Shown: positions 1 through 64,000 of the stretch, piece after piece | Position numbering within the stretch: position 1 is the stretch's first letter | Layout: the number at the start of each line of letters is the position of its first letter | DNA from: Macrophomina tecta | Taxonomy: Eukaryota; Ascomycota; Dothideomycetes; Botryosphaeriales; Botryosphaeriaceae | DNA length: 64,000 nucleotides | Direction of reading: 5' to 3' | Assembly (NCBI GenBank): GCA_024180945.1 | Contig: JAKSGN010000007.1 | Span: forward strand, 806,001-870,000 | The notes under the pieces: generated by a model | The model's database searches: none | Seen by the model: the letters and a program-made list of their open reading frames with translations, nothing else | Told to the model about the DNA's origin: nothing | Made by a program: the position numbers and the translations under genes

Positions 1-150
1 GTCCCCAAGATGAGATTTGTCCCCAACGCTAGTGCTAGTGGATGTTACTTTGCTTAACCTGGCTTAGCGCGTAATTTACGAACGCGAAACCACCGCGTCT
101 CTGCCGCAGGTAGACAGTCATCGAAGCACGTAGGTGTTAAGTTTGTTTTC

Positions 151-870
151 TTGTTCTTGAACAACATGGGAGACATTGCGGCCCCTCCAGACCTGCTCTA
201 CGGCTCCTACGAAGAAGCGTATGACGCGCTCAAGACGCATGGCATGCAGCATGGTTACGGCTTCGTCCTTAAGCGGAGCTGGCCTCACAACTCAGCTATT
301 AAAACACGCTACTACTACCACTGCGATCGATTCAGGAACTATCAGTCAAGGGCAAAGATCCTAAGCACAAGCACACGCTCAACAGGATGCCCTTTCAAGC
401 TCGTTATCTTCAAGGCGAAGCACAGCGACCAGTGGAAGCTAGAGGTCCAGGACGAGCATCACAACCACCCACGATCATCAACCCTAGCGCGCACAATGTC
501 TATCGCAGGCGTACATCGTCACAAAAGGAGGTGATTGAGTCAATGACCCATGCTGGGGCGCGGCCGATGCAAATATTGGCCGCGATTCAAATAGAAGATC
601 AAGACACACTGGTTTCTGCTACCGATATCCGGAGTGAGAGGAAGGCAATTCGAGAGAAACATTTGAACGGGAGGAGTCCGATGGAGACACTACTAGACAA
701 CTTATCTACGGCGGACTGGATCTTCGCTATCAAAGAAGGATGCTAATAATCGTGTACAAAATCTCTTCTTCGCCCACCAGAAGCAGATCGAGCTGCTACT
801 TACGAATCCCGATGTCCTCTCAATGGACTGCACGTACCGAACTAATAAATATAAACTTCCGCTATTGCAC
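151..870 (+). pseudogene. Broken MULE-type transposase, N-terminal part
   Basis: The first frame (151-534) encodes a FAR1/WRKY-GCM1-like zinc-binding domain: an aromatic stretch ending YYYHCDR, then a C-P-F-K strand and the H-H-N-H motif near residue 106. This is the DNA-binding domain found on fungal Hop-like Mutator transposases. The message then continues in another frame to 746 and in a third from about 754 to 870, where a segment reading MDCTYRTNKYKLPLLHI matches the strand carrying the first catalytic Asp of the MULE DDE domain. At least two frameshifts and loss of everything after the first catalytic residue make it dead. I found no convincing terminal inverted repeats. Confidence 0.7.
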
Positions 871-2350
871 ATTTTAGACCGCCAGCTCTGGTCTGTCTCT
901 GTGCGAAATCATAGAGTAGCTGGAAGGGAGCCATGAAAGATTTACTTTCAAGCCAATCACTGCCATTTCGGGGAGCAGCCGCCTTTGAAATCTCCGACCT
1001 CGTGCACGATCACGGCGATTGATTGGGGCTTGACTCGGTAAATACCACATACCAACCTTCCTGTGTGAAAGAACCTATTTACTCTAGCATGTATAGCTCA
1101 CCTATGGCCAAGGATGCAGATGGGAAAAGCAAATAAGGCAATGTTTTTATTGTTTCTCTATAACGAGATGGAACTCTGCTCGCTGAGCAAATTATTACTC
1201 CTGCATATCAGTTCGGGAGACTGAAACTCTCCATCAGACCCAAAAGTTTACGAAATCATGCGGTAGTAGTGAAATCGTTTAGTAGCATCATATCTCAGCA
1301 ATGTCCACATAGGCATCAAAACAGCCCCATGACCTTGGTACGGTAGGAAATGCTGAGCTGTCTCCGCAAGAGAGAAACGCCCACGAATAGAAGTTATTTC
1401 CTTGTCGGACTGACTCATGCTATGAGACTTTCAACATGAGGAATATTGTGGAGGCCCTTGAGTTGCTGATTGCTTATACTTCCTATTTCGTTTCAGTGAG
1501 TCTGCTATGCGTGATACCTTGAAAGCTGCACCCCATGACCAGCAAGGAAGCAGCTGAGCATGACCCGGTTTCCCTCACAGGTAGGGGGTCCAAAACTTCC
1601 GTCTTCCACCCTTAAGGGATTCGATTCACCTTTGATATACCAAGTTTATGAATGTGAAGGAGGAAAATAAAGTCTATCAGGCTGCTCGGGCTTTAGATTG
1701 TCCTTGAACTATCTGTAATCGGAGTCTGGGAGATGGCTTGTGCCTCACGGAGATGGGTAGCTTCGCAAAAAACTGCGACATCATAACTTGAAACAATACT
1801 GCGCTTCTTCATTACCAAGCTGTTGAATTGGACAATACTTATAAGATGGATGTGGGAATTGCGCTCGTGTCTTCCTCTCTGCGCTGAGAAACACTCTGCA
1901 GTCTTCACCATCGAACCGCGCCGTGGCCCCGCAATGTCGAATATGGTGCCGTGGATGACATGAAATAGGTTGCGAGAGTTGCCACTCCCCAGAAATCTAA
2001 AGCCAAACGTAAACAAAACGTATTGGAGCTCCCAGTACAACATCCTCATGGAAAGTAGTTTGTTGGATTAAAATAAAGGGAGCGGAACCGAGACAGCTTG
2101 CAGAGGTCAGTGGGTTATTATTTCGCTCTCATTGCTCATTCCGATTTGCTTTGCATTCCTATTTTCGTGCTCAAAAACATCAATTCGCGAATTTCATCAG
2201 CCAAACAATCTTTACCATTCTCTCCCCATCCCAGGTATCATGTCCTTAACCTGTGCCCAGCTCTTTTCTGATTCCACTACCCAAGTCATTAAACCGTCCT
2301 CATTAAGCGTAATCTCATAATAACACAGAGGATCATCAATCTAAACCAAA
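871..2350. other. No supportable gene
   Basis: About 1.5 kb between the MULE remnant and the membrane-protein gene. Open frames here are short (the longest is 118 codons on the minus strand, 1693-2049), lack family motifs and have no intron logic that extends them. It may hold decayed MULE sequence, but I cannot show that. Confidence 0.5.
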
Positions 2351-2432
2351 GTGAAGTGGCCAGCGCCAACCAGCCATCCGGGTATCACAAAACCGCCCCT
2401 GAGACCTCTTCACCCACCCGTGTTCCTCTTCT

Positions 2433-4035
2433 TCAATTCTCCTTCCCCTTCCCCTTCGCATCATCCTCTTCCTTCTTCAACCCCTCATCTACACCCTCTG
2501 GCAGTGGCACGGCCTTCGGGTCCGGCAGATCCAACACCGATGGCAGATCCACAACCCTGGGATCGCCTGACACCGGCTCGTGGATTGTGATAGCCGGCTC
2601 CGTGCCATCAGCTCCACCAGTCCGGCTCGAAGACATCGAATCCGACGGTCCAGCACCGGCGCCATCTTCGCCCGGCGGCTTCGTCCCAGGAACAAGCACG
2701 ACTCTCGGGGTACTGGTGCCGTCACCGAGGTCGGACGTGGAGTCGCGCATGCTGTTCTCACGCTCGAGCCGGACCTCCCGGCCGCGCTTGTGGCAGTACC
2801 AGAAGACGAAGAGCAGAACTGGGTGATAGCGTGTCAGGACACCATAGTCAGATGACGAAGAAACAAGGAGGGCGTGGCTTACTGAAAACTGCCAAGCTCA
2901 TCAAGACATTCGTCCCCGTCACGACAGCCGGGAAGCGCAGCTTCAAGAAATTCAGAATCGCCCGCAGCATCGCCGCGATGGCGCCCTGCTCCGACACCAG
3001 CTTCTTGAGCGGCGGATACTTCTTCGCGTACTTCGCTCCCGACTTGGCATACTTCCCATACTTGCTGCTGCTGCCACTGGCCTTCGCGTTCGCCTCTGCG
3101 TGAAGATGCGCATCCGGCTTCTCCGACGCGGCGGCCAGCACCTCGGGGGCCAGCGCGGCCGTCATCTTGGCGGGCAGCTGCTTGATGAGCGTCTGCAAGA
3201 AGGGCGGCAGCGAGCCGTACATCTTGTCGAGTTGCTTCTCCGAGTTGGTGAGCAGCGACTCGAGGTCGTTGTAGGCGTGCGGCGCGCCGTTGACCAGGTC
3301 TTTCAAGACTTGCTTGAACTTCTCGAGCAGCTCCTGCGACTCCTTGCTGAAGCTGAAGACCCGGTTGTTGACAGCGGCGAGATTGAGCTGGTCGAGAACT
3401 TCGGCCAGGTCGTTCTCTTCCTTGGCGGCTTCGGCTTCGGCGGGCGTGGGGTCGGTGATGGTGGTTGTGGTGTTCTTGAGGCTGCCGTCGGGGTTGAGTT
3501 CGACGCCTTCGCCTTTCTTAACGGCGGCGGCGGCGGAGGCGAGTGTGTCGGCGCTTTTGGCGTCGGCTTTTGACTGGCGCATGCTCTGAGAGTGGCGATT
3601 AGGCTGGTGTTTGCTGTTGTGGAGACTATTGAACGGGGAACTCACCTTGGCGCGCTTGGGGATATCCGGCACCCACGACCAGTAGCCCTTCTTCTTCTTG
3701 CCGTCTTCGACCGGTGGTGACTGCGGCAGAGGAATCCTGTCCGCGCCGTCCATCAGAGCTACCTGCGCATCGTTGCCTCTTGTCTGGGTTTGTAGCGAGG
3801 GACCATTCTCGAGGACGGGGAGGCTGGCGGCGGTAACGGGCTTGGGCCGTTCAGGCAGCGGAGGAGTAGTGCCTTCGGAGGTGATGCGCTCGAGGAAGGC
3901 CTCTTCTTCGTCGTTCAGGATGGGCGACTTGGGCTCGGAGGCGCCCTGGGCTTCGGCAGCCTGCTTCGCGGCGCGCTCCTCGACTTTCTTGTCGCGATTG
4001 CTCTTGAACTTCTTGTAGGTGAAATATTCCAGCAT
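2433..4035 (-). CDS. Conserved fungal single-pass membrane protein, function unknown
   Basis: Three exons: 4035-3646, 3585-2883, 2818-2433. Intron 3586-3645 (60 nt) is in frame and has GTGAGT, a CTAAT branch point and CTCAG. Intron 2819-2882 (64 nt) starts GTAAGC and ends CCCAG. Splicing gives 492 residues and, importantly, joins two halves of one hydrophobic helix (about residues 366-381, MSLAVF then LLFVFWYC), followed by a basic stop-transfer stretch KRGREVRLE. The N-terminal part is polar, with a YWSWVP motif and the phrase VLDQLNLAAVNN typical of a widespread uncharacterised Pezizomycotina family, then a helical domain and a Pro/Asp-rich tail. Orientation suggests a long N-terminal cytoplasmic domain. 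It is a host gene, not a transposon gene. I assign no biochemical function. Confidence 0.75.
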
Positions 4036-5348
4036 GGTTGCGAAACCAGCGAATCGATGCGGTTCGATTAGTATATTCGTGTAGTCTTCTTTGAGAGAGC
4101 GGTAGGTGGAGGCGAGAGGTCGGCGGTTGCGGTGGTTTGACGTAGGGAGTGCGGCAGGCAGGTGAAACCAGAGCTGTGCTGCCAGGCTTCGCGACGCATA
4201 AAGCAGCGGCGTGTGATGGGCAGCCTATCAGACTGGCTGTCGGGAGCCATGACGAGTGCGCGCATGCTTGGGCCGGGGCTGGTGTGGCGCAAGCTGCGCG
4301 ATCTCAGCTCGGTCGAGACTCCGCATCCTTGTCCTTGCCCCCCGCTTGCGTCATCCTGAGTGCACCGCCCGCCTCAACAACAACATATGGGAAAAATTCA
4401 AACGACGTCTGGGGTGAAGGTCGAATAAAGAATTTAGTGAAGAGCGTGATCGCTGGCACACTCTTGATAAAGTTCCGCGCACTGAGAAACCTACCCAGCG
4501 ATCAATACTCGCCGTATCATAACCTGCCCTTTCCCTTCGGAGTAGAAGCACCCGTCGAGATACGAATGTCTAAAGAACATGGTGACATTGAGGCCGGATA
4601 AATGCTTCTAATACCCACGCATATCTCTATGGTGTGGTAGTAGGTGATTGGCAGGGGAACCCATATCTAGCTGAACAGCGCTCTGCACCACATACGTATC
4701 TAGAGCATCGCCGCTAACAAGGCTCATTGAACGCACTTGCCCGTACCATTGAGCAAGGTTGAAGCAGGAATTTCGGCGGCTTGTTTGAAATGAGGGACTT
4801 CTTGGCATTTGATATCTTGTGTGGTTCCAGATCCTATACTAAGCCATTTAATGCATTGCACTTTCGCCCGTACTTTTGAAGTGCACGGATTCTGCCAAAG
4901 CTGGCGGAAAGTGGGAACAAGGTACTACGAAATCGGACGATGCGTTTTGAGATATCTTTTAGGAATAGGTAGGTTTGTAACATACACTGATGCACATATT
5001 TTATGTTTGAATGATATCGATGAGCGGGGTGACATTCCAGCACGAATGCCAATGCTCCATCAATGCCTGCCACTGGTCAATCTTCAATTTTTTCACAGGC
5101 AACTGTGATCTCTACGTTCAATGCCCCATCAAGGCACACGCGAGGTATTTCAAGGCTCCTCCTATGTAGCTGTCCATCATACTTCCTGCACAGTCTATTT
5201 TCGTCTGGACTCTGAATCCTCATATGTAAAGCATTCTCTGCTCAAAGCCTCTCCTTTACGGAACCTTCTCACCATCCGCAAAAGTTCTGTCCACACTGGG
5301 CCACCCACACACGGATTGGATCTCGCTTCACAGGCAGATTATCTCCAG
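4036..5348. other. Intergenic, no gene recognised
   Basis: Divergent upstream region between the membrane-protein gene (minus) and the SANT-like gene (plus). The first 250 bases probably form the 5' region of the minus-strand gene. The remaining small frames (up to 150 codons) overlap each other on both strands without motifs. Confidence 0.5.
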
Positions 5349-6942
5349 ATGTCTTCAAGCAGGGTGAGCCCTTCTCACGCGAGGTGAGGCTCCCGCTCAC
5401 TCATTGTCTGACAGATGAACGTCGTGGATCGTGACGTGGGCGGCATGCCCAATGCGATTGCTGGAACAAGCGAAGCTCGCATGCCAGGCCGCCTACCGAA
5501 TCCACTTACCAATAACCTTGATCAGACCCACCTCCTCGCCAGCATTGCCAGTGAACCAGACATGCCATTTACCTTCCTCGACGCTCCACCGAACCAAGAA
5601 GGGGACGGTATTGACGGCGAATTTGAGCATGAGGATGACGGGTTTCCATCATTCCTGACCTCGAGCATGAGCGACAGCAACATCGCTGCCAATGCGACAT
5701 ACCAGCCAAATAAACCAGATAAACTTGGCAACCCTAGTCCTGCAGACCCTGGCATCAGTATGGATGCGTATCTAAACATGGAAATGGCCACCGGTAATGA
5801 TCCTCCCACAAACACTTCTCAAGCCGCAGTCCACCACGGCAGCAATGCTCAAAGCAACATTCAAGCTGCGACGAAGAGTGCTCTGGAAAAGAGAAGACCC
5901 GCAAGGCCCCACGAAAAGTTAAGGGCAGGAAAGAAGCGCACCCATGAGTTGATCGAGCCGACAGGCGGGTCTGACGACTCCAGCGAATCTCTCTCTGACT
6001 CGGACTCGTTCAGGGAGTGCGAAAGCAGTGATGATGCCGACGATCATCTCGATGCATACGGGGCAAGTACCACCGCCTTCAACCCAGATTGCCTCCCCCC
6101 CACCCCAAACTGACATATCCTCCCCGCCGCAGCCCGAAAGCCCCGCCCGCACGACCAAAACTCAGGCTCGCAGCAGCAGCAGCACCGTCAGGAAGCCCCG
6201 CGTCACCTCCACCAACTCCCCCTCGACGGCCGCCGCCCCCTCCGTCCCGGCCAAACGGCCTCGCGTCTTCGCCAAACACGGCCGCCGCCTCAGCACGACC
6301 CTCGACGCGACCGACGCGCTCATCTTCTCGCTCAAATCCAGCAACCACAGCGACAAGGCCGTCGCGGAGCGCCTCCGCGCCGCCAAGCTCGCGGCCTACG
6401 ACCCCAAGACCATCTCGACGCGCTACCGCCGCCTGCGCGAGGCCCGCATGCACGAGACGGACGAGCTGCTGCGCCGCGGCCGCCGGCACTGGACGCAGGC
6501 TGAAGACGCGGCGCTGCTGGGCGCGTACGTCGAGGCGCTGCAGCGGCAGGACGAGGAGGTAAGGAAGGCCAAGAAGCGGTTGTATAAGACGACGGCGTTT
6601 CTGCTCGCGGAGAGGGTGCCTGGCGCATTTTTTGGCGCCGAGGCATGTGAGGAGCGGTGCACGGATTTGATGACGGGGAGGGCGGTGACGGAGAGGGACA
6701 GGGGGGATCCGGAGGTACGGAGGAGAGAGGCTGGCAGGAGGTTGGAAAAGGGGTGGGAGGTCGAGGTGAGGAGGTTGCTAGAGGAAGAGTGGGCGTGGGA
6801 GGATGAGCTGTTGAAGAAGCTGGCGGAGCAGGAGAGGGAGAGGAGGAAGGGGTTGAGGGCGGAGAGGGGTGGGTCGGTGAGGAAGGTGAAGGCGGAAGAG
6901 AAGGCGAAAGCGGAGCAGGCGAGGGCGAGAGAGAAGACGTAG
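5349..6942 (+). CDS. SANT/Myb-like nuclear protein, one apparent frameshift
   Basis: Two overlapping frames, 5415-6113 and 6028-6942, read as one protein if one base is removed near the seven-C run at 6095-6101; no intron with the right phase was found there. A tiny first exon (5349-5363) followed by a 51-nt intron (5364-5414, GTGAGC to GACAG) is possible, otherwise translation starts at 5415. The N-terminal part is disordered and acidic, with a Ser/Asp-rich tract near 5975-6050. The second part has basic tracts (AKRPRVFAKHGRR), a helical segment, then RRHWTQAEDAALLGAYVEAL, which resembles the first helix of a SANT/Myb repeat, then long charged helices. It probably acts in chromatin or transcription. 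The frameshift may be a sequencing error in the C run or real damage. Confidence 0.5.
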
Positions 6943-7275
6943 GGAAAAGGAAGGGGAAGCGAAAGGGAAAGGGAAATGGTCTAAAGGGTGGAGGCTTTGG
7001 TATGGCCCGGCATACTGGAAGCGGCCAAGGACGGCCGGAGAAGACCTGAAGGCAAGGCAATGGGAGGTATGGTCAAGAAGGTCGGTTGCATAATTTGGCC
7101 TCGGGTTACCTGAAATTGTCGGGAGGGCGGGAACTTTATTTATTTCTTTTTTTGGGGAAAGAAACAGTCTCGATATTAGAAATTTCAAGGTTTGGAATCT
7201 TCTTTGGCGGCATGGAAGCTGGTGCTGGTGGTCTGGAGCTTTGCCGATTCATATCAAAGTTTGCTATCAGGGTTA
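6943..7275. other. Intergenic up to the first pogo element
   Basis: Purine-rich 3' flank of the SANT-like gene, then about 200 bases with nothing recognisable. It ends with the TA target duplication (7274-7275) of the neighbouring element. Confidence 0.5.
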
Positions 7276-9128
7276 ACGTGTTTCACCACCGAGCCGTCCA
7301 AACCACCGAGCCGTCCACTTCCTCACCAACATCACACTTTGAACTCAAGTTATTCAACACAACACAAAAATTTCAATAAACTAGTAGCGATCCTAGATTA
7401 CTCAGTACCTGTTACCTCCTCTGTACAAGTCCGTCTGTTGTGCCCGGTCTTGCCGCAGTTCCCACAGCGCCGTTGAGCCCCCTGCGCGCCCTCTGCGCGA
7501 GCCTTCTTAGAGGGCTGTTCGCTGCCCTCTGCCCCCCCAGCGCCCTGAGGATTAGATAGCTGACCGCCGTCTACCATTGTTAGCGTGCCCCGATTCTGTA
7601 CGTACTTTCTTTTACGCTGTTTCTTCTTGTTTGCGGCCTCTGTGGCCCTTTGAAGGGCAGAGAGTTCGTCGCGTACTAACACAGCAGAGTGCACCATGAA
7701 TGACGCGCCTTTTACGAGCGATTGAAGCGATCCACGCGCCTCTGTAGGTGAGGAGCTGCAATACTGCCTTATCTGCTGATAAAGTAGCCTTGATTGGGCC
7801 TCTAATTCGCGCATATTGCTGGGCGTTTTGGATTCCCATGGGACAGCCTCTGGTGCAGGCGGTGTAGGCGTACGAAGCCTGACATCAACCTTCGATAACA
7901 CAACCTGCGGGTCGAGCGGCACCAAGCCAGCTCCTCGGAAGCTTGCACAGATATTCTCCTTTGTGAACACCTTGTAATAAGCCGCCTTGTACGCCTGTAT
8001 AAAGGCTGGTTTGTCGATTTTTGTGGCCATCAAGCGCGCCAAGCCTGAGATCTAAGAGCGGTACGCCCGCTTTAACGGCGAGAAAATGCCCACATCAAGC
8101 GGCTGCAGGAGGTGCGACGAATGCGACGGCATACAGACGGTAATAATCTTCTCCTCCTTGCACAGATCCTAGAACTCAATTAAGTTATAGCTCTCGTGGC
8201 CGTCGATTATGAGCAGCCGGTACACCCCCACAGTACGCGACTTTATATGCGCGTTAAAGTGCTCTAACCACTTCACTCCAAGCTCATTTATCGTCCAGCC
8301 GTTGGCGCTGACAGCAACAACCCAGTCCTCCATGCCAGAGGTGTCTTCGTACCAAGTGTTAATGTGGTTCTTGCCGGCGAAGATCGTAAAGGGTGGGATC
8401 GTCCAACCGAGCGCGCTAATCGCGTTAATAACTAAAGTCCACTCGCGATTGCCTGGCTAGATAAATTTTCGTTTTCCGCGCCTTTCAGAGCCTGTAATAA
8501 CTAGCAGAGAGCCTATTACGCCCATCATAAAGCCAGTTTCATCAAAGTTGTACGTATCCTCGTCTAGGATACCGTACTTCTCCTTCACAGAGCGAACGAG
8601 GTCGAACTACCGCTCGATAACCACTGGGTCCTCGTTTAAGGCTCGCTGGCGATCGTACGCGCGAGTCCAGCACGTTTTGAGCTCATCTCTGCGGCTGATG
8701 AACCTGTCTGGCTAGTTCTTGCCCACGGTACCCCCGTCGCGCTCTGCCAGCAATTTGTTGGCCATATCACGTAGTATATCCTTGGAGGGCGGAAACCCTC
8801 TCGAATCCAGGTCCAGTATACGCTCGACAATCGCGCCTTCTTCATGTTTGGTAAGCTTCTTGCCGTTAGGCACAGCTTCTACGCGTGGTATGGCACCTGC
8901 GCGTCGGTCGCGTACGGTTGATCGGGGAGCAAGGTACTCGCGACAGGTAGCTCTTTCGCTGTGCGACGCGTGGGTATCAATAGATTGGATAGCAAGGTTA
9001 ATATACTGAGTTTTCTGGGATGATTTCATAGCGTTGTGGTGATGCATCGTGTTGAGTTTTCATCCGATGCGTTTTTGGTGAGGAAGTGGACGGCTCGGTG
9101 GTTTGGACGGCTCGGTGGTGAAACACGT
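7276..9128 (-). mobile_element. Pogo/Fot element A, copy 1
   Basis: 1853-bp DNA transposon bounded by inverted termini starting ACGTGTTTCACC and flanked by TA duplications (7274-7275, 9129-9130), the target of the pogo superfamily. Each end carries two copies of ACCACCGAGCCGTCC with a 17-bp period (7285-7299 and 7302-7316 on the left). It is repeated in inverted orientation at 39956-41807. Coordinates of the two copies sum to 49083 across the whole coding region, so there is no internal length change; the compared coding stretches are identical and I saw one base gained or lost plus one substitution in the termini. Confidence 0.9.
7398..9047 (-). pseudogene. Pogo/Fot transposase A with amber codons (copy 1)
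   Basis: Reads as one continuous frame from 9047 to 7398 except for five in-frame stops, all TAG. By alignment to the intact transposase at 11525-13174, two replace Trp (after GKN and after VIER), two replace Gln (before PGN and before ISG), and one lies before DLCKE. Domain order: N-terminal HTH/CENP-B-like region, DDE_1 catalytic core with NFDETGFMMG, IDGHES and LLQPLDVG, then a leucine-rich C-terminal part and a CCHC knuckle (CGNCGKTGHNRRTC). The pattern of CAG to TAG and TGG to TAG is what RIP (CpA to TpA on either strand) gives. The protein cannot be made in full. Confidence 0.85.
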
Positions 9129-9192
9129 TAGTGAGGATCAGGCTGGATTATGATAGTAGTGATAGCCTATCGATAATGTATCACTATCGATA

Positions 9193-11037
9193 ACGTACTC
9201 CATAAGCGAGATGGCCACTTTTCACCAACACCAATTGATTAAGTCCTACTTTTCTACCACAACACAACAAATCTTACTATAATTCCACTTTAAATCAATG
9301 AACTAGGTTATTCTACAGCTTTCTGACAAGTGCGCGCATTATGGCCGGGTTTGCCGCAAATTCTACAGCTCCGAACGTTCGTACGAGCCCCGCCTACACG
9401 ACTACTACTTTGGTGCATTTCTTGCTCTATCTGCCCATCCACATCCTTTTGATCCAACGAGTCCTGTGCACCTTGTATAGTAAGCGATCCTCCAAGTCGC
9501 ACGCGTGTCTTTTTTGCCCTCCGGCGCTTGCTTAATGCTTCGTTGGCTTTGCGAAGTGAGGAGTTCTCTGCGCGAAGAAGAGCCACCTCGTGCATCATAG
9601 CTTTCGTCCCCTTTGCAAGCTGGTTGATAGCATTAAACATTGACGTTGGCGAGCTATTCTGGTGGTTGGAAATGCGAGTCTTAATAAGTTCCGACTGCGA
9701 GGTAGCCTCTCAAGGGTTTTGCGGCGTCTTTGAAACCCGGGGTTGTGCCGTGCTAGGCCGGGAGTTTGGGGGAGTCGGGGTCCGAAGCTGTACATCTAAC
9801 TTGGAAAGCACCCTCTGTGGATCATACGGTACAAGCCCAGCTCCTACAAAGCCACCTCGTACGTTTTTTTCCGCCATAGAAGCAAAAAAGGCTGTGCGGA
9901 AGGCGCAAAGGAACTCGAGCTTGCTTACGTGATTAATATGCGCGCGCATTAAGTCCTCGATCTGGCGACCGTACGCCTGCTTGAGCGGTCCAAAACAGCT
10001 GACATCTAATGGCTGGAGGTAGTGCGAGGAGTGTGGAGGCATGCAAAGCGTGATAATGTCATGCTCTTGGCAGTAGAGCTCGAATGCGGTCGAGTGGTGG
10101 CTTTCGTGGCCGTCGAGTACTAGCAACCGATATTTGCCCTTTGTTCGAGCTGCTGTATGGCGATCGAAGTGTTTAATCCAATCCAGGCCTATGTCGTCCG
10201 TGGTCCAGCCATTATCGGATGTCGCAATAACCCAATCGGGCGGCAGGTTACATTCCGTATACCAATTGGCAAGATGGTGTTGAGCCGCGAGAATGATGAA
10301 CGGAGGGATGGACCAGCCTTGAGCATTAATGTCTTGGATAACCGTTGCCCACTCCCGGTTGCCAGGCTGGGCCAATTTTGCTTTGCCAGGACCATCCGAA
10401 GTGGTTACCACCATGCCGGCAAAAATAATGCCCATCATAAACCCAGTCTCGTCAAAGTTGAAAGAATCCTCATCTAGTATACCGTACTTGGCTTTCACGT
10501 TTCCCACAAGCGAAAACCATTCGCGAATGACCTTTGGATCTTCGCATTTGGCCCTCTGGTAATCGTATTTGCGAGAAAAATGCGTGCGCAGCTCTGGTTG
10601 GCGATTAACAAAGTTGGAGGCCCAGTGCTTGCCGACGCATGGCGCGTCGCGTGCGCGCAATAATTGGTTGGCCATATCTTCCACGCCGCGCAGCCTAGGT
10701 GGAAATGAACGCGTATATAGCTCGACTATATGCTCAATTACAGCTCTTTCTTCCAGATCCGTAAGCTTGCGCGAGTTGGCTGGAATATCGCGTCGTGCAG
10801 GCTTACCGACCCGTCGGTTTTGCAATGTTGAACGCTGTACGTTATAGATCTTTGCCGCAGCTCTAACGCTTAGATTTTTGTTTTTCTGAAGAGCTTCGAG
10901 GGCTAAATTGATCCTGGCTTCGTATTGAGTGGATTCCATTTTTCGTGGTGGAGGAATTGATGTTGTAGATAGAAGAGGCGCGCCGCGGTGGAAAGTGGCC
11001 ATCTCGCTTGGGTGGCCATCTCGCTTATGGAGTACGT
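9193..11037 (-). mobile_element. Pogo/Fot element B
   Basis: 1845-bp element starting 64 bp after copy 1 of element A ends. Termini begin ACGTACTCCATAAGCGAG, with TA duplications at 9191-9192 and 11038-11039. The right end, which lies upstream of its transposase, has the motif GTGGCCATCTCGCTT twice at 10995-11009 and 11012-11026 (17-bp period); the left end has it once. Its termini resemble element C (shared ATAAGCGAG core) more than element A. Confidence 0.9.
9308..10939 (-). pseudogene. Pogo/Fot transposase B with one internal stop
   Basis: Frame open from 11002, but the start at 10939 (MESTQYEAR) aligns with the other transposases. The catalytic core is complete: FNFDETGFMMG, LDGHESHHS and LQPLDVSCF supply the three Asp positions of the DDE_1 family. 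A single TGA at 9710-9712 interrupts it after KTPQNP. The same frame then resumes through a helical segment to a CCHC knuckle (CRICGKPGHNARTC) ending at 9308. The stop is best explained as CGA to TGA, a CpG transition. It lies C-terminal to the catalytic core, so a truncated but catalytically plausible protein of about 409 residues could still be produced. Confidence 0.85.
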
Positions 11038-11461
11038 TAAATATATAACAAAATGTCGAAATTTTGAGGTCAGAACGAAATGGATTGAATTCTGCCTGGC
11101 TCTCTGAGAGCCGTTAAGTGAATGTCTTTATATACACTGCATTGAAGCATAACCGAGGAAACAATAGATCCGAGGGAAAGTAGGATACCTAGGTGTAGGG
11201 GGACCGAGGAAGGAATCAATGTGGTGTCTAAAAGAAATGGATGGAAAATTATGGGCATAATGGATGACACAAAAGGATGAGAATAAGAAAATACACAAAA
11301 TGGATTCTCTTACTTTATTGTCTACAATCATCTAAAACATTATACGACATATAATCAACGTGTTTATTTCGCGACAGAACTCTTGTTCTACTGTACCATA
11401 ATTGCAGTCCAACTATCAACTTCCCCGACACCTCTCTCTCCCTCCTTTTTTTTTTTTTATA
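11038..11461. other. Spacer between pogo elements B and C
   Basis: 424 bases with no gene. It contains a T-rich tract (about 11447-11458) immediately before the TA (11460-11461) used as target by element C. Confidence 0.5.
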
Positions 11462-13293
11462 ACGTATTGGATAAGCGAGTGTGCCACCCATCAACAAAAC
11501 GCATCACCTTAGCTTCTATCAACCATGCAACAACCAAACCACGTGCAACCTCCCTTATATGAATCTCGTCTATTCTTAGCAAAGCAGGCTATCGATCAAG
11601 GCAGAATTCTGAGTAATCGGGGCGCTGCGGAGACGTATCACGTCAATCGAATGACTCTTAAGCGACGACGCGACGGGACCCATTCACGACGCGATTGCAC
11701 GCCCAATTCGCGAAAGCTTACCGATCCCGAGGAATCCGTAATTATTCGACGTATCCTCGACCTAGATTCACGAGGATTTCCCCCCCGGCTTCGTGACGTT
11801 GAAGATATGGCGAATAAACTACTCGCCGATCGTGCCGGAGGCAAGGTCGGAAAGAAATGGCCTACAAACTTCGTAAGGCGTACTCCCGAGCTAAAAACAC
11901 GCATAAATCGCAAGTACGACTACCAGCGAGCGAAATGCGAGGATCCTGAGATTATTACGAAGTGGTTTGAGCTCGTGCAGAATACAATCGCGAAGTACGG
12001 GATCGTGGACGGTGATATCTACAACTTCGACGAAATCGGCTTCCTTATGGGCATGATTGCAGCTGGAATGGTTGTCACAGCCTCTGAACGACGCGATCGA
12101 CCAAAATCAGTTCAGCCAGGCAATCGCGAGTGGGTTACGGTGATCCAAGGAGTCAACGCGCAGGGCTGGTCTATCCCGCCGTTCGTGATCTTTAAAGGCC
12201 AGTACCACCTCTCCGCTTGGTACAGCGAGGACATGCCACGCAATTGGGCCGTCGCATTAAGCGATAACGGTTGGACGACAAATGAACTTGGTCTGCAGTG
12301 GCTCGAGCACTTCGAAAAGCACACAAAGGACCGCGTAACTGGAGCATACCGCCTTCTGATTCTTGACGGCCATGAGAGTCACAATTCGGCCGAATTCGAC
12401 GCGTTTTGCCAGGAACACAAGATTATCGCGCTCTGTATGCCTGCGCATTCGTCCCACCTTCTCCAGCCACTCGATGTCGGCTGTTTTGCGCTGCTCAAGA
12501 AGGCGTATGGGAAGCAGATCGAAGACTTGATACGATCGCATATTAACCATATTACGAAGCTTGAGTTTCTACCCGCGTTTAGGGCCGCATTCGAAGCCGC
12601 ATTTACGAAGGAGCATGTCGTATCCTCATTCCGAGGTGCTGGATTAGTCCCACTCGGTCCAGAAGCGGTGCTTTCGAAGCTCGATGTTAAAATTCGGACA
12701 CCAACGCCCACCCTCCCGGAGGTCGCAAGTTGGGACTCCCAAACACCACACAACCCAGCCGAATTAGCGTCTCAAACTGAGCTAATTCGGGGCAAGATTG
12801 CAAGGCATCAGGATAGCTCACCAGCGCCAATCAATGAGGCGCTCGATCGGCTTGCAAAGGGGGCGCAAATGATGGCGCATTCGGCCGTACTTTTGCAAGC
12901 CGAAGTCGCAAATCTTCAAAAGGCAAATGAGGCCGCAACGCGACGCAAAAAAGGCCAAAAGAAGCGTATTCAGAAGCGAGGGACTCTTACAATTCAAGAA
13001 GGACGGGATTTAGTCGATAAAAGTGCTATTAACCAGCAGATTTTGGGGGAAACGTGCCAAAGTGATGGGCAAGCGGAGGGGCCTGCGAAGAAGCAAAGGC
13101 GATGTGGGCAATGCGGCGAGACTGGGCATAATTCTCGTACATGCCAAAAAGATGCGCAAACTACTATAGAATAGGCTGTATATTATAGATAGTCGATTTT
13201 ATAAGGCGTTGCGGAGTTATTCGTCTTTAAAGCGATCGAGCTTCGATGGGGTGGCACACTCGCTTGTCTGGCACACTCGCTTATCCGATACGT
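11462..13293 (+). mobile_element. Pogo/Fot element C, apparently intact
   Basis: 1832-bp element with termini starting ACGTATTGGATAAGCGAG and TA duplications at 11460-11461 and 13294-13295. The right end carries TGGCACACTCGCTT twice (starting 13252 and 13269, 17-bp period); the left end has one copy. It is the only pogo element in the window with a full-length uninterrupted transposase, so it is the best candidate for an active copy. Confidence 0.9.
11525..13174 (+). CDS. Pogo/Fot-family transposase, full length
   Basis: 549 residues with no stop or frameshift. Layout: N-terminal helix-turn-helix (about 10-70), CENP-B-type second HTH (about 75-140, including SRGFPPRLRDVEDMANKLL), DDE_1 nuclease about 160-400 with Asp positions in NFDEIGFLMG (near 166), LDGHESHNS (near 280) and LQPLDVGCF (near 316), then a coiled-coil-like segment and a CCHC knuckle CGQCGETGHNSRTC (about 525-540). 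Cuts and pastes the element at TA sites in the nucleus. One oddity is DEIG where the other three families here read DETG; this residue follows the catalytic Asp-Glu and may or may not matter. The start codon lies 63 bp inside the left terminus. Confidence 0.9.
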   Translation: MQQPNHVQPPLYESRLFLAKQAIDQGRILSNRGAAETYHVNRMTLKRRRDGTHSRRDCTPNSRKLTDPEESVIIRRILDLDSRGFPPRLRDVEDMANKLLADRAGGKVGKKWPTNFVRRTPELKTRINRKYDYQRAKCEDPEIITKWFELVQNTIAKYGIVDGDIYNFDEIGFLMGMIAAGMVVTASERRDRPKSVQPGNREWVTVIQGVNAQGWSIPPFVIFKGQYHLSAWYSEDMPRNWAVALSDNGWTTNELGLQWLEHFEKHTKDRVTGAYRLLILDGHESHNSAEFDAFCQEHKIIALCMPAHSSHLLQPLDVGCFALLKKAYGKQIEDLIRSHINHITKLEFLPAFRAAFEAAFTKEHVVSSFRGAGLVPLGPEAVLSKLDVKIRTPTPTLPEVASWDSQTPHNPAELASQTELIRGKIARHQDSSPAPINEALDRLAKGAQMMAHSAVLLQAEVANLQKANEAATRRKKGQKKRIQKRGTLTIQEGRDLVDKSAINQQILGETCQSDGQAEGPAKKQRRCGQCGETGHNSRTCQKDAQTTIE

Positions 13294-13430
13294 TATATTA
13301 CGCATCTTCAGTTACTGGGTGAGAAGTCATCGTCATTACCTTCTCTTATAATAATCGAGCTCAATTCTTTCTCTAGTGTAGTCTATATAAATCCAGAGAA
13401 TGCCGAAAGTGCCCGCCTTGCATAGGTTTC

Positions 13431-13979
13431 GTGGTACATCATATGATCATTAGTTCGCGAAAAATGACTTCTTCACTGTCGTTCCCCCAGCTCGAACTTG
13501 TCTGCATCCTCCGTCTCGATATCGACCCCAAGGGTCCTGGAGCGAGTGGCTCCTTCCGTTGGTTTAATATTGTCAGCGGGTCCTCTATATCGACTGAGGC
13601 TTTGCCATCGAAGCTCGACCTGGAAGTACTCCCGGGAAGCGGCGATCTTGCTACCCTGCATCCCGAACACGCTGTCCTATCTCTCAACGTTCGCGTCGTT
13701 GCTCAAGACAGAGCTAAGAACGACTTGTATTTGTTCGAAGGCCGTGGCTCCGTCGACACATCATGCAAGATGGTCCAGGATATCTTGAACGGGGCGAAGA
13801 CGGCACGGACGACGCACTACGGAGAGGGAAGCATGCTAGAGACCATTACCTGCAGCACTTCCAGCAAGGAGTTCGGGTGGATCAACTTTGCCAACCTCAT
13901 CGCAGACGGGACGGTTGGTGGTGGAGGATGGGGTGTTTGTGGCGGTCGAGTTACGTCTGTTCAGGGTCGTCAGTTCTAG
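13431..13979 (+). CDS. DUF3237-like small protein
   Basis: Single-exon frame of 182 residues; the Met at codon 12 (MTSSLSFPQLELV) is the more natural start. The pattern F-P-x-LE near the start, alternating strands, a central LNVRVVAQD strand, LYLFEGRGSV, and FGWINFANLIADG near the C terminus fits the DUF3237 beta-barrel family common in fungi, whose biochemical role is unknown. It lies only 138 bp beyond the right end of pogo element C. The Gly-rich C-terminus (VGGGGWGVCGG) differs from what I expect for the family, so the 3' end may be altered. Confidence 0.45.
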   Translation: MVHHMIISSRKMTSSLSFPQLELVCILRLDIDPKGPGASGSFRWFNIVSGSSISTEALPSKLDLEVLPGSGDLATLHPEHAVLSLNVRVVAQDRAKNDLYLFEGRGSVDTSCKMVQDILNGAKTARTTHYGEGSMLETITCSTSSKEFGWINFANLIADGTVGGGGWGVCGGRVTSVQGRQF

Positions 13980-14431
13980 ACACAGCCATATCCCAGAAAT
14001 GGTGGAGCAGATGCTGAAGCTTGGCGTTTCACGATCCGACGAATGATCGGATGCTTGTAAATTATCGTAGTAGTAGGGGGAAAGAGGATTGTGATGGAAT
14101 TCGTGTTTGATCGGTCGTAATCGATGAATTATTGATTGCTTGGTTGCTGAGGCGCTGTTGGTGTTGATTCCCAAGACATCTCAGAACGGGTGACTAAGCT
14201 TATATACTATCCAATAACACTATAAAGGAGGCGGTTGAGCTCATTTTGCACCAAAAGGGTATGTTGTTGTCGCATTCTGCTATATAATAGTACACGAGTT
14301 CAAGTTCTGTCAACCATCATCACCATTTGCCGTCATTATTGGCCATTATTTGCTGTTCCACTACACGTATTAACTAGTTAGTATTTGCTTTTCTATTACG
14401 CTTTTCATACCTTTAAACGTAGCACAACTGT
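13980..14431. other. Intergenic, nothing recognised
   Basis: 452 bases of 3' flank with no open frame of note, ending at the ACTGT target duplication (14427-14431) of a solo LTR. Confidence 0.5.
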
Positions 14432-14656
14432 TGTTGGATCTGGGTGAAGAGTAGTGAGGTCAGAAAAGAGAGTAGATTCTGCCTGTCTCCTGAGAGGGAG
14501 GGAGGTAGGCTCTGCTTATATACATAAATGAGTGCTTGAGTAACCGAGGAGAATAGAAGCCGATATTGCTATCCGATGCTTGTGAAGATGAGGAGTAGTG
14601 AGGAGGTGGCAAAGAGTAGAAGCTGATCTGAGGCAGTAAGGCAAAATAGTCTGACA
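14432..14656 (-). repeat. Solo Copia LTR, TSD ACTGT
   Basis: 225 bp in minus orientation, matching the LTRs of the Copia element at 19832-28053 (shared blocks such as CAGGAGACAGGCAGAATC and GCATCGGATAGCAATATCGG, read on the minus strand). Starts TGTTGGATC and ends GTCTGACA on the plus strand. Flanked by the direct 5-bp repeat ACTGT (14427-14431 and 14657-14661), so it is a genuine insertion reduced by LTR-LTR recombination. Confidence 0.9.
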
Positions 14657-14791
14657 ACTGTTTACAGACGTCACAGGGTCCTTCACAATCGTGTATATAA
14701 AGAGTAGCTTTAGCATCATTTAATGAGACAGCGGTGCACCTCAATTCCTCCCTATTCAAAAGAACGTTATTCTGTATTCTAGAACACCTTC

Positions 14792-15043
14792 CGTCGAATT
14801 AATTTGCCTCACTGCCTCACGCGTAACACTCTTTTGGGCATCAAGATCAGTATCTACTCTTTGTCATCTCCTCACTACTCCTCATTTTCGCAAGCTTCGG
14901 ATAGCAACATCGGCATCTATTCTCCCCGGTTATTCAAGCACTCATTTATGTATAGAAGAACGCGTACCTCTCTCCCTCTCAGGCGACATGCAGAATCTAC
15001 GCTTTCTTCTGACGTCACTATTCTTCACTCATAAAGCCCAACA
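14792..15043 (+). repeat. Diverged LTR of the same Copia family
   Basis: Plus-orientation relative of the 19832-20057 LTR, recognised by TTATTCAAGCACTCATTTAT, ATCTACTCTTTG and the CCAACA end. It differs at many sites and contains an extra stretch near 14821-14845. No target duplication is visible, so this is an older copy than the solo LTR just upstream. Confidence 0.75.
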
Positions 15044-16441
15044 GAAGATTATGTTTTCGGCGGTATGCCATAAACTGAAGCTCACGCAAACCTGAAGCAA
15101 CTTTACGAAAACTGGATATTGGAAGGCAATTCACCACAAAAAAATTTCAGCTGAGGCCAAGATACTCCGGAAATTCAAATCCGTCCGAAAGCACTTACCG
15201 AAAGAAGCATCCCAGCTAGTGCTTGATTTCTTCAAGTTTCGGAACGCAGTCGAGGGAAAATTCCTTCACCAATTCCGCCGTCTGCAGCTTTTTCGCCACG
15301 GCAGGCCGAGGCTTAAGAGTCTTGCTTGCTGGGAACCCGGAGGTACGAGGGTGCAGTACCGTATCGAGCCAATAGCGACCTGCTACTCCGCCTATTTATG
15401 CTCTTCGTGTGGCAATATTATTGGGAAAATCAGCAATTGGAGCGGTCGTTCTGAGCGGCCACCTTTGCAAATCGGAGTTGTTGCCGTTAAGAAGCCTCGG
15501 TAGAGCGACAAGGCGCCTTGTCTGCAGACCAGCCCCGGTGCTCTTGGCCTACCGTTAGTTTTTCAACACCATCCGATCAAGCGAGCTTTTCTGATTCTAC
15601 TGCAAGTAGCATTTCAGGATCCGGGACGTAGAATAAGGGTTATGGCGTAAAGTAATGAAGATGATCACAAACGAGAAAATCTACAGGCTTCCAGCGGTGG
15701 TTCGAACAGACAGCAAGCAAGCCAACAAACGGAACGTTGACTGGACTGCTATCATCCCGCAGCACAACAGCCTTAGCAATTCATGCTTAGGGACAAGCCT
15801 GTTCCGGAAACATACCTTGTGGATCTGCAGATCGAAGGACGTATTATAGAAGTTACAATGCTCTGGAAAGCAGACATGGTACTGTCGCAATTGGTGGCGT
15901 AGTTAAGTGAGTTTAGCTCTTTGAGAATGAGCGTATCGATTGAGAGGAAGTTGCCTGAGGCTCTTCATATATACTCTTTTTGCTACTCTAAACTAGAATC
16001 TATTGTGTATGGATCTTTGCTTGGTGCTGGTTGAGGTTTTGTTTCGGGGTTGATAGAAGTTTTCACATGACGTCTCTTTGCAACGAGTACCCGACAGCCC
16101 TTTTCCATCGTCCAGAAATATTTAGATTCAGCTAAACGAGGGTTGGGTTCACGTACTCTTCCAGATCATTCTCGCCAGAGCGCTCTAATATGAATCCGAG
16201 AGGGTATACGGCAATGGTCGATACGTAAACAGGGCAGGTTCTCCACCACGAGAACCAGCGGACGATTCCATGAGGGGTTCCGGATCGACGATCCTTTGTC
16301 TATTGCCTTACAGAATCGATCGCGCACTATCGATCAGGAGTGTGTGCCATTACTTATATCGCCTTCGCAGAGCAGAGATTATTGACTGTGTGCGGCGTGT
16401 TCGGCTCAATGACAAGGCATTGCAAAATGGCTCAGCTGAAA
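15044..16441. other. No supportable gene
   Basis: 1.4 kb downstream of the Est1-like gene. Several frames of 60-140 codons occur on both strands but none has a recognisable domain. Confidence 0.5.
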
Positions 16442-18368
16442 TTAAGGAGAACAATTTCTATCCATCGCCTCACCGGAGCGACTGGCACTCCAATTCTGAC
16501 CAGATCTGTCATAACTCAAACCAAGGTCTCTCTGCTACGGAATTAGCCTCAAAGTGGTGGATCAATGGAATAAGAAAAGAACTTACCGAAGCGAGACGGA
16601 CCCCAAGCCATAGGATTCTCTCGGTCCGTGACCTTATGGTCGAGGCGAGCTCTAACATCCGTTCCTCCTCATCCACTACGCAGTTGAACCAGGTAGCCGG
16701 ATAATACGAATGAGCCCATAACTGACCCCTGACGAGATAGTCTTCCGGCAATGGCCGGGAATCCTCTTCTCCTTCGCGAATGAAAGTAAAGGATTCAATA
16801 GCTGGCGTTATTTTCTCCGACTTTGCTAGAGTATTGAGGAAGAAGGCAAATTCCTTCCATTGGACGTATTTGAAAATGTAGGACGTATTGGATGGAAGCG
16901 TTGAAAGTTGAGTCAGGAAAGCGAGCAGGATGTGAAAATGAGTCAGGACATTTTTATCGCTGGAGCGCCGGAGGACAACGTTCAAGGTATCGAAAGTGAG
17001 ACGACAGGCGCAAGGAAAGGTGGTGGCGGTCTGGAGGTCGAGTTTCGGGTCGTCCAGCGCGGTATTCAGGTCGTCCAGCTCGGGTTGTGCCGGCGGCAGG
17101 ACCGTGCGCAGATTATGGCCCTCAAGCTCGTCGTTTCTTTCAACTTGGTCACGTATAACATTTTGCAGTTGGGTTGCAAAAGCGAGCCGGAGGAAGTTAT
17201 CCTCGCTGCCGTAGTCGAACAGGCTGGCGATGTTTGCAATGGCCATATACGCTCCTTGCTCCTTCCACTTTGAGGTAACGCGCCCGATGCTGCTGTCCAG
17301 TTGTCCAATAAAGTCGGTCAGGCCAAGGTCAAATTTAGGCTGGAACCCAGGACCTTTTTCGAAAAGTAAACTGTGAGCACGTATGAAGCTGGTTTCGACG
17401 GGAAGAGAATGGGAATAAGTCGTATTTGAGCGGTCGAGGATGGGATCGAAAAGGGTAAGAATGGAATCGCGCGCGCTCATGAATGGGTGGACGCAGGTAA
17501 GGGATCGGCAGTAATAGTAAAGCTGCTGAAGGGCGTTGGGCCGCGCTAGGATGGCCAGGTGGTGATAGAGACGGCCAATGGTGGGGCTCTTGTCCGCGGC
17601 TTTGCTGTACCAGAAGCGTGCAACGCTTGCCCACGTTTGGCGGCCCCGGAGATCCTCGTCTTCGATAGTCATACGGTAACGGCCGAGATCTCCGAGGCAT
17701 TCGATCCAAGTGTCCTCAAAAGCGGGGATGATTTCGTACAGAAGCGCCATCATTTGGTAAGCCACATAGACGAAAGTGACCATGTACTCTAGGGATTCGG
17801 GTAGGCAATGACGAAGGAGCTCCAGGAAAGAATGGATGCCATGCTTCCACATGCGGGCCGGCATGGAGTACTTAGCTGCCAGCCGGCGTAGTGCCTTGCT
17901 GGCTGAGGGATGTTGCGACGCCAAAAAGAAATCGTGATGCTCGTTGAGCAAATTCCTGTGCAATGCGATGAGGGCCTGCCAGTGGTCCGGCCCCAGTCCG
18001 GGCTGCTGGCCCGAAACGGGGTCTTGCTCAGCTGTCGCCTGGGCGTTATCGACGTGGATACACTTCGATTCTAATATGGTGAGGCCGGCGTAGATAAATT
18101 TGATCTCGTCTGCGAGCTCCTCCTGAGAGATAGGGCGCGGGTCCGGCTGGAGGACCAGCTCGGGCCAGGCCTCGTTCGACGGCGGTGGCAAAACACCTTC
18201 TTGGCCGTGTATCGAAGGTAGGACTGGGCTCCCCGCAGGTGGGACTGACGTGGGCGAAGCAGATGAGTGAGCGCGATCACTCCCTGCCTCGGACTTTTGA
18301 TGGAGCTCATCATCGAAGGAAAGGCAAGCGTGGCTTTCACTGCCTGACTGCGCCAGAGTACTAGACAT
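16442..18368 (-). CDS. Est1/SMG7-like protein (Est1 DNA/RNA-binding domain)
   Basis: Exon 1 is 18368-16587 and exon 2 is 16531-16442; the 55-nt intron has GTAAGT, GCTAAT and GCAG, and splicing gives 622-623 residues instead of the unspliced 619. Residues about 225-310 carry the signature of the Est1 DNA/RNA-binding region: GRYRMTIEDED, WASVARFWYSKAADKSP, GRLYHHLAILARPN, then SARDSILTLFDPIL. This domain is known from telomerase-associated Est1 and the nonsense-decay factors SMG5-7. Filamentous ascomycetes have several dispersed paralogues of unclear role, and the short N-terminal disordered region plus absence of a C-terminal PIN domain fits that group. It is an apparently intact host gene inside a transposon-dense stretch. 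The telomere or decay role is family inference only. Confidence 0.8.
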
Positions 18369-19275
18369 AGGTTACGCTTATGGTGGGCTTTTGTAAGCTT
18401 TTCAGGTATTAGTGATTATAACGTGAAGGCATGTACCAATTGCACAGGCGTAAGAGATGAAAAGCTTACGTGTTGGCGGTGTGTGGGCAAATAAATGTTG
18501 GCTATAGCGTTGGCTGGAGAATGTGCACCGGCGGCGTAAGTGATCTTTGCAAGGAACTGATACACGGCCAGTTTTCAATATCAATACTGAAGCGGCATAC
18601 TTATACCCCTTGTTTTGGGGGCGGAGGCCTGTAGGCAGACAGTTCGAATCTGTGGCGTCACCCAACAGAAAGCAGGCAAACGATTTCTAGCCACCAGGCA
18701 GCCAATCGACCGAACTAAGTTTCCTCCGAGGTTCCTGGCATAGTTCATGCATGACCGCATGCCAAGTAAGGCGGCCCGCTCGATGGGTACTGATGAGTGC
18801 GGCAGGGGCGCATCGTTGGAAAGCGACTATGCGATGATTGTCTCGAGATTGGCCAAAGCAAATTATCAGTTGGATCCTCAAATCCACGCTTTCATAAATT
18901 GATGCATGCTACCCATGGCAGTAAGAACGCCACGTAGCACGCGCGGGCCCCTTCATGCTGTGCCATGCAATTGGAGCAGCCCCCCAGCCCGGAAATATGC
19001 ACGGATCTGATTCGGAGGGCATTAGCGGAGAGGGGCGTACGGCCATCTTCTCGAATACGGTGATGTAGCTGCATCCCAGAGAAGCCAGCGGTATGTACGA
19101 GGGTGATGGAGTTAGTGCTTGATCGGTCAGAGTCGATAATTCAGTTACTCGACTGCTTGGTTCTTCTGGCGCCTCTGGTTTTGAGTCCCAAGGCGTCTCA
19201 GACGGAATGAATTAGCGAACAGGCTTATCCAACAACACAAAAGAGGTCATGGAGCTCATTCCCCAATCAAATATT
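18369..19275. other. Intergenic, no gene recognised
   Basis: About 0.9 kb upstream of the Est1-like gene. Contains its presumed promoter and several unremarkable frames under 90 codons. A T-arm-like GTTCGAATC near 18645 does not fold into a tRNA. Confidence 0.5.
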
Positions 19276-19516
19276 TGTTGGAATTGGGTGAGTGAAAGGC
19301 AGTGAGGTCAGAAAGAGAGTAGATTCTGCCTGTCTCCTAAGAGGGAGGCCGGAAGGCTTGCTTATATACATGAGTGATAGCTACATAACCGAGGATACTA
19401 AAGATCCGAGGGAGAGTGTCGATGCGGGGTTGGACATCAAAAAGTGTTGTTGCCTAAAGGATAGAATATTCGAGATAAATGAGATGCCTGAGGTAGTAAG
19501 GCAAGAAAGTCTGACA
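19276..19516 (-). repeat. Solo Copia LTR, TSD ATATT
   Basis: 241 bp, minus orientation, related to but diverged from the 19832 LTR (shared CTGCCTGTCTCCT and AAGTCTGACA). Flanked by ATATT on both sides (19271-19275 and 19517-19521). Only 315 bp separates it from the head of the full Copia element, which lies in the opposite orientation. Confidence 0.9.
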
Positions 19517-19622
19517 ATATTTTGTCATCATACTGCAAACCAGGGCTAACGAAACCTTTGGCAAATGCTCCTGCCCCAGGATTATTATTATGGCAACCAG
19601 CACCGTCGATAAATACAATCAT
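19517..19622 (-). pseudogene. RNase H-like N-terminal fragment
   Basis: Short minus-strand frame beginning MIVFIDGAGCHNNNPGAGAF, which resembles the first strand and catalytic Asp of fungal RNase H-fold proteins. The solo LTR at 19276-19516 has inserted just downstream and no continuation is evident beyond it. It could be chance; evidence is the one motif. Confidence 0.3.
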
Positions 19623-19831
19623 CAGGAAATCTATTTTTGTTGGGTTAGGACTTGAAGGGTAATGAATAAAATGGCTGCTGCCTGTACGAAAATACTGGAA
19701 GAAGAGGCTACGTACTCAGGAGATTGATCGCTGGTGAGCTATTCATAGTGTGGCGCGTGTGTGAAGTTTAATTTCCCTCGCAAACACGAGCCCGCCAGCA
19801 CATTCCGAATTTCAGATTGCGAATGTCTTAT

Positions 19832-20057
19832 TGTCAGACTATTTTGCCTTACTGCCTCAGATCAGCATCTACTCTTTGCCACCTCCTCACTACTCCTCAT
19901 CTTCACAAGCATCGGATAGCAATATCGGCTTCTATTCTCCTCGGTTATTCAAGCACTCATTTATGTATATAAGCAAGCCTACTTACCTCCCTCTCAGGAG
20001 ACAGGCAGAATCTACTCTTTTCTGACCTCACTACTCTTCACTCAACACAATCCAACA
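19832..20057 (+). repeat. Copia 5' LTR
   Basis: 226 bp, starts TGTCAGAC and ends AATCCAACA. A TATA-like TATGTATATAAG lies near 19964-19975 and would mark the U3/R transcription start. Identical to the 3' LTR except that its fourth base from the end is A instead of T. Confidence 0.92.
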
Positions 20058-20074
20058 GTTATGAGCCCGGGGAG
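20058..20074 (+). other. Primer binding site for an initiator-Met tRNA fragment
   Basis: The bases directly after the 5' LTR, GTTATGAGCCCGG, are complementary to the anticodon stem-loop of eukaryotic initiator tRNA-Met (CCGGGCTCATAAC), not to its CCA end. Priming by a tRNA-iMet half molecule is established for Drosophila copia. The assignment here rests on that complementarity. Confidence 0.65.
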
Positions 20075-20134
20075 CGCCAAGACTACCCCACTTCTAAGCT
20101 CTTTGCTGATCAACTCTTCTACTCAACTGAGTAC

Positions 20135-23023
20135 CAGCGTGTAAGGCGTCCCGTCCCGTCCCGTCATAGAACCTATGACGGGACGGGACGGTTGGAAAGG
20201 CATGACGGGACGTGACGCTTGAGCAAACCGACCGTCACCGACTCGTCAACGGTTGCTTACTAATCAAATAGTCGGTGGTTGAACATTATTATGTTTGCTA
20301 CTCTGGGGACGATTTCTGCGTATCCTGATGCCGGTCTAATGTCTTTGAGATTATGTTTCGCCTTCTATACCTACTATATAAGACCCGTACAGCATTTAAC
20401 TCGTAAAAAGAAAGACCAATCACACCTTACTCTACAACTCTATTGAGGAGCCAATGCTTCTGGCAGATATCGGCCTCTATCGTGTCGTCACCTAGCCTTG
20501 TGCGTTCATATGTGATGATTCGCCTAGTGTGACTGAACACGCGCTCTGGCTCCGCGCTCATGGCAGGTACGCTAAAGATGTCGAATGCCATGCGCTGTAG
20601 GACTGGCCACTGGGCGCCCTCGGTGCCCCCCACCAAGCCAGAGGGTCGTTGACGGTGTAAGCTGTCGCTCCTGCATCCAGTAAGCCTGCAGCTGCGTCGA
20701 CTCGAGTCGACGTCTCTTTTTTCCGCGCATGCTAGCGTTACTCGGGCGGCCGAAGGCTTCGAAGTCAGCAAAACAGCTCCCTCTAGCTCGGCGAGACTCA
20801 TCTTCGACCGGCGGCTCCTCGTCCTCGTTCACATCTAGCTCTGCAAGATATCTAGCCTCGTACTGACAGTACATGCGACGTATGAAGCCTCTCGCCTTAG
20901 CGATCCAGCTCTTATGCGCCGCCCAGTTCTGTTCGAAGTATTCGAAGCGGTAGTTAGGGTGCAGGAATATCGCGGCGCAATAGACAGGTGAGTCGTCGAA
21001 GTGCCTATAGTAGTCATTCAACTTATACCATCCAGCGTCGACCTTGGCTGAAAACTGCTGCCAGTCGTCTGCAGTGACGTCACCACAGGTCAGCTGCCTC
21101 TCCAGATCGTCTACTACAGTCTTCAAATGCTTGTACATGAAGTCCATAGCCTTGAGAGACTCCCAGATGGCACCGCGAGAACCCTCTCTCCCTGCGCTGT
21201 TCGCCCTACCTTCCATGTACTCAGTGAGCCTCTTAAAAGGCTCTAGAAGGTGGTAAAAGCGGCCGAGCTGGTCCCAATCCTGAGAGGAGAGGCGGTCTTG
21301 GCGGATATCGTATCCTTGGCCTTGCTTCTCATAGCGATCGATATAGCGATCGATCGCATGCCGCAACTTTAACGCCCGCTTCACCATGTAGTAAACCGAG
21401 CTCCAACGCACGCCCTGATCGACGATGAGGACGTAGTAGAAGACCTCATCTCCCCCATCCGGATCCGCATCCTCGTCTAGTGCCCGCTCTTCTGGAAGCT
21501 GACAATTACCGAAGGCGACGCGGCGCTGGTCGCTCCTGTTGATGAACACGCAGATGTTGTGAAGCTTTCCAATCGGGCCCTCCTTACTCCACATCTCGAA
21601 GGCCTCCTCACTGTCTTCTGTACGCCCGACCAGACCTAGCTTAAATTTCGAGACGCCTTTGCCAAAGAGAATGGCCTCGACGACAAGGTTGATTATATGG
21701 CCGATACAACGGATTCTACAGGATGGATAGTCAATAGGGATAAGGAGCTGTAGTTCGCGCAGCATCTCCTCGTTGTTAGAGGCGTTATCGGCGACAAAGC
21801 AGCCGATGCGGGTATAATCAATGTCGTATGTTCGGATCGAGCTGTAAACCGCCTTCGCAAGGTTCTCGCCGCTATGAGGTCCGATTATACGGGTAAAAGA
21901 CAAGAGAGCCGTTCGGAGGCTGCCACAGAGGTCAATGAAGTGGGAGTTCACGGCCAGATAGGCGCGCTTGTTACCCTCGCCGCTGGTCCACAAGTCTACG
22001 CTGAAATTGATCTTGCTGCCCGTCTTGGAGACAAGCTCCTTAAGTTGCTGCCTCCGGTCCTCAAAGGACCACTTTACCCAGCTCGCTACACCCATTGGGC
22101 TCTTCGGTATTGCTCGCTCGGCAGCAGGGCCACCCATAAGTATGACGTCGTGTAGTTCGTCGGAAGAAGCTTGCCGAAATGAGAGATCGAGCTTGATGAC
22201 CGCATCGGTAAATGCTTGCTTAAATCGGAGATCGTGAAACGGGGTAACGAGCGAGTAGGAGGACGAGGACGAGGACGAGGACGATGGCGTCGAGGATCGA
22301 CGTTGGAAAAAGTCCTGTATCGGTGGCAGTTCTGGTTTCTTGGGTTTCCTTGGGTTGGAAATTTTGTGTGCCTGCTCCAAGTGAGCCTCTACCGCATGAA
22401 TGCCCGTGAGCTTGTACACTCCGTCGCCATGGCGGCGGTCTAGCTGGCACTGTCTGCACACAAACCAGCGGACGCCTCTATCAGACTCGCAGTCGGCACC
22501 GTGGTCGAAAATCCACGAGATCCTAGTACCGGTGAACTGCGTTCGATGGCGCATGCGATAGCGGAGGCCCGGAATAAGCCTGCCCTTGCTATCTCGCACC
22601 TTTGAGAGGTCTACATCGACGACTCTGTGGGTGCTGTCTGGTCGGGGGCTCGCTGGCGATATGCTTCCCGCCGGAGGGTCGCTCGCAGTCACCGAATGAG
22701 AGTCTTGGGAGCTAGGCATAGTCTGTGGAGGCATCGTGAATTCCGCACGGCTTTGTGGAGGGCGTGTTCCTTGGCAATGAGATGGAAGAGCGGGTAGGGT
22801 GTAAGAGTTTTCATTGGTGCTGGGCATGTTTGCACCGTTTGTATCGGCATCAACAACACAACAATTACCCGATTTGGTAAAGCGTGCCGTCATCTGCCGT
22901 CATCTGCCGTCATTAGAGGCCTCATGACGGGACGGGACGTTTGAAACAGTCCATGACGGGACGGATTACGTAATCCGTTGACGAATCGTCACCGAATCGG
23001 CAACCGGGACGCCTTACACGCTG
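20135..23023 (-). mobile_element. hAT element inserted in the Copia leader
   Basis: 2889 bp with inverted termini CAGCGTGTAAGGCGTCCCG and its complement, flanked by an exact 8-bp duplication CTGAGTAC (20127-20134 and 23024-23031). Both subterminal regions carry clusters of CCCGTCC or its complement and CATGACGGGACG-type repeats (about 20152-20215 and 22885-22970), as expected for hAT transposase binding. It interrupts only untranslated leader of the Copia element. Confidence 0.93.
20427..22893 (-). pseudogene. hAT transposase, C-terminal frameshifts
   Basis: 773-codon frame 22893-20572, then the family C-terminus in another frame down to 20427. N-terminal BED-like zinc finger about residues 145-200 (CRQCQLD then HAVEAHLEQAH). 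RNase H-like core has SVDLWTSGEGNKRAYLAV and FVADNASNNEEML for the acidic residues, followed by a long helical insertion. The hAT dimerisation domain (WPVLQRMAFDIFSVPAMSAE) is reached only after two single-base losses near 20630-20670, one probably in the six-G run at 20623-20628. Without that domain the protein should not assemble. Either the copy is dead and was moved in trans, or these are sequencing indels; its perfect 8-bp duplication argues for recent movement. Confidence 0.85.
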
Positions 23024-23186
23024 CTGAGTACTCTTTACTGACACGCAACTGTCACGTCTACGGCTTCTGCCCGGTTACAGGCTACGGCGACTGAACCAAA
23101 TACTCTTAAACCGGAGCCACGCTGGCTACCACCACTACTCGGATCCAACTGGACCAACGACTCGACAATTACTACTCACTGACAAC

Positions 23187-26100
23187 ATGGGAGACTCTAC
23201 CAAGTCTCACATTCTCACCAAGTCTTCGGACTGGAATCACTGGCTATTCTTAGTGAAAGGAAGAGCCCAGAACACTGACATCTGGGACCTCGTTGATCCT
23301 TCACTAACAACCAAACCCGAGGGCACACCAAAGCCCACGAAGCCAACTATTCAGGGCACTGTTACTGCTGACAAGAAGCTCACCTACGACTATGAGATGA
23401 GCAACTACCGCGCTGACTACGCACTCTACGAAAAACAACAAAAGGCACTTGCTAATCTTGTGACCTACATTCAGGACTCAATTGCCACGAACCTACTCCC
23501 CTACATTAGTAACACGGACTCTGACAACCATCCCTGGACCTACTTGACGACACTCAAAGCCAAGCTTGCACCAACCAACGAAGCCACCGACCTAGAGCTT
23601 GAACAACAGTATAACCAGCTCAAGCAAGGACCAGTCAACCAGAACATCGAGAGATGGCTTCAATCCTGGGAAGAGGTCTACACCAAAGCAAAACAACGAG
23701 ACATTCCTCAAGTTAAAGACGACCGACCAGTTAGAGATTTCCTCCTCTCACTTCGAGGCATCGACTCCACCTACTCTCAGATGGAACTGCATATCTTACG
23801 AGGCCAGACTGACAAGCCATCTCTTCACAAAGCTGTTGAGGACTATCGACAACACCTACGGATCGAAAATCTCGAGAAACCCTCTAAGTCTTCGAAACAC
23901 TCAGCCTTCCCAGCCACTTTCAAGGGCAAGGAACAGGAAAATAACGACAAGCCACCTTGTATCTGTGGTCTCAATCACTGGTATAAGGAATGCTTCTACT
24001 TGAACGAGGATATACGGCCAAAGCACTGGAAACCGAATAAGGCTGCTCAAACACGTGTCAATGAAAGACTCAAGGATCCAAAAATCAAAGCAAAAGTTGA
24101 CTATGCACTAAATCGAGAAAGAGAAAGACAACCTGGATTCCAATCCACTACTACTGCCAACAGTCAAAGCAAATCTCCTTCAATCGAAGTCGCCTCATTC
24201 TCAGTCATTAGTCACTCTACAAGAAGAGCCAATACCTCTCTCCAATCATCCTGGATTCTAGACTCTGGAACCGATCATCACATCTGCAACAGCTTTATGC
24301 AAGACAGATTCACACAAACCAGAGCTGCTGAACCAGATGAATACCTCACCTGCGGAGAAACCACTGCACCAATCACGGCCTACGGAACAGTTACCGTGAA
24401 TGTCAAGACACCATCTGGAAAGGGCCATATTACTCTCCAAGACGTTGCAATGTCCCCATCTTTCATGGCCAATCTTATATCACTCGACAAAGCTCTCGAA
24501 GCAGGAATTGACTGGAATCCAAGGACTGGCACTCTCAGCAAAAACAACAACACCTTTTGCTTCACTGAACGACACAATGGTCATTTTTATCTCGAGCGCA
24601 ACGTAGCAACTCTCCAAGCTCACTCTTCACTTATTGCATTACAACCAACTGCTTTCGCAACTAAAGCCGCACAGATCACCAACTGGCACCAAATCCTTGG
24701 CCACGCTAGCCAGGAAACTCTTCAACACCTCGAAGAATCCACCAAAGGCACCAGCATCACTCCATCTGATCAACCACTTCAGCACTGTGAGACCTGCGCT
24801 CTATCAAAGGCTCACCGTCTTATCTCGCGATTACCAGACAAGGAAGAAGAACCGTCACAACCCTTCTCGCGCGTCACGTTCGACCTTCTCCAACTTACGC
24901 CAGCTTACAACGGAGATAGATGGACAGCCCATTTAGCCTGCTCTTCATCAAATTTCATCCTCCCATTCACGTATCGACACAAATCAGACACCGCTGAACT
25001 GGCCATCTACGGACTCAAAATCATCAAGATACGCTACCATGGCAAAGTTATCTTCTTCAGAACTGATGGAGAAACAACACTCGGAAATACCTTTCTCTCT
25101 TATCTTATGGACCATGGAATCACACTTGAAACTTCAGCTCCAGCAACACCCGAGCAAAACGGACACTCTGAACGCTCAGGGGGTGTACTTCTCACCAAAG
25201 CACGAGCCATGCGAATTGGAGCCAACCTCCCAGAACGACTTTGGCCTGAAACCATCAGAGCCGCCGCCTATATCCACAACAGGACTCCACTCAAGAAACT
25301 CAGCTGGATCACTCCTTTCGAGAGAGTCACTGGCAATAAACCAAATCTCTCTCACCTTAAGGCCTATGGATGCAAAGCCTACTCTCTACGCAAGGACCTC
25401 CCACGCACGCACAAGCTTGCTGAACGAGCTTTTATTGGATATCTCGTTGGATACGACTCAACCAACATCTTCCGCATCTGGATTCCAAGCCAGGATAAGG
25501 TAATAAGGACCAGAGACGTCACCTTTGACGAAACGAGCTTCTACGACCCTACCGAAACTGATATCGGCAAAATTCTTGAAAAAGAAGTAATTGAGCCCCT
25601 CAATACTCCTAATCTACCATCAATCTACGGTCTCATGCCTCAGGAAGAATCCGAATCCTCATCCCACTACGAAGGAACAAACGACGCTCAAGCAACCATT
25701 CAATCTCAAGCTGAGAAAGACTCGTCTACCCGTCAATTACCAACACCTTCAGAATCAGTGGAACCCCAAATACAAGCTCTCGTGCCACAAGAAGCTATGG
25801 AGCAACAAGAACAAGCACAAGAACAAACTGAGCAACGACTTGGACCTCTGCTACCAGCTCAGTATGATACTCCACCACAACCAGGAGCTGCTCCAGGCAA
25901 CAGAGCACCAAGAGGAGCAGATATTGCAGCCGATATCACTGAAGAAACGATCATTCCTGAGAAAAGCTCAAGAAGTTCAAGAAACCAGAATCCAAATTAC
26001 AGCAATGATCCTTTTAAGAAGCCTCGAAAACCACGGAAGGAAGCATACGCTGCAACTCTTGCTCAAACTCAAGTATATCCAAAGTCAACCTTCTACAACG

Positions 26101-27740
26101 CCTTTTCAGCTGCAATTCACACTCCAAGGCCGACAACTACACTCCATCGAGATAATCTGCCACCAGAACCAAAGAATTTTGAGGAACTCCTCAATCACCC
26201 ATTCGGAGACAGATTTATGGACGCACTTCTCGAAGAAATCAAGAAACTTGAGCAAATCCGAACCTGGAAACAAGCTCTAGCTACTCAGGCACACGCAGCG
26301 AAGAAACAGATTCTTCCACTCACCTGGGTATTCAAATACAAGTTCGACGAAGAAGGCTATCTTATCAAGTTCAAAGCGCGACTCTGCGTACGAGGAGACC
26401 TTCAATCGACTGCTCAGGATACCTACGCTGCCACACTCGCTGCACGTATCTTCAGAGGACTTATGGCAATCATGGCCGCTTTCGATCTTGAATCAAGGCA
26501 ATACGATGTCATCAATGCGTATCCACACGTGCCAATCGATGAAGAAACCTACTGTAAACCACCACCCGGCATGAAAATTAAGGACGGACTCGTTCTCTTA
26601 CTCTTACGAGCACTCTATGGACTTAAGCAGTCGCCAGCTCTCTGGCAAAAGCACTTGTCAACGACACTTCAAAATCTCGGCCTTACTGAAGTGCCAGAAG
26701 CTCCCTGCCTCTTCACGAACGAACATATGATCCTATTCTTCTTTGTAGACGATATCGTCATCATCTATCATAAGGATCACACCGCCTATGTCGACGACTT
26801 TCAGCGCAAGCTCTTCGAAATCTACGAGATGAGATATCTCGGGGAAATTCAGTGGTTTCTAGCCATTAGGATTATCCGCAACCGGAACGAACGCAAACTC
26901 TGGCTTTGCCAAGACTCATACATCTCGAAACTTACTGCCAAATTCAATGTCAAAGAAGACTCGAAGCGCTCAGTTCCTCTCCCACCTGACGAACCTATCA
27001 CTCAGAATCCTGAACAAGCTACAGAGCAAGATATCTACGTCTACCAACAGAAAGTCGGATCAATCAACTACGCTGCAGTCCACACTAGACCTGATATCGC
27101 TCACGCAGCATCACGACTCTCTGAACACTCGCAGAACCCATCAGCTCAGCACCTTCATCTGGCTCAACGAGTTCTCGAGTATCTGGCAAGTACTCGAAAC
27201 TACGCTCTTACTTTCTCAGGCTTTACTCAGTCTACCAAAGATCTCTTTATTGCCTCCAGCGATGCCTCATTTGCTTCAGATATTGACACCAGAAAGAGCA
27301 TTCAAGGTTTTCTCTTTCGACTCTTTGGAGGACCTATCGACTGGAAAGCAGCTAAGCAACGCACTGTCACTACGAGCAGCACTGAAGCCGAATTACTCGC
27401 ACTCTCAGCCACCGCCAAGGAAACTATTTGGTGGGAAAACCTCTTCAAAGCAATCGATTTCTCTACTGGACATCAGACAAAGATTCAGTGTGACAACACT
27501 CAGACAATTCGCCTACTTGACGAGGAAACTTATAAGCTCATCACAAAACTTCGTCATGTTCAAATCCACAGCCACTGGCTACGCCAGGAAGTACAAGAAG
27601 GCAACATTTCAATCTCTTGGACTCCCACTGCAGAGACAATTGCAGATGGACTCACTAAACCTCTCAACAAACAGAAACATCAATACTTTCTTCAACAAAT
27701 TGGACTCGAAGACATCACTACTAAATTGCAAGATAACTAA
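23187..27740 (+). CDS. Copia gag-pol polyprotein, intact
   Basis: 1517 residues in one frame, usual for Copia. Order: gag-like helices (1-250); short zinc knuckle CICGLNHWYKEC near 258; protease active site WILDSGTDHHIC near 356; pre-integrase HNGHFYLE and WHQILGH; integrase with Asp at FDLLQL (about 565), FRTDGE (about 625) and Glu in PEQNGHSER (about 655); GKGYDS-type C-terminal region; reverse transcriptase from about 1040 with CVRGD, the unusual QYDVINAYPHVP where many relatives have DVxxAFL, LYGLKQSP, and catalytic FFVDD near 1187; RNase H with SSDASFA, SSTEAELLAL and CDNTQ. Makes cDNA and integrates it. No stop or frameshift, and near-identical LTRs, so it may be competent although hAT now sits in its leader. 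Confidence 0.95.
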   Translation: MGDSTKSHILTKSSDWNHWLFLVKGRAQNTDIWDLVDPSLTTKPEGTPKPTKPTIQGTVTADKKLTYDYEMSNYRADYALYEKQQKALANLVTYIQDSIATNLLPYISNTDSDNHPWTYLTTLKAKLAPTNEATDLELEQQYNQLKQGPVNQNIERWLQSWEEVYTKAKQRDIPQVKDDRPVRDFLLSLRGIDSTYSQMELHILRGQTDKPSLHKAVEDYRQHLRIENLEKPSKSSKHSAFPATFKGKEQENNDKPPCICGLNHWYKECFYLNEDIRPKHWKPNKAAQTRVNERLKDPKIKAKVDYALNRERERQPGFQSTTTANSQSKSPSIEVASFSVISHSTRRANTSLQSSWILDSGTDHHICNSFMQDRFTQTRAAEPDEYLTCGETTAPITAYGTVTVNVKTPSGKGHITLQDVAMSPSFMANLISLDKALEAGIDWNPRTGTLSKNNNTFCFTERHNGHFYLERNVATLQAHSSLIALQPTAFATKAAQITNWHQILGHASQETLQHLEESTKGTSITPSDQPLQHCETCALSKAHRLISRLPDKEEEPSQPFSRVTFDLLQLTPAYNGDRWTAHLACSSSNFILPFTYRHKSDTAELAIYGLKIIKIRYHGKVIFFRTDGETTLGNTFLSYLMDHGITLETSAPATPEQNGHSERSGGVLLTKARAMRIGANLPERLWPETIRAAAYIHNRTPLKKLSWITPFERVTGNKPNLSHLKAYGCKAYSLRKDLPRTHKLAERAFIGYLVGYDSTNIFRIWIPSQDKVIRTRDVTFDETSFYDPTETDIGKILEKEVIEPLNTPNLPSIYGLMPQEESESSSHYEGTNDAQATIQSQAEKDSSTRQLPTPSESVEPQIQALVPQEAMEQQEQAQEQTEQRLGPLLPAQYDTPPQPGAAPGNRAPRGADIAADITEETIIPEKSSRSSRNQNPNYSNDPFKKPRKPRKEAYAATLAQTQVYPKSTFYNAFSAAIHTPRPTTTLHRDNLPPEPKNFEELLNHPFGDRFMDALLEEIKKLEQIRTWKQALATQAHAAKKQILPLTWVFKYKFDEEGYLIKFKARLCVRGDLQSTAQDTYAATLAARIFRGLMAIMAAFDLESRQYDVINAYPHVPIDEETYCKPPPGMKIKDGLVLLLLRALYGLKQSPALWQKHLSTTLQNLGLTEVPEAPCLFTNEHMILFFFVDDIVIIYHKDHTAYVDDFQRKLFEIYEMRYLGEIQWFLAIRIIRNRNERKLWLCQDSYISKLTAKFNVKEDSKRSVPLPPDEPITQNPEQATEQDIYVYQQKVGSINYAAVHTRPDIAHAASRLSEHSQNPSAQHLHLAQRVLEYLASTRNYALTFSGFTQSTKDLFIASSDASFASDIDTRKSIQGFLFRLFGGPIDWKAAKQRTVTTSSTEAELLALSATAKETIWWENLFKAIDFSTGHQTKIQCDNTQTIRLLDEETYKLITKLRHVQIHSHWLRQEVQEGNISISWTPTAETIADGLTKPLNKQKHQYFLQQIGLEDITTKLQDN

Positions 27741-27827
27741 CCACTATTCTCTACTGCTTTTATTGTACACTCGACGCTGCTTCTACTATCACGACCCTCC
27801 CAATGCGTACACGTCGTGAAGGGGGTG

Positions 27828-28053
27828 TGTCAGACTATTTTGCCTTACTGCCTCAGATCAGCATCTACTCTTTGCCACCTCCTCACTACTCCTCATCTTC
27901 ACAAGCATCGGATAGCAATATCGGCTTCTATTCTCCTCGGTTATTCAAGCACTCATTTATGTATATAAGCAAGCCTACTTACCTCCCTCTCAGGAGACAG
28001 GCAGAATCTACTCTTTTCTGACCTCACTACTCTTCACTCAACACAATCCTACA
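27828..28053 (+). repeat. Copia 3' LTR
   Basis: 226 bp, starts TGTCAGAC right after a polypurine run and ends AATCCTACA. The right flank is the interior of a hAT transposase gene, not a copy of the left flank. Confidence 0.92.
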
Positions 28054-29961
28054 ATAAAAGATTCCCATTCATCAGCGAATGATTGAACTACATTAAGATC
28101 TCGCTCAAGAAGATCATATTCGTCAGTTTCGTTGGTTGGTTGCGATAAGGTTGGAGCGGTAGCTTCTTCGATAGCAGAATACTTCTTTCCCCAAAGGCTC
28201 CGGAGCTTTGGTAGTACTGCTCTAACCCAAGACTTCTTCCAGTTCGCATCAATGTAGCGCTTTCGCCTTGAAGGATGGAGGAGTAAAGCTGCCGCATAAG
28301 CTGGCACCTGATCGGTAAGGCTGTAGTACTAGTCAAAGGCGTACCAAGCCATTAGAATTGCGTTCTGAAACTCAGTATTATTTGCGTGCTTATTCTTCTG
28401 CTTCTCGAGGTGCTTAACGAGGACGTCCATTGTAACTAGCGTTTTCTCAATAGACTCAAGGTCGCCTTGAGTTCCCTTGGTGACTTTCTCAAAGGGCTTA
28501 AGGAAAACGTTGATCTCGCGTAGCGTTTCCCAATCGTCAGGGGTAAGTGCGTACTTCCCAATCGCTTTACGGTGATTCTTCACAAAGGTATCGACATGGC
28601 CTTCAAGCTCACAAGCAACCGTATTCATAGTATGCCAGCTATCCCATCCAGTATCGTTATCCATAGGTATCATGCGACCCGCGGCGGCGAGAAATTCGTT
28701 GTAGAGAAGTTCTGAAGCCCTCATATAAGCGACGATCGCATGAAGTTTTCCTAGCGGCCCAATGTCCTTCCAACTAAGTCTCTTCTTTTTTGACAACGCC
28801 GAAAGCCTTACCTCTTCATCGTACTCAATACCCTCATCAGAACTGCCATTCAGATCGTCCTCATCCCCAGGCTCAGCTTCCTGTCTGATCTCCGTTACCA
28901 CCGCATCAATCGTCTCTTTGTCAGATGCGAAAATGAAGGCCTGACTGGCAAGGCTGACGATGTGGCCATGGCAGCGAATTCGACGAGTCTCCCAATTGAC
29001 TTGATATTGCTCCCTAAGATGCCTTGAGATAAAGCGACAGCACTTGTCATTAGAGCCGTGATTATCACCAATATAGTATCCAAGCTTATGAGCAATCTCG
29101 TACCAGTCAATTATGCCATTCACGTACTCCGCTTGGTGTTGACCGCCATGGCTCCCTCGTAATTGTGGTAGGCCTAGAAGAGCCTTGCGATTCTTCCCAT
29201 CGGCATCGACGAAGTGTGCGACAACAGCCAGGAAAGCCTTCTTCTTATACTCAGTTGTCCAAACATCACAGGCAAGGTGTATCTCGGAGAGTGCGGAGCG
29301 GAGGTGTTGTTTTATCTCGGCTTTAGTCCGCAGGAAGGAGAGGTCGATTTTCTTTGGTATTGCGGCTCGGGACTTTGGGTAAACTTCTGCTGCCATATAA
29401 TTGACGCTCATAATCAGGGAGTACAGCTCCGGATACTCTACTGACTTATGTGGGAGGTTGTTGGTCACGATAAGCTGCAGTAGAGATTCGTCGAAGGCCT
29501 TTTGATTGATGGCATTCCTGAACATTTTTTGCTCGCGTTCATCAGCCTGGGCTTGCTGTTTCTCGCCCTGCCGTCGAAGAATCTGCTCAAGCTTCGCCTG
29601 TCCCTTTGTTGTAACCTGTGGCTGCTGCGCTTTAATCTTGATACCATGCATTTGATCAAGATGGTTTCGTGCAGAGGTCAGAGAAGCCGATTCCTATGAG
29701 TATCTACTACACACCCATATCCTGTTGCCAGCGCGATCACGTCGGACTTGTTCATCTGGCTTTAGACTTCTTCGCATGGCCCCAAGTCTCTATAGCGGTT
29801 TGGGTACGCTTCTTAGCCCCGCGGCCGGAAGAAGCTCTGCTCTCAGTAGTTACTGCAGAATCGGGGCTATCGGCATGCGACAACTCGACAAATTGAGAAG
29901 AATCGAGGTTTGAGAATTGAGAGGAGCTATCGTCATCCATTTCGGTGTCGCTGCTTGCCAT
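28054..29961 (-). pseudogene. Second hAT transposase, decayed and truncated
   Basis: Pieces in order from 29961: an acidic N-terminus (29961-29752), a badly damaged zinc-finger segment with several stops (29750-29655), a 440-codon core (29651-28329) and, after one TAG, an 89-codon segment to the LTR edge. The core shows hAT features: CDVWTTEYKKKAFLAVVAHF, YYIGDNHGSNDKCC and RCHGHIVSLASQAF. The frame reads DEWESFI and then enters the Copia LTR, so the C-terminal dimerisation domain is missing. That domain is not present on the other side of the Copia element either, so truncation was not a simple insertion. Confidence 0.85.
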
Positions 29962-30698
29962 ATTGGACGTGGTAGTGGAGTAATTGCGTTAATCCTTAGT
30001 TGTATGCACAGTGTGCGAAAACTCTGACAACGAAAAGTCTGAGACTCCGGAGTATTGTAAAACACAGGGTAAGACTTATTCTTTTGTCTACGGACTCAAC
30101 CCATCATTTTATACCTTTCTCTGGACAATTCTTTGCCCACTTCTATTATGTTCCAGCTGCTTCTAGAGACTTCGAGTGGCAACATTGCCACTTAAGTCAC
30201 GAACCACAATACGGAGTTCTCCTGGGTAGCGAGTGCTTGAATTCAATATTCTCAATATTGAAGAACCGTATATTGAAGAGTCAATATTGAAAAAATCAAT
30301 ATCCTCAATATGTATTGAGGATATTGACAGGGGTTTTTCAATACCGAATACACCACTGGCTGGCGTGTCCAAGATGACCAGTTGTGCCCTAGGTGGTTTG
30401 CGGTAGTTAGTGGTGAGGCCTACTTCTCACCACTCCTTCTGTATATACACCCACGTTTTGCCTACTCCCATACACCTCGTGGGTGCACCGCCGAGCAGCC
30501 TTCCTTGGCAGCACGTGTTGCCCCACAACAACGCTAAAAGATAGAAGAAAAGAAATAAGAGTATAACGTACGGTAGTATATTAGTAAGGCAAGACGCGGA
30601 CGACAAGAGGACTTTAGTAAAGAACTATAGGGGTTAAATTTAAGAGTAGAGTAGATTTCACAATATATTCTTAACCGAGTGTCAGTATAATAACTAGG
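29962..30698. other. AT-rich intergenic stretch
   Basis: No gene seen between the hAT remnant and the P450. It holds the TCAATATT-rich palindromic block described separately and, at 30548-30690, low-complexity A-rich sequence forming the 3' flank of the P450 gene. Confidence 0.5.
30240..30327. repeat. TCAATATT-rich block with a perfect hairpin
   Basis: Five to six copies of TCAATAT or its complement in about 90 bp. The last part is a perfect inverted repeat: TCAATATCCTCAATA (30296-30310) and its complement (30313-30327) separated by two bases. No transposon termini are attached. Confidence 0.8.
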
Positions 30699-32312
30699 CT
30701 ACGTCCGCCTAAGGCGTAATTTATACTCTATTGGGGGCACGACTGAGAAGTCGTTATACTCTATAATAGGGCGCGGGCCTTTATACTCTAGCCCGTCCTT
30801 TTCCAGACTAAGCTCCCAGCCCATCAGCAGCCGAGCAAGCATCAACTTGAGGTTGTTGACGGCCAAGAAACGACCAGGACAGGCTTGGTTGCCCAGACCG
30901 AAGCCGAGCGAGTCAATGGTCGACATGCCCAGAATCAGAGCGCTGGCGCTCTCCCTGTGCTGTTCGCGTAGCCGGCGATAGCGGTGCCCGTCGAAGGTTT
31001 CCGGGTTTGGAAAAGTCTCCGGGTCGGTGGCGATGGCAGCGGCGGGCGCCATAACCATCGTGCCCTTAGGGAGCTTGAGCCCCGAGCACTTGAATGTGTA
31101 GTCTTGAGTAACGATGCGGTTCATGGTAACTGCGACTATTGCTTCAGTGGCGGGTTAGCGACGAGACAGGAATTACTCACACAGGAATACAGGACTCAGG
31201 CGCTGCGACTCCTTGAGGAAGCAGTCGAGCTTCGTCAGCCGCTCAATGTCAACCCAGCTGCCATCGGCTGACGTGGCCTCGGCGGCCTCTTCCTTCAACT
31301 CAAGCAGCAACTCTGGTTGGGTGAGGAGATCAATGAGTGCGACACTGATGGTCTTGGCCGTCGTGTGGATAGCGGCGATCATGGTGCGCATCATCGTGTC
31401 GGAGAAGTCGCGCAGCGTAACGTCGTCGGGGGCGCCGCCCCAAAGCCACTCGTAGCCCAGAGAACCCTTCTGCCGGCTCTTCTTGTCTTTCGGGTCAAAC
31501 TCGCCGGCCTCCTTCAGCTCATTGTACAGCGGCCGCAACTGCTCCATGACGTACTCGCGCTGCCACTGTAGGCGCCGCACGGATGGGATCATCTGGGCGA
31601 CAATTGAGGCGAGGTAGGGAGACCACCGCCGCACGTCGTCGGCGGCGCCGTAGCGGTTGACGGCGAAGTCGGCGGTCTCTTTGAGCCAGGTCGGATCGGA
31701 CGAGAGGCGCTTGTCGACGAGCAGGGCGTTGGTGACGTGCGTTATGGTCGGGATGAAGAACTCCATGAGGTTGACTGTCTCGACTGCGCCCGTTGCTTGG
31801 GGCAGGTGTGAGCTGAAGTAGTCGGAAATTCGTTGATTTAGCTGCGTAGTAATGTCGCCGAGGTTCTGGTGGATGCCCACGCGTAAGGCCTTTCCAGACC
31901 ATTGTCCTCGGTCGGGGGCGCCGGTGTAATCCTGCGCGAAGATGATGCGTGAGGCGAGCTGCCAGCTGAAGACATTGTTAGAGAGATGCTTGATCTCCTC
32001 GATGTGTTCTTTGGGTAGGACGACGCGGTACTTGACGGCGTAGCCGCCTACCGGGATGGCGATTTTGAAAGCTTTTTCGGCCTTATTGTATCTTCGGTAG
32101 CCGGACTCAAGTATGGATCTGAGATCAGTCAGGTACCGCTGGCGGGAGTTGTCGCCATCGGCGAAGCTGTGAGTGGGAATGTGATCGAGAGAGTGCTCGG
32201 CTCGTAGTCGTCTAAAGATGGCTTCGGCTATGAGCAGCATGCAGCCAAACAGACAGAGTAGGACTATGGGCGTCATTTTGCGTTCGGCGGCGAGATGGTG
32301 TTGTCTGTGCAA
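30699..32312 (-). CDS. Cytochrome P450 monooxygenase
   Basis: Exons 32312-31181 and 31129-30699, with a 51-nt intron (GTGAGT, GCTAAC, CGCAG), give 520 residues. An N-terminal hydrophobic anchor (about residues 14-30; Met13 is the likelier start) puts it on the ER membrane. The I-helix region lies near MIAAIHTTAKTIS. The ExxR motif is KESQR near residue 371, just before the splice. The PERF-like FDGHRYRRL follows, and the haem loop FGLGNQACPGRFLA has its Cys ligand near residue 457. Overall style (ALRVGIHQNLGDI, YTGAP) is closest in my reading to fungal ent-kaurene-oxidase-like P450s, but the substrate cannot be inferred. Co-oriented with the decarboxylase upstream; a LINE now separates the two. 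Confidence 0.88.
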
Positions 32313-32720
32313 ACTGTACTCCGTTGCTATGCATTATTCACCGTTGCGCACCTATATATGTGCTTCCGAAAGGAGTTTCGGCCTTCCCGAAATATATCAT
32401 ATCGTGACTGCGTGGTTGGAAGCTTGGCGGTCGACATCGTGGCCTATCGTAACGCGTTACACCTTGGTACTGCCTAGCGGCTCGGAATTCTAACACTAGC
32501 CGCGGAATCGTACGAGCCCTACATTTCCATATCGCCGCTGGTGTTATGCTACAAACTAAACCGCAATTGAGAATGCCGATGCGAATACCGATGCGAATGC
32601 CGATGGAAGCGTATGAGCCCGGTGAGGATACAGTACGATGAAGATGGAGAACAGTTTGGGGAGTATTGTTCCGCTGTTACGGACAAATGTTCATTGTAAT
32701 CAATTCTATGGTGCCCTCCA
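32313..32720. promoter_or_regulatory. Upstream region of the P450 gene
   Basis: About 400 bases holding the presumed P450 promoter (minus strand), interrupted by LINE insertion at 32720. It includes a small tandem CGATGCGAATGC-like array (about 32576-32602). No specific operator can be shown. Confidence 0.4.
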
Positions 32721-33611
32721 TCTGATGCCTCCGCCATACCACATGGAACCGGTGTTGGCGTCGGAGTAGCACTACTTGACCACAGCCAATCCAAGGAAGA
32801 AATCCAAGACAGGGTCACCAAGAACCTCGGTCCCAACACCCTTGTCTACAACGGCGAACTCGAGGGCATTACTACCGCCCTTGAGCTTGCCAACAGAAAA
32901 GGATATTCTTCGAAGGAGATCGCAGTGTTTGCAGACAACCAGGCCGCAATCTCGAGGCTTGGGAATCCAGGCAATACGCCTGGCCAGACATGGCAACTCC
33001 GGGCAATTACGGCTGCCCAGCAACTAAAGGATAAGGGCAACAATGTCATTATTAAATGGGTTCCAGGACATGTCAATGTCCATGGCAATGAGGAAGCCGA
33101 CTTACTAGCAAAGAAGGCCGCCACCCGACCACCGGATACAGACCGACCCAGCCTCGTGTACTACAGTATGCAGGTCAAGGGACGGCTGTATGACGAGTGG
33201 GAAACCCGGTGGAAGGCGACTCCCTCATCCGCGTACAGCAAGACTTTCGGTTGGAAGATCAAACGGAAGCTTAGGCCCCCTACTTCGGTAAGGGAAATAG
33301 CATCTGCCTTCTACCAGCTGAAGATAGGACACGGCTACTTCAGGTCCTATCTCCATCGTTTCAACCATGCAGAAGACGATGGATGTCCATGCTCTGGTAC
33401 TGCAAAACAAACACCGAGGCACCTGCTGCTAGAATGTCCTCTATACAGAACCGAAAGGCTCTCAGTAAAGAGCACTCTAAGCGCAAACCGACTGAACCTC
33501 CGGGACCTCCTCTCCACAACCGAAGGAATCTCTGCTACGGTAGACTTCCTTCGAAAAACGAAGATATCCACGCGTCGGTGGATGCTTAACGACCTGCCCG
33601 ACGGGGTATAA
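32721..33611 (+). pseudogene. LINE RNase H domain and C-terminus (truncated ORF2)
   Basis: About 296 codons open from the insertion point. RNase H residues: SDASAIPHGTG (first Asp), YNGELEGITTAL (Glu), VFADNQAAI (Asp) and WVPGHVNVHGNEEAD (His and last Asp). Downstream a zinc motif C-x-C-x7-H-x4-C (CPCSGTAKQTPRHLLLEC) is typical of Tad1-clade ends. Endonuclease and reverse transcriptase were never copied, so this is dead on arrival rather than decayed. Confidence 0.9.
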
Positions 33612-33846
33612 ATACGCTCGACGCTCACACTCACTTTTCGTTTTGTTAGTTCTTCGATTATTTCATAATATCTCCTAGTCTTTCCTTAGAGGGAAAACCT
33701 CTCTTCAGGCATTGAAGCCAACTATTCCTAGTACGAACCTCGACCAACCCCTATATAGAACTCTAAAAGCAGAAAAGGCTCTTACGGCCCGTCTTTACTA
33801 GTCCCCGACTCTAAAAGGACGTTAAACTAAATAAATAAAAAAAAAA
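32721..33846 (+). mobile_element. 5'-truncated Tad-like LINE, 14-bp target duplication
   Basis: The insert is bounded by the direct repeat TATGGTGCCCTCCA (32707-32720 and 33847-33860) and ends in an A-rich tail (33831-33846), which together define target-primed reverse transcription. It starts abruptly inside the RNase H domain. The 235 bases after the stop codon are its 3' untranslated region. Confidence 0.92.
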
Positions 33847-33970
33847 TATGGTGCCCTCCACCGAGACACCGTTTCTGATTGCCTGCAATTGGCGAGAAAG
33901 ATGGTATTCATTGTCATTGATACAGACCTCAACCGCTCGTGATAAATACCCTAGGTGAAGCCTTTATTTT

Positions 33971-35066
33971 CTAGATAACGAAAGCTTCGAGTGTGCCAGG
34001 TGCAAAGAGTTCCTCTGCCCTATAGCGCCGTAGAGCTAGCCCTTGCCCGTACGAGTAGGACAAAAATTTCTCAATGACATGTCTATTCTCATCAAATCCA
34101 TCTCTCCACCAGTCCTCACCAATGATTGCCTGCGTTTCCCTGATGTGGTCCTCCAGCCAGGGCAACATGTAGCGTAGCGCTGCTCTCTCAACCAGGGCCT
34201 CTTTGGCCAATTCCCTGGATTTTGCGAACGCCTTCTGTAGCTCTCTGGCTACCCACGGGTTCGCGTCGTAGACTGTTCTCTTAATGGCAATGACGTGCAT
34301 GATGGGCAGGATCCGCGTTCTTTTGTAGTAGTCGGCCTCCACAGCTTTGAAATCTGGGAAAAGATAGGTGCAGTGATTGCGTTGGCCGATGCACGAAGGG
34401 CGGGTAGCACTAAAGATTGCATCGAGTTCCCCATCTTCCAGCATCTTGGAGAGATTTTGGCCTTGTTTTATGGCCGTTACTTTGACATCGGGAGGCAGAG
34501 TATGGGAAACCTTGCTCTTTCGTTCAGTCTGCGAGGGCTCGATGGCGCCGGTGAAGAATTCGACCTCGGTAGTAGAGACACCAAATTCCTCCTCCATAAT
34601 TCCTCGTTGCCACACAGCCGCGGTCACTGGTGGGATAGTCAGCTATAGCTACACGAACGAGGGCATGGATACGCTGACTTTGGTACTCTGGAATGCCAAT
34701 GCGCTTCCCCTTGAGGTCGGAAGGTTTCTTGATGCCCGAATTCGTGTTGATGTACATGGATTGGTGCCTGAAAAACCTCGAGGGAAAGACGGGAATGGCA
34801 ATGAACGGCGGCTTCTCTTGGCCCAGCGTTAGGACATATGAGGAGAGGCTGAGCTCGGAGACATCGAATTCCTGGAAGCGCAGTTGCCTAAAAAACCTGC
34901 CTCATTGTCAGCCCCCGTCTTTTGCCGCAACATTACACTGCATCTACGTTTCTTCCACGCGATAGCTGAGAAAGGTAAGCTCGATGCCTTCCGGTCGCAC
35001 ACGCCCATCTTCAAGAGCTTTAGTACGGTCATAGTCCCAGCAGGCGAGGCTCAGCTTCAAAACCAT
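33971..35066 (-). CDS. 4,5-dihydroxyphthalate decarboxylase-like enzyme
   Basis: Three exons: 35066-34948, 34887-34679, 34626-33971, with introns of 60 nt (GTAGAT to TTTTTTAG) and 52 nt (GTCAGC, GCTGAC, CCAG). The splices keep frame and give 327 residues, the normal length for this family. Opening LSLACWDYDRTKALEDGRV, then EFDVSELSLSSYV, FPSRFFRHQSMYIN, LKGKRIGIPEYQMTAAVW and the aromatic C-terminal half WLEDHIRET are all characteristic of the family (Pht5-like, with a periplasmic-binding-protein fold). The bacterial enzyme removes a carboxylate from 4,5-dihydroxyphthalate to give protocatechuate; fungal members usually act on unknown ortho-dihydroxy or related acids. Shares a 361-bp intergenic region with a Zn2Cys6 gene, its likely regulator. 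No damage seen. Confidence 0.88.
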
Positions 35067-35105
35067 CTTGGAGGTAAGGTGGTGTTCTGTTGGTCTTGGA
35101 AGAAT

Positions 35106-35118
35106 CGGAACATTTCCG
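35106..35118. promoter_or_regulatory. Candidate Zn2Cys6 site CGG-N7-CCG
   Basis: In the divergent promoter between the decarboxylase and the Zn2Cys6 gene, CGG (35106-35108) and CCG (35116-35118) form an inverted pair with 7-bp spacing, the arrangement bound by many Gal4-type dimers. A direct CGG-N4-CGG lies near 35255-35264. Motif chance is high in 360 bp. Confidence 0.35.
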
Positions 35119-35427
35119 GAGTCAGTATGAATCAGGTATATCTCTCAGCTGCTCCTGTCCGAGACCGCGAGTCTTTACTCTTGCCAGCGGCTTATGCACA
35201 GCAGAGCCGAGTTCCCCGCTATCGTCGTAGCCATTGGTCCAGCTGACCTATAACTTCGGAGGTCGGCATGATCAGCAGCCGAATCTCCGAAATGGACCCC
35301 GCTTCACGCAAACAAGGCCCCCACATCCCACCAGTGTTCCCTGGTGACCCTTCCTCGCTTTCTCTTAGGGTTATAAGAGAATGCCGCTCCGCGGTATACT
35401 CCTCTCCCACCACCAGCCCTAATCGCC

Positions 35428-37688
35428 ATGTCTGAGATCGCCAGCAAGGTGTCCAAATCCAAGCGCCTCGGCTTTGGTCGAGCCTGCATCGCGTGTCGGA
35501 AGCGCAAGCATCGCTGTGATGCCATCGAACCCCAGTGTTCCGGTTGTCGCAGTCGAGGCAACAGATGCGAATATTTCACCAGGGTTACTAACAAGTGAGG
35601 CTCGGCGGCCAACTGTCACGTCTGCAACCCGCTGACGCACGGCAGGGGCATCGTCGATGCTCATGAGGAAAGCCTCAATCATGGCCAAGCCATAGTCCTC
35701 GAACCCCAATCCAATTTTTCGCCCGGTCAAGCTTCATTTTTACGTTGTTATGGCTCCCAGCGGAGCCCCATTGCGCGACGCAGGCTCTCTGACAGCTCGG
35801 TGCAGGAGGACAATGGTCAGGCAGCTGTCAGCCTCGGCCGAGCCAGCATTGCGTCCCCAGCAGCCACCGTTGCGGAATTGAGCGGCCCAAGTGGGTACTT
35901 CGGGGATTCTTCAGCCATCAAGTTTGTTTCAGTGGCTCGACATGGGGAACGGCACTCCCTAATTGGTGACGACAACGAGGTAAGACACTTTCCTGCCGTC
36001 TGGCCCCATAAGTCGTCGTGCTTAGAGTGCAAAGCTTTCTGTTCCGGAGGACATTGCCACTCACTTTGGGTCTTCATCTCGAGAAAACCTTCAGCAACTC
36101 AAGTTGCTTCCAGATAGGTCTGAAGGTAATCAACTTGTCGACGCATACTTTTCTCGCGTCCACTTGCTCTACCCATTCGTGCACGAAACGGACTTCCGCT
36201 CGCACTACGAGCAGACCTGGATTGATCAAGGACCACAGGATATTGCTTGGCTGGCTATAGTCAACATGGTGTTTGCGTACGGGTGCGAGTTCTGCCCGTG
36301 CCCGCAAGGTGTCGAGCCTGTCCAGCGAGCATCTCAGTTTGTGGAACGGGCGAAAGAAATCATCCTGAGTCAAGTCTTTAAAGCGGCGAGCTTCCATCTG
36401 TCCCAAGCCCTACTCCTGCTGTGCCACTATCTTCAAGGTGCCCTCGAGTTGAACGAGGCATGGAACTTCTTTGGTCTTGCCATTAGAAGCGCGATGAGCA
36501 TCGGCCTTCACGTTAACCCACCGACCGGCGGTACCTTGACAACAATAGACCATGAGGTTAGGAAACGCATTTAGTAGGGCTGCTTTGTGCTGGATCGTAC
36601 GTTGAGTATGAAGTTCGGACGACCGCCCTCAATCAGCCTAGCTGATGCCTTGGACGTGGACCTCCCGGCAGAGGTTGACGATCAATATATCACGGACACC
36701 ATTCAGTTCCCGCGCCAGCCAGGAGGGCGATCAGCCAGAATAACGGCATTCATTCAGACCATTGGACTATCACGGGTGATTGACAACATTATAAGCATGC
36801 TATATCTCAAAAGCGGTAAACCGGATGCCAGTTCCGGAACCTCAATGGTGATCCAGGAGGATTTTCATTTGCTCGGAAAAATCTTGCTGCTGGATGGGCA
36901 GCTCCAATCATGGTGGAACAGCGTGCCTGATCATCTGACCAAATCTTCGGAGGCGTCCGAGGGGGATATCGACCTGCTTCGGCAACGGAATGTCCTCTAC
37001 ATTCGATACTTGCAGATGAGACTGCTTTTATCACGCCCTTCAATACTCTTGCTAGGCAAGGAAGACCTCCAAGACCGCTTCCTGCACGCAGTCGCAATTG
37101 AGTGTGCAAAGCGCTGTGTGTCGGCAGCGCAAGAAACGATTGAGCTTGTCCACCAAAACTATCACCAACAGCAACTCCATTCCGTTTGGTACATCCTACA
37201 CTGTGGGCACCCCCTTATCATTAGAGACCTGAAGACCATGCTGATATCAAGCAGACATATTCTCGTCCTTAGGGGTCCTCATAGCAGCGCAAAGGTTAGG
37301 GATATTGGCGAGCTGTGACTCTAGCAATCGCCCGGCCTCGGCCATCCTCGACGAAGGAATGGAGTTTCTCCGCTCTGCAAGCCAGCAAAGCAGCATCGCC
37401 CACCGTTACGTGCTGCTCCTTGGTCGTCGTCGCGACCAGCTCGACGACAATCACAGCAGCAACAACACGGGGAGCAAACCGGTCGCCCATAGTGAGGGCG
37501 TCACGGAGGGTGATCTTCCAGCGCAGGATGACATACTTCATCCAGGCATACATCCTGGAGATGGACTGACCGATTTTGACCCGGCAAGCGTAAACCTTCT
37601 TGACCCCAACGGCTTTTTATTTGGTATGGGAATTCCGCAGGAATTTCTAGAGACGGATCGGCTACCACACGACCTGTGGGCTACTTGA
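35428..37688 (+). pseudogene. Zn(II)2Cys6 transcription factor killed by two adjacent TAG codons
   Basis: Four exons: 35428-35594, 35646-35979, 36050-37202, 37255-37688; introns 51, 70, 52 nt, all frame-consistent, giving a 695-codon reading. Exon 1 holds the cluster CIACRKRKHRC-x6-CSGCRSRGNRC (all six Cys present). Exon 3 has the fungal-specific middle homology region with YPFVHETDFR, SFHLSQALLLL and, after the break, FVLDRTLSMKFGRPPSI. At 36572-36580 the frame reads I-stop-stop-GCF where the family has a Trp-Trp pair, TGGTGG having become TAGTAG. Both changes are CpA to TpA on the minus strand, the RIP signature. Everything else is open, so inactivation looks recent. Probably regulated the neighbouring decarboxylase and hydrolase. 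Confidence 0.88.
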
Positions 37689-38319
37689 TGTCCATTAAAC
37701 AATCGACTGCCATATACATGGGTGCGAGAACGTGCTCTGCCCGGGAGGGCGGACTTCCTTGTCAAACGCTGGTGTTAGGAAATCACGTGTACTTTTGTCG
37801 TAGAGTAGTTTCAGCAGCGTACCAGCAGCACAAGAGTGTAAAGAAGGGCACCTCTAGCACCCTTCCTCCACTATGCCAAAATACCACTCACTTTTACACC
37901 ATCATTAAACCTCGATAGTTCGCATGCCCGCGGGATCCTAGTGCGGGCATGGCGTTGACTTCAGAGCTGCGGGACCTTACCGACAACATGGCGAAGCGCA
38001 CCGCGGGATTCTGTCTTTCCGAGCCGACCGTGTGTGGCGAAAATGCCCCCAGCGTCAGCCGATACACAAACTTTCCCTTGGGGAATCATATGCACGCTGG
38101 TCACGCAGTGATATGGTTCACCGACTGCTGGAAAATGATTTAGGAGTTGCATACTAGATTCGATTCGCCGCCGCAGCTTGTGGTAGAAAAGCCGGATACA
38201 TCTGTCTGAGATAAATAGTCGTATTCGTACGAGATTCACCACATCTGTTAAACCTACACATCAACCATAAAATTTGTTCTAACTCCTCCTTCGATTTCAC
38301 GCCGAACTCGTACCTCAAT
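37689..38319. other. Intergenic between regulator and hydrolase
   Basis: 631 bases, no gene supported. The final 100 bases before 38320 are pyrimidine-rich, as in many fungal promoters. Confidence 0.45.
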
Positions 38320-39231
38320 ATGGCATCCAACGCAATCAGCAGTTGCTGCTACCAGGGTGTAAAACATGAAGGCCAGCCTCGCGGGCGCGTCGAGATCGTT
38401 GGCGAGACCGAGACATATATCGTTGAGCCCAACTCACCCAACGGCTATGGATTGGTGTTGTAAGTAGTGACATTGATCAGAAATACCTAGAGAACTTTGC
38501 TGATAGCTGCTCAGCCTTACCGACATCGTGGGGCACAAGTTCACCAACTCCCAGCTGATCGCAGATCAGTTCGCAGCCAACGGGTACGTTGAGTTTAGAA
38601 CGATGTCTATCCTCACCGCTGACGGTTCCCCAGATACATTGTTGTCATTCCGGATCTCTTCCACGGAGACCCTGTGCCGCTCAACGCCGACATGGCGACT
38701 TTTAACCTCCCCGACTGGATGCAGGGCAAGCTCGGCGCCAAGAAGATCCCTCACATCCCGGAGACGGTCGACCCAGTCGTGGCTGCATCGCTCAAGTTTT
38801 TGAAGGAGAAATATAGTCCGAAGGTCTAGCACTACCTCCGTTTCCCCAGGCGAGACTGACGAGACTGATAGAGAGTCGCCGCCGTCGGCTACTGCTTCGG
38901 CGCCAAGTACGTGGTGCGCGGCCTGGGCTCTGGCAGCTTCGATGCCGGCTGCGTCGCGCATCCAGCCATGGTGAGCACGGAGGAGCTGGAGGCGATCAAG
39001 GGCCCGCTCGCCATTGCGGCAGCAGAGGTGGACGACATCTTCCCCACCAACCAGCGACACGACTCAGAGGCGATCCTGCTGAAGGCGGGCACTCCCTACC
39101 AGCTTAACGTGTACTCTGGGGTCAACCATGGCTTCGCTGTCCGTTGCGACCTGAGCGACAAGAGGCAGAAATATGCTAAGGAGTCGGCTTTCCTGCTGGC
39201 CCTTCAGTGGTTCGACGAGTATCTAAGATAG
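38320..39231 (+). CDS. Dienelactone hydrolase family protein
   Basis: Four exons: 38320-38459, 38515-38583, 38634-38823, 38872-39231; introns 55, 50 and 48 nt, giving 252 residues, normal for fungal DLH proteins. Begins with the family phrase SSCCYQGVKHEGQPRG and YIVEP. The strand IVVIPDLFHGD follows. The nucleophile Cys sits in GYCFGAK, the acid Asp in AAAEVDDIFP and the His in GVNHGF, so the catalytic triad Cys-Asp-His is complete. Acts in the cytosol on ester or lactone bonds, classically dienelactone to maleylacetate in chlorocatechol breakdown. Placed downstream of and co-oriented with the regulator, it fits ring-cleavage catabolism with the decarboxylase, though fungal members are diverse. 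Confidence 0.88.
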
Positions 39232-39639
39232 ACGCTGGAGTGCGGATAGAGTCTGGCACTACAGATAGACAATGCGACATGATCCACCTTAGACTTCGAC
39301 TTGGCGGCTTCAGCGGCGCGGCGAGCAGTGACCCATGTAGAACCCGTTGCATCAGCCCAAACACGCTGCTTCGCAGTATACAGGCATGCACGACCAGGCC
39401 GCTCTGGGTGACCCTACGCTGTCCATCAAGGCTGTGGCTCCGGGATAAATTCCTCGTCGAAGCTGGAACATGACCAATGTGTGGTGACGTCGCTCCCTGC
39501 ATCCCCCGTCTACCTAGGGAATCCAAGGTAAGGTCGGCACTCTTGGTTCACAGATCTTGATCCAGAGCATCAGTCAACCCTCTTTACAATACCGGAAGCA
39601 GGGTGGACAAAATCACGAGCTTGGGGGAAAATGGCTCCT
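39232..39639. other. 3' flank of the hydrolase gene
   Basis: About 400 bases with no recognisable feature. Confidence 0.45.
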
Positions 39640-39766
39640 CGGCATTTTCGACCGCTTCAATAAGGCGAAAGCTCGATCCGGTCGTGCTTATCGCCTTCTC
39701 ATGGCTGATGGGCATTCTAACTATAATGATAATGCTAATGAATTCATAGATCGTCCCAGCCGCTGA
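39640..39766 (+). pseudogene. Pogo-type transposase fragment
   Basis: About 40 codons reading WLLGIFDRFNKAKARSG and AYRLLMADGHSNY, which align with the segment around the second catalytic Asp (LDGHESH) of the pogo transposases in this window. No termini remain. It lies 190 bp before the inverted copy of element A. Confidence 0.6.
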
Positions 39767-39955
39767 AGGCAGCTACAGTACTAGGACAAAAGTTTGCGTA
39801 CTCGGCCGTTTTACACCAAAAATGGCCGACTTCGCAACGTCGCATCTCAACGTAGGCAAGAGAATAAATCATAAGAGTTCCTATACTTATTAAACTAGCT
39901 CCTGGAATTATTTTTATATAAATATTGTATTATAATATTGCGTGGTTATTAGTAA

Positions 39956-41807
39956 CGTGTTTCACCACCGAGCCGTCCAAACCACCGAGCCGTCCACTTC
40001 CTCACCAAAAACGCATCGGATGAAAACTCAACACGATGCATCACCACAACGCTATGAAATCATCCCAGAAAACTCAGTATATTAACCTTGCTATCCAATC
40101 TATTGATACCCACGCGTCGCACAGCGAAAGAGCTACCTGTCGCGAGTACCTTGCTCCCCGATCAACCGTACGCGACCGACGCGCAGGTGCCATACCACGC
40201 GTAGAAGCTGTGCCTAACGGCAAGAAGCTTACCAAACATGAAGAAGGCGCGATTGTCGAGCGTATACTGGACCTGGATTCGAGAGGGTTTCCGCCCTCCA
40301 AGGATATACTACGTGATATGGCCAACAAATTGCTGGCAGAGCGCGACGGGGGTACCGTGGGCAAGAACTAGCCAGACAGGTTCATCAGCCGCAGAGATGA
40401 GCTCAAAACGTGCTGGACTCGCGCGTACGATCGCCAGCGAGCCTTAAACGAGGACCCAGTGGTTATCGAGCGGTAGTTCGACCTCGTTCGCTCTGTGAAG
40501 GAGAAGTACGGTATCCTAGACGAGGATACGTACAACTTTGATGAAACTGGCTTTATGATGGGCGTAATAGGCTCTCTGCTAGTTATTACAGGCTCTGAAA
40601 GGCGCGGAAAACGAAAATTTATCTAGCCAGGCAATCGCGAGTGGACTTTAGTTATTAACGCGATTAGCGCGCTCGGTTGGACGATCCCACCCTTTACGAT
40701 CTTCGCCGGCAAGAACCACATTAACACTTGGTACGAAGACACCTCTGGCATGGAGGACTGGGTTGTTGCTGTCAGCGCCAACGGCTGGACGATAAATGAG
40801 CTTGGAGTGAAGTGGTTAGAGCACTTTAACGCGCATATAAAGTCGCGTACTGTGGGGGTGTACCGGCTGCTCATAATCGACGGCCACGAGAGCTATAACT
40901 TAATTGAGTTCTAGGATCTGTGCAAGGAGGAGAAGATTATTACCGTCTGTATGCCGTCGCATTCGTCGCACCTCCTGCAGCCGCTTGATGTGGGCATTTT
41001 CTCGCCGTTAAAGCGGGCGTACCGCTCTTAGATCTCAGGCTTGGCGCGCTTGATGGCCACAAAAATCGACAAACCAGCCTTTATACAGGCGTACAAGGCG
41101 GCTTATTACAAGGTGTTCACAAAGGAGAATATCTGTGCAAGCTTCCGAGGAGCTGGCTTGGTGCCGCTCGACCCGCAGGTTGTGTTATCGAAGGTTGATG
41201 TCAGGCTTCGTACGCCTACACCGCCTGCACCAGAGGCTGTCCCATGGGAATCCAAAACGCCCAGCAATATGCGCGAATTAGAGGCCCAATCAAGGCTACT
41301 TTATCAGCAGATAAGGCAGTATTGCAGCTCCTCACCTACAGAGGCGCGTGGATCGCTTCAATCGCTCGTAAAAGGCGCGTCATTCATGGTGCACTCTGCT
41401 GTGTTAGTACGCGACGAACTCTCTGCCCTTCAAAGGGCCACAGAGGCCGCAAACAAGAAGAAACAGCGTAAAAGAAAGTACGTACAGAATCGGGGCACGC
41501 TAACAATGGTAGACGGCGGTCAGCTATCTAATCCTCAGGGCGCTGGGGGGGCAGAGGGCAGCGAACAGCCCTCTAAGAAGGCTCGCGCAGAGGGCGCGCA
41601 GGGGGCTCAACGGCGCTGTGGGAACTGCGGCAAGACCGGGCACAACAGACGGACTTGTACAGAGGAGGTAACAGGTACTGAGTAATCTAGGATCGCTACT
41701 AGTTTATTGAAATTTTTGTGTTGTGTTGAATAACTTGAGTTCAAAGTGTGATGTTGGTGAGGAAGTGGACGGCTCGGTGGTTTGGACGGCTCGGTGGTGA
41801 AATACGT
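39956..41807 (+). mobile_element. Pogo/Fot element A, copy 2 (inverted relative to copy 1)
   Basis: 1852 bp, TA duplications at 39954-39955 and 41808-41809. Inverted duplicate of 7276-9128. Compared with copy 1 it lacks one T in the left terminus (GTTCACC against GTTTCACC) and has TACGT instead of CACGT at the right tip; every coding segment compared is identical. Confidence 0.92.
40036..41685 (+). pseudogene. Pogo/Fot transposase A with amber codons (copy 2)
   Basis: Same frame, same domains and the same five TAG codons as copy 1, at 40369-40371 and four further sites (near 40474, 40624, 40914 and 41030). The C-terminal 214 codons after the last stop, with the CCHC knuckle, are open. Because both copies share every nonsense change, the element must have moved after it was inactivated, using transposase made elsewhere. 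Confidence 0.88.
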
Positions 41808-41809
41808 TA

Positions 41810-43448
41810 TGTGTGGTTGCTGTCATAAAACCCAAACAGCTTTCAAAAGTCGCTTTTTACTTTCAATGTCGCATCTTAAGACCATAACCGGCTTCCTGTT
41901 GGCGTTCCTTACTACCCAGCTTGTGTTTCTTACTAGACCCCAGCGAAAGACGAGAGCGAAACTTAATCCGAGTCATCCATCAGACGCTTTGGGCTTCTTC
42001 CGCCTTGCACATCTACGATCAACCTAGAGCCGCATCACGGATGGTAGCGCAGGTCGACAGCCAAGTTGCGGGCGCAACCGCGATGTGTCGCGTACGGGAG
42101 CGCAGCATCGAAGTGCACAACCCAACCCACGTGTGACGCTTCTGCTTTGGATGTCCATTGCAGGACATCGCATCAGGGTGGTGTAAGTCGGCTTTGTATC
42201 GCCTCCTCTACCATAAACAGGAGCTTTATGTTGCCCCGGGCTGGCAGACGAGGAAAATACTAGATGACCACCTAGATGTTACGGACCTACCTGTATATAG
42301 AGTTGTTGGGGCACGATCAGCCACTAGGCTGATCATTGCTGAACCTTTTGTCGACTGGGAGTCGACGGGAGGTTGGCCGAATGGTCTTACGCGCCGACTG
42401 AAACCCAACACGGTCGGGTCCGTCGTAACACTAGATCCAAAACATCCGATTATGTCGACCCGCATCCACTTCTTGAGTTCAGGTGGCGAGGACCTCGATA
42501 CCCTTGCCTCTGCTCTCCGTTTCACCCGCCGGAGCAGCGCTCCGCCTCCGCCGCGAGCTCCCCGCTTCCAGTGGGCCAAACCAAGTAGCTGACAACCGAA
42601 TGCGAGCGTCGTTGCCCTTTGGCCGCCACATTTCCCTCCTCATGAGTGAGCATTTTACTTGAGTTCCTTGCGTCTTTATACAACCGTCGCTCCGGTATAC
42701 CCGTCCTTATCACCTCACCGCTCATGCTTTCGAGAGCCATATGAATTGTGTCTCTTCGCGATCGGGTAAATTCTCCGGTCCACACCTACAGGCACGCCTT
42801 GCCAGCAATAAGGAGCCCCCGATCCAAGGATAATGTGACTGATTTTTAAGCCGCTCGTCCTGTCAAGCGCACAGCGCTCGGTGGGAAGTCTGCCTTATCG
42901 TTGGTGAGGTAACAAATCGGGTAGCCTGATGTTGGCTGCGCCATCTGATGCACGAGGGGTGGCTGGCTACTTGGACACAATTTTTCTTTTCCCGGGAGCG
43001 GAGGGGAGGAGGGGCCGACGCGCCCTTGGCCCTAGCTCTGCTGGAATGCCGCTATTGTGATGTCGGAAAAGATGAAGCACATAAAACATATATGTCACTC
43101 GTACGCGGGCTACTGGAGGCAATTGAATTGCCTTCCGGACGGACAGCGTGTCCATCATTTGTTTCTCTGCTACTCTTTGGGCCAGCAGTACCATGCCGGA
43201 GCAGACGCACTAACGCACTAACGCCTCAAGCCACGGTCCACTTGACGCGGGTGACTCTGGCCCTTTCTTGTGGTTCTGGGCCCTAATGTCCATAGATGGC
43301 AATCGCCCGGACACTACGGAGCCAGGAGGCGGCCGGCAGGGGTCCAGCAGCACGTTCAACGGGGAGACGGAGGTATATGTGTAGCTGTTCGGGAATCAAC
43401 CTGCGCCTATATAACGGGTGCATCCCGCCTTGCATACTTAACTAATCA
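41810..43448. other. No supportable gene
   Basis: 1.6 kb right of the second element A copy. The longest frame (42158-42592, 144 codons) has no recognised domain. A TATA-like CCTATATAACGG near 43406-43417 precedes the exon at 43449. Confidence 0.45.
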
Positions 43449-43535
43449 TGTCTGACTCTTATCCTGCCACCACGGCGTCCCTTCTCGCGCTCTATGCCGC
43501 CAGTTCAGCACAAGACAAGTTCTACGCTGTTACCG
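43449..43535 (+). pseudogene. First exon of a truncated host gene
   Basis: ATG at 43449 opens a frame beginning MSDSYPATTASLLALYAA and ending at a good donor (GTAAGC, 43536), with a TATATAA box about 35-40 bp upstream. The downstream exons cannot be found: 170 bp later an LTR (43706-44006) is inserted and sequence beyond it has no clear continuation. The product is not identifiable from about 29 residues. Confidence 0.4.
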
Positions 43536-43705
43536 GTAAGCCTCCTCCAACAACGCTTCTCACACTCACCCTCGTCCACCCGCCCATGCTAACAGCTTGC
43601 CCGCCATAGAGCGTGCTCGACCTCTCTGGAGAGGAGTCCCTAACTCCAAACTTGCCTGTTAGGCTGCTTCATCGACGCCTCACATCCCGTGAGACGAAAA
43701 CATCT

Positions 43706-44006
43706 TGATGGTGCATGGTCCTGCGAGCCTCAAAATGGGAACCAGTTCGCGAAACTGATGATGAATTCTTGTTGGAATGGAGCAAAAGGACGGAACTCGT
43801 CCAGTTACTCCATATTGCTAGGGGGCCTCTTATACCCCCCACCCCCTGATGTCAGGGCCGGTGGAACTGACGCATATATATAACAATTCTTGTTGTTCTC
43901 TTAGCTAACGAGTGGCGTTGGCTATAGATATCTGAGACTATAACCGAGGTATACAGAAAGCTTAAACAAATCAGGCAACGATTGGGCTCCTGTCCCATCA
44001 TAATCA
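43706..44006. repeat. Solo LTR, TGATGG family, long form, TSD CATCT
   Basis: 301 bp starting TGATGGTGCATGGTCC; flanked by CATCT at 43701-43705 and 44007-44011. Shares its ends with shorter copies at 49140 and 51537 but has about 100 extra bases in the middle (roughly 43780-43900), including a short palindromic CCCCCC tract and a TATATATAA box. Orientation is assigned by TG...CA ends only. Confidence 0.75.
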
Positions 44007-44011
44007 CATCT

Positions 44012-45211
44012 AAAGATTCTCCAAGTAATATAATTAAGCAGTTCCTAAGAAGATCTGGCAGCTCTCCGGCCCTGCGTCACGAGAACAAAGAACCTGCATC
44101 GACAATTCTCAGGAGCAGTGGAAAATAATCAACCCCGACTACCAGTATAGATGCTTGACGGCCGAGGATCAGTATAATTTCGTACAGCGAGCTTCATACT
44201 ATAAACCAGGCCTTCTGAAGACCTACAATGCGATCAGAAACGACCAAGTTCTTCACGCAGAGCTCGTAAGATACCTCATCCTCTTTGTTGAAAGGGGCAT
44301 CTATACAGACAAGGGAACCCAACCTGTCCGGCCGATTCAGGACTGGGTGCCGCCGGACTTTCAAGTGCGCTTGGTAGGCTAAAAAATGAAAACGGTGATG
44401 GATAGCCTCGGATTGCTTATTTGATACCGTTTTGTGTGCTGACATTATTGACTACCGACAACATTCAAGACGCGATGGAGCCACGCATCGTTGACGGGTG
44501 GTGTGCGGCGTAAGTGGCGTGCAGCACGATTCGGTTCACGGCGCGCCACGGTAGTCGGCCAGCGCGTGTTGTACGTACGGGCTCAGATAGTACCCAATAC
44601 ACTTCAGAGCATATGCCAGTTTCGCATTCCGGGTACTCAAACTGACACTTGAACAGGTATATCGATAACAGCCTTCGAGCGTTCTTAGTCGGTAAAAACA
44701 TGACTTGCCATTCTGCCCCATTCTCGAGCCCGCAAAGAATCAAATACCCAGAAGCGCATAAGATGGCAGGTGCCCAAGCTACGCCGCAAAGCCGTATCTG
44801 TAGTAGGTCGGCCGCTCGTGACGTGATAGACGCTGACAGAAGGCTTCAGCCCTCGGTCGGATACGACCATCATACTGATCGTATCTTTGACGCGAGGTTT
44901 TTAAAAACGCTCAGCAACGCTTTGAGCAGCAGAACTCGGAGCGAATGAAAGGGACTATGGTTAAACATCTCGAACTCTGGCCAAATGCCGTGCCTTTGCT
45001 GCACTTACCAATGGTACCCCAACACCTAAGGCCGGGCTGTGGGACACAAACGGAGACGGTGCACGCAGCTCGTGCGCGATATACCGGGTGCCTTCGGCGA
45101 ACGGAAGGGTCAGGATCAAAATCTAATTCTTAAAATCTCAGAATTTGCCTTTAACCCTTACTACACCTAGCCAACATAGGTACCAGTTGAATTCGTATGC
45201 TAATATATATT
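44012..45211. other. No supportable gene
   Basis: 1.2 kb with overlapping frames under 100 codons on both strands. A 75-codon frame at 44155-44382 has no recognised motif. Confidence 0.45.
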
Positions 45212-45430
45212 TGTTGGAATATTTGATTCAGTAGTGTTTTGGATTCAGTTATGTCTTATACTCGTTGCACACCTGTCTCAGCAGGTAAGCGAGTTGCGCA
45301 ATCATTTTACTCTAGTAGGTAGAATAGGTATAAGAGGAGCCCGTACGGCCTTCCTCTACTAGACATGCCAATCTACGGGAACTCATCTTCATTAGTTGAA
45401 TAAAGGCTGCCAATTAGTCATTTTCCAACA
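45212..45430. repeat. Solo Copia-type LTR, TSD ATATT
   Basis: 219 bp with inverted tips TGTTGGAA and TTCCAACA and a TATAAGAG box near 45329, flanked by ATATT (45207-45211 and 45431-45435). Not the same family as the TGTCAGAC LTRs. The internal element is gone. Confidence 0.8.
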
Positions 45431-45627
45431 ATATTGTATAGGAAATATTCATCGGCATGTTTGATGTGATGATGGCATAACCGCCTTCGCAACTGGCTGC
45501 TTTCCATGGGCTGACGCAACGCATTTCAGACTGGAATCAAGATTCGTAGGACTTAGCAACTCCGCTCAGATCTTGTGTATTACTACGCTATCCCGTTACC
45601 GTTGAAGACAAACTCTCACTCTTTGTA

Positions 45628-46167
45628 CTAGTTACCGCGCACTGAACTAGTTCTATATTTGCATTTGCGCAGCACTGCATTCACGAAACCATACACCGGT
45701 TGAAACCACTTTTCTATCTGCTCGTATATCTCCCCCTCTACGTCTTGCATTTTCTGTTCGATTGTTGCGTAGCATGTATCGAGTAAGTCGAGGTAGGCAT
45801 GCTTCCTCCTCAAGTCCTCTTCAATCTCGCTGACCCTGTGTTCGAACTCACTGAGCCGGTTTTCGAGCTTGATGACTCGTCGTGTATTGTCGCTTCCCGC
45901 TGGGGCAAGATTGGGGAAAGGGGGCTGAGTTACGTGTTGATTGAGACATCCGGGAAAAGATGAGTGATAACTCTCAGTCTGAAGTTGCGCTATCGCAATT
46001 CGTGACCACTTAAATTGCCCCTGAGTGGGTATCATGATCGGAAAACTCACGTGTACGCTGCGCAATGATTCGCTGGAAGATGAAAATGGTGTTCGTGTTA
46101 TCAGCTGCCACGATGGGCCACGCCGTACCTGGGGGCATAGCCCACGGTGGGAACTATTGACAAGCAA
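45628..46167 (-). CDS. Hypothetical coiled-coil protein
   Basis: 179-codon frame. The second half (about residues 95-165) is a regular heptad coiled coil, RVIKLENRLSEFEHRVSEIE onward, followed by a short amphipathic tail. An alternative start with a small intron (GTGAGT near 46052 to CTCAG near 46021) would remove the unlikely N-terminus. I do not recognise a family; it may be a fragment. Confidence 0.35.
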   Translation of the reverse strand: MLVNSSHRGLCPQVRRGPSWQLITRTPFSSSSESLRSVHVSFPIMIPTQGQFKWSRIAIAQLQTESYHSSFPGCLNQHVTQPPFPNLAPAGSDNTRRVIKLENRLSEFEHRVSEIEEDLRRKHAYLDLLDTCYATIEQKMQDVEGEIYEQIEKWFQPVYGFVNAVLRKCKYRTSSVRGN

Positions 46168-46312
46168 TCTCCCCAGTGTTTTAGAAGAGAGTCGGGGATA
46201 TATGTGCAGAGGAAAAGAGCAGAGTCCATTACAATGTACTTATACCACCCGAGGCACGTGGTCTCGCCTCGTCGGCCGCGGGCATGCCGCCTAGCACGGC
46301 GAAATTCCGCTC

Positions 46313-47650
46313 TCATGGGCTACTCGTCGGTCGCTTCACCACCGACTCAGCCCCTGTTTCCGCCTCCGTCTCCGCGTCCGGCTCGACGGCGTAGAAGTCC
46401 TCGAATTTCGACGGGCGCGCCGTCTGCATTGCGAGTTTATCGGTCCACAGTGTGATCACCGTTTGGATCGGGTCAGCGCCGGGGGGCGCGTCGTCGATGT
46501 CCAGCTTATGAAGCTGCTGGTTCGCCAAGAAAAAAAAAAAACCACGTCTCCGGGTTTGACCTGCAGCTGGTAGCCGGTCTCTGGGAGCTTCAGTCGTCCG
46601 CCGATCCCCGTCCGCCGATCCCTAGCACGAGGATCATCGAGTAGTAGTGCCCTTGGGATGTCAGCAGAGGGGTTGGGCGGTGTCCAAACACCTACCATCG
46701 TCCCCAGTGCCGTAATGGAAACCGGTGCCTTCGCCCGTCGACTGCGACAGAGCCATCATGCTGCCAACCCCCGCCAGGCGCCACGAGGAGTCCGACAGCG
46801 GTCTGGTCCTGGTCGAACCACTTCCTCTGTTTGGCGCTCCCGCGTCCCTTCCCTCCGTCCTTGTGCCGCAGGACTTCTTTGGCGATCTTTCCGTGACTCC
46901 TTCTCATTCTGTTGGACGTCGGCTCGTCGAATTTCCGTAGCTGTGACGCGGCTTTCGCGAGCGCTCGGTCGACGTCGTTCATCAGCTGCTTGATTCCGGC
47001 GTCGAGGTGCGTCTTGGTGGTTCGGCGGCCCTCGGACACGAACGGCACGACCGAATACTTCTGCCAGAGGCCGAGCCAGGCCTGCTGGAAGGTGGCGCCG
47101 TGCGTACTGGTCAGCTGGAATTTCAACTTCCCCTGCGGTCACCGTCAGCGAGGTCCCATGCGGGAGGGGTTTGTGTGCGTGCCTCCTTCAGCTCCTGGAT
47201 CTGGTCCAGCAGAGCCGCCTGGTCCTCCGCTGAGACGCTCCCGGGGAAGCGGACGGCGGCGTAGCGAGGAATCTCTGCGTCGGCTTTGTAGTTGGGGTTC
47301 GGGATGCCGGCAATGGAGATCGAGCTGTTTGAGGGCACGTCCGCCAGCGGCCGCGCCTCTACGGACGGCCGGCCTTTCTTGGGCAGGCGCGCCTGCTGCC
47401 TTGGCTGGTACATCGACTCGAAGAGGCGGATTCGCGGAGTCTGCGGGACGAAAAATCGCTGCCGCTGCCGCGCCTCGCCCGCCTCTGCCCTGGCCCGTCC
47501 TCTCCTTGCCTCTTGAGTCTCTTTCCGTGCCTCTTTGCGGGTCTCTCGGCGAGAGCGACGCCGCCCTTCTTTTGCTCCACCTGCGCCGCCTCCATGCCGC
47601 CGCCGCCGGCGGCGGCGGCGGTCGTCTTTTGCGCGAGGCGGGAGCGTACT
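46313..47650 (-). pseudogene. Broken gene with a double-stranded beta-helix dioxygenase-like domain
   Basis: Pieces read from about 47650 down to 46313. A basic coiled-coil stretch leads to FFVPQTPRIRLFESMYQPR, then a helical domain (QAWLGLWQKYSVVPFVSEGR). The C-terminal half reads GFHYGTGDDG, a 44-nt intron (46652-46695, GTAGGT, CTGAC, CCAAG), YYSMILVLGIGG, LPETGYQL, PGDVVFF and ANQQLHKLDID, TLWTDK. That order (H and D early, PGDVVFF, then H) fits a 2OG-Fe(II) oxygenase barrel of TET/JBP-like style. It is broken by a 14-bp tandem duplication (46595-46608 and 46609-46622) and by a 12-A run (46530-46541) of the wrong length, plus at least one more frame change near 46755. Family and substrate are uncertain. 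Confidence 0.45.
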
Positions 47651-49139
47651 TAGGCCGGGGTAACGTGTTCGATCGGCGGGCCGGTGTTCGATGAGGAGGG
47701 TTGTCGCTGCAGAACCAGGTCAGCGTCGCCCGAGGGCGGTCGCGGTCGAAGACTTACTGAGGGCTGCGGGCGGAGGTTTGCTCTGGCGACGAGTTGCTGT
47801 GCTCTGCCGCCAACGGGCTCTGCCCTTTCGGCCGGCTTGCGCTCTGGGCCAGGGGCGGAATGAGTAGCGGCGGCGGTGCCAGTGAGGTCGCGCTCGCTCC
47901 CTCGCTCGTCCTCTGAAATCGGCCTCGTCTCGCGCGCGGCCGAAGGCCCGAGGTGGCCGGCTAGGAGCTCTGGGTCGGGGGCGAGGGGCAGCCGCGGCGC
48001 GTGAGGGATTCGACGCAAGGGCGCGCGAAGGGCGTGGTCGAGACGCTCGTAGGCAGAGGCCGGGGAGTGGGTGGACTGGGGGAGGAGAGGTGGCGGGGGA
48101 CGGTGCGAGCGAGGGGTAAAGGGAGCAGCGCAGAGAGTGGGGCATGCGTCGCGTTGGAGAGTCGGTGGACGATCACGGAACCAGGCCTCGAGGTGAAGCT
48201 GCGGATCGTGAGCGCGACTGGAGGGGCAACGGCCGGAGCCGGGGGGGAGGTGAGTGGCGCGCGCATTTTCTCAGCGTTGGATTCAAGGCGCTCCGCGTCT
48301 TGGCCTGGTATATAGTTACGACAGAAGGTCCACTTGTCCGGGTTCGTCGAGGATGTGCAGCCGGGGGAATGCGAGATTCAACGGCACTTCGCCAGCTCCT
48401 ACCAGTGCGAATGCGTGCGGCGGATCGCTGGTCGACTCATCTCGTCTGAAAACCTAGGTTGCCGGTCCATAGTCGCGCATTCATAATCGCGCATTCATAA
48501 TCGCGCATTCTGTTTCCATTAGCGACGTATGCTGTGTGCTTGTAGGGTCGTCTGATGTGGGCCGAATAGGAGACAGGATGGCGTGGATGAGTCGTGCTAG
48601 GTGGCACCGTCACCTGGCCGCTGCCTCCCAGGTGGATGTGTACGACGACGAGTTGCGAGTGCTGCTTAGATTTCAGCCGTCTTCCTGCGCGTGCTGGCGC
48701 AGGTCGATTCTGCTGGGAACCCCCGACGCGTCGACGTCGCGTCGATCGCGGTGCAGCGGCGATGCAGTGTTGGAGCAGACGAAACGTTTAGGCTGTCGAC
48801 GGTGTCTTCAGTCGCATAAGCGTAATGTTTCCACGGGTGCGGGCCCCTTCGAGAGTGCGAGAGTGAGGGTGTTCGTTCCAACGGTGGCGAGATGTCCAGG
48901 GCCGGCGCCTTGAGAGTTTGGTTACATAATCGAACCCTGCTTATGTCAGGCCCAACCACCTCGCCAACACGCTGTGATGTCGATGGAGGTGCATCACGAC
49001 AGCGATCGGACCAAAAGGCATGCACAACCAAGTAGAATCATCAAACACTCAATATCAAATCCGAACTTTCTTGCCGGCCCTCCCTCCCATGGAACCGCCA
49101 ACCAATGACCTAGAAAATTCAAAAACAAGAATAAGTTAG
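47651..49139. other. GC-rich region with no secure gene
   Basis: Overlapping long frames on both strands around 47650-48320 reflect high GC and simple Pro/Arg/Ser composition, not clear genes; part may encode the N-terminus of the dioxygenase-like gene. From 48460 onwards a triplet of TCATAATCGCGCATTC-like units occurs at about 48473-48510. Confidence 0.4.
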
Positions 49140-49333
49140 TGATGGTGCATGGTCCTGCGAGCCTCAAAATGGGAACCAGTCCGCGAAACTTGATGGATTT
49201 CTGGTTGTTCGCTACTACGAAATAAGTGGCGCTGGCTATAAGCATCTTGCACTATAACCGAGGCAAACAGAAAGCTTAAACAAATCAGGTAATAAGGCAT
49301 TGATCAGCCAACGATTGGGCTCATGTTCCATCA
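49140..49333. repeat. Solo LTR, TGATGG family, short form, TSD GTTAG
   Basis: 194 bp from TGATGGTGCATGG to GTTCCATCA, flanked by GTTAG at 49135-49139 and 49334-49338. Shares its length class with the copy at 51537. Confidence 0.82.
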
Positions 49334-49439
49334 GTTAGTAACGTTATGTATCCGGTGATAGATTTTACAGAATTCTTTAGTAATATCACTCGAACTTTTA
49401 CAGTAAGGACGGCTATATTGGCATATTTAAAAGGACCTA

Positions 49440-51272
49440 ACGTGTTTCACCACTCACCCGGCCACACCAGTCATCCGGCCACCCCACCAACACCAAAACG
49501 CGCCCTCGTGCAAATCAGCAATGACATCAACACAGAACCAAGAATCACGCCAGAAAGAGGGCAGACTACTTCTTGCTAAGCAGGCTGTTCAAAACAATCG
49601 AATTTCGAGCATTCGCAAGGCTGCAACATCGTACGATATACCTCGAACTACTCTCCAAGATCATCTCAATGGAACAGCCCCACGAAGCGTGTCTAATTCG
49701 CAAAAACGAAAGCTGCAGCCGTCCGAAGAGAAGGCTTTAGTTGAGTGGATTCTAAGCCTTGATCGGCGAGGATTCCCTCCCCAGGTCATTGATGTACGAA
49801 GGATGGCAGACTGTTTACTCGCAGCGCGCGGCCATAATCCTCCACCTCAACCAGTCGGCAAGAACTGGATATCTCGGTTTATCAACAACCAGCCCGAGCT
49901 TAAAATGAAATGGAATCGAAAGTTCCATTTACAACGCGCCAAATGCGAGGATCCAGACACGATTAACGCGTGGTTTACGCGTGTTCAAGAGACGCGTCAG
50001 TCGTACGGCATTCTCGACGACGACTTCTACAATTTTGACGAGACAGGATTTATGATGGGTGTAATTGCGACATCTAAGGTCGTCACAAGCTCTGATACGA
50101 CCGGTCGAGCAACTGCTGTGCAACCAGGGAACCGTGAGTGGACAACGGCAATCGAGGGCATCAACGCGTCCGGCTGGGCGATTCCGCCGTTCATCATCCT
50201 AGCAGGGAAGGTGCACCAGTCAAACTGGTATCGAGAACTGCCGGCTGACTGGGTAATTGCTGTAAGCAGTAATGGCTGGACGACAGACCAGCTCGGATTT
50301 GAATGGATCAAGCACTTCAATACGCACACAGAGTCTTGTACGAAGGGAGCCTACCGTCTCCTTATCCTCGATGGCCACAGCAGCCACGCAACGCCCGAAT
50401 TTGACCAATACTGTATGGCAAATAATATCGTCACGCTCTGTATGCCTGCGCATACATCGCATCTTCTCCAGCCGCTTGATGTAAGCTGCTTCTCCCCCCT
50501 CAAGCGCTCGTACGGTCAGGAGGTTCAGGAAAGCGTCCGCCAAGGAATCCACCATATTGACAAAGACGACTTTCTCGCAATATACTCGAAGGTGCGCCCA
50601 TCAGTCTTTACGGGCCAAAATATCAGAAGTGGATTTCAAGCCACGGGGCTTATACCGTATAACCCACAACGCGTCTTATCGTCGCTTACCGTTACCAAAA
50701 CACCCTCTCCACCAGCTACGGCGAACGGACAAGCACCTCAATGGACGTCAGAAACACCTCATACTTTGGCTTAGCTAGAGAAGCAGGCTCGGCTCATACG
50801 GGATCTCATCCAGCGCCAATCTCAGAGCCCGACGAGCCAAGCATTTAGTCAACTTGTGAAGGGATGTCAGATGGCGATGAATTCAGCTGTGATACTTGCA
50901 AAGGAGAATTCGGAGCTTCGTACAGCTAATCAACGGCGAAAACGAAAGCAGCAATACCGGCGAAGGTATATTGCACAGGGAGGTGCTCTGTAGGCTCAGT
51001 TGGGGCAGTCCTTGGTTCACGGGATAGAAAATGGGGAGGAAGAGGCTGATCAACAGGAGGCGACGGCTGTACGACAACGTGCGCCGCCGACGTGCAGCAA
51101 TTGCCATTTACAAGGTCACACAATCCGCCGATGTCCTAGTAATCAAGGAGTAGTTAGATAGAAATTTCGATTGAATTCAAGGCGTTGTGGTGGAATAATT
51201 GTACAAAGAAGCGTTTTGGTGTTGGTGGGGTGGCCGGATGACTGGTGTGGCCGGATGAGTGGTGGAACACGT
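49440..51272 (+). mobile_element. Pogo/Fot element D
   Basis: 1833 bp, termini ACGTGTTTCACCAC on the left and complement of ACGTGTTCCACCAC on the right, TA at 49438-49439 and 51273-51274. Both ends carry a TCAYCCGGCCA doublet with 17-bp period (49454 and 49471 on the left; TGGCCGGATGA at 51231 and 51248 on the right). Terminal sequence groups it with element A. Confidence 0.9.
49521..51161 (+). pseudogene. Pogo/Fot transposase D, two amber codons in the C-terminal part
   Basis: Open for 417 codons through the entire HTH and DDE_1 domains: YNFDETGFMMG, LDGHSSHAT and LQPLDVSCF. Then TAG at 50772-50774 and TAG at 50991-50993 interrupt the helical and zinc-knuckle region (CSNCHLQGHTIRRC) that ends at 51161. 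Context suggests both were CAG. The catalytic part can still be translated, so this could be partly functional if the knuckle is dispensable. Confidence 0.85.
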
Positions 51273-51274
51273 TA

Positions 51275-51400
51275 ACGTGTTCCACCAGTGAGCTGGCCAC
51301 CCCAGTCATCCGGACACATCGTTTCTCACCGAAAATCACATAATTTGTGGCGGGATATCGCAACAACCACTGCATAATAAAATCTCAAAACTTAGCCTCA
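51275..51400 (+). repeat. Isolated pogo terminus head to head with element D
   Basis: Begins ACGTGTTCCACCAGTGAG and CCACCCCAGTCATCCGG, a relative of the element D left end, directly after the TA that ends element D. No transposase or opposite terminus follows, so it is a truncated element or the end of a short non-autonomous one; its right limit is approximate. Confidence 0.6.
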
Positions 51401-51536
51401 GGTTCGTCGATATATTCCGCTTTTTTTTTTTTTTTTTTGCCGAATGCATACAAATCCATTAACTAGACATGGAGATATGACGTTTTTGACTTCAAGTTTT
51501 GCTCAAACCTTAGTATATCAACATTCTGATGGTGCA

Positions 51537-51710
51537 TGGTCCTGCGAGCCTCAAAATGGGAACCAGTCCGCGAAACTGATGATGAATTCTGGTTGTTCTT
51601 CTACTAATGAGTGGCGCTGGCTATAGATATTTACACTATAGCCGAGGTAAGCTTAACTAAATCAGGCATTAAGGCATTGATCAGCCAACGATTGGGCTCA
51701 TGTTCCATCA
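51537..51710. repeat. LTR of the TGATGG family, no target duplication
   Basis: 174 bp matching 49140-49333 with a small deletion. Flanks CATTC and GTTAC do not match. Its right edge adjoins the truncated LINE. Confidence 0.75.
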
Positions 51711-51769
51711 GTTACTCAAGAATTCAGTCATTCATTCACTCATAATGATTGATTCACCCATTTTATTTC

Positions 51770-54300
51770 ATCACCCCCTGCTATATCCTGAGAGAGGGTA
51801 GAGGGGCTTAGCTGCTCTATATCTAAGATTACGCTTGGAAGGAGTTGCTCTATCTTCTCCCGGAATAGATTAGAGAATTTAGACTAGTTAGCCTTCCTAG
51901 TATTGAACCGGGTGGTAGGCTGTGCTGGAGAGCTCGTAGGAGGCTCCATTGGACTAATAGAAAAGAAGATTGGGTAGTGGTTTGAGCTAAGGTCTTGAAT
52001 GACTTTCCACCCTTCTATCCTGTCTTCTAATTCTCTAGTTGCTAGGGTAAGATCGATAGTAGTTTCTCTACTAAGATGGCTACGGTGGAAGGTGCCTCTA
52101 CCTATCTTATTGAGTAGACTAAGGTTGTTATCTTCGATCTATTGGATGAGCCGTGGAGCCCTGCTATCTGGGCTAGATCGTGGATCCCACCACGGATGGT
52201 GTGTGTTGAAGTCTCCGGCTATGATAGTCGGCGTGATTATACTATAGTAACTAAGGACGCGTTCTATAGTATAGAGAGACCCTGCTTCCTCTTGGTCTAC
52301 TTGATTGTAGAGGTTTAGGAGCTGGAATTTAGAGTTCTGCTGGATAATCTCAATTAGTAGTATATCGGGACTAGCAAAGAGATCGGTCTTGTAGTTAACC
52401 TGGGTTTTCCTTAGAAACCGTGAGATATAGGTTAACGTACGAGGCCTTAAACCAGGAGGAGTGACCGGGAGAATTTGACCAATGGATGGATGGGTGATAG
52501 AGCGGTTTTTAGAGGGATTAGGGGAGATGATAACCTAAGGTTCTTGAATAAGAATTAGGTCAACTTTTATCTCAACTGCGTAGTTTAGGATTGCTTTGGT
52601 AACCAAGGAATTTCTATTGATATTGGCTTGTAGTATTTTAATAGATCCCATTAGGAAGATGTCTGCTTCCTAGTACTGGAGGTTCTAGGTCTATGTAGCT
52701 TCTCTGCCTTACAGCTAACTCTAAAGAGTGATAGCCTTGAGGATATAGCCTTGCGGGCCTTATTCTCTGTGCTGAAGGCAATAATAATTGAGCCTCCCTG
52801 TTGTGTTAGTCGTTTGGCTTCTGAGGTGAGCTAGTATGGTTCCCCAATTGCTGTAAGACTAGAGTTGAAGGTCTTAATTTCTTTCCTAACTAAGGAGGAG
52901 AATTCTTCTCGTGAGAAGGTATTGAGGTCAGCTGTTGGGATTCAATGGACAGTAACCTTATGCCATGGTTTGTTCTCTATAATAGAGACCGTAGGTATAA
53001 CCGAGTTAATGATTTTCTTATTTTTGAGGAGGAAGTCGGCTGAGTAGCTTTTAGTTACCGTAAGAATAAGGTTCCCTTTCTTTGAGATTGAGGCAGCAGA
53101 GATTACAGTTGGCTTTTTTGAGTATGCTACCGAGAATGCCTTGTTGAAAGCGTTTCTCATGGCGAAGGATGAGATCTCGCTAGGGCGGCTGACTAGGCGT
53201 AGAACTGCTTGCCGGAGGGGTTTCGTCTTCTTTTCTCTGGTTGGGGGGATGGTTGTCTTTATTGTCTGTGAGGCGTTCTTCCGGGCGACTGTTGTCTACT
53301 CCTGGCTATTGGTAGTAGTAATAGAAGTGTAGTTGCTCTTGGGGGAATTTGCTGGGGGAAGGATAGGATTGGGAGGCTGTGGAATATGTATGGACGTGGG
53401 AGGGGCAGCTGGTAGCTTATTCAGTTCCCTTGTTCGGTTGGCTAGAGCCCTCGATGTGTTCTCTAGAGATCGGACTTGGGTGGTAAGAATTGACTTTGCC
53501 TTATGGAGTATGCCTCCCTCTGTGTACTCCCTAAAGATCTGTAGGAGGTCCAGGATTTTCCGGTTCTTCTCTAGGTCTTCTTCGAGGTTTGCTGCTTTTA
53601 AAAGGCAGTTAAGTGCTCCTTTAAGTGTAGCGTCTACTGTTGTAAAGGCACCGAATCGTGCTCTCTTTTTCTGACCTTTCTTTGTGTGTACTGTGAAGAG
53701 TGTCGTTGAAGGCATAGTAGCGAGAGATGGGCTACGAGTAGTTCTAGTGGGAGTAGACTCTATCGTGATAGCCGGGCGTTTGAGTGGGTTGCCTATGGGG
53801 TGCTGTGCATCTTGTTGGGGGGTAACCGGGAGGGGTGGGGCTTGGGGGGAGTCTTGAGCAGTTGGGATATCTATTATCTCATGGTCGGTAGAAGTTTGTC
53901 CTGGGAGGGTTTCCTGGTATTCTCGCTCCGGTGTTGGGCAACTGGAGGGAATAGGGGAGCCTAGTGTGATAGGGCCCCACTCCTTGTCCCTGTGTGGGGA
54001 AGGGTCGGGTTGGTCTATTATGCTGGAAGGGTCTAGGGAGTGCTTGGTAGGAGGCCCGTGTGTTGAGCTTTGACTAGGGGTTAAAATCTCTTCGGTGGTT
54101 GGCTGTGGGAGAGGCTCTACTGGAGGAGAGTGTTTAATTACTCGCTAACGGGAAGTCCAGTGGCGATGCAATTTTGATCTAATATTCCTTAGGGTGTTCT
54201 CTACTCGTGTTTTACGTGTGGTGCGGTTTTGACTAGTTCTGGTAGTGTGGTGAGGTTGCGGAGGCTGTAGTAGGTTGGGATCTATCCGTTTACCTCTTTC
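51770..54300 (-). mobile_element. Decayed LINE: ORF1 and endonuclease region
   Basis: Minus-strand coding remains in AT-enriched sequence. From about 54150 to 52700: an ORF1-like protein with a Pro-rich N-terminus, a coiled coil (53715-53296) and RKAFNKAFS-type then NLILTVTKSYSADFLLK segments (53160-52942) typical of ascomycete LINE ORF1. From about 52650 to 51900: an APE-type endonuclease with LQANINRNS, LILIQEP, AGDFNTHHPWWD and SSNHYPIF. Interrupted by stops, including TAG in place of Trp after LIQEP and after RLIQ. The reverse transcriptase half is absent; sequence ends near the LTR at 51710. Confidence 0.75.
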
Positions 54301-54675
54301 TCCTTATATCACGCAATAGCGCGTAAGTCTACGATGCTAGAATACTGGATTCTAGCTAAGGGAGTCGAGCGCTTTCAAACGGTACCGGTCTTGGCGCGAT
54401 TCTCGAGGGTCGAATTCGAAGGTCGTGGAGTTGAATCAATCAATTAAATCAAGACCAGTAATCAGGTCGGGCCAGAATCTACCAAAGATCCAGGAGACAA
54501 ACCAACAAAACCGGACTACCGCCACCATAAAATCGAGAGCAAAAGAGAGCGCACATCAAGAAGAGCAACTCGACCCAGCTCCAGGGCGTGCACTGCCCTA
54601 GTGGGCCCGTGAGAGCCAGCCTTAACTCCACCATATCGACTGTTCTCCCCACGAAGATTTTCACCTTCCCGGCCC
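54301..54675. other. Spacer, no gene
   Basis: 375 bases between the LINE remains and the repetitive coding stretch; nothing recognised. Confidence 0.4.
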
Positions 54676-55033
54676 GTGCGCCGACAACACTTATATAACA
54701 TGGGGAGCACAGAGCCCCATACACCCCGGGCGCAGAGCCCCTGCAGCCCAGCCTCGCCCCAGGCCCCCACAGCGGTCCGAACCCAAAGGATTAGCCAAGA
54801 AGAAACACCCCCAGAAAGAACCACACGTAGCATTTCCCGTATCAAACAAACAGAGAACAGAACGGCTAGAGAGAGCAAAGCTAGACCACAAGAGAAGAAG
54901 ACTACCAAAGAAGCCCGACCTACTAAAACCCAAGTTACCGAAACCCAGAAAACCGAGATTACCGAAACCCAGGCCACTAGGGCTCAAGCCAAGACCGACC
55001 TAGCAGCACACCGAGCTAAAATAGCCCTCATTA

Positions 55034-56343
55034 CCGCACCCGTGCAAAAGTCAGGGCGCACGGACGTGCACGAGTCAAAACAACAACGTACCCTCTTCAT
55101 CCCTTGCCTCATTACACCACCATGCAGCGCATCTTTGGACGCGAAATTTCAGGCAATGCTAGGCAAAGGCATCAGCTTTCACATGATCAACGAGTTTCGG
55201 TTATTACACAATCGCAAGATGGTAAATCTGGGCGTCAAATTGCCCGTGAGACTCGCTTCTCAGAACACGCAATTAGGAGCTGCATCAACCACTACAATAC
55301 GACTGGCCAGATTGATCTAACACCTCGTACTGGCCGTCCCCCAAAGTCAGCCTTCGCACGGAGCGCCAGATTATTCGTTTTGTTAACCGGTTCCCAAAAC
55401 TTAAGCACAGCCAGGTGATTAAGCAACTCCAGTTATCTATCCATAAAGATACGCTCAGGCGTATTCTACGCAAGAACCATATTACCAAATGGCGTGCAAA
55501 GAATCGGCCTTGGATCTCTCAAGCGAATGCCCGCATTCGGTACCAATATGCAAAGAAATACCGGTATAAGAGCTGGAGATGGTGGATGAGGGTTACGTTC
55601 GGTGATGAGTGCTCAGTTGAGCAGGGCTCTGGCCACGCACCAAGCTGGGTTTTCCGTACGCCTGGCCAGCAAAAGTGGGACCAAAGCCGGCTTAATACAC
55701 GGCCACTTGGCAAGAAGGCAAGATGTATGGTATGGGGTGGCTTTTCAGGCCAGCTAGGGGTGTCTGATTTACACGTTATGGAGCGTGATTTGGACTCTCC
55801 TAGGCAAGGCTATACTGCCAAATCCTATATCAAAGTACTGGAGGAACAGGTGCCAAGAAACTACGACTATGGTATGTACTGGTTACAAGATGGTGCTGGT
55901 ATTCATCGGGCGAACCGGGTGAAGAAATGGCTGCGTGATCACCAAATTAGGTGCATTACTCACCCCCCATATTCGCCTGATCTGAACCTCCAGGAATACC
56001 TTTGGTGGCCACTAAAGATGAAGCTTCAAGAGATTGCGCCATTTATTGAGCTTGAGAAGAATCCTGAGCGCGTGGAGGCATTACTAGCTGAGTGGTTACC
56101 TAGGGCATACGCATTGGTGGAAAAACCAAGCCTTAAAGCGCTTTGTAAAAGTATGCCACAACGGCTTGTAGATGTTATTCAAGCTGGTGGCTATCAAACT
56201 CGCTGGTAGCCTAGCTTTATAAAGAATCAACTCTTACTGCATTTGAGCAACTCCTTGTTGAATAATACGACTCCAAAGTATTGGTGTTGGTGGCAGGATA
56301 ATTAGCGCCTTGGCCGTGCGCCCTGACTTTTGCACGGGTGCGG
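55034..56343 (+). mobile_element. Tc1/mariner-type element
   Basis: 1310 bp with about 31-bp inverted termini starting CCGCACCCGTGCAAAAGTC, flanked by TA (55032-55033 and 56344-56345). Confidence 0.93.
55104..56209 (+). pseudogene. Tc1-like transposase with one frameshift
   Basis: N-terminal HTH (GKSGRQIARETRFSEHAIRS) and the GRPPK linker in frame 55104-55418; the rest in a frame that is open from about 55350 to 56209. The shift falls near the CCCCC run at 55338-55342. Catalytic residues: TFGDECSVE (Asp), WLQDGAGIHRA (Asp) and PPYSPDLNLQEYLWW (Glu), the DD34E layout of Tc1 transposases. Apart from the shift it looks young, so a sequencing indel is possible. Confidence 0.85.
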
Positions 56344-56987
56344 TAACATACCAGACATACCCCCGGACTACAAGACGTATAACGATAGCACCCGGTATAG
56401 CTTCGGCCTCTAGAGCCAGCTACCAGTCCTCAACCACCGCAGCCACCATTAACGTCATACTTTCCCCAACTACTGCTACGTCTAGCCAGACCAATCTAGT
56501 CTTTCCAAGGCATCCTAATTCCCGGAGTAGACGCATGTCTCAACATTCCCGACAGGTTTCTGCTACTCTAGAGGATAACCAAAATAACTTAAGGCGTTAC
56601 GCCGAAAACTTCAGCGATAACAGGGACACAAGCAACATTAAGAGCGCAAGAACGTCGAGGAGTAAGCCGAGACCTAATATAAGCTACAAACTTATAGCTG
56701 TAACAAAAGAAGAGAAAGTGGTTCTAGAGTTAATACCCAGGAAGCGTGCAGCAATGGCAAAGCAAAGTTTCACGGACGGCTATCGATCGGCCATGAAGGT
56801 TACACAGGTCAGGTCAGGAAACCCGACCTCTCCGCAAAACCAGCAGCGTTTTGCTGGTTCCGTGACGATGGATTCCCTAGATTCAGAAGCTTCGGGGAAG
56901 CACACTCTTACTAAAGGCGACCGAAGACCCTCTAGGAAGTCGATCCTATCTCAGACCACGGCAGCCGAAACGGAATATTCGTCGTAG

Positions 56988-58844
56988 ACCGTTGAGACTC
57001 TGGCTAACGCGACCTACGCCCCGCTACCTCGTTCGGAGAAGAGGAACGGGCCACCGCCAATAGCAAATAAGGCTCTCCTCAGATCTCTATGCTCGAGCTC
57101 TATTGCATCCTCGTTCTCTGCCTTTCATACACCGCGTTCTCATGTAACGCAGCGGATAGTGTCACGGCCGCCCCAGATCTCGCCTGATGTTTTCGCTCCT
57201 CTTAACGTCTTCTCGTCGCCACCGGATTCGCCAACATTACCAGCTACCGCTTTTCTCACAGACACGATTCCATCCCTGTAACTCCAGGTCCATGCTCAGA
57301 CGGTGCGCTCCCTGTCAAGGTTGTTGGCAGTTCTATTGGGGGCAGCGAAGGCAGTTTTGGCACCGATCACGACTCGATCCGTCATTCTCATCAACACCAT
57401 CACTATCCTTCCGATATCAGCGTGAGCAACAACGGGGAGGAGAGAGCGAGGAAGATGGAGGCCACCAGGGAGTATAAAAGGACACATGAAAGCGGCGGCG
57501 CGGTGCTAGCTCTGGGGCCAACGCTGACCTTAGGGCAGAAACGCCCGGTCAGGCAGTGACTTCCGTGGAAGTTCAACTGCGTTTAAAAGAAGTGAAAGCT
57601 TCATGAGTGATGGTTGCTTCGCTCTGCGAGTGGGTTCACTCTTGCGAGTGGCTCGCTCTGGCGAGTTGGCTTGCTTTGCGAGTGGAAGCAGGCGCGGCTC
57701 CGTAGTCAATTGTGCCGAAACTTGTGATGAGCACTGCGATTAAACTGAAGTAGACGAAATGCCGGAGCGCGTATATAGTTCTCAACAAATGAGCGGCATT
57801 TGTCCCCAAGCTCCGGTGTCAGCTGCGATTAGTCTTATACAAATTTTTCCATTCTATGGACGTCGCACTCTTAAACAGGTAGGCTTTCCACTATCTAAAT
57901 TTGTAAGACTTTGTAATGAGTAGAGAATGAATTGACGATGCTACTGAAGAGTGTAACGAGTGGTGGGGGAGGATCCCCTTTATACTACAGTGTCGGGCTA
58001 GTAAGCCGCGGATAGTCCTGTAACGCTTAATGTTTGACAAAATTTAATCGATATCGCAACTCTGGAATCCCTGTGTGTCTTCCTTCAAAACCTCAATGCA
58101 GCATACTTGTTAGTGTGTCCCCTGAGAATGGGCACGGAAAGTTGAAGATTCACAATGGCTCCCCGCTGTAAGGGCGCTTGCCGTGGCGTCGAAGCGAGAA
58201 GCAGTCGGGCGTTCCGTTAGGCGCTTGAAGGATCGTTACCCTTGCGGGCCTGCGCTTTTCCTACTGGCTAGTAGTCTTTCCGACATGCCCCGAATCGTTC
58301 GTCCCTAGCTCCTCTCACAACGGGCCGGGGGATCCGAACGCCGCAACTTGATTCAGATTCCTCAGCTAGCCGTATTGCTTTCCAACGATAGGCTCGGCAC
58401 TTTCCGCATCCTGACTTGAGATAATAACTTGCAAGTAGGCGAGAGTTTCTCCAGTTCCACAGCTTGGGGTTCCGGGTTGTTACGCGTGGCACCTTTAAAT
58501 GGACTGTGCTGTAGCACTTCGGCGCGAACGACGGCGCCGTTAGCGTTTTACCTTCACTAGTTTAGAGCAGCTGAATCTAAGCTATTGGTCCAGCATGCAA
58601 CGCCTTATAGAATCCGCAGAAACGGTTTGGGATAAAAGTGCACGCATCAGATATTCCACGCGCTATGCATGGGTTATATTAATGCCGTTGATACTCTCTC
58701 TACACAGGGAACAACCTTTGCTTTGCCATTGCTTAGTTACTACAGGCCATATCCGTCCTATTTCTCCTTAACTCAGTGATGCCAAGTTCCGGCGCAAGTT
58801 CATTGACACAGATTTAACACTCTCAAGAATTCCATTAGTTTTGG
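56988..58844. other. No supportable gene
   Basis: 1.86 kb before the rhodopsin-family gene. Short frames only (58268-58492 minus, 57187-57477 plus), none with motifs. Contains the tandem repeat at 57621-57690. Confidence 0.45.
57621..57690. repeat. 17-bp tandem repeat, about four imperfect units
   Basis: Units share the core TTGCGAGTGG; core positions near 57626, 57644, 57661 and 57678 give spacings of 18, 17 and 17 bp. Confidence 0.65.
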
Positions 58845-60273
58845 ATGATGGATATCCCCAAAGTGCTCTCGCCTAGCGCAGGCGAGAACCAGACCGTGAG
58901 AACGTTTCTTCAACAAATCCATGCTTATGCTAACTTCAGTTGTCTCAAGGCCAGGGCAAGGGCGATAGCTATATCATGCATAGTCATTGTTTTCGTCACA
59001 CTCATTCTACGAACACTAGGTCGCTACTGCTTAAAACTAAAACATGGATTTAAGGATACCTCCCCTCTTCAGATGACCCGTTTCTTGGGAATGGATGATG
59101 GTAAGTGGTCGAGAAGCAGGGTTCCAATGGAGCTAACTTCCAATCAGTCTTCAACTTGCTGGCAGTGGTACATGATACTGGGCAATGCAATATCGTTGAA
59201 ATGCTGACAGTGCCGCAGCTCACGTTCTGGGGCCTTGGGGCGGCGGTGATGATTTGTTAGTGAAACGTTGAGTGACTTACCTGAGCCGCGCTTACGAAAA
59301 TCTTCTGGGCAGCTATCGACCGTGGTATGGGTATGCACATTGAATTCGTTCTTTACAAATGGGGCTATCAAGGCCTGGACCGCTACAACTTGGTACGCGG
59401 ACTCCATCTTGCATGAAATTTCACATCTGATTGGGCTGTTCTTCCAGGGCATCTACATGTGCGCAATTTTCTATAACGCGACGCTCGGCATGGTGAAGCT
59501 TTCCGTCCTCTCACTATACCGCCGCATCCTAGCCGGCGTTCCGAGCAGGAGGTTGCCAATTATTAATTGGATAGCCTTCGGAATCGTTGGTGTCAACACG
59601 TGCGTCAACGTTTTCCTGGCGGTATTGCAATGCCGCCCCATTGCAGCTGCATTCGATAGCAGCATTAAGGGAACGTGCATTAACCAGGCCGCTTTCTACC
59701 TGGGCAACGCAAGCAGCGGCATATTCACAGACATTATGGTTTACGGCCTCTCTATCCCTATTGTGAAGCCTCTCCAGATGGATCCTAGGAAGAAGCTTCA
59801 AACGTTGTTAACGCTCCTTCTTGGAGCTCTGTGAGTCGAACCTCTTTATAGTCTGTTTCCAATGGCGCAAAGGGCTGATAAAAGCAATCTATAGCGCTAT
59901 TGTTACCTCCTGCGTTCGTATAAGCTTCCTCCCTGCCCTCCTCAAAACCTCTGATACCACATGGGCGACTTCTGTGCCGATGGCTTGGTCCATTGCCGAG
60001 CCTACCATCGGAATCCTCGTCAGCTCCATGCCTGCCATGCGGCAAATCCGGTACCTCTGGTCGCACGAGATTAAGCAGAGACGCTCGAGACATAGCAATC
60101 CATGCTCCGAGGGTCACATCCAGCTTCACCGTATTAGCGAAGCGAGAAATTCACAGAATGTGCGTGTGGGGCCCCATGTGGATAGCTTGGACGATGGTTT
60201 GATTTATGGGATTGAAGAAGGAAGAAACGGAGGCATCAGGAGAACAACGAGGTTAGAAGTTTCTTATCACTGA
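58845..60273 (+). CDS. Fungal rhodopsin-domain (PTH11-like) integral membrane protein
   Basis: Five exons: 58845-59100, 59148-59255, 59313-59392, 59448-59830, 59895-60273; introns of 47, 57, 55 and 64 nt keep frame and give 401 residues. The spliced chain has the family layout of seven hydrophobic helices: AIAISCIVIVFVTLILRTLGRY (first), the GMDDVFNLLAV motif, LTFWGLGAAVMI, the D-x-GMGMHIE loop motif, YMCAIFYNATLGMVKLSVLSLYRR, then IVGVNTCVNVFLAVLQCRPI with the conserved C-R-P-I, AAFYLGNASSGIFTD, and a final pair ending VPMAWSIAEPTIGIL. The tail is soluble. Lies in the plasma membrane; family members include putative G-protein-coupled receptors such as PTH11, though ligands are mostly unknown. 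A single long exon is never open, so the splice model is the main evidence for integrity. Confidence 0.85.
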
Positions 60274-60806
60274 TTGGCAAAGCAATAGCTACACATGGGT
60301 AGGCAAAGAATTTGGATTGAAAAGGGTACCCAAAGACGTAGAAAAGACTGTTGAAAGTGAACGTTGAGAGTCGACGTCTAGGGCGTTAGCTTTGAGTGAC
60401 CGGGTTGCGGCGTATATAAGACTAGCCGATTAATCAATATTAAGTAGGAGACAACTACCGATTTTATCTGTTCTTAGCGCACAGGTGCTCCGCCTCTAGA
60501 CAAGGCTTTTTTATTTCAAAAAAAAAAAAAAAAAAAAAAAAAAAACAGAGGACAGCCTGCCGATCATAACCTCCTGTTGCTCTTCGAGGTCCTGTGTGGC
60601 TGCTGCGCGGATCCTGCGCCACAATCCGCGCCACAGAAAACCTGCTCACGGGCTGCTTGCTGCGAAGAAGTGGCCCGAATGGTGACAAGGAAGCGAGTAT
60701 TCTTGCCCCTCAAAGAATGCGCTGGTGCATTGCCAGTTCTCTATGCCAAACAGAAATCTGTATCAAAGAACTAGCTTTTCAAACTTCTCCGAAAATTGCT
60801 CTCAAG
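60274..60806. other. Intergenic with a 28-A run
   Basis: 3' flank of the rhodopsin-family gene and a poly-A tract at 60518-60545. No element with a target duplication was found attached to the tract. Confidence 0.5.
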
Positions 60807-61339
60807 TGTTACGGCGCAGCCTACACAGGACCTGGGTAAGAAGGATAAGAAGGACAAGCGGGGCGCCTACGCGCCCGCGAGAAAGATCCACCGGCAAGGA
60901 GTCACGTGACTCCCGGTTCAACTGTTCAGAGCCTTGGCACTCTGAACTCCTGAACTCGCGAAGTTCAGACGTTCAACCGCTTGGCAGAATGAACCCATGA
61001 ACTATCAGATTGTATACACTCTCCCACTATTATATAAACCACACTCTTTAGATAGCTTTGACCTTCGTGGTCAACTTCAATAACAATTCGCACATTGTTA
61101 GTAACACGGCCTTCGCACGCAGTGCTCAGTCTTGTCACGTGTTCGACTTGCTCTCACCCTCTTCTTGTACCCACTCAAGGAAATCCTTCGACAGGTTTTC
61201 TCCCTCTTCGGTGTTTGGATCCTTAGAGGCAGAGGCCCGCTCGTTACACTTTGACCACCATCCTTGCAAGGAGAGGAAGGTTCCGAGATCAAGTCTCATC
61301 GGGTAAGGTATCACCCCCTAACGAGTTTAGGAAACAGCA
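60807..61339 (+). repeat. Probable Gypsy 5' LTR and leader
   Basis: Begins TGTTACGGCGCAGCC at 60807, has a TATTATATAAACC box near 61026-61038 and leads directly into gag. An end at GTTACA (61241-61246) or AGTAACA (61103-61109) would give the TG...CA form; the 3' LTR lies outside the window, so the boundary cannot be settled and no clear CCA-end primer site was seen. Confidence 0.5.
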
Positions 61340-63178
61340 ATGGCACCAGGATCTCAGATGGAGGTCGACCCGGTCGAGGGTCAGGTTCAGGGTGCCCAGG
61401 GGCCAGCTCAGCCCACACAGCAAACGGAGCCCACCAGAGCTGAGCTCTTGCAGCTCATCGAGGAGCTGAAGGCTCAGAACGCTCGACTGATCGAGCATAC
61501 GACAAAGCGGAGCGCTACTAAGGTTAAAGTAGCGGCACCCGAGAAGTTCGATGGGGACAGGAAGAAGCTTCAATCCTTCCTCCTCCAGATGCAACGCTAC
61601 CTCCAGTTCAATCAAGCGCAATTCGACAGCGACGCCGAGGAAGTACTCTTCGCATCGACCTACCTCAGAGGAACGGCAGAGGCATGGATGGAACCATACC
61701 TTCGCGACCACCTAGCCAACGAACACTCTCTCGAGAAGAGACGAGAAAAGACCAAGGAAATCTTCGGCACCTATACGGGATTCGCAGACAACCTTAGGGC
61801 CACTTTCAACGATCGAGATGAAGTCCGCAAAGCCTCCAACGATATCATGACCGTTAAACAATTGGGATCTGTAGCTGTCTACGCAACCAAGTTTCAACAG
61901 CTTGCAGCCTACCTCGAATGGTCAGACGAGACTTTCCGCGACCTCTTCTACAAAGGCCTGAAGGAAGAAGTCAAGAAGAACATGATTACCCACGAATACC
62001 CGGCCACCTTTCAAAAGATGGTAGACCTTGCGTCTCAGATCGACGGTCGCATGTACGAATGGAAAATGGGTTCCCGACAAGCCAACACCTCGAAACCTCG
62101 CCGTGAAAGAACAACCCTCGAAGGCGGAGACGCTATGGCCCTCGACGCGGCCAACAGACAGGACTCCAAGAAGGGCAACAACAACGGTCGAAACAAGAAG
62201 CCCAAAGGACCTAACCCGAACTGGACGGACGAGCAAAAACAGCGCTACAAGGATCGACTCTGCATCACCTGCGGAAGTGACAAGCACTTCTCTCCTAAGT
62301 GCCCGCAGAACCCTCGCAACAAGAAGGATGGAAAGCAGACCTCGAGCGCTCAACGCGAAGCATCGGTTGCATCCCGTCAAGACAATCACGATATGCTGCA
62401 CTGGACAGCCTGCTACAACGATGACTGTCAGACGCACCAAAGCAGCAAGGACATATCGGGATGGTACCCCCACGAACCGCGACAATTCGGTATGATGACT
62501 AGGAACGAGGAAGTCATCGAGACCGACGATATTATCGACAGTTTCCCCTTGGACGAAGAACTGGTCAACAGCGAAACAGGAGAACTCTACGAGAGCACGA
62601 CCGAAAGCGGCGATAGCGTACGGTCAGGGGACCCTCCGATGCTGTCCGATAAATGGGATACCCTCATCTCATTGGAAGTTCTTGCCGAAAGATACGGCAT
62701 TAGCAAGCACTTACATGACGAATGGGGCAACCTCAGGACCATCTGGATTCCGCATCAAAGAAGCCTTGCCTTGACAGTCCTCTGGGAATGGCGCCAGAAT
62801 ACTCTTTGGGAAATCCGGATCGAACAAAACGGAAAGAAGTACGAACTCCCAGTAACTAAGAATACGACACTTGTCGAGCGCCACCACCAAGGAACCTCTG
62901 CGCGCGAACAGGCAGACTACGACTCCCTCCGAGAGTTAGCGAGGATTCTTTGTCGGCACGGTACGGCAACCATCCAGAATCGCACACTCCAGTGGATACC
63001 GGACGAGAAACTCAACATGCCGACTTTCCGATACCAGGTGCGAAGGGATATAGTCTACCAGCGGAAACAGTTGCGTGCCAATAAATGGACCAACTGGAAA
63101 CAAGCATACCTTCAAGTCAACGAATGGGAAGACTACATGCACAGCGAAGTCTACGGCTATCCGAAGCCAAAAAACTAG
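61340..63178 (+). CDS. Gypsy-type gag polyprotein
   Basis: 612 residues. Retrotransposon capsid domain about residues 55-230: FLLQMQRYLQFNQAQF, ASTYLRGTAEAWMEPYL, TVKQLGSVAVYATKFQQLAA and LFYKGLKEEVKKNM. A basic linker and a zinc knuckle C-x2-C-x4-H-x4-C (CITCGSDKHFSPKC, about 309-322) follow, then an acidic region and an unusual C-terminal 200 residues containing ERYGISKHLHDEWGN and TVLWEWRQNTLWEIRIEQNG, not part of a standard gag. The stop at 63176-63178 directly follows an A-AAA-AAC heptamer in the gag frame. Start chosen because it is the first ATG after the leader and opens a Gln/Pro-rich N-terminus. Confidence 0.9.
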   Translation: MAPGSQMEVDPVEGQVQGAQGPAQPTQQTEPTRAELLQLIEELKAQNARLIEHTTKRSATKVKVAAPEKFDGDRKKLQSFLLQMQRYLQFNQAQFDSDAEEVLFASTYLRGTAEAWMEPYLRDHLANEHSLEKRREKTKEIFGTYTGFADNLRATFNDRDEVRKASNDIMTVKQLGSVAVYATKFQQLAAYLEWSDETFRDLFYKGLKEEVKKNMITHEYPATFQKMVDLASQIDGRMYEWKMGSRQANTSKPRRERTTLEGGDAMALDAANRQDSKKGNNNGRNKKPKGPNPNWTDEQKQRYKDRLCITCGSDKHFSPKCPQNPRNKKDGKQTSSAQREASVASRQDNHDMLHWTACYNDDCQTHQSSKDISGWYPHEPRQFGMMTRNEEVIETDDIIDSFPLDEELVNSETGELYESTTESGDSVRSGDPPMLSDKWDTLISLEVLAERYGISKHLHDEWGNLRTIWIPHQRSLALTVLWEWRQNTLWEIRIEQNGKKYELPVTKNTTLVERHHQGTSAREQADYDSLRELARILCRHGTATIQNRTLQWIPDEKLNMPTFRYQVRRDIVYQRKQLRANKWTNWKQAYLQVNEWEDYMHSEVYGYPKPKN

Positions 63179-63221
63179 ACGGCCCTACGGCATTGGGATC
63201 GACCCAGGGGCCACAGTCTAG
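63169..63221 (+). promoter_or_regulatory. Candidate -1 ribosomal frameshift signal between gag and pol
   Basis: A-AAA-AAC (63169-63175) sits in the gag frame as X-XXY-YYZ. A stem starts 5 nt after it: GGCCC (63181-63185) pairs with GGGCC (63208-63212). Flanking bases extend it, CTAGAC (63175-63180) with GTCTAG (63216-63221) across a 3-nt ACA bulge, and an inner TGGG/CCCA pair (63194-63197, 63203-63206) caps it. A -1 shift here enters exactly the frame that encodes the protease. Confidence 0.75.
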
Positions 63222-64000
63222 GTCCCTTCACATGGTATCACGCACATCGAATACGGAAATTCTCACCGGACCAAATCTTTGGAAACAATTCAAAACGAAA
63301 GGAACACTCAACGGAGTGCCCATCAGGATACTGATCGACACAGGATCAAGCGGAAACTTTATACACAACGAGTTTGTGGAACAATGCAAGATCCTATACC
63401 GGAAGAAGAAAGAGCCATACCCACTCAGCGGATTCGACGGGAAAAGCTCAGTCTACGGAGAAGGCTGGGTAAAGATAGAAACGGAGGAAGCAACCCTCCA
63501 GATCAAGAACCATCGGGAGCAGATTTCCCTCGATGTCCAAAGGATCCCCGGGCATGACATTATTCTAGGTATGCCCTGGATCCGAACACAGAAACCTATC
63601 TTCGACTTCAGCGAAGGAGACGAAATCGTCTTTCGAGAAGAGATCGACGACCTCCTACGAAAATTCGGTTTACGCATGGAAAACGGGTTAATGAACACCC
63701 TACAGCGACTCTTGTCTACTATGAATCGGGAAGTAGCCAGCGTAAGGCCCAAGAGCGGCAGCTGTGTAGGCGACTCCGATAGTGGTGTAAGTCAGAACCA
63801 GGACTGCGACGCAGAAGGCGAAGCCTCCTTGGTAAAATGCAACCCTATCGCAGGAATAAGCCCTACCGAGCGAAACGATACCCTCGAATCATCAAGAGAA
63901 GAGCAAGACTCAAACGATGGCGTAAGGCCCAGTGACGGCAACATCAACGGCAACCTTGAGGGAGGCCTAAGACAGGACCAGGACTGCAGCGTGCAAGACG
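63179..64000 (+). CDS. Gypsy pol, 5' part (protease), runs off the window
   Basis: Open from the gag overlap to the last base in the -1 frame relative to gag. An ATG at 63232 exists but is probably not the natural start. Aspartic protease motif LIDTGSSGNF about 38 codons after it, with HDIILGMPWI downstream where retroviral-type proteases have the ILG strand. The stretch from about 63700 to the end encodes acidic, low-complexity linker sequence, in which a phrase like VRPxxGxxxGD recurs. Reverse transcriptase, RNase H and integrase must lie beyond base 64000. Confidence 0.88.

What the first reader, a model, noticed from the sequence alone, without database searches (positions are those of the whole stretch)
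63169..63221. Canonical A-AAA-AAC slippery site with a stacked stem exactly at the gag-pol junction
The heptamer is in the correct register of gag, the gag stop is the very next codon, the -1 frame is open for the rest of the window and encodes the protease. A GGCCC/GGGCC stem begins 5 nt downstream, extended by CTAGAC/GTCTAG and capped by TGGG/CCCA. Having consensus heptamer, spacing, structure and frame together is unlikely by chance. If the outer CTAGAC/GTCTAG pair forms it would include the C of the heptamer and the stop codon, suggesting two competing folds: one hiding the slippery site, one presenting the ideal spacer.
Basis: partly seen in the sequence, partly recalled or inferred. Interest (0 to 1): 0.75.

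Follow-up and report, generated by a model that had tools for sequence, protein, structure and literature searches.

The report
Fungal retrotransposon gag-pol frameshift signal
A young retrotransposon in a filamentous fungus carries a textbook "slip back one base" ribosome signal between its capsid gene and its enzyme gene; relatives keep the same signal with a different RNA fold from the one first proposed, probably a pseudoknot that competes with a hairpin.

Summary
A_AAA_AAC lies at 63169-63175 in the gag register, the gag stop is the next codon, and pol is in the -1 frame. The element is a young chromodomain Ty3/gypsy retrotransposon (its LTRs are 100% identical) in a 54-Mb genome full of RIP-like dead copies, probably Botryosphaeriaceae (inference). 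Four further families in that genome (B, C, D, E) keep heptamer plus stop. Of 39 proteins from two gag searches, 22 have Lys-Asn at or within 8 residues of the C-terminus. So -1 frameshifting is very likely. Energies do not choose between the folds and there is no two-sided covariation in the five stop-free rows. In one subfamily a gag tail was swapped with the crossover inside about 12 nt that contain the heptamer. A good new member of a known kind.

The parts
60807..61248 (+). 5' LTR (about 442 bp, TG...CA); 3' LTR lies outside the window at G000:C7:874199-874642
   Evidence: other copies start matching at query 259-266 and LTR-only matches end near query 704; the match at C7:874199-874642, taken as this element's 3' LTR, is 100% identical over 444 nt
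61340..63178 (+). gag ORF (612 aa plus TAG): Ty3-type capsid, C-terminal extension with a WCCH-like motif
   Evidence: Ty3_capsid 1.8e-11, Retrotrans_gag 3.3e-11, WCCH 0.0013 below its cut-off
63085..64000 (+). pol reading frame (-1 relative to gag), open past the window end; protease here, RT, RNase H, integrase zinc-binding and chromodomain matches beyond it
63169..63175 (+). slippery heptamer A_AAA_AAC in gag register
63176..63178 (+). gag stop codon directly after the heptamer (TAG here, TAA in families D and E)
63176..63180 (+). 5-nt spacer
63181..63186 (+). S1 5' strand GGCCCU
63207..63212 (+). S1 3' strand GGGGCC
63195..63200 (+). S2 5' strand GGGAUC (pseudoknot)
63221..63226 (+). S2 3' strand GGUCCC (pseudoknot)
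63206..63227 (+). alternative hairpin AGGGGCC/GGUCCCU, excludes S1 and S2
   Evidence: 7 pairs in families A, C, D, E, none variable; part of the nested 60-nt folds of all four

Best explanation
This is the -1 programmed ribosomal frameshift signal through which a young chromodomain Ty3/gypsy retrotransposon makes Gag-Pol. Most ribosomes read AAA-AAC and stop at the adjacent UAG or UAA, giving Gag. A minority, paused with AAA and AAC in the P and A sites by a structure starting 5 nt downstream, slip back one base to AAA-AAA and enter pol. The stimulator is most likely an H-type pseudoknot: S1 63181-186 x 207-212 and S2 63195-200 x 221-226. Shown: heptamer, register, adjacent stop, frame change, conservation in divergent families, helices possible at identical columns. 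Inferred: that frameshifting occurs, that the pseudoknot forms and stimulates it, and its efficiency.
For: Heptamer plus adjacent stop in register in 18 of 18 loci scanned, covering families A, A1, A2, B, C, D and E. In B1, B2 and C the pol frame opens only 21 nt upstream of the heptamer, and by the strict X_XXY_YYZ rule the heptamer is the only site in the overlap of all 7 elements tested. Of 70 fetched loci (the window's own copy included) 69 have the junction, each with exactly six A. Lys-Asn is the C-terminus of 15 of 39 gag hits, and 7 more have it within the last 8 residues. RNA-level constraint: for codons of identical amino acids, C and E share 15 of 15 in the junction against 70 of 133 further down pol (p 1.6e-4); A and E share 8 of 10 against 25 of 72 (p 0.012). 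Between A and E, 3 of 24 S1/S2 columns differ against 20 of 27 other columns (p 1.4e-5), and all three changes keep pairing. The blind best pseudoknot in each of A, C, D and E contains the same S1 and S2 at the same columns. Atkins et al. 2016 (PMC5009743, passages) name A_AAA_AAC among the shiftiest sites for mammalian ribosomes.
Against: No expression data. Covariation is absent in the strict sense: 0 pairs change on both sides among 5 stop-free rows, and on 30 rows including RIP-like copies S1/S2 do no better than column shuffles (89.2% against 89.4% paired, 386 of 500 shuffles as high). The column contrast was drawn after the helices had been seen in the same sequences, and half of its paired columns (the 3' strands) also serve the hairpin; the two 5' strands alone give 3 of 12 against 20 of 27 (A-E, p 0.0061) or 18 of 27 (A-C, p 0.035). 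Close pairs C-D, C-E, D-E show no contrast. Nested folds reach -21.6 (A) and -24.9 to -26.5 (C, D, E) kcal/mol, while S1+S2 stacking of -26.8 and -33.8 must still pay a pseudoknot penalty of several kcal/mol (recalled), so energy does not favour the pseudoknot. L2 is 6 nt, long for a coaxially stacked H-type. B3 (3 copies) has lost the first S1 pair. A looser heptamer-like site, GGAAAAA, also lies in gag register upstream in family D. RIP cannot hit the A-run (recalled RIP preference), so its survival in dead copies says little about selection. The A/C/D/E comparison rests on few independent lineages, all in one genome.
Confidence: 0.72

Rival explanations
1. Same -1 frameshifting at the heptamer, but stimulated by a simple or extended stem-loop (S1 with or without the reader's outer stem and cap), without S2.
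For: It is the nested minimum-energy fold for the window (-25 kcal/mol over 81 nt; -21.6 over 65 nt), and S1 lies at the right distance.
Against: Outer stem and cap are absent in C, D and E (1/5 and 0/4 pairs). S2 strands are kept at fixed columns while neighbouring loops changed at most positions between A and C, D, E.
Confidence: 0.15
2. The heptamer works, but the conserved downstream RNA feature is mainly the hairpin 63206-63227, acting as a switch or attenuator instead of a pseudoknot stimulator.
For: Seven pairs in all of A, C, D and E with no variable pair; part of the nested 60-nt folds of all four. The 3' strands it uses differ in 0 of 12 columns between A and C, D or E.
Against: It starts about 30 nt past the heptamer, too far for direct stimulation (spacing rule, recalled). 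It does not explain conservation of 63181-186 and 63195-200 (3 of 12 columns differ against 18-20 of 27 elsewhere).
Confidence: 0.09
3. Gag and pol are joined in another way: transcriptional slippage on the A-run, splicing, or separate initiation of pol.
For: There is a six-A run; an in-frame pol ATG lies 63 nt past the heptamer start in A, A2, B1 and B2.
Against: Slippage should leave seven-A DNA copies after reverse transcription; none is seen in 69 junctions, many of them near-identical copies. The first pol ATG is at +156 in C and +144 in D and E. Gag tails differ (last 60 aa: A-A2 37%, A-E 17%, but A2-E 69%), which speaks weakly against a shared splice donor; splice sites were not scanned.
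Confidence: 0.04

Closest known systems
-1 frameshift signals of LTR retrotransposons (survey by Gao et al. 2003, not held; known here through passages of Atkins et al. 2016, PMC5009743, which describe a 2003 bioinformatic survey, and a reference list entry)
   Same: Pol in the -1 frame, classical heptamer; [quoted passage not shown]
   Different: Here the downstream element can be read by comparing several families: pseudoknot plus conserved alternative hairpin, and a gag stop directly after the heptamer.
Gypsy elements VdLTRE2/3/4 of Verticillium, with Colletotrichum Cgret as their top BLASTP hit (PMC3441728, passages)
   Same: Fungal chromodomain gypsy elements with POL in a -1 orientation relative to GAG.
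   Different: The passages seen describe the frame only; the word 'slippery' occurs 0 times.
Tca2 of Candida albicans (PMC2194720, start of abstract in a listing)
   Same: A fungal retrotransposon with a potential RNA pseudoknot just after the gag stop codon.
   Different: [quoted passage not shown] here pol is in the -1 frame, so readthrough cannot serve.
Retrotransposon-derived PEG10 and Ma3 frameshift sites with pseudoknots (PMC5009743 passages)
   Same: Classical heptamer with a downstream pseudoknot stimulator.
   Different: Unrelated host and sequence; the pseudoknot here is inferred only, and L2 is long (6 nt).
Frameshift elements that switch between active and inactive structures (umbravirus-like RNAs, PMC10602861, title and start of abstract in a listing)
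   Same: Alternative structures around a -1 site.
   Different: Here the alternative is a local hairpin using both 3' strands of the pseudoknot; no functional data.

Membership tests
-1 programmed ribosomal frameshift signal | X_XXY_YYZ heptamer in the zero frame, within the gag/pol overlap | tested here: met
-1 programmed ribosomal frameshift signal | Stimulatory structure about 5-9 nt downstream | tested here: inconclusive
   S1 can begin 5 nt downstream (3 nt if its two extra pairs form in C, D, E) and is kept in A, C, D, E; shown by sequence only, not by probing
-1 programmed ribosomal frameshift signal | Conservation of site and frame in relatives | tested here: met
   17 of 39 gag hits do not show the Lys-Asn end
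-1 programmed ribosomal frameshift signal | Frameshift product made in cells | not testable with these tools
   no expression data
H-type pseudoknot stimulator | Two interleaved helices at fixed positions | tested here: met
   12 of 12 pairs in A, C, D, E; 11 of 12 in B3; 1/1000 (A) and 0/1000 (C, D, E) dinucleotide shuffles as good
H-type pseudoknot stimulator | Covariation (changes on both sides) supporting S1 and S2 | tested here: inconclusive
   0 two-sided changes in 5 stop-free rows, one-sided only; no excess over shuffles with RIP-like copies
H-type pseudoknot stimulator | Thermodynamically preferred over nested folds | tested here: inconclusive
   near-equal by rough estimate; no pseudoknot energy program
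Ty3/gypsy chromovirus | LTRs, Ty3-type capsid, PR-RT-RNaseH-IN order | tested here: met
   (RVT_1 2e-39, RT_RNaseH 4.7e-41, Integrase_H2C2 1.7e-17 in that order; the integrase core domain was not listed, and the piece L004:2401-3198 between protease and RT matched no family)
Ty3/gypsy chromovirus | C-terminal chromodomain | tested here: met
   PF00385 E 3.9e-10

The most novel reading that the evidence does not exclude
The junction is a portable, bistable cassette. A pseudoknot and a conserved mutually exclusive hairpin set the Gag:Gag-Pol ratio, perhaps according to ribosome spacing. Because heptamer, stop and fold are shared, the cassette also serves as a joint at which different gag tails and proteases are exchanged by reverse-transcriptase template switching without losing expression of pol.
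Probability: 0.15. Interest if true: 0.6.

Novelty: new member of a known kind. Interest (0 to 1): 0.4.

Why it matters
It gives a clear, comparative example of a -1 recoding signal in fungal chromodomain elements, with divergent families in one genome that can be tested side by side. It corrects the likely fold from a plain stem to a pseudoknot with a conserved competitor. It also suggests a simple diagnostic, gag ending in Lys-Asn, for finding candidate sites from protein databases alone. If the cassette is also a recombination joint, it would explain how gag and pol modules are reshuffled without losing the frame relationship.

Tried and rejected
Rfam on 60500-64000: one sub-threshold snoRNA hit only. 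Pattern in window: no second copy. IMG/VR: the gag search found no relative. The third gag search, with a profile, returned 22 proteins, the new ones mainly short fungal proteins and plant proteins, none used in the Lys-Asn count. Covariation as proof of the pseudoknot: tried, not obtained. Literature: five listings (20 of 25, 20 of 23, 14 of 14, 15 of 68 and 8 of 1,878 papers listed), judged by titles and starts of abstracts, showed no paper on a -1 frameshift pseudoknot in a fungal gypsy element; this is not proof of absence, since Gao 2003 is not held. Considered and rejected: stop-codon readthrough (pol is not in frame with gag); transcriptional slippage (no seven-A copy).

Ascertainment limits: 40 loci were found with a junction DNA query (40 of 139 candidates scored), so their heptamer is partly selected. 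Loci L071-L080 came from the protease protein search, 10 of 10 with the heptamer. Of the 20 extra stretches, 8 were also on the junction DNA list; of the other 12, 11 have it, and the twelfth (L101) shows no element junction.

Full report
What is there. The heptamer A_AAA_AAC is at 63169-63175 of the + strand, in the register of a 612-aa gag (ATG 61340, stop TAG 63176-63178), and the -1 frame is open from 63085 to the end of the window. Gag matches Ty3_capsid and Retrotrans_gag; the -1 frame matches aspartyl protease families. Pol continues beyond the window into reverse transcriptase, RNase H, integrase zinc-binding and chromodomain matches; a piece between protease and RT matched nothing and the integrase core was not listed. 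The element has LTRs of about 442 bp, 100% identical to each other over 444 nt, and spans about 7.8 kb (by arithmetic). The pol frame is open for 1769 aa in 11 of 13 near-identical copies. It is therefore a young chromodomain Ty3/gypsy element. The genome is 54.1 Mb. Many other copies have TAG and TAA stops inside, a pattern I read as repeat-induced point mutation (RIP). The host is probably a member of Botryosphaeriaceae: gag is 88% identical to a Botryosphaeria dothidea protein, and a Macrophomina phaseolina protein covering 48% of it is also 88% identical. This is an inference.

Relatives. In the same genome there are further families without stops over the stretches read: A1 (L014-L018), A2 (L032, L034, L035), B (L019-L026 and L028-L030; L027 is a mutated A-like copy), C (L071-L074), D (L075, L076) and E (L077-L080). 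Protease identity to the window is 96-97% (A1, A2), 59-61% (B) and about 41-43% (C, D, E); D and E are close to each other. Eighteen loci from these families were scanned and all 18 have pol in the -1 frame, A_AAA_AAC in gag register, and TAG or TAA as the next codon. By the strict X_XXY_YYZ rule the heptamer is the only site in the overlap of seven representatives; a looser pattern also flags GGAAAAA in register upstream in family D. In B1, B2 and C the pol frame opens only 21 nt before the heptamer. Of 70 fetched loci, the window's own copy included, 69 have the junction, every one with exactly six A. That speaks against transcriptional slippage, since DNA copies made from slipped RNA would carry seven; many of the copies are near-identical, so they are not independent. 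RIP does not hit an A-run (recalled), so survival of the heptamer in dead copies is weak evidence by itself, and 40 of the 70 loci were found with a query that contained the junction.

Beyond this genome only proteins were available. Of 39 proteins returned by two gag searches, 15 end exactly in Lys-Asn, including one Trametes protein (P0038) that is probably a coincidence, and 7 more have Lys-Asn within the last 8 residues. They include B. dothidea, Colletotrichum higginsianum and proteins from unnamed jgi, lgn and ena records, mostly at 31-50% identity to a query. Lys-Asn is what AAA-AAC encodes. The other 17 of 39 do not show it; several are fragments or oddly predicted, but P0021, P0025, P0026, P0031 and P0037 are long (587-809 aa) with other ends, and P0032-P0036 and P0039 (369-435 aa) end otherwise too.

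The fold. Comparison changes the picture. From the heptamer to 63230 the families align without gaps. A blind enumeration of helices present at the same columns in A, C, D and E gave exactly three of at least 5 pairs: S1 63181-186 x 63207-212 with three variable pairs, S2 63195-200 x 63221-226 with one variable pair, and a hairpin 63206-212 x 63221-227 with none. S1 and S2 interleave as an H-type pseudoknot (L1 8, L2 6, L3 8 nt in A); C, D and E extend S1 to 8 pairs and S2 to 7. An independent search for the best pseudoknot in each family returned this one; 1 of 1000 dinucleotide shuffles and 8 of 1000 synonymous recodings did as well for A, and 0 of 1000 of each for C, D and E. Between A and E, 3 of 24 S1/S2 columns differ against 20 of 27 other columns (p 1.4e-5); A and C give 3 of 24 against 18 of 27 (p 1.5e-4). 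This contrast was drawn after the helices had been seen, and the 3' strands also serve the hairpin; the 5' strands alone give 3 of 12 against 20 of 27 (A-E, p 0.0061) and 18 of 27 (A-C, p 0.035). Close pairs (C-D, C-E, D-E) show no such contrast. Synonymous codons are unusually conserved: 15 of 15 against 70 of 133 for C-E, 15 of 15 against 73 of 134 for C-D, 9 of 11 against 25 of 73 for A-C, and 8 of 10 against 25 of 72 for A-E.

Results against. There is no two-sided covariation among the five stop-free rows, and with RIP-like copies included the pairs do no better than column shuffles (89.2% against 89.4%, 386 of 500 shuffles as high). Nested folds are close in energy (A -21.6, C -24.9, D -25.5, E -26.5), against S1+S2 stacking of -26.8 and -33.8 before a penalty of several kcal/mol (recalled). 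B3 lacks the first S1 pair. So the pseudoknot is the best-supported shape, not a proven one, and the hairpin that excludes it is conserved too.

CTAGAC/GTCTAG and TGGG/CCCA are real in the window but restricted to its own lineage: C, D and E keep 1 of 5 inner pairs of the outer helix and 0 of 4 of the cap. Over 30 distinct rows the six-pair outer helix pairs in 62% of cells, helped by two nearly invariant pairs, and the cap in 29%. In families A and B the outer stem and S2 could not form together, because the S2 3' strand begins at the last base of the outer stem and no loop would remain to cross S1 (geometric inference). A ribosome on the heptamer would melt the outer stem and free that strand. 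This is a possible lineage-specific refinement.

Recombination at the junction. Family A2 matches A at 90-96% from -900 to -661, matches D-like gag (83-95%) from -660 to the heptamer, and is A again (85-100%) from the heptamer on. At single-base resolution the last D-specific base is at -4 and the first A-specific base at +9, the third base of the stop codon, so the crossover fell in about 12 nt containing the heptamer (a few isolated A-matching bases lie further upstream; three copies share it, so it is one event). Family B keeps the A gag tail and junction, but from about +102 to +599 identity falls to 46-81% per 60 nt, after which it returns to 90% and more. The frameshift cassette thus sits between exchanging modules. 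That LTR elements recombine is known (PMC5668417, seen only in a search listing).

Mechanism. Gag is made by default, with a stop at the adjacent UAG/UAA. On a ribosome paused by the downstream fold, tRNAs on AAA and AAC re-pair with AAA and AAA, and pol follows. The review by Atkins et al. 2016 (PMC5009743, passages only) lists A_AAA_AAC among the shiftiest heptamers for mammalian ribosomes and notes that in fungi the use of +1 against -1 was less skewed than in animals. Passages of PMC3441728 describe Verticillium gypsy elements with POL in -1, and the abstract start of PMC2194720 describes a potential pseudoknot after the gag UGA of Candida Tca2. The phenomenon is therefore known in kind. 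The parts I did not see described are the comparative fold with its competitor, the stop adjacent to the heptamer in all families scanned here, and the crossover at the heptamer; the searches behind that were made, listings only.

Verdict. Observation confirmed; interpretation partly supported; new member of a known kind; interest moderate.

Noticed in passing
L032, L034, L035 (family A2), crossover at the heptamer: A D/E-type gag tail has been swapped into an A-type element with the 3' crossover inside about 12 nt containing the slippery site.
   Followed up: yes
L019 and L023 (family B), about +102 to +599 from the heptamer: Protease block replaced or strongly diverged between an A-like gag tail and A-like downstream pol.
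   Followed up: partly
window 62396-62449 (residues 356-373 of the gag ORF): WCCH motif (PF03716, E 0.0013, below its cut-off); W355, C358, C363 and H366 (numbered from the Met) are invariant or at least 90% conserved in 20 aligned gags chosen by me.
   Followed up: no
window 55316-56209: Tc1/mariner-like transposase frame, 297 aa, HTH_Tnp_Tc3_2 and DDE_3.
   Followed up: no
window 60518-60545: Run of 28 A about 260 nt upstream of the 5' LTR, perhaps the tail of another retroposed insertion.
   Followed up: no
G000:C7 about 874199-874394: The pol open frame (1769 aa stop to stop from 869085) runs about 195 nt into the 3' LTR (arithmetic).
   Followed up: no
G000, many places: Dozens of related copies with multiple TAG/TAA stops, consistent with repeat-induced point mutation, next to unmutated near-identical copies.
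   Followed up: partly
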